In this document: positions 1-50,266 of the stretch, in pieces
How the letters are laid out: every line of letters starts with the position of its first letter
How positions within the stretch are numbered: the stretch's first letter is position 1
Assembly: GCA_019359435.1 (NCBI GenBank)
Contig: JAHHHI010000001.1
Coordinates: forward strand, 1 to 50,266
Reading direction: 5' to 3'
DNA: 50,266 bases
From: Kaiparowitsia implicata GSE-PSE-MK54-09C
Lineage (GTDB): Bacteria > Cyanobacteriota > Cyanobacteriia > Elainellales > Elainellaceae
The notes under the pieces: generated by a model
Databases searched by the model: none
Told to the model about the DNA's origin: nothing
The model's input: only the letters and a program-made list of their open reading frames with translations
Position numbers and translations under genes: made by a program

Positions 1-257
<257 letters not shown>

Positions 258-395
258 CGTCCTATCTTAAAGTTTCGGTGTTGCCAGCCAGCTAACAAGT
301 TGATGAAGCGGGCAGTTGAGAGATCTTATGGGGATGCCCAAGTTATCTGCTGCCGCTTATCTTTGTCGTTAGCCAATAGTCAACGTCAGTTCGGG

Positions 396-1265
396 TTAAG
401 CAGAAACAGGCAAAGCGGTATCAATGAGCAGAGAAGGCTTCTTGGGTTGGTGGCAGTCGGCGATCAGTCGGCAGACTCAGTTGACCAAGCAGTTGAGCGG
501 AGAACGATGACGCGAATGCTCAATCTGAGAACTGTTGTTGAGCTGGTCGATCACAGATTCAATCACCGCTCGTCGGCGCAGCAATAGCTTATCAGCCAGC
601 CCCATCAGACGGGTCTTCCTGTTTCGTGTGAGCTTGGTGAACAGTGGGATGCCAGAGTTCTGCCAGAGCTGGAGGGCGAGTTTTTGGGAAACATAGCCTC
701 GGTCGCCAAACACCTTCCCGAAGAGTCGTTGGAGGAGTTGAGGTCGAGGCTTACGGTCATCGGTATGACCGTCGGTATGACCGGGAGTCAACTGGACGTT
801 GAGGAGTTCCCCTCGCTCATGGATGACCAAGTGCAACGTGAAGCCAAAGAACCAGTCTACGGAGGTGTTGCCTCGAGCCGCTAAGGGGTTGAATACTCTG
901 TGGGAGGCAATCCGACGATTGTGGCAGACCTTGATGCGGGTCGCATCACTGAAGCTGAGACCCGTACACGTGCCAAAGCACTGCCGCAACTAGGCCCATA
1001 CCGGGATGAGAGTCGAGGGTATCCATTCGACAACGCGGTTGTAGCTGACCAACCCTGGAAAGGCTTTACGCCAATAGCGACCAACCAATTGAGTATAAAC
1101 CCACTTGAAATCGCGGTAGGCCGACTGATGGAAGGCAATCAAACTCGTCATCATTTCGCTTCAGCACAGGCGACGCGACCGCTGCCGCATCTGTAAGCCG
1201 TCCCCTAACAGTGGCTGCTGCCACGGGGGTTCAAACCACTGGCAAAAGTCATCGACATGACAAAA
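396..1265 (-). pseudogene. IS982-family transposase, multiply interrupted
   Basis: One minus-strand frame shows the whole IS982 protein in pieces: CHVDDFCQWFEPPWQQ, then [18 protein letters not shown], then SDATRIKVCHNRRIASHRVF, GNTSVDWFFGFTLHLV, FGDRGYVSQKLA and, near the end, CHQPKKPSL. The DDE region carries the VCHNRRI and GFTLHL landmarks of the family. The frame is broken by TGA at 1161-1163, TAG at 990-992 and TGA at 477-479, and has no clear start. The natural stop would be TAA at 396-398. Just beyond it, 383-395 reads ACGTCAGTTCGGG, which matches the right ends of the miniature elements elsewhere in this window. The opposite end is not recognisable. The copy is inactive. Confidence 0.85.
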
Positions 1266-1309
1266 TTAGGATTCTAGACTAAGCCTGGGGTGGTTAGATG
1301 AATTGAGAA

Positions 1310-2398
1310 TTAGGTACTTTCAACTCTATCTATTCCGCCCCTCCTTATCCCGAACTCACGTTTGATTAAATCCTCAGGCTTCAGCGCGCCTTGCTCAGTA
1401 ATCACAGCCGTAATCAATCTGGCCGGGGTCACATCAAACGCTGGGTTATAAAATGCAATTCCCTCTGGGCAAATGGAGGTTTCACCAATATGTGAAATCT
1501 CAGTAGAGTCCCGTTCTTCAATGGGAATTTGCGACCCATCTACTAAGCCAAAATCCACGGTGGAAAAGGGCGCTGCGACAAAAAAAGGAATATCGTGCGC
1601 GTGTGCCACAATCGCCAGACCATAGGTGCCAATCTTATTTGCCACATCCCCATTCGCCGTAATGCGGTCGGCCCCGACCACCACCGCATCGACCATCCCC
1701 TGCTGCATGCAGTGCGCCGCCATACTATCGGTAATGAGTGTGATAGGAATCTCTTCTTGGACACATTCCCAGGCGGTGAGGCGGGCTCCCTGCAAGCGAG
1801 GTCGGGTCTCGTCAGCATAGAGCCGTTCCAGCCGCTCACTACGCCATGCCGAGCGCACTACCCCCAATGCCGTGCCATACCCTGCTGTCGCCAATGCACC
1901 CGCATTGCAGTGGGTCAACAGCCGCAGCCGATGCGGCGTTTGGGGCAGCGCGGCAAGGCCATAATCACCAATGGCTTCGCACATCTGCAAGTCTTCGAGT
2001 TGAATGGCCTGAGCCGTCTGTAATATAACCTGCTTAAGATAGTCAACCTGTCCAATGCTTTGGCGCGTCACACGCATGACTCGGTCGATCGCCCAAAACA
2101 GGTTGACGGCCGTGGGTCGAGTGGCACGCAGGGTATCTGCTACATGCCCTAGTTGAGTCAAGAACACCTCGCGATCGCCCGTCTCAATCTCTCGGGCACC
2201 AAGATACATCCCATAGGCCGCAGCGACCCCGATTGCCGGTGCTCCGCGCACAATCATAGTTTTGATGGCGATCGCCATATCAGCACAACGGCTAATCTGC
2301 ACCAAGTCATACTCACTCGGCAACCGGGTTTGATCGATCAGCAAGACATGATCATCTTGCCAAATCACCGGATAAACATGATGAGGCGCTAGAGACAT
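1310..2398 (-). CDS. mtnA: S-methyl-5-thioribose-1-phosphate isomerase
   Basis: Isomerises 5-methylthioribose-1-phosphate to 5-methylthioribulose-1-phosphate in the methionine salvage pathway (cytosol). The protein is about 362 residues, the usual family length, and belongs to the eIF2B-like/MtnA superfamily. Diagnostic segments are [18 protein letters not shown] near the N-terminus, [19 protein letters not shown] holding the catalytic Cys (about residue 164), and [20 protein letters not shown] with the catalytic Asp (about 244). I prefer ATG at 2398 because AGGATGGA lies about 8-10 bases upstream; an in-frame ATG at 2410 is also possible. No other salvage gene is adjacent. Confidence 0.95.
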
Positions 2399-2666
2399 TG
2401 AGCATTCCATCCTACAGATTCGTGGCTGTCAATATCCTATAGCAACCGCCAGAGCAAGAGAGTCCGTAGAGTCTATAGTTGTTTAACTTCCTTAAAAGTG
2501 CGCAGAGCAGCGGTTTCAAACTTCTTATTCTGTATGGCAATACCATCACTATCAGTTAATCCCAAAAATGTCGTGAAACCCTTGATAGGAAGTGGTTCCA
2601 CGGTACAACATGTCTGAGGCGATTAAATGAGGAGATCCGAGTAAGGGCTCAAGTCAATCTAGTAGC

Positions 2667-3413
2667 TTAGCTAGCAAACACTGCACCCTGTCGCTGCAAA
2701 TATCGCTTCTGCTCTGGGGTAATGCCAGTGCTCGCATCAAATCGTGTGCCTTCTACCGTGCAACTTTCAAAATTCACGTTTAAACAGCTCACGCGGCGCA
2801 TCAAGGCATGAGACAGGTCTACCCCGTATAAGTTTGCGCCCCGTAGGTTCGCACCTGAGAGATCGGCATTGCGAAATTCTGCAGACGAGAGATTGGCTCC
2901 CTGCAATACTACCCGATGCAACCGTGCATCCCTAAACTTGCAGTATGGCAGGGTCGCATAAGCAAAATTAGCGCCAGTCAGCTCTGTACCCACAAACCTG
3001 GCATACTGCATCTTGGCATTCGTAAAATTTGCGTAGCGGGCGGATGCGCTCGTGAGGTCTGCCTGGTATAGATTTGCCGCCACAAACGTTGACTGATCCA
3101 ACACAGAAGCAGTCAAATCAGCTCGCATTAGTGATGCTCCATTAAAGTTTGAGCCCGCAATGCTAACTTGAACCAACTTGGCATCTGTAAAATCTTTGTT
3201 GTGAAGGTCTTGCCTATCAAGGTTGCTACCGGGCTGCAGCCGATTACCAGCAAACCCTTCTTCCAGGCTTAAACCGGCCTGCCGAAACAAGACAGGAATC
3301 TCGTCAGTCTGGCTGTTTAGAATTCGGGCAATGGTCTCACGCTGATGCTCCGAAAGCTGGCCGCCAACCGAGAGTAACCTCTCTAGTAAACGTTGGATTT
3401 CTGCATCAGACAC
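2667..3413 (-). CDS. pentapeptide-repeat protein
   Basis: 248 residues. An N-terminal helical segment of about 60 residues (MSDAEIQRLLERLLSVGGQL) is followed by many A(D/N)LxX repeats from about residue 65 to 225, for example LTGANFAYATLPYCKFRDA and ADLSGANLRGANLYGVDLS. These predict a right-handed quadrilateral beta-helix. There is no signal peptide or membrane segment, so it is probably cytoplasmic. The C-terminus (STGITPEQKRYLQRQGAVF) is the common end of cyanobacterial pentapeptide proteins. It starts 9 bases after the stop of the small gene at 3423-3659, so the two are very likely co-transcribed. The function of this member is unknown. Confidence 0.9.
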   Translation of the reverse strand: MSDAEIQRLLERLLSVGGQLSEHQRETIARILNSQTDEIPVLFRQAGLSLEEGFAGNRLQPGSNLDRQDLHNKDFTDAKLVQVSIAGSNFNGASLMRADLTASVLDQSTFVAANLYQADLTSASARYANFTNAKMQYARFVGTELTGANFAYATLPYCKFRDARLHRVVLQGANLSSAEFRNADLSGANLRGANLYGVDLSHALMRRVSCLNVNFESCTVEGTRFDASTGITPEQKRYLQRQGAVFAS

Positions 3414-3422
3414 GCTTAAGAC

Positions 3423-3659
3423 TTAACCTGCACGCTTCGCCAGATGAACCTTAGGTGTAGCTTCCCATGTATTGAGAAGGATTTCAATCACTGAGCGCTT
3501 ATTAGGACTGATTTCCCGTAATAATGCCTCGAGTTGAACCTTATCCGACAGGATTTCAGCCGTTAAACCATTCGGAAGCGCAGAGACTCCATTAGGATTC
3601 GATGGTTTAAGCGCATACATATCCTGTACCGTCTCCTCAACACTCTGAGATTGAAACAT
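3423..3659 (-). CDS. small hypothetical protein upstream of pentapeptide protein
   Basis: 78 residues starting MFQSQSVEETVQDMYALK. It has no Cys, no signal peptide and no membrane segment. The C-terminal half (LEALLREISPNKRSVIEILL) looks helical and ends in a basic tail, HLAKRAG. It lies directly before the pentapeptide-repeat gene with a 9-base gap and the same orientation, which suggests an operon and possibly interacting products. I do not recognise a family. Its reality is supported by tight coupling and by the absence of a competing frame. Confidence 0.6.
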   Translation of the reverse strand: MFQSQSVEETVQDMYALKPSNPNGVSALPNGLTAEILSDKVQLEALLREISPNKRSVIEILLNTWEATPKVHLAKRAG

Positions 3660-3856
3660 AATTAAATTACCTAAGGCTATCAGCAGTCGGACTCAGTCAC
3701 ATCGTCGTGTCAAGCAGCACTATGAGTAAGGGGTAGTGCCTGCCTGTGTACTTACGCACGCACTGAGAAACAGCTTAGAGTGATCTGAACACTGAACTTG
3801 AAATCGACGCTAGAGCATTACAGCGATCGCCCAATCATATCGCTATAATGCGAAAT

Positions 3857-3949
3857 ATGAAGCTACACTTTCAGCAAACTACAGCATTGCTCGCTTTTAC
3901 GGAGCAATTGCAGAAGCTTAAAAGGTGTGCTCACATTTCCTCATTATAG
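3857..3949 (+). pseudogene. possible N-terminal stub of an HD-domain hydrolase
   Basis: A 30-codon frame starts MKLHFQQTTALLAFTEQLQK and soon hits a stop. The stretch LLAFTEQLQKLK resembles the first helix of YfbR-like HD-domain phosphohydrolases of cyanobacteria, where the next residues should be a VYR/ILR segment and then the HD motif. Here the frame diverges after the Lys (about position 3920). It may be a truncated gene remnant or a chance frame; the identification rests on 12 residues only. Confidence 0.25.
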
Positions 3950-4120
3950 TCCCCGATTAGGGGCAAAGAATCACACTTCCGTAACAGGTTAGCCAAAAAT
4001 TCACCAACATACGGCTTCGGTGAAGGCACAAAGCTGGCTCTGAACCTCAATGGGCAGTGACAATCCAGGAAAATAAATGCTCGGGCAAGCTGTGAGCGCG
4101 GCAGGGGGCTTGGTTTCGCA

Positions 4121-4159
4121 ATCAGTTCGTGCTCTTATGGGCCAAGAGCATGAACTGAT
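4121..4159. repeat. 16-bp stem inverted repeat (hairpin)
   Basis: ATCAGTTCGTGCTCTT at 4121-4136 pairs with AAGAGCATGAACTGAT at 4144-4159, one imperfect pair in 16, with a 7-base loop ATGGGCC. No T-run follows on either strand, so an intrinsic terminator is not clearly supported. It may be the end of a lost element or a regulatory stem-loop. Confidence 0.6.
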
Positions 4160-4357
4160 CATTGCTAGGCATGCGTAAAGGGTCGATAGACACGTACCCC
4201 TCTTTGACTCAATCTATAACTGCGACCTTGCTTTGCTTGATGCAGCTTAGCGTCTTGGCATGACTAGAATCGGTAGCCTGCATTACTCAATATTACTCAG
4301 TTGCCTTCAGAAGAACCTGAAATGAAAGCGGTGTTAAATCACGGCTGAATCTGAGTA

Positions 4358-4403
4358 ACCGAGTTCGGGACAGGCCTAAACCCTTAATGAGCCGAACTGA
4401 GGT
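4358..4403 (+). repeat. 46-bp miniature IS982-type element, internally deleted
   Basis: The left end ACCGAGTTCGGGACAGGCC runs into TAAACCCTTAATG, and the right end reads GCCGAACTGAGGT. The left half follows the left half of the 122-bp elements at 15976 and 47687 (ACCTGAGTTCGGGATAAG, then AAACCCT). The two hairpins between them are missing. No target duplication is visible. Confidence 0.55.
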
Positions 4404-4584
4404 GGAGGACGGGCGAGTAGAAACAGTCATGCGCCCTAAGAGATAGTGAATGCTTGATTCATCCTCATATCCACCAGTTCTAACATGAGATAACGCTATT
4501 TCTTGCTCAGCCCCAGCGAAGGATTGAGCAAGCGCCCGACCTGATGCCAAGTTTATCATGACCAGACTCGTGCAAACGCGATAC

Positions 4585-5778
4585 TCAGGGCACTGAACGA
4601 GGATAGGTTTGCTGGATACAGCTTGATGCGATGAGAAACCCTACAGCAGTCCACAACAACTCTGAGGTAGGGTCAATACTGCCACTCTGCGCCGTAAGCA
4701 GGAATGATAAAGCCAGTCCAGTCCCCATGCCTCCTAAATACAGGCCAGTGCTCAAACCCGCTCGGGTAGTAGGCAGCATTCGGATAGCGTAGGGAATTTG
4801 GTTGATGAGTAAGAGAGCGAGCGCAATTCCTAAAAATGGGATGATGGCGATCGCCAGTTGGCGGCTATTGGCTAATAGCCCTAGTCCCATAAGGGTAGGA
4901 ATGGCAGCCAGAGCAACCAGCATCATGCGCTGAACACGGTGCTGAGACAACCAGCGTTGGAGCGGAACAGCGGCGATCGCCACAATTGCCAGCATCCCCG
5001 GCGTCATCCAAGCTGTTTGAAGCTGAGGAAGCTCTTGTTGGAGCGCGTCAGGGAACGCCCCTAGCAAAGACGTAATCTCAATCCCCGCGCCCAGTCCGAC
5101 TCCAAACGTCACAAACACAAAAGAGGCTCGCATCGAAGGAATTGTAGCAGGGATGGGTAACAGGCTTTGCTGCGGATCTGAAGCATGCAGCAACCATGCA
5201 CCCAGCATTAGCATTGCCGCACTAAGCAACAATAAGGGGGCCAACCCTATCTGCGATATCTGCTGGCTGATCAGCAACCCAATCACTGCAACCCCAGCCA
5301 CAATCGAAATTAGGCACGCATTCGCACGAGCGAGATGAGGGGTCGGCGCAAATTGGGCCAATAGCGCCATGGTTGGCACACGTACCACCATGACGCCCAA
5401 CGCCCAGATCACTAGTAGCGGTAAAATCAGCCAACCTACAGGCACCCACAAGGATAGAGGCAGTAAGAGGGCGATCGCCGCAATACCCACCACAGTCACA
5501 ACCACGCCTCCAATAATTAGGGAAAAGCGCTGCCCACGCGGTTGGCTAAGGCGATCAGAAAACAAGCCAATTGCAGGCTCTAACGCCGCCCCCAGCAGGC
5601 CCAAACCAACACCCAGACGTTCTACCCATTGAGCATATTGCGTCAGCGCAAGCAAATCGGGATAACTAAACTGAAACACAATCCACCCCAACACAGTGGC
5701 CGCCATTAGTGCAGAAACTCCCCAGATTTGCTTCCAGAGGATCGGCGGCAGTGTAGAAGTAGAATCGCTAGGCGCCAT
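4585..5778 (-). CDS. MFS transporter
   Basis: 397 residues, strongly hydrophobic, with about 12 predicted membrane segments. After the second helix comes GLFSDRLSQPRGQRFSLIIG, the conserved cytoplasmic loop 2-3 motif of MFS and GPH-like carriers. Other helices include VVVTVVGIAAIALLLPL and AGLSTGLYLGGMGTGLALSF. It is an inner-membrane secondary transporter. The substrate is not deducible, and no metabolic neighbour suggests one. It stands alone between repeat-bearing spacers. Confidence 0.85.
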   Translation of the reverse strand: MAPSDSTSTLPPILWKQIWGVSALMAATVLGWIVFQFSYPDLLALTQYAQWVERLGVGLGLLGAALEPAIGLFSDRLSQPRGQRFSLIIGGVVVTVVGIAAIALLLPLSLWVPVGWLILPLLVIWALGVMVVRVPTMALLAQFAPTPHLARANACLISIVAGVAVIGLLISQQISQIGLAPLLLLSAAMLMLGAWLLHASDPQQSLLPIPATIPSMRASFVFVTFGVGLGAGIEITSLLGAFPDALQQELPQLQTAWMTPGMLAIVAIAAVPLQRWLSQHRVQRMMLVALAAIPTLMGLGLLANSRQLAIAIIPFLGIALALLLINQIPYAIRMLPTTRAGLSTGLYLGGMGTGLALSFLLTAQSGSIDPTSELLWTAVGFLIASSCIQQTYPRSVP

Positions 5779-6064
5779 TAATTACGTGCAGTGACAATAT
5801 CGGGGTTGAATAGTGGATGCTAGCGTCGTGAATGGCCCAGAACTACTTGCTCAAGAGACAGACTGAATCTGTAGAGTGACCCATATCCATTCAGCAACAA
5901 CACAGGCTGCAAAGGCTGTTTCGGGTTGAGCATTACTATGCTGATGCTATTTCGCCGCGAATCATCAGAGTATGCGCAAAACCAATGATTGCTGCAGGGC
6001 CTTGATCGCAAAGTTTATAGCATAAAACCTTGACAGACTAAAAGCTTTACCCCAAGAGTAAGCC

Positions 6065-6195
6065 CTAGGGCGTGTCATCAATTCCAACTAAACGCCTGAT
6101 GCTATGAGCGTTGCCACGCCCGACCCAAAAACCAGGCTAGGGGCTGTGACTGTTGATTTCTGGGATATCAGAGGCTAATTGATGACAGTCCCTAG
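6065..6195. mobile_element. IS5-like MITE with CTAG target duplication
   Basis: A 123-bp insert (6069-6191) has terminal inverted repeats GGCGTGTCATCAATT on the left and, read inward from the right, GGACTGTCATCAATT (13 of 15 identical). It is flanked on both sides by CTAG (6065-6068 and 6192-6195), a target typical of IS5-group elements. It contains no transposase frame, so it would be a non-autonomous derivative. It fills most of the 440-base spacer between the MFS gene and the decayed gene at 6221; nothing else is seen there. Confidence 0.75.
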
Positions 6196-6220
6196 CTCAC
6201 TCTATCCGATTGTTACTGCA

Positions 6221-6762
6221 TTACCTCAAGTTCGACGATATCCCTGGCCCTTCAAGGTTCATCTCTTGATTCTGCAACGCTAGGTGTTGTGCAAGGGCCC
6301 TCCTAGGCCCCCGGCTTCTTGAAGAAACAATACCGTGGTGATCGGCAGGGCTGACTTCCGCCTGCTTTTGCAGTCGCTGGGTGCGGTTATTCACCGTCTC
6401 CAAACAGGCAGCGGGGCTAGACGGCATCGCCTTTAGCAGGGTGGTTAAAATAGCTGGGTCGCGGTGCGGTGGCTATCGATGCGCTCAAACATCTGCTCTT
6501 CCGCTGGAGTGGCCTGAGCTTCTACTGGCGGCACCTGACGTTCAGGAACGTGCTGCTTCAGATCATTCAGCACGTCCTTCTTGGCGCATGTACAGGTCAC
6601 GAATGTTGTCCTGGGTGTAGCTGAGGCGTCGTTGGCGATCGCCATCACCTTACCAGCCGCGTCTACCCCTACCACAACACCCCAGATTTCTGCGGGCGAA
6701 TTGCCCACGATTTTAGGCGACGAAAACCTGCTGCAACAGGTGAACAGCACGATTTTAGGCAC
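6221..6762 (-). pseudogene. frameshifted hypothetical gene
   Basis: Two minus-strand frames join into one protein. The first (6762-6445) contains VVVGVDAAGKVMAIANDASA, then DVLNDLKQHVPERQVPPVEA and ATPAEEQMFERIDSHR. The second frame continues DPAILTTLLKAMPSSPAACL and ENVNNR-like sequence (ETVNNRTQRLQKQAEVSP) to the stop at 6221. The switch occurs around 6455-6465 and implies a one-base indel. I do not recognise the family. The smooth continuation of amphipathic sequence across the shift supports a once intact gene of about 180 residues. Confidence 0.5.
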
Positions 6763-6791
6763 TTGTCGACTGCTGCACTGTCTACGAATAA

Positions 6792-7598
6792 CTACGAATA
6801 ATCTGATGCAGGCAGATCAAACGATGAAAAAGAATCAGACCTATCATTCGGCTGCTGCCCGCTTAACATCTTTGCCACAATTGGCTTAGCGTTACGGAGA
6901 GTCCACTGCAACGCATCTTGCAAGATCTGTTCAGCTTGTGCCCCATCATTCGCTGCAATCCGCTCTAATAAGCGATCATGAAAATCAAATGATTCAGCCA
7001 CACGAGTCTCTGTGCTATACGCCAGATAAATGTAACGCTCTGAATGCTCCCGTAGGAACAAGACCCGCTTAAGCAACCGTTGCCGCTCTGTCACTTGGTA
7101 ACACTGCATCCGGAATTGCCATTCAGTTTGCAAATAATCTCGCAAGTTTAAGGTTTGCGTTAACTGCGCCAGGTTGTTTAACGTCTGACGCAGGGGGAAG
7201 AGCTGTTCTGGCTGCAACATTTCAGCGGTTAGGCGAGCTGCGAGCCCTTCTATTCCCATGCGCAGGGCATAGATTTCCTCAAACTCTTCTACTGTTAGCT
7301 CTGTGACTCGGGCACCGTAATTTGGCACCAGCTCTACTAAGCCTTCTTGATCTAATGTGCGAAAGGCTTCACGAACCGGTGTGCGGCTGACATTAAACTG
7401 AACTGAAATGTCTTTTTGCCGCAGCCATGCACCCGGCGAAATCTGGTTATACAAAATCGCATGGCGGAGTGAGTGATAAACCCAATCGTGCACAGATTGT
7501 TCAGCAGGCCCTTCCGAACCATTTGACCCTCCCATTGCCACTGTTGCGCCTTGAGGCCAGCGCCGCCCAGGACCGCTGGCATGGTGAGCTTGGGACAT
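6792..7598 (-). CDS. GntR-family regulator, FadR/FCD subfamily
   Basis: 268 residues. A winged helix covers about residues 36-105 (WLRQKDISVQFNVSRTPVRE, then AFRTLDQEGLVELVPNYGAR), with the SRTPVREA recognition-helix signature. An all-helical FCD ligand domain follows to about 245, with ESFDFHDRLLERIAANDGAQ carrying the metal/ligand-binding His. The first 30 residues are Gly/Ser-rich, so the true start may be further in. It is last in the run SBP-permease-permease-ATPase-regulator (36-base gap after the ATPase gene) and is probably the local regulator of that importer. The ligand is inferred to be the transported compound or a catabolite. Confidence 0.9.
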   Translation of the reverse strand: MSQAHHASGPGRRWPQGATVAMGGSNGSEGPAEQSVHDWVYHSLRHAILYNQISPGAWLRQKDISVQFNVSRTPVREAFRTLDQEGLVELVPNYGARVTELTVEEFEEIYALRMGIEGLAARLTAEMLQPEQLFPLRQTLNNLAQLTQTLNLRDYLQTEWQFRMQCYQVTERQRLLKRVLFLREHSERYIYLAYSTETRVAESFDFHDRLLERIAANDGAQAEQILQDALQWTLRNAKPIVAKMLSGQQPNDRSDSFSSFDLPASDYS

Positions 7599-7634
7599 AC
7601 TTTAAAAATCAAAATCTAGTATCGCAATATCTAC

Positions 7635-8690
7635 TCAAGCACTGATTATGGCAACCTTGGCCTCGGGCCGCACCTGCACGGGAACGGTCTCCCCAGGTTG
7701 AACGGGCGCGGATGACATGAAAGATAGGCGCGGCCCATTGGGAAGTTGGCCATAGACCAGATAGCTTGATCCAGTATATTCGGAGGCCAACACAACCAGC
7801 ATCACACCCGTTGAATCAACTTGTAAATCGGTAGGCCGTAGAGCTAGCGTCACAGTATGAGCATTTCTGTGAGCATTCAAATGTTGGGGCGCAATGGGAG
7901 CAATGAGACCTGGCACTATTTCCACTTGATTGCCCCCTACATAATGAGCTTCTACGATTTCAGCCCGGCTTAGAAAGCGCGCCACAAATTCGTTGACAGG
8001 CCGATCCCATAATGTTTCTGGGTTACCGTACTGCTCAACTCGTCCGGCTCGAAGCACGGCAATCCGATCGGCGATCGCCAGCGCCTCTGTTTGATCATGG
8101 GTGACAAACAGGGTCGTCACACCCGCTTCTCTTAACAACGACACAAGACTGCTGCGTAGAGACACCCGTAGTTGAGGATCAAGGGCTGCCAGAGGTTCGT
8201 CCAGTAACAAAACGCGGGGTTGAACAGCCAAGGCCCGAGCGATGGCAACCCGCTGCCGCTGCCCACCGGAGAGATCATGAACAGACCGGCGGGCTAAAGC
8301 CTGAATTTGGCACAGGTCTAGCAAGTGCTCAGTGCGCCTCTGACGCTGCTGGCGCGGCTGTCCTTGCATCCGTAAGCCAAAGGCAATGTTCTCAGCCACC
8401 GTGAGGTGATCGAACAGGGCATAACTCTGCGGAACCCACCCCACCTGACGCTGTTCAGGCGGTTTTCTAGCCACATTCATGTCATCTAGCAGCAACGTTC
8501 CTCGGGTCGGATAAATTAACCCGGCTACCAGCTTTAGTAAGGTAGACTTGCCGCAGCCTGAAGGCCCCACCAACACGACGAGCTCTCCCGGTTTGACCAC
8601 CAGATTAATATCATCAACCGCCCATTCCTCTGGGCCATAGCCGTAGGACACCTGTTGAAATTGGAGTGTGGCAGGATTCGTAAACGCCAT
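7635..8690 (-). CDS. ABC importer ATPase (PotA/FbpC type)
   Basis: 351 residues. The Walker A motif is VGPSGCGKSTLLKLVAGL, the Q-loop lies in QVGWVPQSYALFDHLTVAEN, the signature is LSGGQRQRVAIARAL, Walker B is VLLLDEPLAALDPQL and the H-loop is TLFVTHDQTEAL. All catalytic residues are present. A C-terminal TOBE-like domain of about 110 residues is typical of spermidine, iron, molybdate or sugar importers. Its ATG overlaps the TAA of the permease upstream by one base (8690), indicating translational coupling. It would power the complex formed with the two permeases before it. Confidence 0.93.
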   Translation of the reverse strand: MAFTNPATLQFQQVSYGYGPEEWAVDDINLVVKPGELVVLVGPSGCGKSTLLKLVAGLIYPTRGTLLLDDMNVARKPPEQRQVGWVPQSYALFDHLTVAENIAFGLRMQGQPRQQRQRRTEHLLDLCQIQALARRSVHDLSGGQRQRVAIARALAVQPRVLLLDEPLAALDPQLRVSLRSSLVSLLREAGVTTLFVTHDQTEALAIADRIAVLRAGRVEQYGNPETLWDRPVNEFVARFLSRAEIVEAHYVGGNQVEIVPGLIAPIAPQHLNAHRNAHTVTLALRPTDLQVDSTGVMLVVLASEYTGSSYLVYGQLPNGPRLSFMSSAPVQPGETVPVQVRPEAKVAIISA

Positions 8691-9490
8691 TATGCTTGCC
8701 CGACCTTGGCACCACCCAAACTCTCAATCGCAACCGCCGCAGGAATCACAAACAGCAAAAACCATACGGTTCTAGCGGCCGCCACTTCTAACCGTCCAGT
8801 AATGTAAGCAGAATATAGGTCAACAGGCAGCGTCTTATTCAGTGGGGTAAACAAGAAAAATGAGACGTTGAACTCTCCCAACGAAAGCGTTAGCACGATA
8901 ATTGCAGCAGCCAGAAGCGCGCCTCGAATCTGGGGCAGGGTGATAAACACAAGCCGTTTCCAGGTGTTGGTGCCCAGCGTCATGCCAACGGCCTCTAGCT
9001 CCTGCAGGTGGGGCTGACTCAAGGCTGGCGTCAGGGTGCCCACCCAAAACGGTAGGGTATAGAGTAAATGTCCGCCAATTAATAGCCAGCCATTGGCTTT
9101 CCAGGTGGGATACGCCAGCAGTAATCCCAGGGCGATCGCAATACCAGGAATTGCCAGCGGCAGCATTGTTAACGACATCAGCACCTGCCGTCCCCGAAAA
9201 CGCGATCGCGCGAGCACCCACGCCGCCGGAAACCCCACCATAGTATTGAGGAGCAACACTTGCAGCGCCAATTGCACGCTAAACCAGGCATGGGGGCTTA
9301 CGGCCTCCCATCCTGCTTGTAGCCATTTCAGCGTAAATCCGCCGCTCCAAGGCCCCTGCTGCCAAACTGACGTTGTGGCGACTGCCAGCAATAATGGCAG
9401 GGGAATCAAGCAGATGAATGCACTTAAGAGCGCAAACACTTTGCCAATTCTCTCAACAGGATCTCGCGTCACAGTGTGTGTTCTCCCCAA
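8690..9490 (-). CDS. ABC importer inner-membrane permease (second)
   Basis: 266 residues with about six membrane helices. The EAA-type cytoplasmic loop reads LEAVGMTLGTNTWKRLVFIT followed by LPQI, the coupling helix that docks to the ATPase. It resembles PotC/CysW-type permeases. It follows the first permease by 35 bases and overlaps the ATPase start by one base, so it belongs to the same operon. Confidence 0.9.
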   Translation of the reverse strand: MGRTHTVTRDPVERIGKVFALLSAFICLIPLPLLLAVATTSVWQQGPWSGGFTLKWLQAGWEAVSPHAWFSVQLALQVLLLNTMVGFPAAWVLARSRFRGRQVLMSLTMLPLAIPGIAIALGLLLAYPTWKANGWLLIGGHLLYTLPFWVGTLTPALSQPHLQELEAVGMTLGTNTWKRLVFITLPQIRGALLAAAIIVLTLSLGEFNVSFFLFTPLNKTLPVDLYSAYITGRLEVAAARTVWFLLFVIPAAVAIESLGGAKVGQA

Positions 9491-9525
9491 AAATAGCGAT
9501 ATCGGTTGGCGGCTCGTCTGCTTCT

Positions 9526-10356
9526 CTATTGTTTTCCTCGCACGCCCACCAGCAAGACGGTTGTCAGGCTTGCGAGCACAATGCTCATGCTAGCCGCTAG
9601 CTGAGGCTGAAAGCTTTCTGTAAATGCAGTGGCAATTTCTAAAGGCAACACCCGAAACCCACGGCTCAGCGTTGCTGCTGTCCCAAACGCGCCCAGTGCG
9701 GTGGCTAGGCTCAATGTTGCAGCATTTGTCAGCGCCGGTCGCAGCGTTGGCAAGATAATGTCGCTATAGAGCCGCCAAGTGGGCGTTCCCAAGGTGCGTG
9801 CTACATCAATGACATCCTCTGAAAGGCTAGCCGTGGCACCCCGCACAACCAAAACCACGCGCGGAATTTGAAAGTATACATAGCCCAGCAAGAGCCCCCA
9901 AATGCTGTAGGCAATTTGAAATTGGCGATCGCCCGTAGCGGCTTCAGCCAACTGGGGCACTACACCCGTCATGCCAAAGTTGAGGATGATGAAGAACCCA
10001 ATCACAATGCCTGGCAAGCTCAGCGGAATCGTTAACATCACCGCCAAAGCGCGACGCCCCCAACCCTTACCCCGCTCAAGATAGATCGCCGCTGGGGTGC
10101 AGAGGATGAGCGCCAGGAGCGTTGAGGCGATCGCCAGTCCGACCGTATTGATAAACGCTTGAAAATACCGCCGCCGTTGCAGAATTGAGAAATAGCCAGC
10201 TAATGAGAATCCGCCCTCTCCATCCTGCAAGCTGCGCCAGAGCAAGATCGCCAGCGGCCAGCCCAACAGCACCAGCAGCAGCAAGACAAACGGCCCCAGC
10301 AGGCCCAGCGGCAACAGCCATGGGGTATGGGTGCGCACCTGTTTCAACATCGGCAA
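9526..10356 (-). CDS. ABC importer inner-membrane permease (first)
   Basis: 276 residues with about six membrane helices. The N-terminal helix is WLLPLGLLGPFVLLLLVLLG. The EAA-type loop is DVIDVARTLGTPTWRLYSDI followed by ILPTLRP. It resembles PotB/CysT-type permeases and partners the permease at 8690-9490. A 115-base gap separates it from the upstream lipoprotein gene, with no obvious terminator. Confidence 0.9.
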   Translation of the reverse strand: MPMLKQVRTHTPWLLPLGLLGPFVLLLLVLLGWPLAILLWRSLQDGEGGFSLAGYFSILQRRRYFQAFINTVGLAIASTLLALILCTPAAIYLERGKGWGRRALAVMLTIPLSLPGIVIGFFIILNFGMTGVVPQLAEAATGDRQFQIAYSIWGLLLGYVYFQIPRVVLVVRGATASLSEDVIDVARTLGTPTWRLYSDIILPTLRPALTNAATLSLATALGAFGTAATLSRGFRVLPLEIATAFTESFQPQLAASMSIVLASLTTVLLVGVRGKQ

Positions 10357-10471
10357 CGTCCTCTGCTCATCACGCGCTCTAGCCGTCCTTCTTGCGTCGA
10401 CACACGTTTACTTCACACGTTTGCAGGATGGAACCAGTCAAGGCTAGATTCCATCCCTTAACCTGATGCGG

Positions 10472-11554
10472 TTACTGAACCACCTCAGACTGCCAGCGTT
10501 CTACAAAGCTTTCCTGCACAGCGCGCATCTGGGCAAAATCAGGCACAATTACCCGTTCATATTCACTGTCGGGCAGCATTTGATTGGCGATCGCAGCATC
10601 AATCTCTACCTCACGAACAGGGCGCAAGAAGCTTTCAGCAAATAGGCGCTGCCCCTCATCTGACAGCACAAAATCCATTAGAGCTCTGCCAGCCTCTGGG
10701 CGTGGGGCATTCTCCACCAATGACATCACATAGGGAATCGAAAGAGTCCCTTCACAGGGCAACACCACTTCAATCGGCGCCTGGTCAATATTTCGCAACT
10801 TGTACCCGTTAAAGTCCGCATCAATCAAGATGGGGATTTCTCCCTGCTGCACCATTGCAGTTGCAGTTTGTGCAGGGAGACTCAGGTTATTGTCATGCAG
10901 CGCTGAAAGATACTCAATACCAGGGTCCCAATTTTCTAACGTGCCACCAAGGGCCAAATTGGCTGCGGTCGCCACAGAGTAGCCCACCGCAGCTTGAGTG
11001 GGGTCTAGAAAACCCACCTTGCCTGCATAGGCGTCAGTCGTCAGGTCACTCCAGCACTGAGGAATCGGCACATTGCCCAATTCATCCGTGTTGACCAAAA
11101 ATGCGACTGCGCCCTGGTGAATGCCGACCCACTCACCATTGGGGGCTTTGAGAGTATCAGGAATCTCATCGAAACCAGGCGGCTGGTAAGCCGCAACCAA
11201 TCCTTTATCTACAGCTTCAATGCCGAACACGATGCCGTAGTAGGCGGTATCAGCCTGGGGTGCAGAGCGCTCCGCCTCTAACGCGGCTAGAGTCTGACCT
11301 GAGTTTTTAGGATCAGTTGGGGCATTGATGCCGGTTTTCTCGCTAAATTCCGCTAACACGGCACCCCAATTCGCCCATTCTTCTGGCGAGTTATAGGAAA
11401 CCACGGTGTCTGGCATGGCTTCTGAGGTTTGTGCAGCCTCATCAGACGCAACCGTACTCTCTCCATTCGTATTTCCTGAATCTGTGGGGGTCGCGCAGCC
11501 CATCAAAGAAACTATCGCTGCCATTGATACAGCAGTCAGCCAATGCGTTTTCAT
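10472..11554 (-). CDS. ABC importer substrate-binding lipoprotein
   Basis: 360 residues. A short signal with lipobox (VSLMGCAT) places the mature N-terminal Cys near residue 20, so it is a lipoprotein facing the periplasm. A Ser/Thr/Glu-rich linker follows, then a family-1 solute-binding fold of the PotD/FbpA/thiamine-binding type, with AYAGKVGFLDPTQAAVGYSV in the middle and ALMDFVLSDEGQRLFAESFL near the end. It is the first gene of the importer operon. The ligand is unknown. A divergent amidohydrolase remnant at 11891 hints at a nitrogenous heterocycle or related amide, but this is inference. Confidence 0.88.
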   Translation of the reverse strand: MKTHWLTAVSMAAIVSLMGCATPTDSGNTNGESTVASDEAAQTSEAMPDTVVSYNSPEEWANWGAVLAEFSEKTGINAPTDPKNSGQTLAALEAERSAPQADTAYYGIVFGIEAVDKGLVAAYQPPGFDEIPDTLKAPNGEWVGIHQGAVAFLVNTDELGNVPIPQCWSDLTTDAYAGKVGFLDPTQAAVGYSVATAANLALGGTLENWDPGIEYLSALHDNNLSLPAQTATAMVQQGEIPILIDADFNGYKLRNIDQAPIEVVLPCEGTLSIPYVMSLVENAPRPEAGRALMDFVLSDEGQRLFAESFLRPVREVEIDAAIANQMLPDSEYERVIVPDFAQMRAVQESFVERWQSEVVQ

Positions 11555-11712
11555 GGTTATGCCTCCACAACGAGGTGGTAAGTTGGTAGCCGATAATTAA
11601 TGGATACACTAACTATCTACAGGGTATAGAGCCTCGCTTAAGAAACCACTAACAGCACGTTAAGCCTTTCTCAAATGTCATTGCTTACAGAGTTGTCAAT
11701 ACAATTCTTTTG

Positions 11713-11740
11713 ATTGGAGTGGGCGATCGCCCACTCCAAT
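11713..11740. promoter_or_regulatory. 28-bp perfect palindrome centred on HIP1
   Basis: ATTGGAGTGGGCGAT followed by its exact complement forms a perfect palindrome centred on GCGATCGC. It lies in the 336-base spacer between the divergent importer operon (start 11554) and the amidohydrolase (start 11891). HIP1 sites are frequent in this genome, but a 28-bp perfect extension is unusual. It could be an operator for the divergent promoters or a structural repeat. Nothing else is recognised in this spacer. Confidence 0.45.
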
Positions 11741-11890
11741 CGTCTGCAACCCTGCCCTGATGTGGGGGTTGCCACAGGTGTTTTAACCCATCGTGGACGG
11801 GTGGCAGAGTACGATGCGGGTGATGTTCTAGACATGTGGTCAGGGTTGCTAAACTGTTTAAGGCTTAGGGCCTTCAGAATTATCATCCAC

Positions 11891-12331
11891 ATGTCTATAA
11901 CACGACCCCCAGGTCGTCCTGGGCGTTGGGATGTCAGTATCACGGGCGATCGCATTACTGAAGTTGCGCCAACGTTGCCCCACCCAGCGGCCCAAACGCT
12001 AGATGCCCAAGGTAATCTGCTGATTCCGGGCCTGGTAGACGGACACATTCATCTGGATAAAGCGCTGATTCTGGATCGCTATCCCGCGTTAGATGGCACG
12101 TTTAATGAAGCCCTGCGCGAAACCCTAAACCTAAAGCAGTCGTTCACGGTTGACGATATTCAGAACCGGGCTAAACAGGTGATTGAGCGGGCGATCGCCT
12201 TTGGCACCACCGCCATGCGCACCCATGTAGAAGTCGATCCAACAGTGGGGCTCGACGCCATGAAGGCACTTGATGGTGAGGCGGCTGGCGTAATTGGTTA
12301 CACCGCTGAAACTTTTCAAACGCCCTCTTAG
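11891..12331 (+). pseudogene. cytosine-deaminase-like amidohydrolase, 3'-truncated
   Basis: Starting at ATG 11891 the protein reads MSITRPPGRPGRWDVSITGD, then NLLIPGLVDGHIHLDKALIL with the first metal-binding HxH of the amidohydrolase superfamily, and FGTTAMRTHVEVDPTVGLDA. This is the N-terminal third of CodA/AtzC-like deaminases (about 420 residues when complete). After about 12265 the family similarity stops and the frame ends at 12331, so the other metal ligands and catalytic residues are lost. The junction sequence near 12315-12335 may be the end of a lost insertion element. It is divergent from the importer operon, with which it may once have shared a pathway. Confidence 0.8.
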
Positions 12332-12499
12332 AGCATCTCTATACTGAAAACCTGATTGCTGGCTTTCGATAATGTATAGGCGATCTAAAAGTTCGTCCAA
12401 AGATTGTCGAGTTATATCACCAAAAACGACAACATTAACCATTGCATGGGTCTTGATAGGAATATCGTAGATGTCTTTTTTATGGATTTGGTATTCCAC
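12310..12499 (-). pseudogene. N-terminal fragment of an unknown protein
   Basis: From ATG 12499 the frame reads MEYQIHKKDIYDIPIKTHAM, then VNVVVFGDITRQSLDELLDR. It then runs antisense into the amidohydrolase remnant, so only about 60 residues belong to it. The composition looks like a real soluble protein start, but I do not recognise a family. It meets the truncated amidohydrolase tail to tail at a junction near 12310-12335, consistent with a deletion or element-mediated rearrangement. No gene is seen between 12500 and 12673. Confidence 0.35.
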
Positions 12500-12673
12500 G
12501 TAAGCACCTCATTTATTTGAAAGTTTTTAGTTATGCTTAATGCTTTCATCTTTTCATCTCAATACCGTGAATTGTGATTTACGAGTGAGGTATTCATTTA
12601 GGCTAGCCAAATTTTCTCATTTTAGAGTTTAGATGGAAGATCCTGAACGTCTGTTATCTAGTGGCTGGGGAAA

Positions 12674-14455
12674 TTAAGTGAGGGCCGGAGCGGTACCTAC
12701 CTGAGATTCTAAAATCGCGCCATAGAGGGGGCTAGTGGACATCAGGTGTTCGTGGGTGCCTTGGGCTAACAGACGGCCTTTATCCATCAGCAAAATGCGG
12801 TCGGCGGTGCGCACGGTGCTGATGCGCTGGGCCACCACAAAGACGGTGCAGGTGCGGCGGCGCATCAGGTCGTCGAGGGCGGCCTGGATCTGGGCGGCGG
12901 TTTGGGCATCGACGGCGGAGGTGCTGTCGTCGAGAATCAGAATGCTGTAGTCGGTGAGCAGGGTGCGGGCGATCGCAATCCGTTGTTTCTGCCCGCCCGA
13001 CAGCCCCACTCCGCGCTCCCCCACGAGGGTGTCGTAGCCATCCGGCAGGCTCTCGACAAAGTCGTGAATCTGGGCGGCTTTGGCGACTTCGATCACCTGG
13101 TCTAGGGTGGCCTCGGCCTTGGCGTAGGTGATGTTAGAAAAGATTGTGCCCGAGAACAGCGTGGTCTCTTGAAAGACGGTGCTAATGTGCGATCGCAGGC
13201 TCTCCAGGGTAAAGTCGCGCACATCTCGGCCATCAATGCGTACCGCTCCGGCGGTGACATCGTAAAAGCGGGGAATCAGGTTGGTGACGGTGCTCTTGCC
13301 CGAGCCAGTCATGCCCAGAATGGCGATCAGTTCGTTAGGCTTGGTCTCAAAGGAAATTTCGCATAGGGCTGGGACGGTGGTGCCGGGATAGCGAAACGAC
13401 ACGTGCTCAAAGGTAATGCGGCCGCCGCATCTGGTGAAGGGAATAGCATTGGGGCGATCGCGAATTTCAACCTCAGCATCCAGCACTTCGTAGACCCGCT
13501 CGGCAGAAGACGCCGCCTGGGCGATCGCCGGAGCGGCAAAGCCAATCAGCAGAATCGGCTGCAAGATCAGCAGCAGGTAGGCGTTAAAGGCCACCAGCTC
13601 TCCCACCGAAAACTGGTCGTTAATCACCGCTGCGCCGCCGTAACCCACCACCACCACAATTACCAGGTTGCTGACGAGAAAGATATACGGAAACGTATTG
13701 CGAATCGCCCGAATGGTTTTCATGTTGGCGGCGACTAGCTCACCATTGAGTTGGGTGTAGCGATCGCACTCCACCGCTTCCCGCACAAAGGCTTTGACCA
13801 CCCGCACGCCGAGTAAATTTTCTTGCAGCACTCCGTTGAGGTCGCTAAGTTGCTCCTGCACTTGGCGAAACAGCCGATTGTTTTGGGTAAAGAACCGCGC
13901 CATCAGCCACCCCGCCATCGGCACCACCGTCAGGCTAATCAGCGCCAGCCGCCAATTCATGATCAGGAGAATGGTGGCGATCGCCACCAACGTCACCACG
14001 CCGCTAATCACCTGCACCAGGCTGGTGCTGAGAAACGTGCGGATCTGCTCAATGTCGCTGGTGACTCGGGTGAGCAACTGCGAGGTCTGGGCCTGATCGT
14101 GGTACGTAAAGCTCAGAGTTTGAATCTTGCTAAAAATGCGGTTGCGCAGGTCGTAGACCACACTTTGGGACATGGCCTCAGCGCAGAAGCTCTGGCCAAA
14201 GTTGAACAGCCCCCGCGCCAGCGCCGCCGCCACCAGCCCTGCGCCACTTTGGAGCACCACCATCAGGTTATTTTCGGCAATACCCTGATCAATGGCCCAA
14301 CGAAACAACTGCGGCGTAGCCGCATAGGCCGCTACCAGCAGCAGGGCACTCCCCAACGCCCCCAGACTTAACCAGGGGTAAACCATGAGGCGGCCTAACA
14401 CCCGTTGTAGCGGCCGCCCCGAAGAGGCGTCGTGAGGCTGAGAGTCCTGCACCAA
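12674..14455 (-). CDS. ABC exporter half-transporter with degenerate catalytic site
   Basis: 593 residues: six membrane helices (about 25-310) followed by an ATPase domain (about 340-590), the MsbA/LmrA type-IV exporter layout. Walker A is GMTGSGKST at 381-389 and the signature is LSGGQ at 485-489. Two catalytic positions are non-canonical: Walker B ends LILDD (Asp510 instead of the catalytic Glu), and the H-loop is VVAQRIST (Gln543 instead of His). This Asp/Gln combination marks the degenerate subunit of heterodimeric exporters such as TM287/288 or BmrC/D. Such subunits normally lie next to a canonical partner, but none is present here. The substrate is unknown. Confidence 0.92.
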   Translation of the reverse strand: MVQDSQPHDASSGRPLQRVLGRLMVYPWLSLGALGSALLLVAAYAATPQLFRWAIDQGIAENNLMVVLQSGAGLVAAALARGLFNFGQSFCAEAMSQSVVYDLRNRIFSKIQTLSFTYHDQAQTSQLLTRVTSDIEQIRTFLSTSLVQVISGVVTLVAIATILLIMNWRLALISLTVVPMAGWLMARFFTQNNRLFRQVQEQLSDLNGVLQENLLGVRVVKAFVREAVECDRYTQLNGELVAANMKTIRAIRNTFPYIFLVSNLVIVVVVGYGGAAVINDQFSVGELVAFNAYLLLILQPILLIGFAAPAIAQAASSAERVYEVLDAEVEIRDRPNAIPFTRCGGRITFEHVSFRYPGTTVPALCEISFETKPNELIAILGMTGSGKSTVTNLIPRFYDVTAGAVRIDGRDVRDFTLESLRSHISTVFQETTLFSGTIFSNITYAKAEATLDQVIEVAKAAQIHDFVESLPDGYDTLVGERGVGLSGGQKQRIAIARTLLTDYSILILDDSTSAVDAQTAAQIQAALDDLMRRRTCTVFVVAQRISTVRTADRILLMDKGRLLAQGTHEHLMSTSPLYGAILESQVGTAPALT

Positions 14456-14630
14456 TCATCGACTCCAAATGACATTCAAGCATTCTAAACGGTGTTTTTG
14501 AATATCTAATATTTATATAGATGTGACACAGGTTTTTGCCAGCTTGAGCAGTCTCGAGGCTCAATCGCAAAACCAGAGGATTAGGAGACCATGTGACCCA
14601 GGTTGCCTAAATTTGAGAACGCGTTAATGG

Positions 14631-14648
14631 AAGGGGCGATCGCCCCTT
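14631..14648. repeat. 18-bp HIP1 palindrome
   Basis: AAGGGGCGATCGCCCCTT is a perfect palindrome extending HIP1. It lies 12 bases from the decayed miniature element at 14661, in the spacer between hrcA and the ABC exporter. Confidence 0.5.
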
Positions 14649-14660
14649 TGGCCTTACCCA

Positions 14661-14797
14661 ACGTGAGTTCAGGTTGAAATGGGTTTTTGGGGCACTGCTC
14701 GACGTGCGACGCCCCCCAAGAACCTGGATTTGTGGTGCGTGGTGGGCATGACACTGGGCATGACACGTTCAGGGTTTGAGCTTATCCAAACTCAGAT
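14661..14797 (-). mobile_element. decayed full-length IS982-type MITE after hrcA
   Basis: On the minus strand it begins ATCTGAGTTTGGATAAGCTC, then AAACCCTGAACGTGTC, and ends TTTCAACCTGAACTCACGT. This matches the order of the 122-bp elements (left end, hairpin 1 region, hairpin 2 region, right end), but both stems have decayed. No target duplication remains. The left end lies 3 bases beyond the hrcA stop codon, in sense orientation relative to hrcA. Confidence 0.65.
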
Positions 14798-14800
14798 TTG

Positions 14801-15877
14801 TTAGCTGAGAACGTCAGAAAGGTAGCCCGCCGTTGAGTCAACTAGGGCGATCGCATTTTCATACATCATTCGAGTCGGCCCCAACATGCCGACACTGCCC
14901 ACTGTGGTGTCGCCCCGCTGATAGGTTGCTGAAACTAAGGTGCAGCCCTTCATCGGCTCAAGAGGGTTCTCTGAGCCAATGCGCACCGTCACGCGGCGAT
15001 CGCAATTCTCCAAATCCGTCACATCCACAATTAATGACCAGAGGCGATCGCGCTCAACCTCCAGCAGTTCCATAATGGTTTGCACCTGCTGAAGTTCAGA
15101 AAACTCAGGCTGATGCTTCAGCACTTCCGCCACCCCAGTCACAATCATCCGCGAAGACACTGCGCCTTGACTGCGGCGATTTAGCTCAAGCAGCGACACC
15201 CGCAGCAAGTCGGCATAGTGATCAAATTTGCGTCCCAGCTCGCTCCAATCTAGCGTGGTAATGTCTTTGAGCGATCGCCCCTTCAAATGCGTAGTGAGAA
15301 AATTTGATAAAATCTGTAGCTCACCATCCAACAACTCCGCATCTGCATCTACAGGCCGAGGCGGCAAATCAAACAGCGTAGAGTGAGTCTCGTAGGAATC
15401 CAGCACCACAATCAGCATTAACCGACCGGGATCAGTCTGCACCAACTGCACATGACGCACAAGCGCCGCATTGACCTGAGGCATCGTCACCAGCGCAATG
15501 TAACCGCTCAGCGTCGCCAAAATCTGTGCAGCACCCTGCAAAATAGCCTCCACCGTCCAACCCTCAGGGTCAAGCTGGTGCGATAGCATCTGATCCACCT
15601 GCCGTCCTATTTTCTCCGAAGGCGTCACCAGCTGATCCACATACACCCGATAGCCAGAATCTGAAGGCACTCGTCCGGCTGAGGTATGGGGTTGAAATAG
15701 CAAGCCCTCTTTTTCTAAAAACCCCATCACATTGCGAATCGTTGCCGAGCTAACGCGGGGCTGAAACTCCTCAAGCAAAGCCTCAGACCCTACCGGACGC
15801 GCCGTAGCAATGTACTGACGAATCGTTGCCCTCAACACCTGCTGCTGCCGCCGACTGAGTAAAATCGGGTTAACCAT
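14801..15877 (-). CDS. hrcA: heat-inducible transcription repressor HrcA
   Basis: 358 residues from ATG 15877 ([20 protein letters not shown]); a TTG at 15886 is a weaker alternative. The N-terminal winged helix includes [18 protein letters not shown] and [20 protein letters not shown], followed by the family hallmark [20 protein letters not shown]. The C-terminal part ends in [20 protein letters not shown], the conserved HrcA end. HrcA represses groE/dnaK-type chaperone genes by binding CIRCE elements, with GroEL as its modulator. I see no CIRCE repeat in the visible flanks, so autoregulation through that site is not supported here. Two miniature elements flank the gene, at 14661 and 15976. 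Confidence 0.96.
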
Positions 15878-15975
15878 CGCTTGCAATATTAAATCCAGAT
15901 TAAATCATCTGCTTTGATCGTAGTTGAGCTGCCTGCGTCCTGTCTATGGCAACTTTCTCAAAGCGACCCTGATTA

Positions 15976-16097
15976 ACCTGAGTTCGGGATAAGCTCAAAC
16001 CCTCAATGTGCCGTGCGCGGTGCGCACGGCACATTGAGGGTTTTGGGGCACCGCGCGTCGCGCGGTGCCCCAAAACCCCCTTAACCCGAACTGACGT
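15976..16097 (+). mobile_element. 122-bp two-hairpin IS982-type MITE (copy A)
   Basis: The left end is ACCTGAGTTCGGGATAAG and the right end, read inward, is ACGTCAGTTCGGG. The target duplication TGATTA is at 15970-15975 and 16098-16103. Inside are two perfect palindromes. Stem 1 is 22 bp (15997-16018 with 16022-16043, loop GGT). Stem 2 is 17 bp (16041-16057 with 16059-16075). There is no coding capacity. The ends start with AC and match the end of the decayed IS982 copy at 383, so that family is the likely source of transposase. The rest of the 400-base hrcA-rhodanese spacer (16104-16286) shows nothing recognisable. Confidence 0.85.
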
Positions 16098-16286
16098 TGA
16101 TTATGGTTGTTCCAGACTCCTAAGGAAAGACATCTGAGCACAAGATAGGGCTACAGCCGTGCGATGGCCTAGACGCCTTGGCATACTCCAAGGGCTCAGA
16201 ATTTGTCTTGGCTTGCTTGAGCAAAAAATACTGCATCTGGCGTGAGAATGCAGTGCTTCTAATCCCAACAAAGTCAGTGCACTCAT

Positions 16287-16631
16287 TCAGTAGCGGGGCA
16301 CTGTGCCATCCACCCTTGTCGAGTAGGCATCAATCCCCCCTGCCACGTTCTTGACCTGGGTAAACCCCTGCCCCACCAACCACTGACACATCTGCGCCGA
16401 ACGCATGCCATGATGACACATCACCACTGTTTCAGCATGGGGATCAAGCTGTGGCACAATCTGCTGAGACCACGTCTCATGCTGACTCAGGGGCAAGTTG
16501 ACAAACTCTGGCAGCGCTGCCAATTCTAGCTCCTGGGGTTCTCTTACGTCGATGAGCTGCACAGTCTCATCCTGCTGGGCTAGCCGCTGCGCCAGTTCAC
16601 TGACACTAATTTCCTCAAATGCTGAATTCAT
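16287..16631 (-). CDS. single-domain rhodanese-like protein
   Basis: 114 residues from ATG 16631. One rhodanese domain: VQLIDVREPQELELAALPEF near the start, then the active-site loop VVMCHHGMRSAQMCQWL with catalytic Cys at about residue 72, then NVAGGIDAYSTRVDGTVPRY at the end. It is a cytosolic sulfurtransferase, usually a persulfide carrier; acceptor and donor are unknown. The family is common next to chaperone or hrcA regions in cyanobacteria. Confidence 0.9.
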   Translation of the reverse strand: MNSAFEEISVSELAQRLAQQDETVQLIDVREPQELELAALPEFVNLPLSQHETWSQQIVPQLDPHAETVVMCHHGMRSAQMCQWLVGQGFTQVKNVAGGIDAYSTRVDGTVPRY

Positions 16632-16670
16632 TTGCAAGTTTTCTTAACGATAGCGGGTTCATAATTAAAC

Positions 16671-18500
16671 CTACAGGTCATCATCATCCTTAGGCTGGTC
16701 GATGATAATCACAGGCACCTGATACAGCGGCACCGTAAAGGTGACTGTCGATCCTAACCCCTCGCCCATGCTGTAGAACTTCATCACCCCGCCCATGGCC
16801 TCCACAGCTTTTTGGGCGATCGATAGCCCTAACCCTGTGCCACCATACTGACGCGTGCGAGAGCCATCCACCTGGCTAAAGGATTGAAACAGCTTGTCTT
16901 GATCTTCTAACGACACCCCAATGCCCGTGTCTGCTACGCTCAGCGTAACGAGTCCAGGCGTGTTTTCATCCGTCTGCTCATCCAGCGTTTTTGAGCTGAG
17001 TTCAGCGGTGATCGTGATGCTGCCCTCGTCGGTAAACTTAACTGCATTACCCACTAAGTTGTGCATGATCTGAAGCAGCCAGCGATGATCGCCTTTGAGC
17101 ACAATATCATCGCGGGTGGCTGGCGTGCGAATTTCGAAGCACAGGTTCTTTTGCTCCACCTGCAGACGCATTTTTCGCTCTACTTCAGTCAGCAAATCGT
17201 CCAGTCGAATTGGGTCAGATTTAAATACATCAGCAGTTTTATTGGCCTCAATTTTGGCGAGATCCAAAATGTCGTTAATGATATTGAGCAATAGAATGGC
17301 AGAGTCATACGCCCCAGAGATGTAATCTTCTTCCTCTTCTGGGTCATCGGCCATGCCTTCCATGACAAATTTGAGGAAGTTGATGATGCCGTTTAGCGGT
17401 GTGCGCAACTCGTGGGTCGTTTTTGCCAAAAACTCGCTCTTGAGTTTTGAGGCTTCAACTGCCTGCTGCCGCGCTTCTTCTAGTTCCTGATGCTGTTTCA
17501 TCAGGTTTTCGTTAGCGTGCTGGAGATCGAGAGTTAGGTTGCGGCTATCTGCCAACAGGCGTGCATGGGCAATGCCTGTACCAACCTGATCTGCAAGCTC
17601 GCGGATGGGGTCTAGATCAAGCCGATTTAGAGTAGAAGATGGGCCTCCCTGGTACATCAAAATCAGACTATTGGGCTGATCTTGATAGCAGGTGGGCACG
17701 ACCAGCAGCGCCATAGATGATTGCCCCATCGGTGGCATGGGGATGGGGCGTCGGGTTTCAATAGCTTGAAGAAGATGAGGATGGTCGGCTAGATGAAGCG
17801 GTTTGGACAGAAGGGAGTCGAGGTGAGGTTGACAGAACTCGGCTACAGGCTCTAGATCAACAGCATCCGGCTTGTAGGGACAGATGAGGCATCGGTCTAG
17901 CTCGAGCGATCGCCCTAATCCATCAACTGTTTGTTGCCAAATGGTGCCCAAGTCAAGGGTGCGGCGAATGTTCCAGGCAATCTGGCTGAGCAGCTTGTGA
18001 TAGCGGCTATGGCTATCGCTAGAGCGTCGCGCCGAGAATTCATTGAGTTGATCAACCCACGATAGCGCCTCAGTCTTGGTGCATGAACGCTGCACCTGCC
18101 CTGTGACTATCACAGCTGTAGCAGGTTGGCTAGGCTGCAACACCGGGCTAAGGACTAACTCAAAGAGAAGGTATTGATCGGCTGTGCGAAAGGGATAAAT
18201 CAGCGTAAATGGCGTGAGGCGATCTAAGGTTTGCTGCACCCAATTGAGATAAGAGGCGATCGCCACCGGGCTAAACCTGTCTCCCACATCTGACATCCGC
18301 TGCCCCACCAGTGCAGACAGCTCGATTTGGTATGCAGCGGCATTCTCCCAATAAAACGATAGATACGTTCCCAATGCATCCTGAGTGAATACGAGCTCGG
18401 AGGCAGACGTAAAGTGCTGCGCAATCGAGCGACCATCGTCAGTCAGGGTGAGCCGTGGTGAATCTGTTACAGGGAGAGAAGTATCGCCAGGCAAAGCCAT
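16671..18500 (-). CDS. sensor histidine kinase (PAS-like, GAF, HisKA, HATPase)
   Basis: I choose ATG 18500 (MALPGDTSLPV), giving 609 residues. A longer frame to 18605 begins with unrelated-looking sequence. Numbers below are from the chosen start. There is a PAS-like region at about 25-140, a GAF domain at about 170-315 (RRTLDLGTIWQQTVDGLGRS), then a coiled coil. Next is HisKA with phospho-acceptor His363 in TTHELRTPLNGIINFLKFVM, and HATPase with LVGNAVKFTDEGS (N box), VADTGIGVSLEDQDKLFQSF (G1/F) and YGGTGLGLSIAQKAVEAMGG (G2). No membrane segment, so it is a soluble kinase sensing an intracellular or chromophore-type signal. No response regulator is adjacent. A very acidic tail, PKDDDDL, ends the protein. 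Confidence 0.93.
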   Translation of the reverse strand: MALPGDTSLPVTDSPRLTLTDDGRSIAQHFTSASELVFTQDALGTYLSFYWENAAAYQIELSALVGQRMSDVGDRFSPVAIASYLNWVQQTLDRLTPFTLIYPFRTADQYLLFELVLSPVLQPSQPATAVIVTGQVQRSCTKTEALSWVDQLNEFSARRSSDSHSRYHKLLSQIAWNIRRTLDLGTIWQQTVDGLGRSLELDRCLICPYKPDAVDLEPVAEFCQPHLDSLLSKPLHLADHPHLLQAIETRRPIPMPPMGQSSMALLVVPTCYQDQPNSLILMYQGGPSSTLNRLDLDPIRELADQVGTGIAHARLLADSRNLTLDLQHANENLMKQHQELEEARQQAVEASKLKSEFLAKTTHELRTPLNGIINFLKFVMEGMADDPEEEEDYISGAYDSAILLLNIINDILDLAKIEANKTADVFKSDPIRLDDLLTEVERKMRLQVEQKNLCFEIRTPATRDDIVLKGDHRWLLQIMHNLVGNAVKFTDEGSITITAELSSKTLDEQTDENTPGLVTLSVADTGIGVSLEDQDKLFQSFSQVDGSRTRQYGGTGLGLSIAQKAVEAMGGVMKFYSMGEGLGSTVTFTVPLYQVPVIIIDQPKDDDDL

Positions 18501-18753
18501 CGGTATATCGCAACGAAATGGGTATAGAGCTATGGGCCAAATCGCTGGAGCCCTAAGTTTCACTGGATAGCGGTTTGACACAAGGAGGATGGGCCGCGAC
18601 AGCACTGCTGCTCGCTATCCTTGTCAGTTCAAAGACCACCTTGAGGAACATGGGCTGTAATAATCGAGTTGGCAAGGCAGATGCAGACGATTTTCGGAGA
18701 ATCTCGTAGGTTATCTTAGCTTAGGTTTCCCACGTCACCTGAGCAGTACACAG

Positions 18754-18906
18754 TTACGATTTTGAAACGTGCCGCAGCGCGTCGAACAACCAAAATAAAG
18801 TGGCCATAACCAGACAATACTCAATCAGAGCGAACGGTCGACCCAAAATAATGGTCTGAAATAGCTGAAGCACAGCGCTTAACGCCGTGATGTATTGGCT
18901 TACCCT
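18754..18906 (-). pseudogene. C-terminal remnant of an unknown membrane protein
   Basis: A minus-strand frame without a start codon reads SQYITALSAVLQLFQTIILG, then LIEYCLVMATLFWLFDALRH, and ends KS before TAA at 18754. Two strongly hydrophobic stretches alternate with charged ends, which is typical of an integral membrane protein and unlikely by chance. The frame opens after a stop at 18907-18909, so only the tail of the gene survives. The family is not recognised. Confidence 0.45.
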
Positions 18907-19112
18907 TTACGATGGCTTCATCACCGAGCGCTTAAAATCGCAGTGACTCACGACTTCGTATCCACTATGCAACCCTGAGACTTCTACTATTACTACTATA
19001 TGAACTAAATGATGATGAACTAAATCATGAGCTAGAGGGACAAGCCGATTGCTCACCAGACCCCAACAGAATTTTATCCCGGCTGCTGCCTGCTATGCCA
19101 ATAGGTTTTCTA

Positions 19113-19168
19113 ACCTAGGTTCAGGATAAGCCAAAAACCCCCGCATCCCAGTTAACCCAAAGTGAGGT
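19113..19168 (+). mobile_element. 56-bp miniature IS982-type element with 7-bp duplication
   Basis: The left end ACCTAGGTTCAGGATAAGCC and the inward-read right end ACCTCACTTTGGGTTAAC are both variants of the MITE ends. The insert is flanked by perfect 7-bp direct repeats TTTTCTA (19106-19112 and 19169-19175). The hairpins are replaced by a short A/C-rich core. The intact duplication suggests it transposed as a 56-bp unit. Confidence 0.65.
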
Positions 19169-19433
19169 TTTTCTAGAGGGTGCGGATCTCAATTCCAGTT
19201 CATTGGGCAAGTCTGGGGCAGGTTGAACGTTGCCCAAGTCTTAACCTAAGTTATTAATCGGCTCGGTGCAGAGAGTAGACACTTCATGCCCATATACGCA
19301 ACCGGCTCTGATTTAATGCACAGTTCAGCTCTGTACCGAACCGAGTACTTCCTGGCAGATCTTTCGCTACCAGGCGGCAACTCAAGCTAGGGAGCTAGAT
19401 CATCAACGTGACGGCAGGATAGAGCGCCCTGCC

Positions 19434-19664
19434 TTAATCATTCCATTCACCGCGAGGGGGTACAGGAGGATTGCGCGGTAAGGTCTGGGTAAGGTCATCA
19501 TCGCGGCGATTGGCACCGCGCAGCCATTGCCGAACCGCAACCTCGATCACTTTGCTGGGGTCACTGGTGAGGTGAGAGATTTGATTCAGCAGTTCTGCAT
19601 CTAGCTGAATAGACACTTCTACTTTATTAGACGGTTGTTCGGGTTGGACAGCAGACTCGGCCAT
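19434..19664 (-). CDS. small ribbon-helix-helix-like protein
   Basis: 76 residues. The core VEVSIQLDAELLNQISHLTS, then SKVIEVAVRQWLRG, fits a ribbon-helix-helix fold (one beta strand and two helices) as in CopG/antitoxin DNA-binding proteins. The tail is Arg/Pro-rich (NPPVPPRGEW). There is no adjacent toxin-like frame, so an antitoxin role is not supported. It could be a stand-alone regulator. The 280-base spacer after it shows nothing else. Confidence 0.7.
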   Translation of the reverse strand: MAESAVQPEQPSNKVEVSIQLDAELLNQISHLTSDPSKVIEVAVRQWLRGANRRDDDLTQTLPRNPPVPPRGEWND

Positions 19665-19948
19665 AGCTTGGGTTCCTTGGGGTCAATATAAATCTAAGCA
19701 AATTTAATAGTTTTGGGTAGTAGTCTTCGGATCGCAAGCTATGGATGGAATCAATGGGCTTGAGAGAGTTGACAGAGCACAACCGGCCTAGAATCTGGGT
19801 TCTACTCTACCATTTTGGCTTTACGGTGGTGGCGATCGCCTTAAATTAATCCTGGGCGTTGCTGAATCCGGGATAGATCTACCCGATCCGCAGAACTGGC
19901 AGCAGGGACGTAGGAACTATGGCTTTAGGTTTGAAGTAGCGCAACACT

Positions 19949-20629
19949 CTATCCCCGCAATACATAGCCAACGCTGCGCACCGTATGCACTAGGCGCTTT
20001 TCGTCCTGAGCTTCGAGCTTGAGTCGCAGATAGCGAACATAGACTTCAATAATGTTTGAGTCACCCATAAAGTCGTATCCCCAGACCTTTTCTAAGATTT
20101 GGTCGCGGGTGATGACCTGACGAGGATGGCTGATTAAATACTCCAGCAGATCGAATTCTTTGGCCGTAAGCTCAATCGCGCGACTGCCCCGAAGCACCTC
20201 GCGAGTTTGCCGATTGAGGCTGAGGTCTTCGTATTCCAGCAAATCTGGATTTTCTTCTTGATTGCGGCGCAGGTTTGCCCGAATGCGCGCCATTAGCTCG
20301 TCAATGCTGAAAGGTTTGACCAGGTAATCGTCAGCACCCGCATCTAGCCCATCGACGCGATCGCGCACCTCATCTCGAGCCGTCAACATAATGACCGGTA
20401 CCTTGTTCCCTGTAGAGCGCAGCCTGCGGCACACGTCGAGGCCCGTCATGCCGGGGAGCATCCAGTCCAGCACGAGAAGATCGGGTGTGGCCTCACGGAT
20501 CATCGACAGCCCAGTAAGGCCATCGTGCGCCACACTGGTTTGGTAGCCTTCGGCGGTGAGCTCTAGCTCAATAAACCGAGCCAGCTTAATCTCGTCTTCA
20601 ACCAGCAGAATGTGGGGGTTCGGAGTCAT
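19949..20629 (-). CDS. OmpR/PhoB-family response regulator
   Basis: 226 residues from ATG 20629, chosen because GAGGT lies 6 bases upstream. The receiver domain (about 5-120) has the acidic pair ED at 11-12, phospho-acceptor Asp55 in [20 protein letters not shown], and the conserved Lys in [19 protein letters not shown]. The OmpR-type winged helix follows (IELTAEKFDLL-like region, then [20 protein letters not shown]). It is a DNA-binding transcription factor. The kinase gene directly upstream overlaps it by 32 bases but lacks its ATPase domain, so phosphorylation would have to come from another kinase. It resembles cyanobacterial ManR-like regulators, but I do not assign that name. Confidence 0.93.
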
Positions 20630-21653
20630 AAGCACCTCGAGAGGGATAGGAAGAGGAGGGTGAAGAGGCTCGGGGGTCAGTGGAGATGGCGTCTGACCGC
20701 GCATCGTTGAGCATGGTTTGCAGCAGATTGATAATGTGTTCGGCTTCGTCTTGGGCGATCGTCAGCGCCTCTTGCTGGGCCTCGGTGAGGTTGTCGCCGC
20801 GCCGCGCCACGCTCTGCAAGTAGCCGTAGACTAGTGTGAGGGGTGTGCGCAGGTTGTGCGAAAGCTGAATGGTGAGGTCGCGCTGCCACTCGCCCGTTTT
20901 GAGCAGTTGAGTTGAGAGGCGATCGCACAGGTTCACAAGCTCTCGCAGCTCTTCAGGTAAATCTTCAGGCCGAATTGGCATTTCTTCTGTTGCGGCCGAG
21001 GCTACATCCCATTGCTTGAGGTTGTGTAAGGGCTGGAGCGATCGCCCCACAATCACCACCGCTGCCCCCATCAGCCCGGGCAACACCAGCACCGCTGTCA
21101 GACCCAACAACAGGCTGGTATCTTGCCATAGTTGCTTGATTTCTGTCATATCTTGTACAAGAAATAGCTCTAGCGGCGTGCCATCGGCCAGCATCACAAC
21201 CTGCGCCAGCACGACCACGCGCTGGTCATTAAGGCGATACTCTTCTGGCGTGGGCATTGTGGACGGTAAATCGACCCATTCCACCATCACCGCTTCGGGC
21301 AACTGGGCGAGCTGAGGTGAGGTTGCCAGCACAGCTCCATCCATCGACTTGACCCATAGCCATAGAGACGGCGACGACCACTTATCCACAATGTATTGAA
21401 TGGGATTGGTCGAGGCGGAGCTGGTGTCGATCATCTGCAAATCTTTAATGAACTGATTAGAGACCAGATCCAGATTTTGCTCGCAGCTTTTCACCATCAT
21501 TCGATCCATCGTCCACCGCACTAACGCCCCAACGCCCAGCGCCGTTGGTGCCAAAATTGAAAGGATGCCTGCCAACAACTTTAGCCGCAGCGATGATCGA
21601 TCCATTCCCAACAGTCGGGGGCGAACATGCGATGTAGACGGTGGCAAAATCAT
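20598..21653 (-). pseudogene. sensor histidine kinase lacking its HATPase domain
   Basis: 351 residues: a membrane helix at about 24-46, a periplasmic sensor region of about 130 residues, a second helix at about 180-204, a HAMP-like linker, and HisKA with His266 in LTIQLSHNLRTPLTLVYGYL. After the second dimerisation helix ([16 protein letters not shown]) the frame enters Ser/Pro-rich sequence ([14 protein letters not shown]) that is really the leader of the response-regulator gene. It stops at 20598, inside that gene. The N, G1, F and G2 boxes of the ATPase domain are absent. An internal deletion of about 350-450 bases around 20695 best explains this. The product could be phosphorylated in trans at most. 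ATG 21605 is an alternative start. Confidence 0.8.
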
Positions 21654-22171
21654 TCAGACAAATGCACTCAGCAGTAAACTCCACAACCCATACGCTAACA
21701 AGGGATGCTGAGAAACGGCTGAGTTTTGGGGATAAGTATCGAACAAGGTTTGAAGTGAGGAGGGCGATCGCCCGAGCGATACAGCCCCCGTCTGGGATAA
21801 AATTCGTGCGTATTGCCTGCACGTCACAAATTCGTTAGGGTGATGCCTCCAAAATACTCCGACACCAGTGACCGCAAACATGTTGCTTGTGATGAGAGAA
21901 TTACAAACCTTTCGCTCATCTAGTAACGCTTTGCAAGAGACAGACTGCGGTAGAGTAGCGGGTGGTCAAGGAGCAAGGCATTGTTTAGCGAAGCATCATT
22001 TAACAATGCCACTTGAATGCCCCTTGACTGAGGGGCCTGTAGCTCAAGACAGATCAAGACAAAAACAGAGGTTGGGCGTTAGGCCTTGTGCCCCGCCTGT
22101 GCCGACTTGGTTTGTTCCGTGACTTGCCCCTGGCATGATTGTTGATCTCGATTTTGGAGTGAGGAGTTGCA
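21654..22171. other. spacer upstream of ureC, nothing recognised
   Basis: 518 bases with only short overlapping frames. I looked for ureA/ureB remnants, an NtcA-type GTA-N8-TAC site and terminator hairpins and found none that are convincing. A HIP1 site is at about 21763. Confidence 0.5.
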
Positions 22172-23881
22172 ATGAGCTATCGCATGGATCGCCGCGCCTA
22201 TGCCGAAACCTTTGGCCCCACTGTGGGCGATCGCTGGCGGCTGGCGGATACTGAACTGATCATCGAAGTCGAACGGGACTATACCACCTATGGCGATGAA
22301 GTGAAGTTTGGCGGCGGTAAGGTGATTCGTGACGGCATGGGGCAGTCACCCATTTCTCGCGAGGGCGGTGCGGTGGATCTGGTGATTACCAATGCGCTGA
22401 TTTTGGACTGGTGGGGCATTGTCAAAGCCGATATTGGCATTAAGGATGGACACATTGTTGGCATTGGCAAGGCGGGCAACCCCTACATTCAAGACAATGT
22501 GACGATTATCATTGGCCCATCGACGGAGGCGATCGCCGGAGAGGGCATGATTCTCACCGCAGGCGGCATTGACTCCCACATCCACGCGATTTGCCCTCAG
22601 CAAATGGAAACGGCGATCGCCTCGGGACTTACCACCATGATTTGCGGCGGCACTGGCCCCGCCACCGGCACCAACGCCACCACCTGCACCCCCGGCGCGT
22701 GGAATATTCACCGCATGCTGCAAGCGGCAGATGCCTTCCCCATCAACATTGGCATGATGGGCAAAGGCAACAGCGCCAAACCCGAGGGCCTGGTAGAGCA
22801 GGTGGCTGCTGGAGCCATGACCCTAAAACTACATGAAGACTGGGGAACGACCCCTGCCGCTATCGACACCTGCCTCGACGTGGCCGATGAACATGATGTG
22901 CAAGTGTGCATTCACACCGACACGCTCAACGAGTCTGGCTTTGTGGAAGACACCATCGCCGCGTTCAAAGGGCGAACCATCCACACCTTCCACACCGAGG
23001 GGGCAGGCGGCGGCCACGCGCCCGACATTATCAAGGTGTGTGGCGAGCTGAATGTGCTGCCCTCGTCTACCAATCCCACCCGCCCTTACACCGTCAACAC
23101 TTTAGAAGAACACCTCGACATGCTGATGGTGTGCCACCATCTAGACAAGAACATTCCCGAAGATGTGGCTTTTGCCGAGTCGCGCATTCGCCGCGAAACC
23201 ATTGCTGCCGAAGATATTCTGCATGACTTAGGCGCATTCAGCATCATTGCGTCAGATTCGCAGGCGATGGGGCGCGTCGGTGAGGTGATTTGCCGCACCT
23301 GGCAAACCGGACACAAGATGAAGGTGCAGCGTGGGGCGCTGCCGCAGGACTCATCTCGCAATGACAACACCCGCGCTAAGCGCTACGTCGCAAAATATAC
23401 GATCAATCCGGCGATCGCCCATGGCATTTCCAATTACGTCGGCTCTGTAGAAGTCGGCAAGCTGGCGGATCTCTGCCTCTGGAAGCCTGCCTTTTTTGGC
23501 GTTAAGCCAGAGCTGGTGATTAAAGGTGGTCTAATTGCTTGGGCGCAAATGGGCGACCCCAACGCCAGCATTCCCACACCGCAGCCCGTCCACATGCGCC
23601 CAATGTTTGGCAGCTTTGCCGGAGCCATGGCCGCCACCTCCTTCACCTTTGTTTCTCAGGCAGCGGTGGATGCCGATATTGCAGCGCAGCTCAAGCTGCA
23701 AAAGCAAGCGGTAGCTGTTTCTAACACGCGCAACATCGGTAAAAAAGACTTGAAGCTGAATGACTATACCCCACAGATTGAGGTCGATCCCGAAACCTAT
23801 GAAGTCCACGCCGATGGGGAACTGCTCACCTGTGAACCGGCTGAAGTGCTGCCCATGGCTCAACGCTACTTTCTGTTTTAA
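22172..23881 (+). CDS. ureC: urease subunit alpha
   Basis: 569 residues, full family length. It hydrolyses urea to ammonia and carbamate at a dinuclear nickel centre in the cytosol, in complex with UreA and UreB. All key residues are visible: H136/H138 in [14 protein letters not shown], the carbamylated Lys219 in [11 protein letters not shown]248 in [13 protein letters not shown]274 in [13 protein letters not shown], the flap His in [20 protein letters not shown], and D362 in [25 protein letters not shown] before the ATG is a good ribosome site. Unusually, ureA, ureB and the accessory ureDEFG genes are not next to it within this window. Confidence 0.97.
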
Positions 23882-23891
23882 CGCCCTGTTT

Positions 23892-23975
23892 TGACGCTGG
23901 TTCGGCAAATGCCTAAAACCGTGCGGTTCGCGGCATGGGCAGCACGGTTTTGCATTATTGAGTCCAACTGCGTCA
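23892..23975. repeat. 84-bp palindromic repeat after ureC (copy 1)
   Basis: Bounded by TGACGC and GCGTCA, it contains TTCGGCAAATGCCTA followed by a 10-bp stem AAAACCGTGC / GCACGGTTTT with a 17-base loop. The stem begins about 35 bases after the ureC stop, so it could act as a terminator or mRNA end. The same core recurs at 28781 after an unrelated gene. Confidence 0.6.
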
Positions 23976-24140
23976 GGGTGCCGGACGGAGTACGTCAGCC
24001 AACGTCAGTCAAACGAAGCGTTTGAAGCACTGCACGATAGTTAGCGCCTTAAACGCTTGCTGACTCAGCGCAACGCGCATAGCAAAGCTAGGGCTTATGA
24101 ATCCCCCAAGTCATCTTTTCTCACAGGCTGGTCTAGTCAA

Positions 24141-24213
24141 TGGAGATAAGCGGATTCGAACCGCTGACCCCTTCAATGCCATTGAAGTGCTCTACCAACT
24201 GAGCTATATCCCC
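24141..24213 (-). tRNA. tRNA-Ala (anticodon GGC)
   Basis: The minus strand folds as a full cloverleaf: acceptor stem GGGGATA / TATCTCC with one G-U pair, D arm TAGCTCAGTTGGTAGAGCA, anticodon arm CTTCA-ATGGCAT-TGAAG, and T arm with GGTTCGAATCC. The discriminator is A at 24141; CCA is not encoded. The loop places anticodon GGC, decoding GCC/GCU alanine codons. Confidence 0.95.
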
Positions 24214-24345
24214 AAGATCGCGCATTTCCCATAATGCCTGAAGAAGGCGAACCTCGTCAAGCGAAAATTTGTAGCGCCAAAACGCCCGCATCCTACTCAC
24301 CCTCACTCTACCCTAGTGTAATCTCAGCTCAGAAAATTTATAAAA

Positions 24346-24404
24346 GTGTGCTGCACGCGCCGCACACGGCCCATTAAGGGTTTGGGCTTATCTCAAGCTC
24401 AGGT
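24346..24404 (-). mobile_element. half copy of the IS982-type MITE
   Basis: On the minus strand it begins ACCTGAGCTTGAGATAAGCC, then AAACCCTTAATG and a partly decayed first hairpin, and is cut off near 24346. The right half is missing. It ends 12 bases beyond the stop of the SAM hydrolase gene, in sense orientation to that gene, much as the copy at 14661 sits after hrcA. Confidence 0.6.
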
Positions 24405-24416
24405 TGGTTTGGGAGT

Positions 24417-25220
24417 TTATGAGGCGCACCATACCGCCACGCGATCGCCCACGTGCAATTGCAGGTTCTCCCTGGCGCTGCCGCTATTCACAGCCAGCTC
24501 GATCAAGCCGTGGCTGCCCACTAGCGCCAACGGTTCGCCTACAGCTACGGCTGAATAGGTTGTATGACCCGGCAACGAGTGCTCGGCAACCTCTACTCGC
24601 CACGCTTGTCCGGCGATCGCCCCTTGAGGAATCGTTGTCACCGCATTACCAAAGTGATCCAAATATTGAATGCAGCCTGTGATGCAGCAGCCTTGCCGCT
24701 GCCAACTCGGTAGCGCTAGCGTCACCAGTGATGCCAGATCAACGGCTCGTCCTAGCTTTGCCAGCGGCACCCCACTCGCCAGATGCGCCGCCGCCGGAGC
24801 AAACAGATCTCGCCCATGAAACGTGTCGCTGGGATTAGGGTCTCGCCAGTAGATGGGATTGGTGAGTTCCACCCCGGCGATCGCACCCCCCATCTGCAAC
24901 ACGCCATCAAAGATGCCGTTGTCTGGCCCCACCAGATAGCCCTGAGCGGTTTGCAGGGCGATCGCCCGTCGCTCACTGCCCACCCCTGGATCTACCACAG
25001 CCACATGAACCGTGCCTGCGGGGAAATAGGGCACCGCATTCATCAGATTGAATCGAGCCGCTGCCACATCCTGCGGGGGAATGTGGTGGGTGAGATCGAT
25101 AACGCGCAGTGCTGGGTTAATGCGGGCGATCGCCCCCTTCATCACGCCCACGTATACGTCGCGCGTGCCAAAATCCGTCAGCAGCGTCACCAACGGCAGC
25201 GTCTCTCTAGGGCCAGCCAC
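24417..25220 (-). CDS. S-adenosyl-L-methionine hydrolase (adenosine-forming), DUF62
   Basis: 267 residues of the SAM hydroxide adenosyltransferase (chlorinase/fluorinase-like) family. It splits SAM with water to adenosine and methionine. Family motifs: VTLLTDFGTRDVYVGVMKGA at the N-terminus (substrate-binding Asp), HVAVVDPGVGSERRAIAL, and YLVGPDNGIFDGVL with the conserved GPDNG. It lacks the 23-residue fluorinase insertion, so a halogenase role is not suggested. It lies 5 bases after the stop of the HxlR regulator gene and is probably in one operon with it. Confidence 0.92.
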   Translation of the reverse strand: MAGPRETLPLVTLLTDFGTRDVYVGVMKGAIARINPALRVIDLTHHIPPQDVAAARFNLMNAVPYFPAGTVHVAVVDPGVGSERRAIALQTAQGYLVGPDNGIFDGVLQMGGAIAGVELTNPIYWRDPNPSDTFHGRDLFAPAAAHLASGVPLAKLGRAVDLASLVTLALPSWQRQGCCITGCIQYLDHFGNAVTTIPQGAIAGQAWRVEVAEHSLPGHTTYSAVAVGEPLALVGSHGLIELAVNSGSARENLQLHVGDRVAVWCAS

Positions 25221-25225
25221 CGTGA

Positions 25226-25678
25226 TTATCCCTGCTGCTGCTGCTGTTGCTCTTGCCGCTGCTGCAATTGCTTAACGCGCTCAGCTTGATAGGTGACGCC
25301 CCAATGGTGCATCGCATCTAAAATCGGTTCCAGCGTGCATCCCAACTCTGTCAGAGAGTATTCCACCTTGGGCGGCACCTGTTGATATACCTCACGATGC
25401 ACGATGCCATCTTGCTCCAGTTCACGCAGTTGCTGTGTCAGCATCTTTTGGGTAATGCCAATTAGTGCGCGATGCAGTTCGTTAAAGCGGCGCACGCCCT
25501 GTAATAGCTCATGTAAAATCAATACCTTCCAGCGAGCACCGATGATGTCTAGCGTCGTTTCAACCGAGCAGGTCAGGCGATCGCCCTTTGTTTCTAAACG
25601 CGTATCGACCAGGGAGAGATGGGCGGCGTCTGCCCCACCGGAATCGCCACAAGCCTGATTTCCTCTAATAGTTTCCAT
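25226..25678 (-). CDS. HxlR-family transcriptional regulator
   Basis: 150 residues. The winged-helix HxlR domain is at about residues 35-130: [20 protein letters not shown], then [20 protein letters not shown] and [20 protein letters not shown]. The Cys in LTCSVETTL is the usual conserved position. The C-terminus is a Gln-rich tail ([11 protein letters not shown]) encoded by a CTG-rich run at 25228-25265, prone to slippage. It precedes the SAM hydrolase by 5 bases. The inducer is unknown; redox or aldehyde sensing is common in the family. Confidence 0.92.
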
Positions 25679-25926
25679 TTAGATAGTACCTTACCAAAAA
25701 GTGCATACTTCCCTCAAGCCCTATACCTACTATAAACTGAATTCATTGGGAATTCTTAATACTTAATGGTTTTGAGCAGGGATGCTCCTGCCATCCAGAA
25801 CCATTTCCTTAAGATCACCAACGTCTTGAGTCACGGGCGAATTGTTGCGAATTATAAGTCGCCGTTACTCAATATCCCCTGTCCGATCCTTTGAGACCAG
25901 TCCTTTGAGAACAGAGAGAAGAACCT

Positions 25927-26163
25927 ATGTCTGAACCAGTGATTGCTGATAAAAAGCCAGTGGTGATGGAGCTAGAAGCCGGCACTTATTATTGGTGCTC
26001 GTGCGGTCAATCTAGCAACCAACCCTTCTGCAACGGTGCCCATCAAGGTACAGAATTTGTCCCCCTCAAGTTTGACGTTGAAGAGGCGAAGCAGGTAGCC
26101 CTGTGCAACTGCAAGTACACAGAAAACAAGCCCTTCTGCGACGGCTCTCACGCCAAACTTTAG
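25927..26163 (+). CDS. CDGSH-type [2Fe-2S] protein, two domains
   Basis: 78 residues carrying two iron-sulfur motifs: WCSCGQSSNQPFCNGAH at about 23-39 and CNCKYTENKPFCDGSH at the end. Each has the 3-Cys/1-His ligand set of mitoNEET-like clusters. The paired arrangement is the bacterial small-protein form. The first motif has Asn in place of the Asp of CDGSH. Probably a redox or cluster-transfer protein in the cytosol. It is monocistronic with its own spacer. Confidence 0.92.
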   Translation: MSEPVIADKKPVVMELEAGTYYWCSCGQSSNQPFCNGAHQGTEFVPLKFDVEEAKQVALCNCKYTENKPFCDGSHAKL

Positions 26164-26182
26164 AGACGCGAGGTTAACGAAT

Positions 26183-26455
26183 TCATTCACGAGAAGCAGT
26201 CTTTGACTGCAAGGCTTGGCGGACGGCAGCGACGAAGGTAGAGCGCTCATCCTGAGTATTCACTATAAATCGCTGCCACTCGCCCTTTACCTTTAGGTCA
26301 GCATAGAGGTCGTTCTCATCTTCGTGAAAATGCAAAAATGCGCTTGATTTTCGATAGAATGTGCCGCGTTTTTTTTCGGTAAGCCCGATACATTGCCGCA
26401 GAACTATCAGCACATCCTCTAGCTGATTAAGAGCAACTTCTCCAGCGTGTTTCAT
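26183..26455 (-). CDS. conserved hypothetical protein
   Basis: 90 residues: GEVALNQLEDVLIVLRQCIG, then KKRGTFYRKSSAFLHFHEDE and DLYADLKVKGEWQRFIVNTQ. The alternating charged/aromatic strand pattern and the KxRGxFYRKSxAFLHFHED core look like a widespread small bacterial family whose function I cannot name. It is convergent with the CDGSH gene (20-base gap) and stands alone. Confidence 0.7.
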   Translation of the reverse strand: MKHAGEVALNQLEDVLIVLRQCIGLTEKKRGTFYRKSSAFLHFHEDENDLYADLKVKGEWQRFIVNTQDERSTFVAAVRQALQSKTASRE

Positions 26456-26589
26456 GATGATGATTGGTTTAGAACATCCTGTAGTTTCTAACCGATTCTC
26501 GATCTGGTTTAACCCAATTTTCAGCGTTCATTCTACCGATCTGTCTGTAACGATACAACACTATCCAACGCTCAGTAGGAGGTGCGTTC

Positions 26590-27288
26590 ATGATTACCCT
26601 TCGTCCTGCTAACGACAGAGGCCATGCCTATCATGGCTGGCTTAATAGCTACCACACCTTTTCCTTTGCCAACTACTATGATCCTGACCACATGGGCTTT
26701 CGCGCCTTGCGGGTGATCAATGAAGACTGGGTCAAGCCAGGGCGTGGCTTTGGCACCCATCCGCACCGCGATATGGAAATTATCACCTATATGCTGGAAG
26801 GGGCGATCGCCCACAAAGATACGATGGGCAACGAAGCCACCGTGCGCGCTGGCGAAGTGCAAGCGATGACAGCCGGAACCGGTGTGGCCCACAGCGAGAT
26901 GAATCCCTCTCGGGTGGATGAACTGCACCTGCTGCAAATCTGGCTGTTGCCAGAAGCCCCAGGACTACCCCCCAGCTATGGGCAAATCGCTGTGCCCACT
27001 GAAGAGAAGCGCGGCAACTGGCGCAAGGTGGCAGGCCGCAATCCCGGCAAGCGTGCAGTTCACATCAACCAGGATGTGGATCTATATGCGACGGTGCTAA
27101 GCGAGGGCGATCGCCTCACCTTTGATCTGCGTCTCCAACGCCACGCTTGGGTGCAAGTAAGCAGCGGCAAACTCAGCCTCAATGGCGTCTCTATGGAAGC
27201 GGGAGACGGTGCCGCAATTTCTGAAGAAACCTTGCTCGAGGTGCAGGCCCATAGCGACACGGAAGTGCTGCTGTTTGACCTAGCGTAA
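26590..27288 (+). CDS. pirin-family protein (bicupin)
   Basis: 232 residues with two cupin domains. The N-terminal domain has the metal ligands H57, H59, H101 and E103 in GFGTHPHRDMEIITYMLEG and TGVAHSEMNPS. The start MITLRPANDRGHAYHGWLNS is the YhaK/YhhW-like signature. Some members are quercetin 2,3-dioxygenases and others are redox-related, so the reaction here is open. AGGAGGTGCGTTC gives a strong ribosome site. No operon partner. Confidence 0.92.
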   Translation: MITLRPANDRGHAYHGWLNSYHTFSFANYYDPDHMGFRALRVINEDWVKPGRGFGTHPHRDMEIITYMLEGAIAHKDTMGNEATVRAGEVQAMTAGTGVAHSEMNPSRVDELHLLQIWLLPEAPGLPPSYGQIAVPTEEKRGNWRKVAGRNPGKRAVHINQDVDLYATVLSEGDRLTFDLRLQRHAWVQVSSGKLSLNGVSMEAGDGAAISEETLLEVQAHSDTEVLLFDLA

Positions 27289-27400
27289 CCCTTGCATTGC
27301 TATCATCCCTGGGGCAAACCTATGCCCTGGGGTTCTTTCTACAGGGGGAAGAGAATCCGTGGGCGATCGCCCTATGCTGTCTTATGGGGTCTAACCCCAA

Positions 27401-27469
27401 GGGGCGATGCATTCGGTTCAGAAACCTCTGTCTCCAACACGCCGATACGTTACTCGGCTGCATCGCCCC
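27401..27469. repeat. inverted repeat flanking a 37-base core
   Basis: GGGGCGATGCATTCGG at 27401-27416 is mirrored by TCGGCTGCATCGCCCC at 27454-27469. This type of GGGGCGATGCATTCGG box is, to my recollection, a common interspersed motif in filamentous cyanobacterial spacers. It lies 110 bases after the pirin gene. No gene is seen from 27289 to 27738. Confidence 0.5.
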
Positions 27470-27738
27470 ACCCATTAACCTTTGCGCATGCTGAGCTGGT
27501 CAGAGCATCCAAGAACTGAATTGCTTTAAACAAGAACTGGATTGCTTTAGATGGGCTACGAGTTTGCAAACCGCTCATTCAGTAGAGACGTTAGTTACCT
27601 AGTTAGATGCGTTAATCAGATGCGTTAGAAACCCGATACATTGTCCCGACACATTATTATGACTACACTTCCCAACCGTTTGCTAGCTAGTTGCTACAGT
27701 TCAATGAATTTAATGATGGATGTACAAAGGAGAACCCC

Positions 27739-28707
27739 ATGGCATTAGGACTGCTGGTCAACGGCAAATGGATGGCTGACCGAGAGCAAGAAGACAAAGA
27801 CGGGCGTTTTCTACGTCCCTCCACAACCTTTCGTGATTGGATCAGCAGCAACGGAACAGGTAAGTACACGGCAAAGCGCGATCGCTATCATCTCTACGTA
27901 TCATTAGCCTGTCCTTGGGCGCATCGCACGTTAATCATGCGATCGCTCAAAGGCTTAACTGACAGCATCTCCATCTCCGTTGTTAACCCCTACATGGGCG
28001 ACGAAGGCTGGTCTTTTGAAGATGCCCCTGGCGTTGTTCCCGACCCCATCCACAATGCTCAGTACCTGCGCGCCATTTATACAGCAGCCGAAGATACCTT
28101 TACGGGTCGCGTCACGGTTCCTATTTTGTGGGACAAAAAAACGGGAACAATTGTTAATAATGAGTCGCGCGAAATTATTCGCATGCTTGACACAAAATTT
28201 GAGAGCATTGCCAAACCCGATGTTGATCTCTGTCCTCATCGTCTACGCGACAAGATTGATGAAACCATTGATGCCATCTATGACCCCATCAACAATGGCG
28301 TCTATCGGGCTGGATTCGCCACTACGCAGAATGCCTATGAAGAGGCCGTCACCGAGTTATTCCACACGCTCGATCGGTGGGAATCAGTGCTAGAAGGTCA
28401 GCGCTATCTCTGTGGCAATGTGTTGACCGAAGCCGATATTTGCATGTTCACCACGCTCATCCGGTTTGACCCAGTGTACTACGTGCATTTCAAATGCAAC
28501 CTGCGTCATATCTTTCAATATCCCAACCTGTGGGGATACCTGCGGGATATCTATCAGACGCCCGGTGTGGCAGAAACCTGCGACTTCGACCACATCAAGC
28601 AGCACTACTACCGCAGCCACCCCAAGGTCAATCCCTTCGGTGTCGTACCCGTTGGCCCCAAGCTTGATTTAGAAGGTGACCACGGGCGCGATCGCTTTAC
28701 CTCCTGA
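27739..28707 (+). CDS. glutathionyl-hydroquinone reductase (Xi-class GST)
   Basis: 322 residues from ATG 27739, chosen because AAAGGAG lies 9 bases upstream; a longer frame from 27691 has no such site. The thioredoxin-like domain carries the catalytic Cys58 in LACPWAHRTLIMRSLKGL. A helical C-terminal domain follows with FDPVYYVHFKCNLRHI and YPNLWGYLRDIYQTPG, hallmarks of the YqjG/ECM4 family. It reduces glutathionyl-hydroquinones using glutathione, in the cytosol. The HPPD gene further downstream also deals with quinone precursors, but a link is speculative. Confidence 0.94.
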   Translation: MALGLLVNGKWMADREQEDKDGRFLRPSTTFRDWISSNGTGKYTAKRDRYHLYVSLACPWAHRTLIMRSLKGLTDSISISVVNPYMGDEGWSFEDAPGVVPDPIHNAQYLRAIYTAAEDTFTGRVTVPILWDKKTGTIVNNESREIIRMLDTKFESIAKPDVDLCPHRLRDKIDETIDAIYDPINNGVYRAGFATTQNAYEEAVTELFHTLDRWESVLEGQRYLCGNVLTEADICMFTTLIRFDPVYYVHFKCNLRHIFQYPNLWGYLRDIYQTPGVAETCDFDHIKQHYYRSHPKVNPFGVVPVGPKLDLEGDHGRDRFTS

Positions 28708-28780
28708 TGGCGATCGCCAGGACATGAGGTTGGGGCGCACAGGTTACGTCTTTATTCTTCACCTTCCTTTCTCTTTAACG

Positions 28781-28853
28781 TGACTTCGGCAAATGCTTAC
28801 AGCCGTGCTACCCCTACTGCGGGCAGCACAGCTTAGCGTCGTTGGGACTGACG
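28781..28853. repeat. palindromic repeat after the GST gene (copy 2)
   Basis: TTCGGCAAATGCTTACAGCC matches copy 1 at 23901 with few differences. An 8-bp stem AGCCGTGC / GCACAGCT (one mismatch) has the same 17-base loop length, and GGGCAGCAC is shared. It lies 75 bases after the stop at 28707. Apart from this, the spacer to 29014 holds nothing recognised. Confidence 0.55.
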
Positions 28854-29014
28854 AGCCTTCCCTTTAGGAGTCTTTTCCTGATAGCGTCGGGTTTCATCTC
28901 CCATCCTCCATCCCTGGATTGATTTGCAAGTTCCCAGCCTGCACCGCAGGGCAAGGCGGGAACCTTGAAACCGCTATATGATAAGCAAAGGCGAAACTAT
29001 TAAGAAATGTAACT

Positions 29015-29731
29015 ATGCAGAATAAAGTCATTGTGATCGTGGGGGCGACGGGGGGCATTGGCATTACGCTGGCGCGGAAGCTGGCACCCACCGGTGCAGC
29101 GCTGGTGTTAGCGGCGCGCAAGGGCGATCGCCTTCAAGCGCTCGCGGCAGAGTTGGCGAATTTGGGCGCAACCCGTGTGCTGACTGCACCCACCGACATT
29201 ACCGACCCGACGCAGGCGATCGCACTCATGCAAAAAGCCGTGGCACAGTTTGGTGCGGTGGATGTGCTGGTGAACAGTGCGGGTGCGGGCATTCTCAAGC
29301 AATATAACAAGCTAGAGCCTGCCGACTTAAATGCCATGCTGGATCTGAATTTGAAGGGCAGCTTCTATACCTGCCAGGCCGCCGCCGAGGTGATGAAAGA
29401 GCGCAAGGTGGGCCATATCTGTAATGTGGTGGGCATTCTCGGCAAGCATTCAATGGCGATGGCCTCGGCCTATTGCGCCTCAAAGTTTGGCGTGGTGGGC
29501 TTTAGCAAATGCATGGCGGATGAATTGAAGCGGTTTGGTATTAAGTTCACGCTGTTTTACTTTGGCGGGGTTGATTCGCCCTTTTGGGACACGGTGAGTC
29601 TTAAGGTGGATCGCACAAAGATGCTGCGCCCCGAGACGGCGGCAGATGCTATTCTGTTTGCGATCGCCGCAGAACCCCAAGCAGTGCCGATGGAAGTGAA
29701 CATCCAACCAGAGAGTCATTTGTTTTTCTAG
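29015..29731 (+). CDS. SDR-family NAD(P)-dependent oxidoreductase
   Basis: 238 residues, classical SDR. The nucleotide-binding motif is VGATGGIGITLARKLA, then the NSAG segment (VLVNSAGAGIL), and catalytic Tyr/Lys in SAYCASKFGVVGFSKCMADE. The C-terminus (PMEVNIQPESHLFF) resembles the 3-ketoacyl-ACP reductase-like group of cyanobacteria. The substrate is unknown. It lies 73 bases before the HPPD gene in the same direction; co-transcription is possible. Confidence 0.9.
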   Translation: MQNKVIVIVGATGGIGITLARKLAPTGAALVLAARKGDRLQALAAELANLGATRVLTAPTDITDPTQAIALMQKAVAQFGAVDVLVNSAGAGILKQYNKLEPADLNAMLDLNLKGSFYTCQAAAEVMKERKVGHICNVVGILGKHSMAMASAYCASKFGVVGFSKCMADELKRFGIKFTLFYFGGVDSPFWDTVSLKVDRTKMLRPETAADAILFAIAAEPQAVPMEVNIQPESHLFF

Positions 29732-29804
29732 CATTCACTCTAGGGTTGTAAGTAGCTCAGGATATAGCCTGGGCACAGTTCCCCCCCCAATCGTTTGAGA
29801 CCCT

Positions 29805-31154
29805 ATGCACATCGACCACGTTCACTTCTACGTTGACGATGCCGTTTTGGTGCAGCGTGGGTTGGTGGAGCGAATGGGGTTTAGGGCTGTGTCTAGTGAG
29901 GCTGTATTTAGTGAGGCTGTTTCCCCCACGCCTTTGCAGACCCGAGGCGCGATCGCCCCATCCCAGTCTCTCCATACCGATCACCCTACCCATACCATCC
30001 CCCACACTCAAACCACGCGCGTGCAGTGGGGCAGTGTGTGCTGTCTGCTGTCTTCACCCTTGCACCCTGACAGTCCTGTTGCCGACTACCTGCGGCAGCA
30101 CCCGCCGGGTGTGGTGGATGTAGCCTTTTGGGTAGAGGATCTAGAGCGGGCGATCGCCCAAGCCCAGGCCGCAGGCGCTAAGGTTTTGGTGGAGTCCAGG
30201 CCGTTGCGGCAGGGGGCTGAGGCGATCGCGTGGGGGGCCATTGCCGGATGGGGCGACCTACGCCACACGCTGGTGCAGCGTCAGAGTTTTGATGGCCCCA
30301 GTGCGACTCCCTGCCTGATGCCGTGGGGAGACGATGGGGCGATCGCCCTCAAGCCCATCCGTTCTACACCCCAGCCCACGGCATTTCCCCGGTTAGATCA
30401 TGCCGTGCTCAACGTGGCGCAGGGTGATCTAGATGCTGCCGTACGCTGGTATCAAACCGTGCTGGGCTTTGTGCCCCAACAGCGGTTTAGCATCCACACG
30501 CCGCACTCAGGGCTGCACAGCCGCGTGTTGGCCCACCCCAACGGCACTGCTCAGTTGCCGATTAATGAACCCACCTCTCCCGATTCCCAAATTCAAGAAT
30601 TTTTGGAGGTGAATCGTGGGGCGGGAATTCAGCATATTGCGCTGCAAGTCGAGGATGCGATCGCCACCATTACGGCGCTGCGTCAGCAGGGCGCTTCGTT
30701 CCTCTCGGTGCCACAAGACTATTACACCAATCTGCCCCAGCGTCCGGCCTGTCCTATATCTGCTGCGGATCTGGCACGCATTGCCCAGCAGCAAATTCTG
30801 GTAGACTGGCCCCCAGACAATCCCCAAGCGTTGCTACTGCAAACTTTCACGCAGCCCATCTTTGATCAGCCTACGTTTTTCTGGGAAATTATTGAGCGCA
30901 CGCAGTACGTAGCCAATCAGCAGCGAAAACAGGCGGCGGGCTTTGGCGAAGGCAACTTTCGGGCCTTGTTTGAGGCGATCGAGCGAGAGCAACTCAGGCG
31001 GCATCAGGTTTACGCGCCGCTGGGCAATCGGCCTTATACCAATTCTCTAAATCAGAACGACGGATTGTTTGAGGAGGGGGGTGGGGAACGGCGTTCCCCA
31101 CAAGGGGGCAAAGCCCCCTTGCCCCCCATTTGTAGCCCAAATTTTCGGAATTGA
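29805..31154 (+). CDS. hppD: 4-hydroxyphenylpyruvate dioxygenase, extended
   Basis: 449 residues. It converts 4-hydroxyphenylpyruvate to homogentisate, feeding tocopherol synthesis and tyrosine breakdown. Two VOC domains. The Fe(II) ligands are H199 (PRLDHAVLNV), H277 (GIQHIALQVEDA) and E361 (FFWEIIERTQY), and GEGNFRALFEAIEREQLRR is the conserved C-terminal helix. The length exceeds the usual 350-390. Residues about 30-72 form an insert rich in Ser, Pro, Thr and His (SSEAVFSEAVSPTPLQTRGA, then HTDHPTHTIPHTQTTR). The last ~25 residues (GGGERRSPQGGKAPLPP) are read from two intergenic-type hairpins. Both look like repeat-derived additions. The catalytic core appears intact. Confidence 0.92.
   Translation: MHIDHVHFYVDDAVLVQRGLVERMGFRAVSSEAVFSEAVSPTPLQTRGAIAPSQSLHTDHPTHTIPHTQTTRVQWGSVCCLLSSPLHPDSPVADYLRQHPPGVVDVAFWVEDLERAIAQAQAAGAKVLVESRPLRQGAEAIAWGAIAGWGDLRHTLVQRQSFDGPSATPCLMPWGDDGAIALKPIRSTPQPTAFPRLDHAVLNVAQGDLDAAVRWYQTVLGFVPQQRFSIHTPHSGLHSRVLAHPNGTAQLPINEPTSPDSQIQEFLEVNRGAGIQHIALQVEDAIATITALRQQGASFLSVPQDYYTNLPQRPACPISAADLARIAQQQILVDWPPDNPQALLLQTFTQPIFDQPTFFWEIIERTQYVANQQRKQAAGFGEGNFRALFEAIEREQLRRHQVYAPLGNRPYTNSLNQNDGLFEEGGGERRSPQGGKAPLPPICSPNFRN
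31083..31121. repeat. two adjacent G/C hairpins at 3' end of hppD
   Basis: GGGGAACGGCGTTCCCC (7-bp stem, 3-base loop) is followed by CAAGGGGGCAAAGCCCCCTTG (9-bp stem, AAA loop). Such paired hairpins normally lie in spacers and may act as terminators. Here they are inside the reading frame and encode the C-terminal GERRSPQGGKAPL part. This suggests the original stop codon was lost upstream. Confidence 0.7.
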
Positions 31155-31309
31155 TATTAGACGCTGTTCTGTTGTGGATAACATTCTTCTGTAGAGCCAG
31201 GGGGCGATCGCACCTGCGCTCAACGGTGGTCTAAAGAGCATTCGCATACCCTCCTGATTATCATGGAGAGCGGTCAGATCTCCCAATTGGCTCCATTGTT
31301 TCTGGTGAG

Positions 31310-32944
31310 TCAGGCGAAGTCAGAGCGTTTGAGGCGAAAGCGGCGGCGGAGTGGAGTGGTGGCTGGTGGAGTAGGTGGGGAGGTGACGCGTTCCCCCTGT
31401 TCCAGTACGGGCAGTTTGAGAATGACCCCGGCAAAGAACCAGTAGTAGACCGCGACTGGATCAACATCCAATGGGTAAAAGTAGGTGTTGTAGCTGATAA
31501 ACAGGATGAATAGCCATAGGGCTGCCCCATAGCTGCGCAGTGGGCGATCGCCCACTGACCGATAGGCCCGCCAAGTCAGAACGGTGAGCGTAGTTGCCAC
31601 TGCTAGAAACGCCAGCAACCCTAGCGGCCCAATTTCGTACAGAAGCTTAGGATAATAGGCCTCGATTAGTTCTGTTTCGGCTAGGGTGCGCCCAGAGTTA
31701 GTAGCGCGCCCGAGCCCATGCCCCAGCAGCCCCACGCCCGACTGCATTACCCAGTCAAACTGTTCCCAAATAAAGCGGTAAGGGGGCGAGGCATTCCACC
31801 GGCTTTGCAAGCTAGCCAAGCGGTCTTGCACCAGTGTCAGATTGCGAATGGCGACATAGCCTAAACCTAGACCCAGCAACACCGCACCAGGAATGATCCG
31901 CTGAATGTTGTAGCGTTGCTCAGTGCGCAGCAGCAAAATTACAAAAATGATAGGCACCAAGATTAGTGCAATTCGCTGCCCCGAGAGCACTGCCATAATA
32001 AACACTGCCGCTAGCCCCGTGATCCCCAGGGTACGCCACTTTACCTGGGGATCGCTGAAAGCGGTCGGAAAGGTTAAAAACGCACCTGAGATCAAAAACC
32101 AGCCCCATTGCCAGGGTGCAACAAAGGTGCCCGGCAGCCGAATCATATCGAGTTCGGGGGTATACAGCACCGAGCCGCCCACAAAGCACCGAGCCTCGAG
32201 CGATGCCTTAAGCAGCCCCTCCCCCTCTTCAAACCGGGTGCCCGGGCAATAGCCTATGGTAAGCAGCAAATATTGCACGAAGGCCAGCGCGCAGCAGGCC
32301 AGCACGACGACGACGGTGAGCCGCATCAGAAACAGCAAATCGCGGCGATCGCGCAGCAGATAATAGGCACACACAATCAGCGGAATATAGCCCATGAGCA
32401 CCTTGAGCCCCAACAGCCCCAGCAGCAGCGGTGCATCAGTCGTGGCGATCGCCAGTTGGTCGCCGCCATTCACCAAGAGCAGCGTGGTTAGACTCAGCGC
32501 CAGCAGCGCCACCACCGACGGCACGAGCTGTGGCGGAATAATCAGCGGCAGCTTTTCGCGGCGACAATATTGCACCACGCCAAACAGCGCGGGAATGTAG
32601 AAGCCATCTTTTGCCAGTTGAAGCAGGGGGCTGCTGCCCACCAGGTAGGTGACACTGCCGCTAAAGGGCATGTAAATCAAAAAAATCCAGAGCGCCTGAC
32701 GCGGATACTTAAACGACAACGCGGTATAGAGCACACCGACGGTGGTGCCCATACCCAGCCGCACCCCCACCGCCAACCCGACCGCATAGCCAATCAGCAC
32801 CGCAAACAGCACCGCGACAATGGTGAAGCGAACCAGCTCTTGCCGCCGCCGTTCGGCCTTTTGCCGCTGGGCTAGCCGCTGCTTTAGCGATGGTGTTTCA
32901 TCGGGTGGCGGAGGGGTTTTGGGGCGAGCAACCAGCACAGGCAA
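31310..32944 (-). CDS. hpsL: hormogonium polysaccharide biosynthesis protein HpsL-like
   Basis: 544 residues. A basic, Pro-rich cytoplasmic start (KTPPPPDETPSLKQRLAQRQ) is followed by about 12 membrane helices, including TALSFKYPRQALWIFLIYMP and FSGSVTYLVGSSPLLQLAKD, which I recognise as the HpsL/O-antigen-ligase-like cyanobacterial family. The loop YRFIWEQFDWVMQSGVGLLG and GHGLGRATNSG is the Wzy_C-type periplasmic region. It probably acts in polymerisation or ligation of exported polysaccharide at the inner membrane. The small membrane gene at 33019-33330 precedes it by 74 bases, same strand. Other hps genes are not in the window. Confidence 0.82.
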   Translation of the reverse strand: MPVLVARPKTPPPPDETPSLKQRLAQRQKAERRRQELVRFTIVAVLFAVLIGYAVGLAVGVRLGMGTTVGVLYTALSFKYPRQALWIFLIYMPFSGSVTYLVGSSPLLQLAKDGFYIPALFGVVQYCRREKLPLIIPPQLVPSVVALLALSLTTLLLVNGGDQLAIATTDAPLLLGLLGLKVLMGYIPLIVCAYYLLRDRRDLLFLMRLTVVVVLACCALAFVQYLLLTIGYCPGTRFEEGEGLLKASLEARCFVGGSVLYTPELDMIRLPGTFVAPWQWGWFLISGAFLTFPTAFSDPQVKWRTLGITGLAAVFIMAVLSGQRIALILVPIIFVILLLRTEQRYNIQRIIPGAVLLGLGLGYVAIRNLTLVQDRLASLQSRWNASPPYRFIWEQFDWVMQSGVGLLGHGLGRATNSGRTLAETELIEAYYPKLLYEIGPLGLLAFLAVATTLTVLTWRAYRSVGDRPLRSYGAALWLFILFISYNTYFYPLDVDPVAVYYWFFAGVILKLPVLEQGERVTSPPTPPATTPLRRRFRLKRSDFA

Positions 32945-33018
32945 CCAGACGAGGGGTTTGCCCCCTCATTATGAAGATGGATTGGGGCGATCGCAACTGT
33001 CCCGCCTTTGTTCTGCGT

Positions 33019-33330
33019 CTACAACCGTGGACGAGATGAGCGGCCTTTGCGCTGCCCGTCTAGCCGCAGGAGCGATCGCACCGTAGTCAGCCGCTGGGCT
33101 TCTTCAAGCCGCTGCCGCAGGTTAAAGCGAGAGCCATCCTTTTTAACGCTGGCCACAGGAGCAGGGGGCGGGGCCACGCCAATCGTCAGACAGTAGGAAA
33201 TATAGCCCCCCGCCAGCGCCGCAATCAGCCCCAAAAAGATGCTCAGATCAACGGGATACTGCATCAAGAAAAATAAAAGGAAAAATATTAGCCAGAGCTT
33301 TAGCCCTGTGCTCACGCCTTCGCTTTTCAT
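33019..33330 (-). CDS. small membrane protein upstream of hpsL
   Basis: 103 residues: two hydrophobic helices (LKLWLIFFLLFFLMQYPVDL and LIAALAGGYISYCLTIGVAP), then a basic soluble tail (KKDGSRFNLRQRLEEAQRLT, RSLLRLDGQRKGRSSRPRL). It is predicted to sit in the inner membrane with a cytoplasmic basic tail. No family recognised. Its position before hpsL suggests a partner in polysaccharide export or assembly. Confidence 0.65.
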   Translation of the reverse strand: MKSEGVSTGLKLWLIFFLLFFLMQYPVDLSIFLGLIAALAGGYISYCLTIGVAPPPAPVASVKKDGSRFNLRQRLEEAQRLTTVRSLLRLDGQRKGRSSRPRL

Positions 33331-33481
33331 GTCGTCTATCCCCTACTCAAAGTTGGCCTGCGGCCACGGGTTACAGGCTTCAAGAGCAGAACGGAGGGAA
33401 GAAGCAATGCCAACTTCACCATCGTCCTGTTCTTTTGAAGACTGTTGCCCTCATTCTATAGCAGCAGCCCCAGCGCCTGCT

Positions 33482-35116
33482 CTAAGACACCGTAAAGGAC
33501 TCTAGCTGCGGTTCAATGGGCTGAGTGGTGTCTAGCGTGGTGACATAGGCAGCTTCCGCATCGGTGATGGGGTCATAGGTTTGCTGCTGCAACACGGCGA
33601 CGGTGGCATCCGCAATGTCACCCAAGCGCTGCTGCACCCGCGATTGCAGCACCTCACTGGGGGCAGTGCAGTGCAGAATCTGCAAGGGAATGCCGTGCGC
33701 CTCAGCTTGGGCGATCGCCCCCTGCCGCAGCGCCTGCCGGTCATACTTGGCATCGAGAATCACCCGATAGCCTGCTTCCGCCAGCGTAATCCCCAATTCT
33801 AATAGGCGTGCATAGGTGCGCTGGGTCATCTCTGGGGTGTAGAGGTCATCCCCGCCACGCGCTTGCAGCGGCACCCCGCCCAGGTGCTTCCGCACCGCAT
33901 CCGAGCGAATGTAGATGGCGCCCACCTGCTGTGCAAGCTGTCGCGCTGTCGTACTCTTACCCGACCCTGACAACCCCGACATGAGGAATAACTGCCCAGG
34001 TTTCGGACGCGTATAGCCCCAAGCCAGCGTGTAATACAGGGCTGCAGTCTCGTGGGCGTTGCGCTTTTCGGTCTCTGACACATTAGGGTCATCTAACAGA
34101 AACGACGTCACCTTGGCCCGCACATAGGTTTGCCGACTCACGTAAATAGGCAACACTCGCAGCCCGTCCCAGTCGCCCGTTTCTTCGGTGTAAGTGCTGA
34201 GAAAGCAAGACCGCAAATCTTGCCGCTGGCGCGCGTCTAAATCCATGACGATATAGGCCACGTCAAACATCACATCCACAAACCGAAACGGCTCGTTGAA
34301 CTCAATGCAGTCAAAGAGCCAGAGGCGGTTTTGCCAGTAGGCGATGTTGCGCAGGTGCAAGTCACCGTGGCATTCGCGAATCTTGCCTTGATCCATCCGC
34401 TGGTTGAACAGATCGACGTTTTCGGAAAAAAAGCGATCGCAATAGTCGCGGGTTTCGTCAAACTGCGTCTGGGTTTGGGGCCCACCAATATACCCCGCTG
34501 TTTGCTCAAAATTCTCATCAAACGCCTGCCGCACTTGATCCACAGTGCCAAAGCTGCGAATGCGCTCATTGGTCACGGTCGCCTTGTGGAATGCCGCCAT
34601 CACCTGCGCGAGCTCTTGAATGAGCGCTTCGGTCAGCTTGCCCTGCTCATACAAATCTACCAGCAGCGTATCCTGCGGAAACTGCCGCATCCGCACGGCA
34701 TAGTCCACTACCTTGCCCTCACCCCCAAACTGATAGTGGGGCACTTTGTCTGACTCATGGGCCTCAGCCGGGCGCTCCGTAATGGGCACCACATCCAGGT
34801 AGAGTTCTGATGCAGCCCGCTGATTTAGGCGCAGTTCTTCTTGGCAAAAGTGATGCCGTTTTTCTAGGGTGCTGTAGTCTAAAAAGCCGAAGTTCACTGG
34901 CTTTTTGATCTTGTAGGCGAAGTCTCCCGTGAGCAGCACGTAGGACACATGGGTTTGAATCAACTGCACTGGGTCGCGCGGCAGTGGATAAAACTCTTCA
35001 GGAAATTCCCGATTGGCAAGTCCTTCGGTGGCATGGGGCGATGCAAACACCGAGTGCTGATAGAACGCAGGCTCGGTCATTTGCTGAATCAACAGGGGCA
35101 GCGTGGAATCTGTCAT
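33482..35116 (-). CDS. APH-like kinase fused to a P-loop kinase
   Basis: 544 residues from ATG 35116; a GTG-started frame extends to 35260 but its first 48 residues look non-native. The N-terminal half (about 20-330) is an aminoglycoside-phosphotransferase-like fold with a catalytic loop ECHGDLHLRNIAYW and a metal Asp in LWLFDCIEFNE. The C-terminal half is an AAA_33/Zeta-type P-loop kinase with Walker A MSGLSGSGKSTTARQLAQQV and VILDAKYDRQALRQGAIAQA. Both halves keep their key residues. The fused family is widespread in bacteria as an 'AAA family ATPase' of unknown substrate; phosphorylation of a small molecule is likely. No operon partner. Confidence 0.88.
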   Translation of the reverse strand: MTDSTLPLLIQQMTEPAFYQHSVFASPHATEGLANREFPEEFYPLPRDPVQLIQTHVSYVLLTGDFAYKIKKPVNFGFLDYSTLEKRHHFCQEELRLNQRAASELYLDVVPITERPAEAHESDKVPHYQFGGEGKVVDYAVRMRQFPQDTLLVDLYEQGKLTEALIQELAQVMAAFHKATVTNERIRSFGTVDQVRQAFDENFEQTAGYIGGPQTQTQFDETRDYCDRFFSENVDLFNQRMDQGKIRECHGDLHLRNIAYWQNRLWLFDCIEFNEPFRFVDVMFDVAYIVMDLDARQRQDLRSCFLSTYTEETGDWDGLRVLPIYVSRQTYVRAKVTSFLLDDPNVSETEKRNAHETAALYYTLAWGYTRPKPGQLFLMSGLSGSGKSTTARQLAQQVGAIYIRSDAVRKHLGGVPLQARGGDDLYTPEMTQRTYARLLELGITLAEAGYRVILDAKYDRQALRQGAIAQAEAHGIPLQILHCTAPSEVLQSRVQQRLGDIADATVAVLQQQTYDPITDAEAAYVTTLDTTQPIEPQLESFTVS

Positions 35117-35322
35117 GAAGCTGGATGCAACGTCATCCCACAGCTTACGACGAAACCATGCCTTTGCAAGGGCTTGATATAGATTCACCGACAGTTCATC
35201 AGCGAGGTTGGGAAACTCGGGAACTCTAAGCGTAGAAAACGATAGCTTTGCACTGAACACATCCTGAACCCGTGCTGGGCTGTAAATTCAACGTTCTACG
35301 TTAAGGCTAAACGCGCATAACT

Positions 35323-35637
35323 ATGACCAAGACTCTGACTCGAACCGTAGGGGGCTGGCTCGCTGGGCTGGCGATCGCCACCACCTTTACCCTTGCGCCT
35401 ACCACGGCCACTGCAGGCGACTTTCGCGTGAGCAACGGCTATGGCGGCGAATACGCCTATGAAGTATGGCGCAGCCGCGACAACACCTGGTATCAACTGC
35501 GGGTATGGCGACGACAGGACTATCCCCGTGGGGCAGGCTTTATTGTTGACAGGACGTTCCTCTCTAGTCGGGAGGCACTAACCCACTTCGATTGTGACTA
35601 TGCTCGCCGAGCAATTCCCCAATGTCCTCGTCGCTAA
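35323..35637 (+). CDS. small secreted protein of unknown function
   Basis: 104 residues. A Sec signal (GGWLAGLAIATTFTLAPTTA) has a likely cleavage after TATA-G around residue 31. The mature part is aromatic and Arg-rich (YEVWRSRDNTWYQLRVWRRQ) with two Cys (HFDCDY and IPQCPRR) that could form a disulfide. Exported to the periplasm or outside. Divergent from the kinase fusion and followed by a strong hairpin at 35669. No family recognised. Confidence 0.7.
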   Translation: MTKTLTRTVGGWLAGLAIATTFTLAPTTATAGDFRVSNGYGGEYAYEVWRSRDNTWYQLRVWRRQDYPRGAGFIVDRTFLSSREALTHFDCDYARRAIPQCPRR

Positions 35638-35668
35638 TTGAGCCTGAGTTCACAATAGTCTCAACCTT

Positions 35669-35703
35669 TGAAGGGGGCGTGCGCAATATGCACGCCCCCT
35701 TCA
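35669..35703. terminator. bidirectional hairpin terminator
   Basis: TGAAGGGGGCGTGC at 35669-35682 pairs perfectly with GCACGCCCCCTTCA at 35690-35703 across a 7-base loop. It lies between two convergent genes (35637 on plus, 35732 on minus), with TT-rich sequence on the plus side (GATTTCG), so it can serve both. Confidence 0.75.
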
Positions 35704-35731
35704 GAGATTTCGAGTACTGCACAACTCACAG

Positions 35732-37033
35732 TTAATTAAGTTGCTCTACCGCTTCGACCGCAGGCTGAGGGCCCACGATAGAGATGTAGGGCTGGGTGAA
35801 GTAGCGCTGCGCCACGTCTTGAATCGTCTCGGCGGTGACGTTGGCGATCGCCGCTTGAAACGACGCATCAAAATCGGCACCGACGCCCAAAATTTCGTAC
35901 CATCCATAGACCTGGGCCAATTGCGCGTTGGTTTGCTTACCCAGCGCATACTGGCCTAAAAACTTATTTTTTGAGGCTTGAAGGTCGTTTTGGCTTAGGG
36001 GCATGGTCGCCAGACGGTCAACCTCGTGCTGCAGCCCTTTAAGGGCGATCGCCGCATTAGTCGGCGCAGTGCCCATATAGGCCACAAACTGAGAGGTATC
36101 AATGCGCGTGGGATAAAAGGCCGACACTTCATAGGCCAGCCCTAGTTTTTCGCGCAGTTCAACAAACAGGCGGCTCGACAGACCATTGCCCAAGTATGTA
36201 TTGATCAGCTTCAACGGAGCATAATCCTCGCTGTGCAGCGCCGCAGCCAGGTAGCCCAGCATCACAATCGCCTGCTGCGTCTCCTGCACGGCAGAAACCC
36301 GCTGCGGTTGAGAGGTCGCCACTGAGCCTGTTAGCGCTGGCAGTGGCAGCCGTTCGCCCTCAATTTGAGGGGGTTGCCAATCGCCAAAGGTTTCTTCCAC
36401 CAGCGCGATCGCCCGCTCTGGCGTAATTCGTCCCACAATCGAAATCACCAGATTGTCAGGTCGAAAATAGGTGCGGTGAAACTGGTGCAGCATGGCCGGA
36501 TCGAGGTTCGGCACCGTTTCTTCAGTCCCCAAGGTGGACAGGGCATAGGGATGATCACCATAGAGCGCCTGCCGCAGCTGCCGCTGAGCAATCGAAAAGG
36601 GCTGCTCTTTCATGGAGCGGATGCCTTGCAGCGTCAGCCGCCGCTCTAGCGCCACCTCTGATTCCGCAAACGCGGGCGATCGCAGCAGTTCTGCCGCCAA
36701 TGTCAGAATCTCGGGAAAATCTTGAGAAATACTTTTGAGGCTAACCAGACTGTAGTCCGTAGCGGAATCAGCCCCCATGCTGGCCCCCATCGACTCTACC
36801 TGCTCCGCAATCTGCACCGCAGACAGCCGCTCACTGCCCTTGGGCAGCAGGGACATCAGCAGGTGGCAAACGCCCGCCTGCTCAGGCGTTTCATAACGAC
36901 TACCGGCCCGCACAAAAATGCGAGAAGCCACGATGTCTGCCGTATCGTTTTCTAGCACCAACACCACTAAGCCATTGCTTAAAACGGTGCGGTGAAACGA
37001 TTGGGTTGAAGAAGATTTAGGCGCGCTAACCAT
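35732..37033 (-). CDS. M16-family peptidase-like protein, catalytically inactive subunit
   Basis: 433 residues from ATG 37033 (MVSAPKSSSTQSFHRTV); a longer frame to 37189 starts in the spacer. M16 (pitrilysin/processing-peptidase) fold, but the zinc motif HXXEH is replaced by HLLMS in AGVCHLLMSLLPKGSERLS, so it cannot bind zinc normally. The substrate-handling R/Y region is retained near the C-terminus (GLGLAYEVSAFYPTRIDTS-like, SRLFVELREKLGLAYEVSAF). It follows the active M16 gene on the same strand and probably forms a heterodimer with it. Confidence 0.9.
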   Translation of the reverse strand: MVSAPKSSSTQSFHRTVLSNGLVVLVLENDTADIVASRIFVRAGSRYETPEQAGVCHLLMSLLPKGSERLSAVQIAEQVESMGASMGADSATDYSLVSLKSISQDFPEILTLAAELLRSPAFAESEVALERRLTLQGIRSMKEQPFSIAQRQLRQALYGDHPYALSTLGTEETVPNLDPAMLHQFHRTYFRPDNLVISIVGRITPERAIALVEETFGDWQPPQIEGERLPLPALTGSVATSQPQRVSAVQETQQAIVMLGYLAAALHSEDYAPLKLINTYLGNGLSSRLFVELREKLGLAYEVSAFYPTRIDTSQFVAYMGTAPTNAAIALKGLQHEVDRLATMPLSQNDLQASKNKFLGQYALGKQTNAQLAQVYGWYEILGVGADFDASFQAAIANVTAETIQDVAQRYFTQPYISIVGPQPAVEAVEQLN

Positions 37034-37199
37034 GAAGGGTAAGTGGAGGGTAAGTGTAGGAATTGGGATTGAGGCAGGAAAGAGTTGGCTGGGCTGAATG
37101 CTGAAATCAACCATCTGGCTCAAGGGTTGAGCCTTAACACACGGTAGTATCGTTAGCCGTCTTATAGACGCAGAATGGGGCGTGAACACCTAGCGCTCT

Positions 37200-38486
37200 T
37201 TATGCTAACGAGGCGGGCTTGAGAATAGTCACGGCATAGTGATAGGGAGACAGATACTGGCTGGCGAGATGCTGCAACTCTTCAGGGTGCAGCCCTTGAA
37301 TGTGTTGGGGATAGCACACGGCTACTTGGGGTGTGGCGATCGCACTGTAATAGCCATACAGCCCAGCCAACTGACTCGATGTTTCGCTAGAAAAAGCGTA
37401 ATCGTTGCACAGCATCCGCTTTACCCGGTTGAGCTCGCTCTCCTCAATGGGTCGGTTGACGAGATGGGTCAGGCGATCGCCCACCAGTGCTTCCACCTGA
37501 TCCAGATGTTCTGGATCAAGCAGCGCTGAAATCGTGAATAGACTGGAATCGCGCTGCAGGGAGACATTGCAGCAAATGTCATGCACGAGCTGCCGCTCCT
37601 CTCGCAGTTCGCGCACCAGCCGCGACGAGCGACTGCCCCCCAACACCACCGACAGCACATCTAGCCCATAGGCATGACGCAACTGCTCCACCCCTGGCCC
37701 TACCCAGGCCATCATCAGCCGCGCCGTTTCTAAGCGGGGCAGCTCTAAGACGCGGCGGCGAATCCCCGCAATCGCAGGTTCAGCCTCTACCGAAACGGCG
37801 GGATAGCCGGGCGATGTGGCAAACCCATCAAACGCCTCATTCACCTGATCTAAGGTTCGCTGCTGCTCAATATCCCCAACCACTACCACCGTCATATTGT
37901 CCGGCTGGTAGAGAGTCTGGTGAAAGCTGCGCATTTCGTAGGGCAGCAGGCTCATTAAGTTCTCTGGCTCCCCCAGCACCGGACGACCATAAGGATGACG
38001 CTGATAAACCAGCTCTGACAGCGCCTTAAAGCCCAGATAGTCGGGGTCATCTTCAGACTGACGAATTTCTTCGAGCACCACATCGCGCTCCCGATCAAAC
38101 TCGTCATCGGGAATGGCTGCATGCAGCAGCAGATCTGCTAGGCAAGGCAGCGTCTTGGGCAAGTATCCCGCTGTCGTATTGATAAAAAAGTGGGCGTAGT
38201 CGTGGCTCGTGGCGGCGTTGGTGACCCCCCCGTGGTTTTCGATCACCTGGTCAAAGTAGCCCGGCGGCACCTGGTCAGTGCCTTTGAAAATCATGTGCTC
38301 TAGAAAATGCGCCATGCCGCCCCACAGATCGGGTTCGGCGATCGCCCCTGCTTTGACCCACACATCGACTGTCACCACAGGCGTCGGCGTCTGCTGATGA
38401 ATCACCGTCAGACCATTGCTGAGCGTGCAGATATGCGCCGGGAACTGAACTGCGTCAGGCAGAGTAGACAGAGAATGCGTGTTCAA
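37200..38486 (-). CDS. M16-family zinc metallopeptidase, active subunit
   Basis: 428 residues. The inverted zinc motif is intact, H60-F-L-E63-H64 in WGGMAHFLEHMIFKGTDQVP. The distal Glu lies in DVVLEEIRQSEDDPDYLGFK. The C-terminal half has the SRLVRELREERQLVHDI region that completes the substrate chamber. No obvious signal peptide. First of the two-gene M16 operon. Substrate unknown; it may degrade peptides. The start MNTHSLSTLPDAV follows a spacer without a clear ribosome site. Confidence 0.93.
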   Translation of the reverse strand: MNTHSLSTLPDAVQFPAHICTLSNGLTVIHQQTPTPVVTVDVWVKAGAIAEPDLWGGMAHFLEHMIFKGTDQVPPGYFDQVIENHGGVTNAATSHDYAHFFINTTAGYLPKTLPCLADLLLHAAIPDDEFDRERDVVLEEIRQSEDDPDYLGFKALSELVYQRHPYGRPVLGEPENLMSLLPYEMRSFHQTLYQPDNMTVVVVGDIEQQRTLDQVNEAFDGFATSPGYPAVSVEAEPAIAGIRRRVLELPRLETARLMMAWVGPGVEQLRHAYGLDVLSVVLGGSRSSRLVRELREERQLVHDICCNVSLQRDSSLFTISALLDPEHLDQVEALVGDRLTHLVNRPIEESELNRVKRMLCNDYAFSSETSSQLAGLYGYYSAIATPQVAVCYPQHIQGLHPEELQHLASQYLSPYHYAVTILKPASLA

Positions 38487-38956
38487 GGCAGAGGTAGGAT
38501 TTTCGATAATTTTCTTATCCTAGCGCCATCGGGGTAAAACAGTGGCAATCTTTATGGGTAAGGTCGATACCATAACGCCAACGACACGCAAGCGAGGATG
38601 CGTTTAGAACCTGTATCGCTCATCCAAACCGTGAGTCTGCATTGAGCGTTTTGGGCATACTCAAAGCTGAGATGTCTGAGATGACGCAAATCAGCGTCAA
38701 ATGTTCCCCAACGATTCGGGTCACAATGCTAGCGCGACATTCCATCCTGCCAGGAACATTCCCGATTGGCTGAATTTCAGACTATAAAATCAAAATCAGC
38801 AGGACAAATCGTTGGCTCACTCTAACGCCCAGTCTAACGCCCAGTCTAGCGCCCAGCCTAACGCGCACTCTGCGCGTGCGATCTCGCCATTCCCTCAGCC
38901 GCTCCCTGATTGCCCGACCCCCTGATTGCCTGCCCCTTGCCCTTACCGTAACCGCC
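38487..38956. other. spacer with 12-bp tandem repeat
   Basis: 470 bases between the M16 operon and the methyltransferases, which are divergent. Four 12-base units of the type TCTAACGCCCAG lie at 38821-38868, the first two identical, the third one change, the fourth diverging. No gene, RNA or clear promoter is recognised in the rest. Confidence 0.6.
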
Positions 38957-40270
38957 ATGAGCCTTGACGCCCTCGATAAAATCCGCCAGCAGTTCGACTT
39001 TGCCCCGTTTCCGGCTGTGCCGCTAGAGGAATTTCCCCGCGACGACCTCAACCTGCTCTACATGCACAGCCTGGTCGCGCCCTACTATCAGCAGCACCGA
39101 GCGGTGCCCGATACGGCTGGGCAGCTGATTCTGGATGCGGGCTGTGGAAGTGGGTATAAGTCACTGCTGCTAGCCGCTGCCAACCCAGGGGCTACCGTAA
39201 TTGGCGTCGATATTTCCGCTGAATCGGTAGAGCTATCGCGGCAGCGGTTGCGCTATCACGGGTTTGAGACGGCAGAGTTTCACGCCATCGGCATCGAAGA
39301 GGTGCCCTCCCTAGGGCTGGAATTTGACTACATCAATTGCGACGAAACCCTCTATTTGCTGCCTGACCCCCAAGCGGGGCTGACGATGCTGCAAGCCGTG
39401 CTCAAGCCGGGAGGCATTGTGCGTGGCAACCTGCATAATCGCTACCAGCGGCGCAATTACTATCAGGCCCAAGCGCTGTTTGGGCTGCTGGGGCTGATGG
39501 ACGACAATCCCCAAGATATGGAGATTGACTTGGTTTTGGAAACGATGCAAGCCCTCAAGCCTGAAACCTTTTTGCGGAGTCTGACCTGGCAGTCGATTTA
39601 TCTAGAAAAGCCGAAGAGCGTGCTGGTGGATTATCTGCTGCTGGGCGATAAGGGCTTTGCCGTGCCTGACATGTTTGCCATGCTGCGGGAGGCTGGGTTG
39701 GAGTTTGTCAGTATGGTGAATGCGTGCCAGTGGCATTTAGAAGATTTGTTCCACACGCCTCAGCAGTTGCCAGAGGTGTGGACGCGCTACGTGGCGCGGC
39801 TATCGGTAGAGCAACGGCTGCATGCCTATGAGCTAATCAACCCCGCCTATCGGCTGTTGGACTTTTGGTGCGCTAAGCCAGGGCGATCGCCCGCCCATTC
39901 CTTCAATCTGCGGCAAGAAAAGACGTGGCCCAACGTAACGGTGCATCTGCATCCGCTTCTACGCCGACCCCAGGTTAAAGCCGCCCTCATCGCCTGTTGC
40001 GAGCAGCGTCAGCCCTTTGATTTTGGTGACTTCCTCAGCTATTCCTCAGGCCGCTCGGTGCTAATGCTGAGTGAGCTAGCGGCGTGCCTGCTGCCCCTGT
40101 GGGAGGCACCGCAGTCGGTCGGGGCGATCGCCCAGCGCTACTGCACACTCAATCCGGTGCATCCCCAGACCTTAGAGCCCATCGACCCCGCCGCGGCCCA
40201 AGCCATTGTGCAACAATTGCTGCTCACGCTAGAGCAATACATGTATGTCCTGTTCGACATCACAGAATAG
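38957..40270 (+). CDS. class I SAM-dependent methyltransferase (tandem paralogue 1)
   Basis: 437 residues from ATG 38957 (MSLDALDKIRQQFDFAPFPA); the longer frame from 38876 starts inside low-complexity sequence. The SAM-binding domain is at about 45-190, with motif I LILDAGCGSGYKSLLLAAAN, the acidic loop VIGVDISAESVELSRQRL, and motif IV INCDETLYLLPDPQAGL. A C-terminal region of about 230 residues ends in a predicted winged-helix-like segment (LLPLWEAPQSVGAIAQRYC) and may be a regulatory domain. The methyl acceptor is unknown. A close paralogue follows after 45 bases. Confidence 0.9.
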   Translation: MSLDALDKIRQQFDFAPFPAVPLEEFPRDDLNLLYMHSLVAPYYQQHRAVPDTAGQLILDAGCGSGYKSLLLAAANPGATVIGVDISAESVELSRQRLRYHGFETAEFHAIGIEEVPSLGLEFDYINCDETLYLLPDPQAGLTMLQAVLKPGGIVRGNLHNRYQRRNYYQAQALFGLLGLMDDNPQDMEIDLVLETMQALKPETFLRSLTWQSIYLEKPKSVLVDYLLLGDKGFAVPDMFAMLREAGLEFVSMVNACQWHLEDLFHTPQQLPEVWTRYVARLSVEQRLHAYELINPAYRLLDFWCAKPGRSPAHSFNLRQEKTWPNVTVHLHPLLRRPQVKAALIACCEQRQPFDFGDFLSYSSGRSVLMLSELAACLLPLWEAPQSVGAIAQRYCTLNPVHPQTLEPIDPAAAQAIVQQLLLTLEQYMYVLFDITE

Positions 40271-40315
40271 CATCGGTTCCACTCCCTAACGCCCAACCCC
40301 CACCATTCAACCTCC

Positions 40316-41641
40316 ATGAACTCTCAAGCGCTACTCGACAAAATTCGCCAACAGTTTGACGGGGTGCCCTATCCCTCAGTGCCCGTAGAAAAATCTCCCA
40401 AAGATGAGCTGAATGATTTATTCGCCCATAGTCTGGCGACGCCCTACTACCTCTATCACCGACGAATGGTGGACACGACCAATGCCGTGATTCTGGACGC
40501 AGGCTGTGGCAGCGGCTACAAATCGCTGATGCTGGCGGAGGCCAATCCTGGAGCCAGGATTGTAGGCGTCGATCTCTCGGAAAGGTCGGTGGAGTTTGCC
40601 CGACTGCGGCTGCAATACTATGGCTTTGAGAATACAGAATTTCATGCGATCGCCCTAGAAGATCTGTCCCAACTGGGCCTTCAGTGTGACTATATCGACT
40701 GTGACGAGGTGCTATACCTGCTGCCAGACCCCCAGCAGGGGATGCAGGCCATGCAGGCCGCGCTCAAGCCCGGCGGCATCTTGCGAGTCAATCTGCACAG
40801 CGCCATCCAACGCCAGCCCTATTACCGGGCGCAAGAGCTGTTTCGGGATATGGGGCTGATGGATGACAACCCCGAGGAGGCAGCCATTGAGGCCGTGATC
40901 GAGGTGTTTAAGGCGCTGAAACCGTCGAGCAAGCTGCGATCCGAGATCTGGAACCCTCGGTACGAAAATCCCGATTGTGCGCCCGAGGTGCTGGCTAACT
41001 TTCTGCTGCAAGGGGACAAAGGCTTCTCGGTGCCCCAAATGTTTGACCTGCTGGAAGCGGCAGGGCTGGAGTTCATTCGCATGGTGCACTGGCGAGGGTG
41101 GGAGATTCCCAGTCTGTTCCAGCAGCCCGACGACCTTCCAGCGCTGTGGGCCATGGTGCTGGCTGAAGCGCCTGAGCCCATGCAGCTCTACATGCACGAC
41201 CTGCTGCATCCGTCAAATCGGCTGATTGACCTGTGGGCCATCAAGCCTGATGGAACGCCGCCGGGCGATCCAGTAGATACATGGACGGAATCACAGTGGC
41301 GGCAAGCAGTGGTGCATCTGCATCCCCAACTGCGGCATGACCTAGTGCGGCAGACTGCGATTCAGAATGTGCAACAGGGCAGACCGATGGAGTTTAGCCA
41401 GTTTATCGCCATGCCAGCGAGAGGCGAGGTCAGTGTAGACGGGGCGATCGCCGCAACTCTGCTGCCGCTTTGGGATGGCCCTCAACCTGTGGCGTCGCTG
41501 GTTAACCGCTACCTCACGCTGAAACCCCGCCATCTCGTCACCCTAGAGCCCCTCAGCGAAGATGAGGCGCTGCTCCAAGTGTGCGCGACTCTCAACCGTC
41601 TCGATGCCTTTTTGTATGTGCTGGTTGAGCCAGGGCTTTAG
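40316..41641 (+). CDS. class I SAM-dependent methyltransferase (tandem paralogue 2)
   Basis: 441 residues, collinear with the preceding gene from start (LLDKIRQQFDGVPYPSVPVE) to end (LLPLWDGPQPVASLVNRYLT), so they arose by tandem duplication. Motif I is VILDAGCGSGYKSLMLAEAN, motif II is IVGVDLSERSVEFARLRL and motif IV is YIDCDEVLYLLPDPQQGM. The same motif IV wording, CDE-LYLLPDPQ, in both copies suggests a shared reaction chemistry. Sequence differences are spread evenly, so the duplication is old. Probably co-transcribed with paralogue 1. Confidence 0.9.
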   Translation: MNSQALLDKIRQQFDGVPYPSVPVEKSPKDELNDLFAHSLATPYYLYHRRMVDTTNAVILDAGCGSGYKSLMLAEANPGARIVGVDLSERSVEFARLRLQYYGFENTEFHAIALEDLSQLGLQCDYIDCDEVLYLLPDPQQGMQAMQAALKPGGILRVNLHSAIQRQPYYRAQELFRDMGLMDDNPEEAAIEAVIEVFKALKPSSKLRSEIWNPRYENPDCAPEVLANFLLQGDKGFSVPQMFDLLEAAGLEFIRMVHWRGWEIPSLFQQPDDLPALWAMVLAEAPEPMQLYMHDLLHPSNRLIDLWAIKPDGTPPGDPVDTWTESQWRQAVVHLHPQLRHDLVRQTAIQNVQQGRPMEFSQFIAMPARGEVSVDGAIAATLLPLWDGPQPVASLVNRYLTLKPRHLVTLEPLSEDEALLQVCATLNRLDAFLYVLVEPGL

Positions 41642-42128
41642 GGCTACTGCGGCTGGGAACTGCGGCTGGGAGAGGAATCAACCCCGGTGTGTATCGCATT
41701 ATTTCTAGACTGCGCCTGCTGCTGCCGCCGTGTGAGAGACTAGCGAAACGGTAGCGGTGTGGCGCAAACAGGTTGCCGCAGCGGTCTTGAGTACCGCAAT
41801 CGTCTTGAGTAACAGTCTTGAGCGATCGATCGGTCAACCAATACGGGGGGCAGCGCGGTGCGCAAATCCCACGCATCAATTCCGGGCATTGCTGAATTGA
41901 GGTTATGAACTTTCAAAAACAGCACCTTCGCTTGGCTCCCTAAATTCCCCAATATTGAGGAACTTGGAAGGCTCTTGCTCCCCCAGAATTGGGGGTTGGG
42001 GGGCAAATCATCCCTGCGCTAAGCAATGCCCAATTCCGCATTGAGGATTGAACAGGAGATTGAGCGAGGGAGCTTGGGTATCGCTTGCAACGCTGACTGA
42101 CGGCTGAATTCTGGATTCTATAGAGCAC
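41642..42128. other. 487-base spacer with short repeats
   Basis: It contains a CCCCCAGAATTGGGGG inverted repeat (41980-41995) followed by a G-rich run. Two copies of an interspersed motif occur, GGGCATTGCTGAATTGAGG at 41884 and a related GCAATGCCCAATTCCGCA at 42022. A shorter version of the motif is at 19857. No gene is supported. Confidence 0.5.
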
Positions 42129-43253
42129 ATGGTGAATCGATACGGCACGAATGCCCCGGCTACACAGGAGAATCCTCCAGCGCCGATCGCTGGGTGGGGT
42201 GTCGCCCCGCTAGATCTGGTGGATGAGGCGGCGGCGACCCAGGCACGCAAGGCCGAGCACATTCGCGTCTGCCTAGACGATGATGTGCAGAGCCATCGGG
42301 TGACAACTGGACTGGAGCGCTATCGGCTGACCCACTGCTGCTTGCCAGATATAGACTATGCTGACGTCTCCCTCGCGACCTCGTTTCTAGGAAAATCGCT
42401 GAAAGCCCCCCTGCTGATTTCTTCGATGACGGGGGGGACAGATCTCGCTCGGCTGATCAACACCCGGCTGGCGGCGATCGCCCAACACTATGGGCTAGCC
42501 ATGGGGGTGGGGTCGCAGCGGGTGGTCTTAGAAGATCCCACCGTACTGCCGAGCTTTTCGGTGCGGGCGATCGCTCCTGATATTCTGCTGTTGGCAAATC
42601 TGGGCGCAGTGCAACTCAATTATGGCTATGGCGTGGCAGAATGCCAGCGCGCCGTAGACTGGCTGGGCGCAGATGCACTCGTACTGCACCTGAACCCTCT
42701 GCAAGAGGCCGTGCAAACGCGGGGCGATCGCAACTTTGCCGGGCTGCTCTCGAAGATTGAGCAGGTGTGTGCCTGCCTCTCAGTGCCGGTCATTGCCAAA
42801 GAAGTGGGCAACGGCATTTCGGCCCAAATGGCGCAGCGCTTGCTAGAGGCGGGTGTGCAGGCGATCGACGTGGCGGGAGCAGGGGGCACCTCTTGGGCAA
42901 GGGTCGAAAGCGAACGCGCTCAAGATCCGCTGCAGCGGCGCGTGGGCAACACTTTTGCAGATTGGGGCGTTCCCACGGCGCAGTGCATCACTGAGGTGCG
43001 GGCGATCGCGCCAACAGTGCCGCTGATTGCCTCGGGGGGCCTGCGTCATGGGCTTGATGTCGCAACGGCGATCGCCCTGGGGGCTGACATTGGGGGGCTG
43101 GCGCTGCCCTTTCTGCAAGCTGCAGCCCAGTCCGATGATGACCTGCATCAGCTCACCACTAGCCTGATCGCCGAGATTCGCACCGCTGTCTTTTGTGCAG
43201 GCTGCGCCACCCTGGCCGATCTGCGGCAACCCAACGTGCTAAGGGCGGTCTAA
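42129..43253 (+). CDS. fni: type 2 isopentenyl-diphosphate Delta-isomerase
   Basis: 374 residues. FMN- and NAD(P)H-dependent interconversion of IPP and DMAPP, the start of isoprenoid (carotenoid, phytol, quinone) synthesis in cyanobacteria, which lack the type 1 enzyme. Landmarks: [20 protein letters not shown] (substrate binding), [40 protein letters not shown], the [17 protein letters not shown] loop, [13 protein letters not shown], the [15 protein letters not shown] flavin-phosphate region, and [20 protein letters not shown]. The TIM-barrel is complete. Monocistronic. Confidence 0.96.
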
Positions 43254-43618
43254 GGGTCGCGCTAAAAAGAATGAACCGACTGTCGAAGGGTCTCTCCAAG
43301 AATTTCTTCTTATTAAAGGTTAAAAGACGGTTTACGTGGGCAAAACCTGTTCAAAGGACAAACGACCTCACTCCATCCTCGACAGTCGCCCAATCCGTCA
43401 TCATTCCGGCGATTTCTAAATCAAATCAGCGCTCGACTCATCCAGTAAGTTTGGCTCTTCTACACGCCTATTATCGAAACCCAGGCGCTGTAAAATAAGG
43501 AGTTGAGATCAGGTGTAGCGGTTCAACTCCCGCGATGACTGGCTTCGATTTCGTTCAGCTACTGGCTTCGATTTCGTTCAGCTGCGGTCTTTAATTATCT
43601 TTAGTTAGGAGGCTCCCG
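43254..43618. other. pdxJ leader region with 23-bp tandem duplication
   Basis: 365 bases without a gene. Positions 43538-43560 (ACTGGCTTCGATTTCGTTCA plus GCT) are repeated exactly at 43561-43583, just before the TTAGTTAGGAGG that leads into pdxJ. The duplicated piece may alter leader structure. A tRNA T-arm look-alike at about 43517-43532 does not extend to a cloverleaf. Confidence 0.6.
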
Positions 43619-44341
43619 TTGCCCACCCTCGGCGTCAATATTGATCATGTGGCTACGATTCGCCAAGCGCGCCGCACGGTAGAACCGAACCCAGTGGCAG
43701 CCGCTGTGCTAGCAGAACTGGGCGGTGCAGATGGCATTACCGTGCATTTGCGGGAAGACCGCCGCCATATTCAGGATCGGGATGTGCGGGTGCTGCGGCA
43801 GACCGTGCGAACCCACCTGAATTTGGAAATGGCCCCCACAGACGAGATGGTGGCGATCGCCCTCGATCTGCATCCTGACTATGTGACCCTCGTGCCCGAG
43901 CGCCGCGAAGAAGTCACCACCGAAGGCGGGCTAGACATTGCCGGACAGAAAGACCGGATGGCAACGGTCGTCGAGAAACTTCAGACTGCGAGCATTCCCG
44001 TAAGTTTGTTTATCGACCCAGCTGCCGATCAAATTCAGGCTAGTGCTGCCATTGGGGCGCAGTTTATCGAGCTGCACACGGGCAGCTATGCCGACGCCCC
44101 CGATGAGGCCAGCCGCACGCGGGAACTGGCCGTGCTAGCAGAGGGCTGCAACCGGGCGATCGCCGCTGGGTTGCGAGTCAATGCTGGCCATGGTCTCACT
44201 TACTGGAACGTGCATCCGGTGGCGCTGCTGCCCGGTATGGAAGAGTTGAACATTGGCCATTCCATCATCAGCCGTGCCGTGTTGGTAGGGCTAGAGCGTG
44301 CCGTCCGTGATATGAACCGAGCCATTCGAGGAGAGCAATAA
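43619..44341 (+). CDS. pdxJ: pyridoxine 5'-phosphate synthase
   Basis: 240 residues. Condenses 1-deoxyxylulose 5-phosphate with 3-amino-2-oxopropyl phosphate to form pyridoxine 5'-phosphate. TTG is the start: AGGAGG lies 7 bases upstream and the protein begins [20 protein letters not shown], the universal PdxJ N-terminus; no ATG is near. Catalytic residues visible: His in [16 protein letters not shown], Glu70 in [13 protein letters not shown], and His in [13 protein letters not shown]. The next gene, ycf54, starts 5 bases after the stop. Confidence 0.97.
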
Positions 44342-44346
44342 ATCTC

Positions 44347-44673
44347 ATGACCACCTACTATTACATTTTGGCGAGTGAGCAGTTTTTAACCCACGATGAA
44401 CCGCTGGACGAAGTGCTGAAAGAGCGCCTCCGCTTCTATGGCGAGCAGGGCAAAGAGATTGACTTTTGGCTCGTGCGTCAGCCTGCGTTTCTGGATGCGC
44501 CCGAGCTTGCTGCAGTCAAAGCCAAATGCCCTCAGCCGGCGGCGGCGGTGGTTTCCACAAATCCCCAATTCATCACTTGGCTCAAGCTGCGGCTAGAGTT
44601 TGTGCTCACGGGAGAGTTCAATGCCCCCAGTGACGCCATCCCCAACCCGCTGGCATCGCTGACAGCCGTGTGA
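44347..44673 (+). CDS. ycf54: Ycf54, Mg-protoporphyrin monomethyl ester cyclase subunit
   Basis: 108 residues. The start TTYYYILASEQFLTHDEPLD and the block KEIDFWLVRQPAFLDAPELA, with KCPQPAAAVVSTNPQFITWL, are diagnostic of Ycf54 (DUF2488). The protein supports assembly or stability of the oxidative cyclase AcsF in chlorophyll biosynthesis. Full length. It is 5 bases behind pdxJ and probably in one transcript; the coupling of vitamin B6 and chlorophyll steps may be incidental. Confidence 0.95.
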   Translation: MTTYYYILASEQFLTHDEPLDEVLKERLRFYGEQGKEIDFWLVRQPAFLDAPELAAVKAKCPQPAAAVVSTNPQFITWLKLRLEFVLTGEFNAPSDAIPNPLASLTAV

Positions 44674-44762
44674 TTCCGCCTATTGCATTCCATTGCATTT
44701 CGTTGCATTCCGTCGCTTGCAGCATCCGTCGCCTGCCGAATCCTTAATGCTTCGTTCGCCCT

Positions 44763-45260
44763 ATGACACCCGCCACACCCGACGACTCCTCCCAATCGCT
44801 CGAACAAGAGATTCGCGCGGGTCGCCAGTTTTCCCTAGGAGACGCCATTGGCAAAGAGGCGGGGGCCTTTATGCGGGGCGAGTCACCCATGCCTCGGCTG
44901 ACGCGGGCGATCGCCCAAATTTTGCACTTCCTCGATCTGCATGTGGTGGATGGTTCGGGCGCGCTGCTGGCCACGCTTAAAACCTGGGTCAAAACCAACG
45001 ATACCCAAATTAGCCGCTATCTCGACTCTCCCCTCACGGCGCTGGCCGTGCTGCTAGAACGGCTGCTGCACAATCAAGCACTGTTCTACGATTTTGCTCG
45101 TCAAGTCACCATGACCTGGGGAGAGATGAACGGCGAACGGCCCCGATTTCAGCAGCCCGGGCAGTCCCCCCATCCGGATCAGGTGTATTGCCATGCTGAT
45201 CTAAGGGCGTCGCTTGCAGCGCTGCTGCACCGGGTGACGGGAGCGATCGCCCCGGCCTAA
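44763..45260 (+). CDS. conserved hypothetical protein
   Basis: 165 residues: SLGDAIGKEAGAFMRGESPM near the start, a hydrophobic amphipathic middle (LTRAIAQILHFLDLHVVDGS, LTALAVLLERLLHNQALFYD), and a His/Asp-containing end (VYCHADLRASLAALLHRVTG). No transmembrane helix is obvious. It lies 90 bases after ycf54 in the same direction and is convergent with dnaG (9-base gap). Function not recognised; probably cyanobacteria-specific. Confidence 0.75.
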   Translation: MTPATPDDSSQSLEQEIRAGRQFSLGDAIGKEAGAFMRGESPMPRLTRAIAQILHFLDLHVVDGSGALLATLKTWVKTNDTQISRYLDSPLTALAVLLERLLHNQALFYDFARQVTMTWGEMNGERPRFQQPGQSPHPDQVYCHADLRASLAALLHRVTGAIAPA

Positions 45261-45269
45261 CTGCCCTGC

Positions 45270-47309
45270 CTAACCGCCCAAACTTTGATAAAACTCGCCC
45301 ACCCAGGGCACCTGGGCCAAATCTTCAAAGGTCGTTTGGCGCTGCTCTCGGTCGATCGCATCAATCCGCTGATTTTCAAGGTAGAGCTGCTGCTGATAGA
45401 ACTGCGCCAGCTCAGGCTCAGCCGCATAGGTTGACTGCCACAGTTCGAGAAAGTGTCGCTTGCGCTTTTCACACATGACCCGCTCCATGCAGGCCGCTGC
45501 CGCGCGAATCACCAGCGGAGCGCGCAGCAGATCGCGCTGGATTTTCTCGTCGAGCTGAAACAGGTAGAGCGATCGCTCTAGCTTATCGGGCTGGTCGAGG
45601 CAACGATCATGCAGGTGCGACAGCAGGTTTGGCGGTGGCAGACTTGGCTCATCCGATGATGGAGGCGACCCATTGGGCAGGCTGTCGCTGTCAGCGAGGG
45701 CAACCGCGAGCGCGTCGGTTTTACACTGGACAGCCTCGTTAGCTATGGCTTCGGCCTCTCGCTCTAGCCCCAAAATTTGCTGCCACAAAAACCGATGATG
45801 ACCCAGACTAAAGTCGAGGTCGAGGTCGTCGAGCGTGGTGCGGATTTGCTCCCGATAGTCGGGCAGATGCAGATAAATCCGCAGCAGGCAGGCTTCGGAT
45901 TCTTCGAGCAGGGTGCGATCGCCCGGCGTTTGCCACTTTTGCGATTTGCCATGCCAGCGCTGCCCCCGCACCTGAGTCCGCAGGTCGGTTTCAAGCTGCA
46001 CACTCAGTCGGGCATTGCCTTGGCTCAGCAGCCCGGCGCAGCGGTGAATATAGTGAGTGCGCAAGGAGGCATTGGGCAGCTTGCCTAAGAGTTGGGCGAT
46101 CGCCTGAGTGCTGGTCTGAAACTGGTCGGGCTGGGTCAGGTCTTTGCCCTGCAGCAGCTGCTGAATCTGCCAGTCGAGCCACAGGGGCGTGTCGTGCAGC
46201 AGCGCGTGATACGCCTCAACGGAATGGGTTTTGAGAAACTCGTCGGGATCTTTGCCCTCGGGAATGGTGAGAATGCGCAGTTGCACCTCCCCCTTATAGG
46301 CTAAGTCAGACAGTTCGCCAATCGCGCGATCTGCCGCTTTTTGCCCGGCTGCATCAGCGTCAAAGTTAAAGACGATGTGCTTGGATTCGGTGTAGCGCAA
46401 CAGCTGCCGCACTTGGCCTAAGCTGAGCGCTGTCCCCATGGAGGCGACGGTATTGGCAACGCCTGCCGCATGCAGGGCGATCGCATCAAAATAGCCCTCC
46501 ACAACCACCGCTTGGTCTTGTTTGGCGATCGCCGCTCGTGCCTTATCTAGGCCAAACAGCGTCTTGCCCTTGTCAAACAGAGGCGTGTCAGGTGAGTTGA
46601 GGTATTTGGGCTGCTCGTCACCCAGACTGCGCCCGCCCAGCCCAATCACCCGCCCCTGCAAATCGTGAATGGGAATCATCAGGCGATCGCGAAATCGATC
46701 GTAATGCCCTGCATTGCTCTGGCGCGCCACAATCAGCCCCGCCAGTTCCACCATCTCCACCGGATAGCGCTTTTGCTCAACCAGATAGCCATAGAGCGTC
46801 TGCCAGCCCCCCGGCGCATAGCCCAGTTGAAACTGCTGAATCGTCTCGACGCTGAGCTGACGCTTGTCTCGGAGGTACGTGAGGGCGGCTTCCCCCTGGG
46901 ACTGCTGCAAGGCATGCTCAAAAAACCGAGCCGCCACCGCCATAATTTCGTAAAGCTGCTCGCGCTGCGAGAGCTGCCGCTGAAACTCTTGTCGCTGCTC
47001 GGGTTCTAGGGTTTTGAGCGGCACCTGATAGCGCCGCGCCAGATCGAGCACGACATCTGCAAAGGAGCGCTTATTCAGCTCCATCAAAAACTTAAAGGCG
47101 TTGCCCCCCGCCCCGCAGGAAAAGCAATAGTAGAACTGCTTGCTAGGGCTGACGCTAAAGCTGGGCGACTTGTCATCGTGGAACGGACACAGCCCCACAA
47201 AATCTTTTCCCTGCTTGCGCAGCACCACATGCTCCGAGATGACATCCACAATGTCAGCCCGTTGCTTCACTTGGTCAATGGTGTCTGGGTGGAGGCGAGG
47301 AACATCCAT
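45270..47309 (-). CDS. dnaG: DNA primase
   Basis: 679 residues. Synthesises RNA primers for replication in complex with the DnaB helicase. The N-terminal CHC2 zinc finger has C41, H44, C62 and C65 in GLCPFHDDKSPSFSVSPSKQ and FYYCFSCGAGGNA. The TOPRIM catalytic core has VVVEGYFDAIALHAAGVANT (conserved Glu) and IVFNFDADAAGQKAADRAIG (DxD). The C-terminal helical DnaB-interaction region ends LEDLAQVPWVGEFYQSLGG. Longer than E. coli DnaG (581), with a linker insertion of about 50 residues rich in Ser, Asp and Pro (DSDSLPNGSPPSSDEPSLPP). Confidence 0.97.
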   Translation of the reverse strand: MDVPRLHPDTIDQVKQRADIVDVISEHVVLRKQGKDFVGLCPFHDDKSPSFSVSPSKQFYYCFSCGAGGNAFKFLMELNKRSFADVVLDLARRYQVPLKTLEPEQRQEFQRQLSQREQLYEIMAVAARFFEHALQQSQGEAALTYLRDKRQLSVETIQQFQLGYAPGGWQTLYGYLVEQKRYPVEMVELAGLIVARQSNAGHYDRFRDRLMIPIHDLQGRVIGLGGRSLGDEQPKYLNSPDTPLFDKGKTLFGLDKARAAIAKQDQAVVVEGYFDAIALHAAGVANTVASMGTALSLGQVRQLLRYTESKHIVFNFDADAAGQKAADRAIGELSDLAYKGEVQLRILTIPEGKDPDEFLKTHSVEAYHALLHDTPLWLDWQIQQLLQGKDLTQPDQFQTSTQAIAQLLGKLPNASLRTHYIHRCAGLLSQGNARLSVQLETDLRTQVRGQRWHGKSQKWQTPGDRTLLEESEACLLRIYLHLPDYREQIRTTLDDLDLDFSLGHHRFLWQQILGLEREAEAIANEAVQCKTDALAVALADSDSLPNGSPPSSDEPSLPPPNLLSHLHDRCLDQPDKLERSLYLFQLDEKIQRDLLRAPLVIRAAAACMERVMCEKRKRHFLELWQSTYAAEPELAQFYQQQLYLENQRIDAIDREQRQTTFEDLAQVPWVGEFYQSLGG

Positions 47310-47401
47310 AGCTTTAGAATAGCGCTACAGATAGCGTTCTGGGTGATTGAAAGATTATGCCGGATCGGGGCTATATATAAGTTGCCTAAGATCTGAATCC
47401 G

Positions 47402-47890
47402 GTGACAACCAGCCCCAATATACTAGCGGTTCGAGTTGATGAAAGCCTGTATTTCGCCAATGTGAAGTATCTTGAAAACTTCATCAGTCAGCACGTGGCT
47501 GACCGCCCAGAGGTGCAATGCATTGTGCTAGTGTACAGTGCAGTTAATCTCAGCAGTTAATCTCATCGACGCAAGTGCGTTAGAAATTTTGGAGGGGCTA
47601 ATTCGGGATTTACGGGGATTAAATATTCACTTCTAATTTTCAGAGTCAAAGGCTTCAGAATCAAAGGCCCAATTATGGATAAGTTAACCTGAGTTCGGGA
47701 TACGCTCAAACCCTTGATGTGCCGTGCGCGACGCGCACGGCACATCAAGGGTTTTGGGGAACCGCGCGTCGCGCGGTTCCCCAAAACCCTCTTAACCCGA
47801 ACTGACGTTAAGTTAAACGCCATTGGGTTTGTCAATGACGTGGGCCACGACCACTTTTTTTATCAACTGATCAGGCAATGCGCAGCCTAG
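47402..47890 (+). pseudogene. C-terminal STAS fragment of a SulP transporter, split by a MITE
   Basis: The fragment reads VTTSPNILAVRVDESLYFAN, then QHVADRPEVQCIVLVYSAVN. After a frameshift it continues LIDASALEILEGLIRDLRGL, then KGPIMDKL and, beyond the 122-bp element, NAIGFVNDVGHDHFFYQLIR to TAG at 47890. This is the STAS domain of SulP-type sulfate/bicarbonate transporters. The membrane part is absent. A 13-bp tandem duplication (GCAGTTAATCTCA twice, about 47540-47565) shifts the frame, a second indel lies near 47630, and the element at 47687-47808 interrupts MDKL|NAI. Confidence 0.85.
47687..47808 (+). mobile_element. 122-bp two-hairpin IS982-type MITE (copy B)
   Basis: Same length, ends and two-hairpin layout as copy A at 15976. 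The 7-bp target duplication TAAGTTA is at 47680-47686 and 47809-47815. Removing the element and one repeat restores the codons ATG GAT AAG TTA AAC of the sulP fragment, proving the insertion site. Relative to copy A, stem 1 carries two and stem 2 one paired substitution, each keeping base pairing. Confidence 0.88.
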
Positions 47891-47924
47891 TGGGCATTTA
47901 AGTGCTCTGAAAATCGATTAGCAT

Positions 47925-48401
47925 TTACGCTTCCGATGGGTTGAGCTGCATCATCTCCCAGGTGACATAGGTGCCAATGGGGCTCCACAGCAGATAGGGA
48001 ATCAGCAAATACATGGCGGGGCGAGAAATTGGAAAAACGGCGATCGCCAGCACCATCGCAATCGCTAGCCCCACAGTGCCAATGACGAAACCCACTTGGA
48101 TGCGCCGCAGCCACAACATGGCTGGGGTATAAGCAAGGGTGACAAGCTCTAGCAATAAATATCCCGCCATGCGCAGCCACGTAGCGCCACTACCGGGGTC
48201 TTCTTCCCACACGAGCGTGGCCGAAATCGCCCCGCAGGTAAATACCGTTGTCCAAATAACAGGAATCGCCCATTCAAAGGTGAGCCAGTTAGGACGCTGC
48301 AATCGCCGGAACCACTCAGTGCCACGCCGGTTGACTAAACTTCCAATGGCGATCGCCAGACCGAAGGCAATGCCTCCAATTACCATCCAGGGTTGAATCA
48401 T
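47925..48401 (-). CDS. TspO/MBR-family protein
   Basis: 158 residues from ATG 48401 (a TTG at 48413 is possible). Five membrane helices. Family landmarks: LQRPNWLTFEWAIPVIWTTV after helix 1, and the C-terminal LLIPYLLWSPIGTYVTWEMM. It binds tetrapyrroles or related ligands in the membrane and is linked to stress and light responses in bacteria. Usual Trp-rich pattern, and somewhat diverged. It stands alone. Confidence 0.85.
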   Translation of the reverse strand: MIQPWMVIGGIAFGLAIAIGSLVNRRGTEWFRRLQRPNWLTFEWAIPVIWTTVFTCGAISATLVWEEDPGSGATWLRMAGYLLLELVTLAYTPAMLWLRRIQVGFVIGTVGLAIAMVLAIAVFPISRPAMYLLIPYLLWSPIGTYVTWEMMQLNPSEA

Positions 48402-48521
48402 CGGTATCTGCAATACAACGCGTTATTTGTAAGCAACGCTACCATAAGACGCCTATGTCCAGCGTCTACCGCAAGATTAGCCTGGTTTGGCGATCGCCCG
48501 CAGATGGTTCCGCGAGATGCG

Positions 48522-49412
48522 CTAGATTGGATGGCGATCAGAGTCAATAGAGTCGGCATCATCCGCAATGATGTTGAGGGTGCCGCGACAGGTGAGGGTG
48601 CGATCGCCCAGCACGATCTCTTGCAGAGCCACATCTGTGCCCAGATCTATGGTGAACCCATCAAGGTCATCTAACGACAGACCCCGCTTAGCAGTCGGTG
48701 TGGGCAGCCATTCGGGATTGACCAACTGCAGCGCCTGCCCACCGGACACGCGCAGCCCAGTGCGAATGGCAAAGGGTGTCGCGGTTCCCTGCGTTACAGA
48801 AATGACGTCAGCCACCAGCGTTAGCCGTTCTGGATCAATCTGGGCCTGAAAATTGTCGAGAATGATGGGCTTTTTGCTAGTAGGGTCAACCAACTCGGGC
48901 GCAGCACCCGCCCGCAGCAGTTCCACAAAGCAGTCAGAGAGTGCAGTTGCTAGCAGTGGGGTCTGCAGCGAATCATTGAAGTCGTCTTCTGTCAGCAGCA
49001 CATCGCCCTGCACCGTAATGGTGCGGGCCAGACGCAGCGGCTTGCCCCGCAACAGTTGTCCAAAATTGACCTTTATGCCGCGCCCGATTAATCGCACCTC
49101 GCTCAGGCATAGCCCTTCATACACCACATTGCGCCCAGAGATGGTGATGCGGGGCACCAGCCCAGTCAGCAGTTGGCGATCGCCCCCCTCAATCAGCAGA
49201 TCCAGATGATCGACCTGCGATACCTGAGAGCGCAACCACAGCCGCACTGCCGGAGACAGCACCGTGCTGATAATGTGGCTTTGCCGAGGAACTGGAAGGT
49301 TGCGGTCAGGGTCGGGCAGCACGCGACCACTGGTCGGCTGAGGCTTCGGCGTTTCGTACCCGTCGAGGGTATCATCGATGGGATTGCTGGCTGAAGAAGG
49401 CTGCTGAGTCAT
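48522..49412 (-). CDS. DUF2993 / LmeA-like lipid-binding protein
   Basis: 296 residues. A disordered acidic/Pro-rich N-terminus of about 45 residues precedes LSPAVRLWLRSQVSQVDHLD and LLIEGGDRQLLTGLVPRITI, then the core RNVVYEGLCLSEVRLIGRGI and GKPLRLARTITVQGDVLLTE, which identify the cyanobacterial DUF2993 family. No signal peptide is visible. The mycobacterial homologue LmeA binds phosphoinositides; the role in cyanobacteria is unknown. Monocistronic. Confidence 0.85.
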   Translation of the reverse strand: MTQQPSSASNPIDDTLDGYETPKPQPTSGRVLPDPDRNLPVPRQSHIISTVLSPAVRLWLRSQVSQVDHLDLLIEGGDRQLLTGLVPRITISGRNVVYEGLCLSEVRLIGRGIKVNFGQLLRGKPLRLARTITVQGDVLLTEDDFNDSLQTPLLATALSDCFVELLRAGAAPELVDPTSKKPIILDNFQAQIDPERLTLVADVISVTQGTATPFAIRTGLRVSGGQALQLVNPEWLPTPTAKRGLSLDDLDGFTIDLGTDVALQEIVLGDRTLTCRGTLNIIADDADSIDSDRHPI

Positions 49413-49484
49413 AACACTAATCGCGCCCGCTGCACAAGGTCAGCGGTAATCTTAACTACCGCTACTCTAGCAGCGATCGCCCCC

Positions 49485-50156
49485 TCACTGTCGATATGCA
49501 CAGTGGGGCGCTTGGGTGCGCATCACAGGCAGCGCCAGCGTAATCGTGGTGCCCTCGCCCCAATGCGACTCACAGGTCAGTCGGCCATTGTGCTTATCCA
49601 CAATAGTTTGATAACCGTTGGCTAACCCCAGCCCCGCTCCTTGACCCACAGGCTTAGTGGTAAAAAACGGCTCAAAAATGTGAGGCAGATGCGTTTCGGG
49701 AATGCCGCAGCCGTTGTCACGGATGTGAATTACGGCCCAAGCTCGACCCTCGTCGATGATAAGCTCTGTAGTGAGCCAGAGTTGGGGCGTCCAGTCTGCC
49801 GGTTTCTCTACGGCAGGGGGAATATCGAGCGGCGGTGGGGCGATCGTCCCCGGTGTTTGGGCCGATGCTATGGCCGTGAGTTGGCGGGATGGGCGATCGC
49901 TAAGGCAATGGTGCAGCGCATCCAGCGCATTACTAAGAATATTGAGAAAGACCTGGTTAATATCGCGTGGGTAGCACAGCACCGCCGGTAGGCTGCTGAA
50001 CTGACGATGGACTATGATTCTGGGATTGGACTCCTGCAATACCAAACGGTGCTGCAACAGCATCAGGACACTATCTAAACCTTGGTGCAGATCGACCGCT
50101 TTCAGATCTGCTTCATCGAGCCGCGAAAACACCCGCAGGGCTAGGGCTGATTCACT
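49485..50156 (-). pseudogene. histidine kinase, 3' part, cut by an insertion element
   Basis: The frame reads SESALALRVFSRLDEADLKA, then the end of a dimerisation segment and a complete HATPase domain: NQVFLNILSNALDALHHCLS (N box), IRDNGCGIPETHLPHIFEPF (G1/F), and GAGLGLANGYQTIVDKHNGR (G2). The frame closes at a stop upstream of about 50156, next to the ISAs1-type element. The His-bearing helix and sensor domains are therefore missing from this side and may continue beyond the element outside the window. This type belongs to the class with FFTTKPVGQGxGLGL in which the kinase core follows GAF or CHASE sensors. Confidence 0.75.
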
Positions 50157-50209
50157 GTGATGAGATAGAAATTAAGCTATAGAGACATCCCTTAAACGCT
50201 GGTGTCGCG

Positions 50210-50266
50210 ATGAATCTCATTGAAGCTTTACAGACCGTCCCCGATTATCGTAGTGCTCGCGGGACA
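50210..50266 (+). CDS. ISAs1-family transposase, N-terminal part (runs off window)
   Basis: From ATG 50210 the frame reads MNLIEALQTVPDYRSARG, the typical start of the ISAs1/H-repeat-associated transposase (DDE_Tnp_1-associated N-domain). Only 19 codons are visible. The element end lies somewhere between 50156 and 50209. It separates the kinase 3' part from whatever lies to the right. Confidence 0.8.
   Translation, partial: MNLIEALQTVPDYRSARGT

Follow-up and report, generated by a model that had tools for sequence, protein, structure and literature searches.

Proteins that combine a HisKA domain with no HATPase domain form a class that is already described in archaea. In the accessible portions of the respective papers, an earlier census noted a HisKA-without-HATPase family in Archaeoglobus (PMC1183210), P2CS places such proteins among phosphotransfer proteins or treats them as incomplete kinases (PMC2716373), and archaeal "HisKA, no HATPase" proteins are treated as non-enzymatic histidine kinase-like proteins for which phosphatase activity is raised as a possibility (PMC5847659). 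In the HisKA kinases CrdS, HK853, HK4262 and HK1190, substitutions at the residue following the phospho-acceptor histidine (H+1) abolished kinase and not phosphatase activity, the latter needing Thr or Asn at H+4; the substitutions given in the available text were A, D, G and Q, with Asn not among them (PMC3510030). Phosphatase assays have been reported for a construct named HK853-DHp, the CA content of which is uncertain because the same partial text also credits it with kinase activity (PMC5727384). RocA of group A Streptococcus is a membrane kinase-like protein without kinase activity, and complementation by a form lacking CA is cited in the accessible part of PMC7028121.

The window analyzed here is a stretch of 50,266 nucleotides (positions 1 to 50,266 of contig JAHHHI010000001.1, assembly GCA_019359435.1) from the cyanobacterium Kaiparowitsia implicata GSE-PSE-MK54-09C. 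Its minus strand carries a two-gene unit of a membrane-sensor protein of 351 aa (hereafter, the window protein) and an OmpR-type response regulator of 226 aa. Like the archaeal proteins in the accessible text of PMC5847659, the window protein has a sensor part and a HisKA domain with the conserved histidine and lacks a HATPase. In contrast to them, it is bacterial, lies beside its ancestral partner regulator, apparently descends from a full kinase such as its relatives have and lacks the H+1 acid as well, the archaeal proteins being compared without their H+1 residues. With the engineered kinase-minus, phosphatase-plus (K-P+) mutants CrdS E372A and HK853 E261A it shares a lost H+1 acid and a kept H+4 Thr or Asn, but those are laboratory point mutants, and removal of the CA domain is unmentioned in the available part of PMC3510030. 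RocA, as described in the accessible text, has a putative CA domain without key residues and targets the kinase CovS (PMC7028121), whereas the window protein adjoins its partner regulator. Our literature search, with subscription literature mostly outside it, found no description of the locus or of a comparable bacterial case, and the search on split or truncated kinases and domain-less phosphatases returned nothing related.

A sensor protein without an ATPase domain and its neighboring regulator

The window protein is encoded by an open frame at 20598..21653 (minus strand). By Pfam, residues 259-322 match HisKA (E 1.1e-10), the dimerization and histidine (DHp) domain, encoded at 20688..20882 (minus strand), with the profile matched almost to its end; no HATPase match was found in the window protein, and the same search on two relatives returned both HisKA and HATPase_c (E 1.2e-29 and 1.5e-28). 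The sensor part was recognized solely by alignment with relatives. A HAMP-like linker, proposed in the sequence-only reading of this DNA, found no backing in the window protein, which has no HAMP match by Pfam, and one of the two relatives gave a weak match below the Pfam cut-off (E 0.019). The fold model of the window protein alone was poor (mean pLDDT 52.8, with the DHp part mostly 40-50).

Downstream of the HisKA domain, the final 29 codons and the stop form a junction (20598..20687, minus strand) that runs through the leader of the regulator gene and in which the alignment with 29 relatives revealed no residue-level likeness to them. With its stop at 20598, the kinase-like frame overlaps the regulator gene, whose ATG is at 20629, by 32 bases (20598..20629, minus strand). 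The regulator gene itself (19949..20629, minus strand) is intact: its product gives full Response_reg and Trans_reg_C matches by Pfam, is 81% identical to its best relatives and has the receiver Asp, Thr and Lys and the winged-helix output of the OmpR family. It retains E11/D12, D55, T83 and K105, which we take to be the key receiver positions. The sequence-only reading had described just this arrangement, a kinase without its ATPase domain that runs with a 32-base overlap through the leader of a regulator with all key residues, and in these respects it was accurate.

In a phmmer search, the His box stretch aligned with histidine kinases of known structure, including 2c2a, presumably a structure of HK853, and 3dge. 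The latter is HK853 according to the available portion of PMC5727384. Both the phmmer comparison and the alignment with relatives place the phospho-acceptor position at His266 (codon 20856..20858, minus strand), the residue already named as such. The adjoining H+1 codon (AAC, 20853..20855, minus strand) encodes Asn267 where 29 of 29 relatives have Glu, a replacement that was missed in the earlier reading and that by the genetic code takes at least two base changes. Thr270 at H+4 (20844..20846, minus strand) is kept, as it is in all 29 relatives. Elsewhere in the same genome, Glu occupies H+1 in each of the 30 HisKA loci examined out of 77 others (28 found by pattern and two by eye, one of the two without the histidine).

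Compared with an active HisKA kinase, the window protein has the HisKA domain with its histidine and lacks both the HATPase (CA) domain and an acidic H+1 residue; with HATPase absent and the H+1 acid lost, two separate lesions have therefore hit autokinase function. It falls into the "HisKA, no HATPase" class, having a sensor part, a HisKA domain with its histidine and no recognizable HATPase, and, by residues only, it matches HisKA-type phosphatases in keeping the histidine and a Thr or Asn at H+4. Within its own genome, 76 of the 78 HisKA matches are followed on their own strand by a HATPase match no more than 900 bases away, and the two exceptions are the window protein and locus L082 (contig C59, L082:2194-3939, minus strand). 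The latter, a HisKA by Pfam (SHELRSPL), was rejected as a second HisKA-only protein, since by eye it appears to join a ROK-type sugar kinase to HisKA, followed by a seemingly degenerate ATPase part.

Relatives and the ancestral operon

The kinase-like protein was searched for in 60 genomes, its own included, and gave matches at E<=0.001 in 59, many of them generic kinases; 29 loci from other genomes (L002-L030) were aligned. A HATPase part is present in 29 of 29, in frames of 448-564 aa (in L028 the contig start truncates the frame), and this alignment with orthologous kinases, proposed earlier as a check, makes a deletion on the side of the window most likely. Because the relatives carry roughly 155-175 residues beyond the end of the window protein, the loss amounts to about 500 bases instead of the 400 first estimated. 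A regulator match (64-81% identity) lies beside the kinase in 27 of the 29 loci, the exceptions being L012 and L024, and in L015 it is on the strand opposite to the kinase.

At the order level, the kinase was found at E<=1e-20 in 27 of 36 genomes, its own included. Thirty of the 33 non-own regulator matches with at least 67% identity share their contig with a nearby kinase match, G016 being one of the 30; of the other three, L049 adjoins a HATPase piece, L047 has no kinase match and L048 lies at a contig end. The HATPase was seen directly in L002-L030, L034, L049 and L050, and the remaining copies were judged by the length of the open frame. The regulator is also present in 25 of the 26 other kinase-bearing genomes (exception G035, 77% complete) and absent from eight of the nine kinase-less ones (exception G034, 68% complete). 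Since kinase and regulator go together in this way, the window most likely lost its HATPase from an inherited kinase-regulator operon, as judged from these comparisons.

No other short version was found in the order search of 36 genomes, nor among the matches listed in the class search (388 genomes, 212 matching), where those from other genomes have open frames that span 427-564 aa and in one case contain a stop within the match; weaker matches, including G016, lie outside those listed. A 295-aa frame in G016 was considered as a second truncation and rejected, being a frame break only, with the HATPase in another frame downstream; the break in this kinase (L034:3108-4576, plus strand) falls shortly past the His box. 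The genus is represented in the set by one genome, and a scan of named genomes with the kinase found no relative.

Constraint on the kinase-like protein and the readings it allows

Trees were built from 27 sensor-DHp sequences and, alongside, from the regulators. The end branch of the window kinase (2.15) is the longest in its tree, 2.5 times the next (0.85), and that of the window regulator (0.93) is second to 0.99 and followed by 0.86. The ratio of kinase to regulator mean distance is also highest for the window (1.79 among 27), but the next value is 1.68, so that by this measure the relative speed-up of the window kinase is modest. In columns conserved in at least 80% of sequences, the window protein retains 11/24 in the sensor, 8/11 in the linker and 27/35 in the DHp part, each the lowest of 30 sequences; in columns conserved in at least 90%, it retains 9/13 in the sensor and 20/23 in the DHp part (both second-lowest) and 7/7 in the linker. 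The three DHp changes in this last set are E267N, L314M and L317D.

We compared this divergence with neutral simulations of 324 codons (400 histories for each of three settings, substitutions without indels). The first stop appeared at a median of 18-19 substitutions, and 99% of histories were stopped by 101-119 substitutions, equivalent to 62-74 amino-acid changes. The window protein differs from its best-matching relatives at 62-66% of positions with its frame open, and most of the divergence therefore arose under selection for an open frame. The open frame does not date the deletion itself, since this divergence may have come before or after it. An earlier suggestion that the locus is newly broken is disfavored for the locus as a whole, because a second kinase-killing substitution and an end branch 2.5 times the next are found without a stop; it may still apply to the deletion alone, which is possibly recent and later than the substitution.

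The favored reading, to which we give an even chance on the sequence evidence, is that the window protein is a kinase-dead sensor that dephosphorylates or traps the adjacent regulator, the latter receiving its phosphate from elsewhere. The gene would encode a membrane sensor joined to a DHp domain; with neither an ATP-binding domain nor the H+1 acid left, it would no longer autophosphorylate; the conserved DHp helices would still bind the adjacent regulator and, under control of the sensor, would remove its phosphate or hold it; and the regulator would obtain phosphate from a different kinase or from a small phosphodonor. The retention of His266 and Thr270 while the H+1 Glu has become Asn suggests a function of this kind. 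The isolated DHp domain of EnvZ is reportedly a phosphatase. The longest end branch also fits relaxed selection, however, and the deletion may have come after most of the divergence. More tentative, and short of an even chance, is the narrower proposal that a bacterial two-component kinase has evolved here into a dedicated signal-controlled phosphatase, with the ATPase domain and the autokinase residue lost and the regulator re-sourced. If true, it would provide a natural counterpart, beside its own regulator, of the laboratory kinase-minus/phosphatase-plus mutants, would allow a simple test of HisKA-only proteins as phosphatases, so far only suggested in archaea in the accessible text of PMC5847659, and would illustrate a step by which regulators turn orphan.

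The chief competitor is decay, in which kinase function is lost, the gene is drifting and the regulator, under other inputs, is a future orphan. We regard it as less likely but as a serious rival, because related regulators exist without an adjoining kinase match: the search found no such neighbor in L047 (genome G009), L084 (a Leptolyngbyaceae MAG) or L085 (Synechocystis salina), or within about 760 bases upstream of the regulator in L086 (a Paraprochloron MAG), and of the four named loci with at least 64% identity (L084, L085, L086 and L102) a kinase is present in L102 only. The longest end branch and the lowest conservation of the set likewise fit decay. Against it, the frame is open without a stop, the DHp and linker columns are largely retained, and only some 50-75 amino-acid changes (95-99% limits) would be possible without constraint.

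That His266 is instead phosphorylated in trans by another kinase, with the phosphate passed on to the regulator, appears improbable. His266 and the DHp domain are kept, and of the 96 matches to HATPase that the genome gives at E<=1, 20 lack an immediately preceding HisKA match, although these 20 will include non-kinase ATPases; the H+1 position, Glu in all 30 HisKA loci examined of the 77 others, is nevertheless Asn. Trans-phosphorylation, the rewiring conceived in the sequence-only reading, is disfavored because the acid replaced by Asn at H+1 is required for autophosphorylation in four HisKA kinases, according to the available text of PMC3510030.

An assembly or sequencing artefact that dropped the HATPase is very unlikely, even with a draft genome of 109 contigs and a contamination estimate of 4.41%. 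The junction stretch occurs once in the genome, and the HATPase part of a relative, searched against it, gave 74 matches, the best with 43% identity in a different kinase with its own HisKA. No lost orthologous HATPase piece was recognized elsewhere in the assembly, the absence being unproven because the assembly is a draft. Neither the change at residue 267 nor the long branch is part of the gap, and an assembly gap would leave residue 267 unexplained. Least credible of all is ribosomal +1 frameshifting within the overlap, which would fuse the sensor-DHp part to the regulator as a membrane-bound hybrid: the regulator frame is open for 44 codons upstream of its own ATG, into the kinase-like frame, and the overlap contains C runs, but an open stretch of such length would be common by chance, the regulator has its own start and the relatives show no fusion in any of their 26 same-strand pairs.

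Regulator homologs and additional observations

The regulator homolog of Synechocystis salina (L085) is 64% identical to the window regulator and has 224 aa and a single cysteine, Cys65; its neighbor genes likewise hint at sll0396. On the basis of length and Cys65, the Synechocystis counterpart of the regulator is likely Rre28 (sll0396), for which the available portion of PMC4361706 tabulates the same length and the same lone cysteine position. The S. salina homolog differs from the window locus in having no adjoining kinase match. The related kinase in L102, from a Brasilonema angustatum MAG (L102:2859-3998, plus strand), has 380 aa and is apparently without most of the external sensor, with the HATPase kept. 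In L014 the regulator gene is broken into two frames (L014:2808-3559, plus strand).

The kinase tree has two main groups. In each of six genomes (G012, G025, G027, G020, G029 and G031), both the kinase and the regulator of this type are matched twice. In the genome of the window, a HisKA on contig C77 (L075, 78199-78390, minus strand) has Gln replacing the phospho-acceptor His (AQELRTP), and near the contig end of the window itself a 215-aa frame (49485-50132, minus strand) has a HATPase match without a HisKA match.
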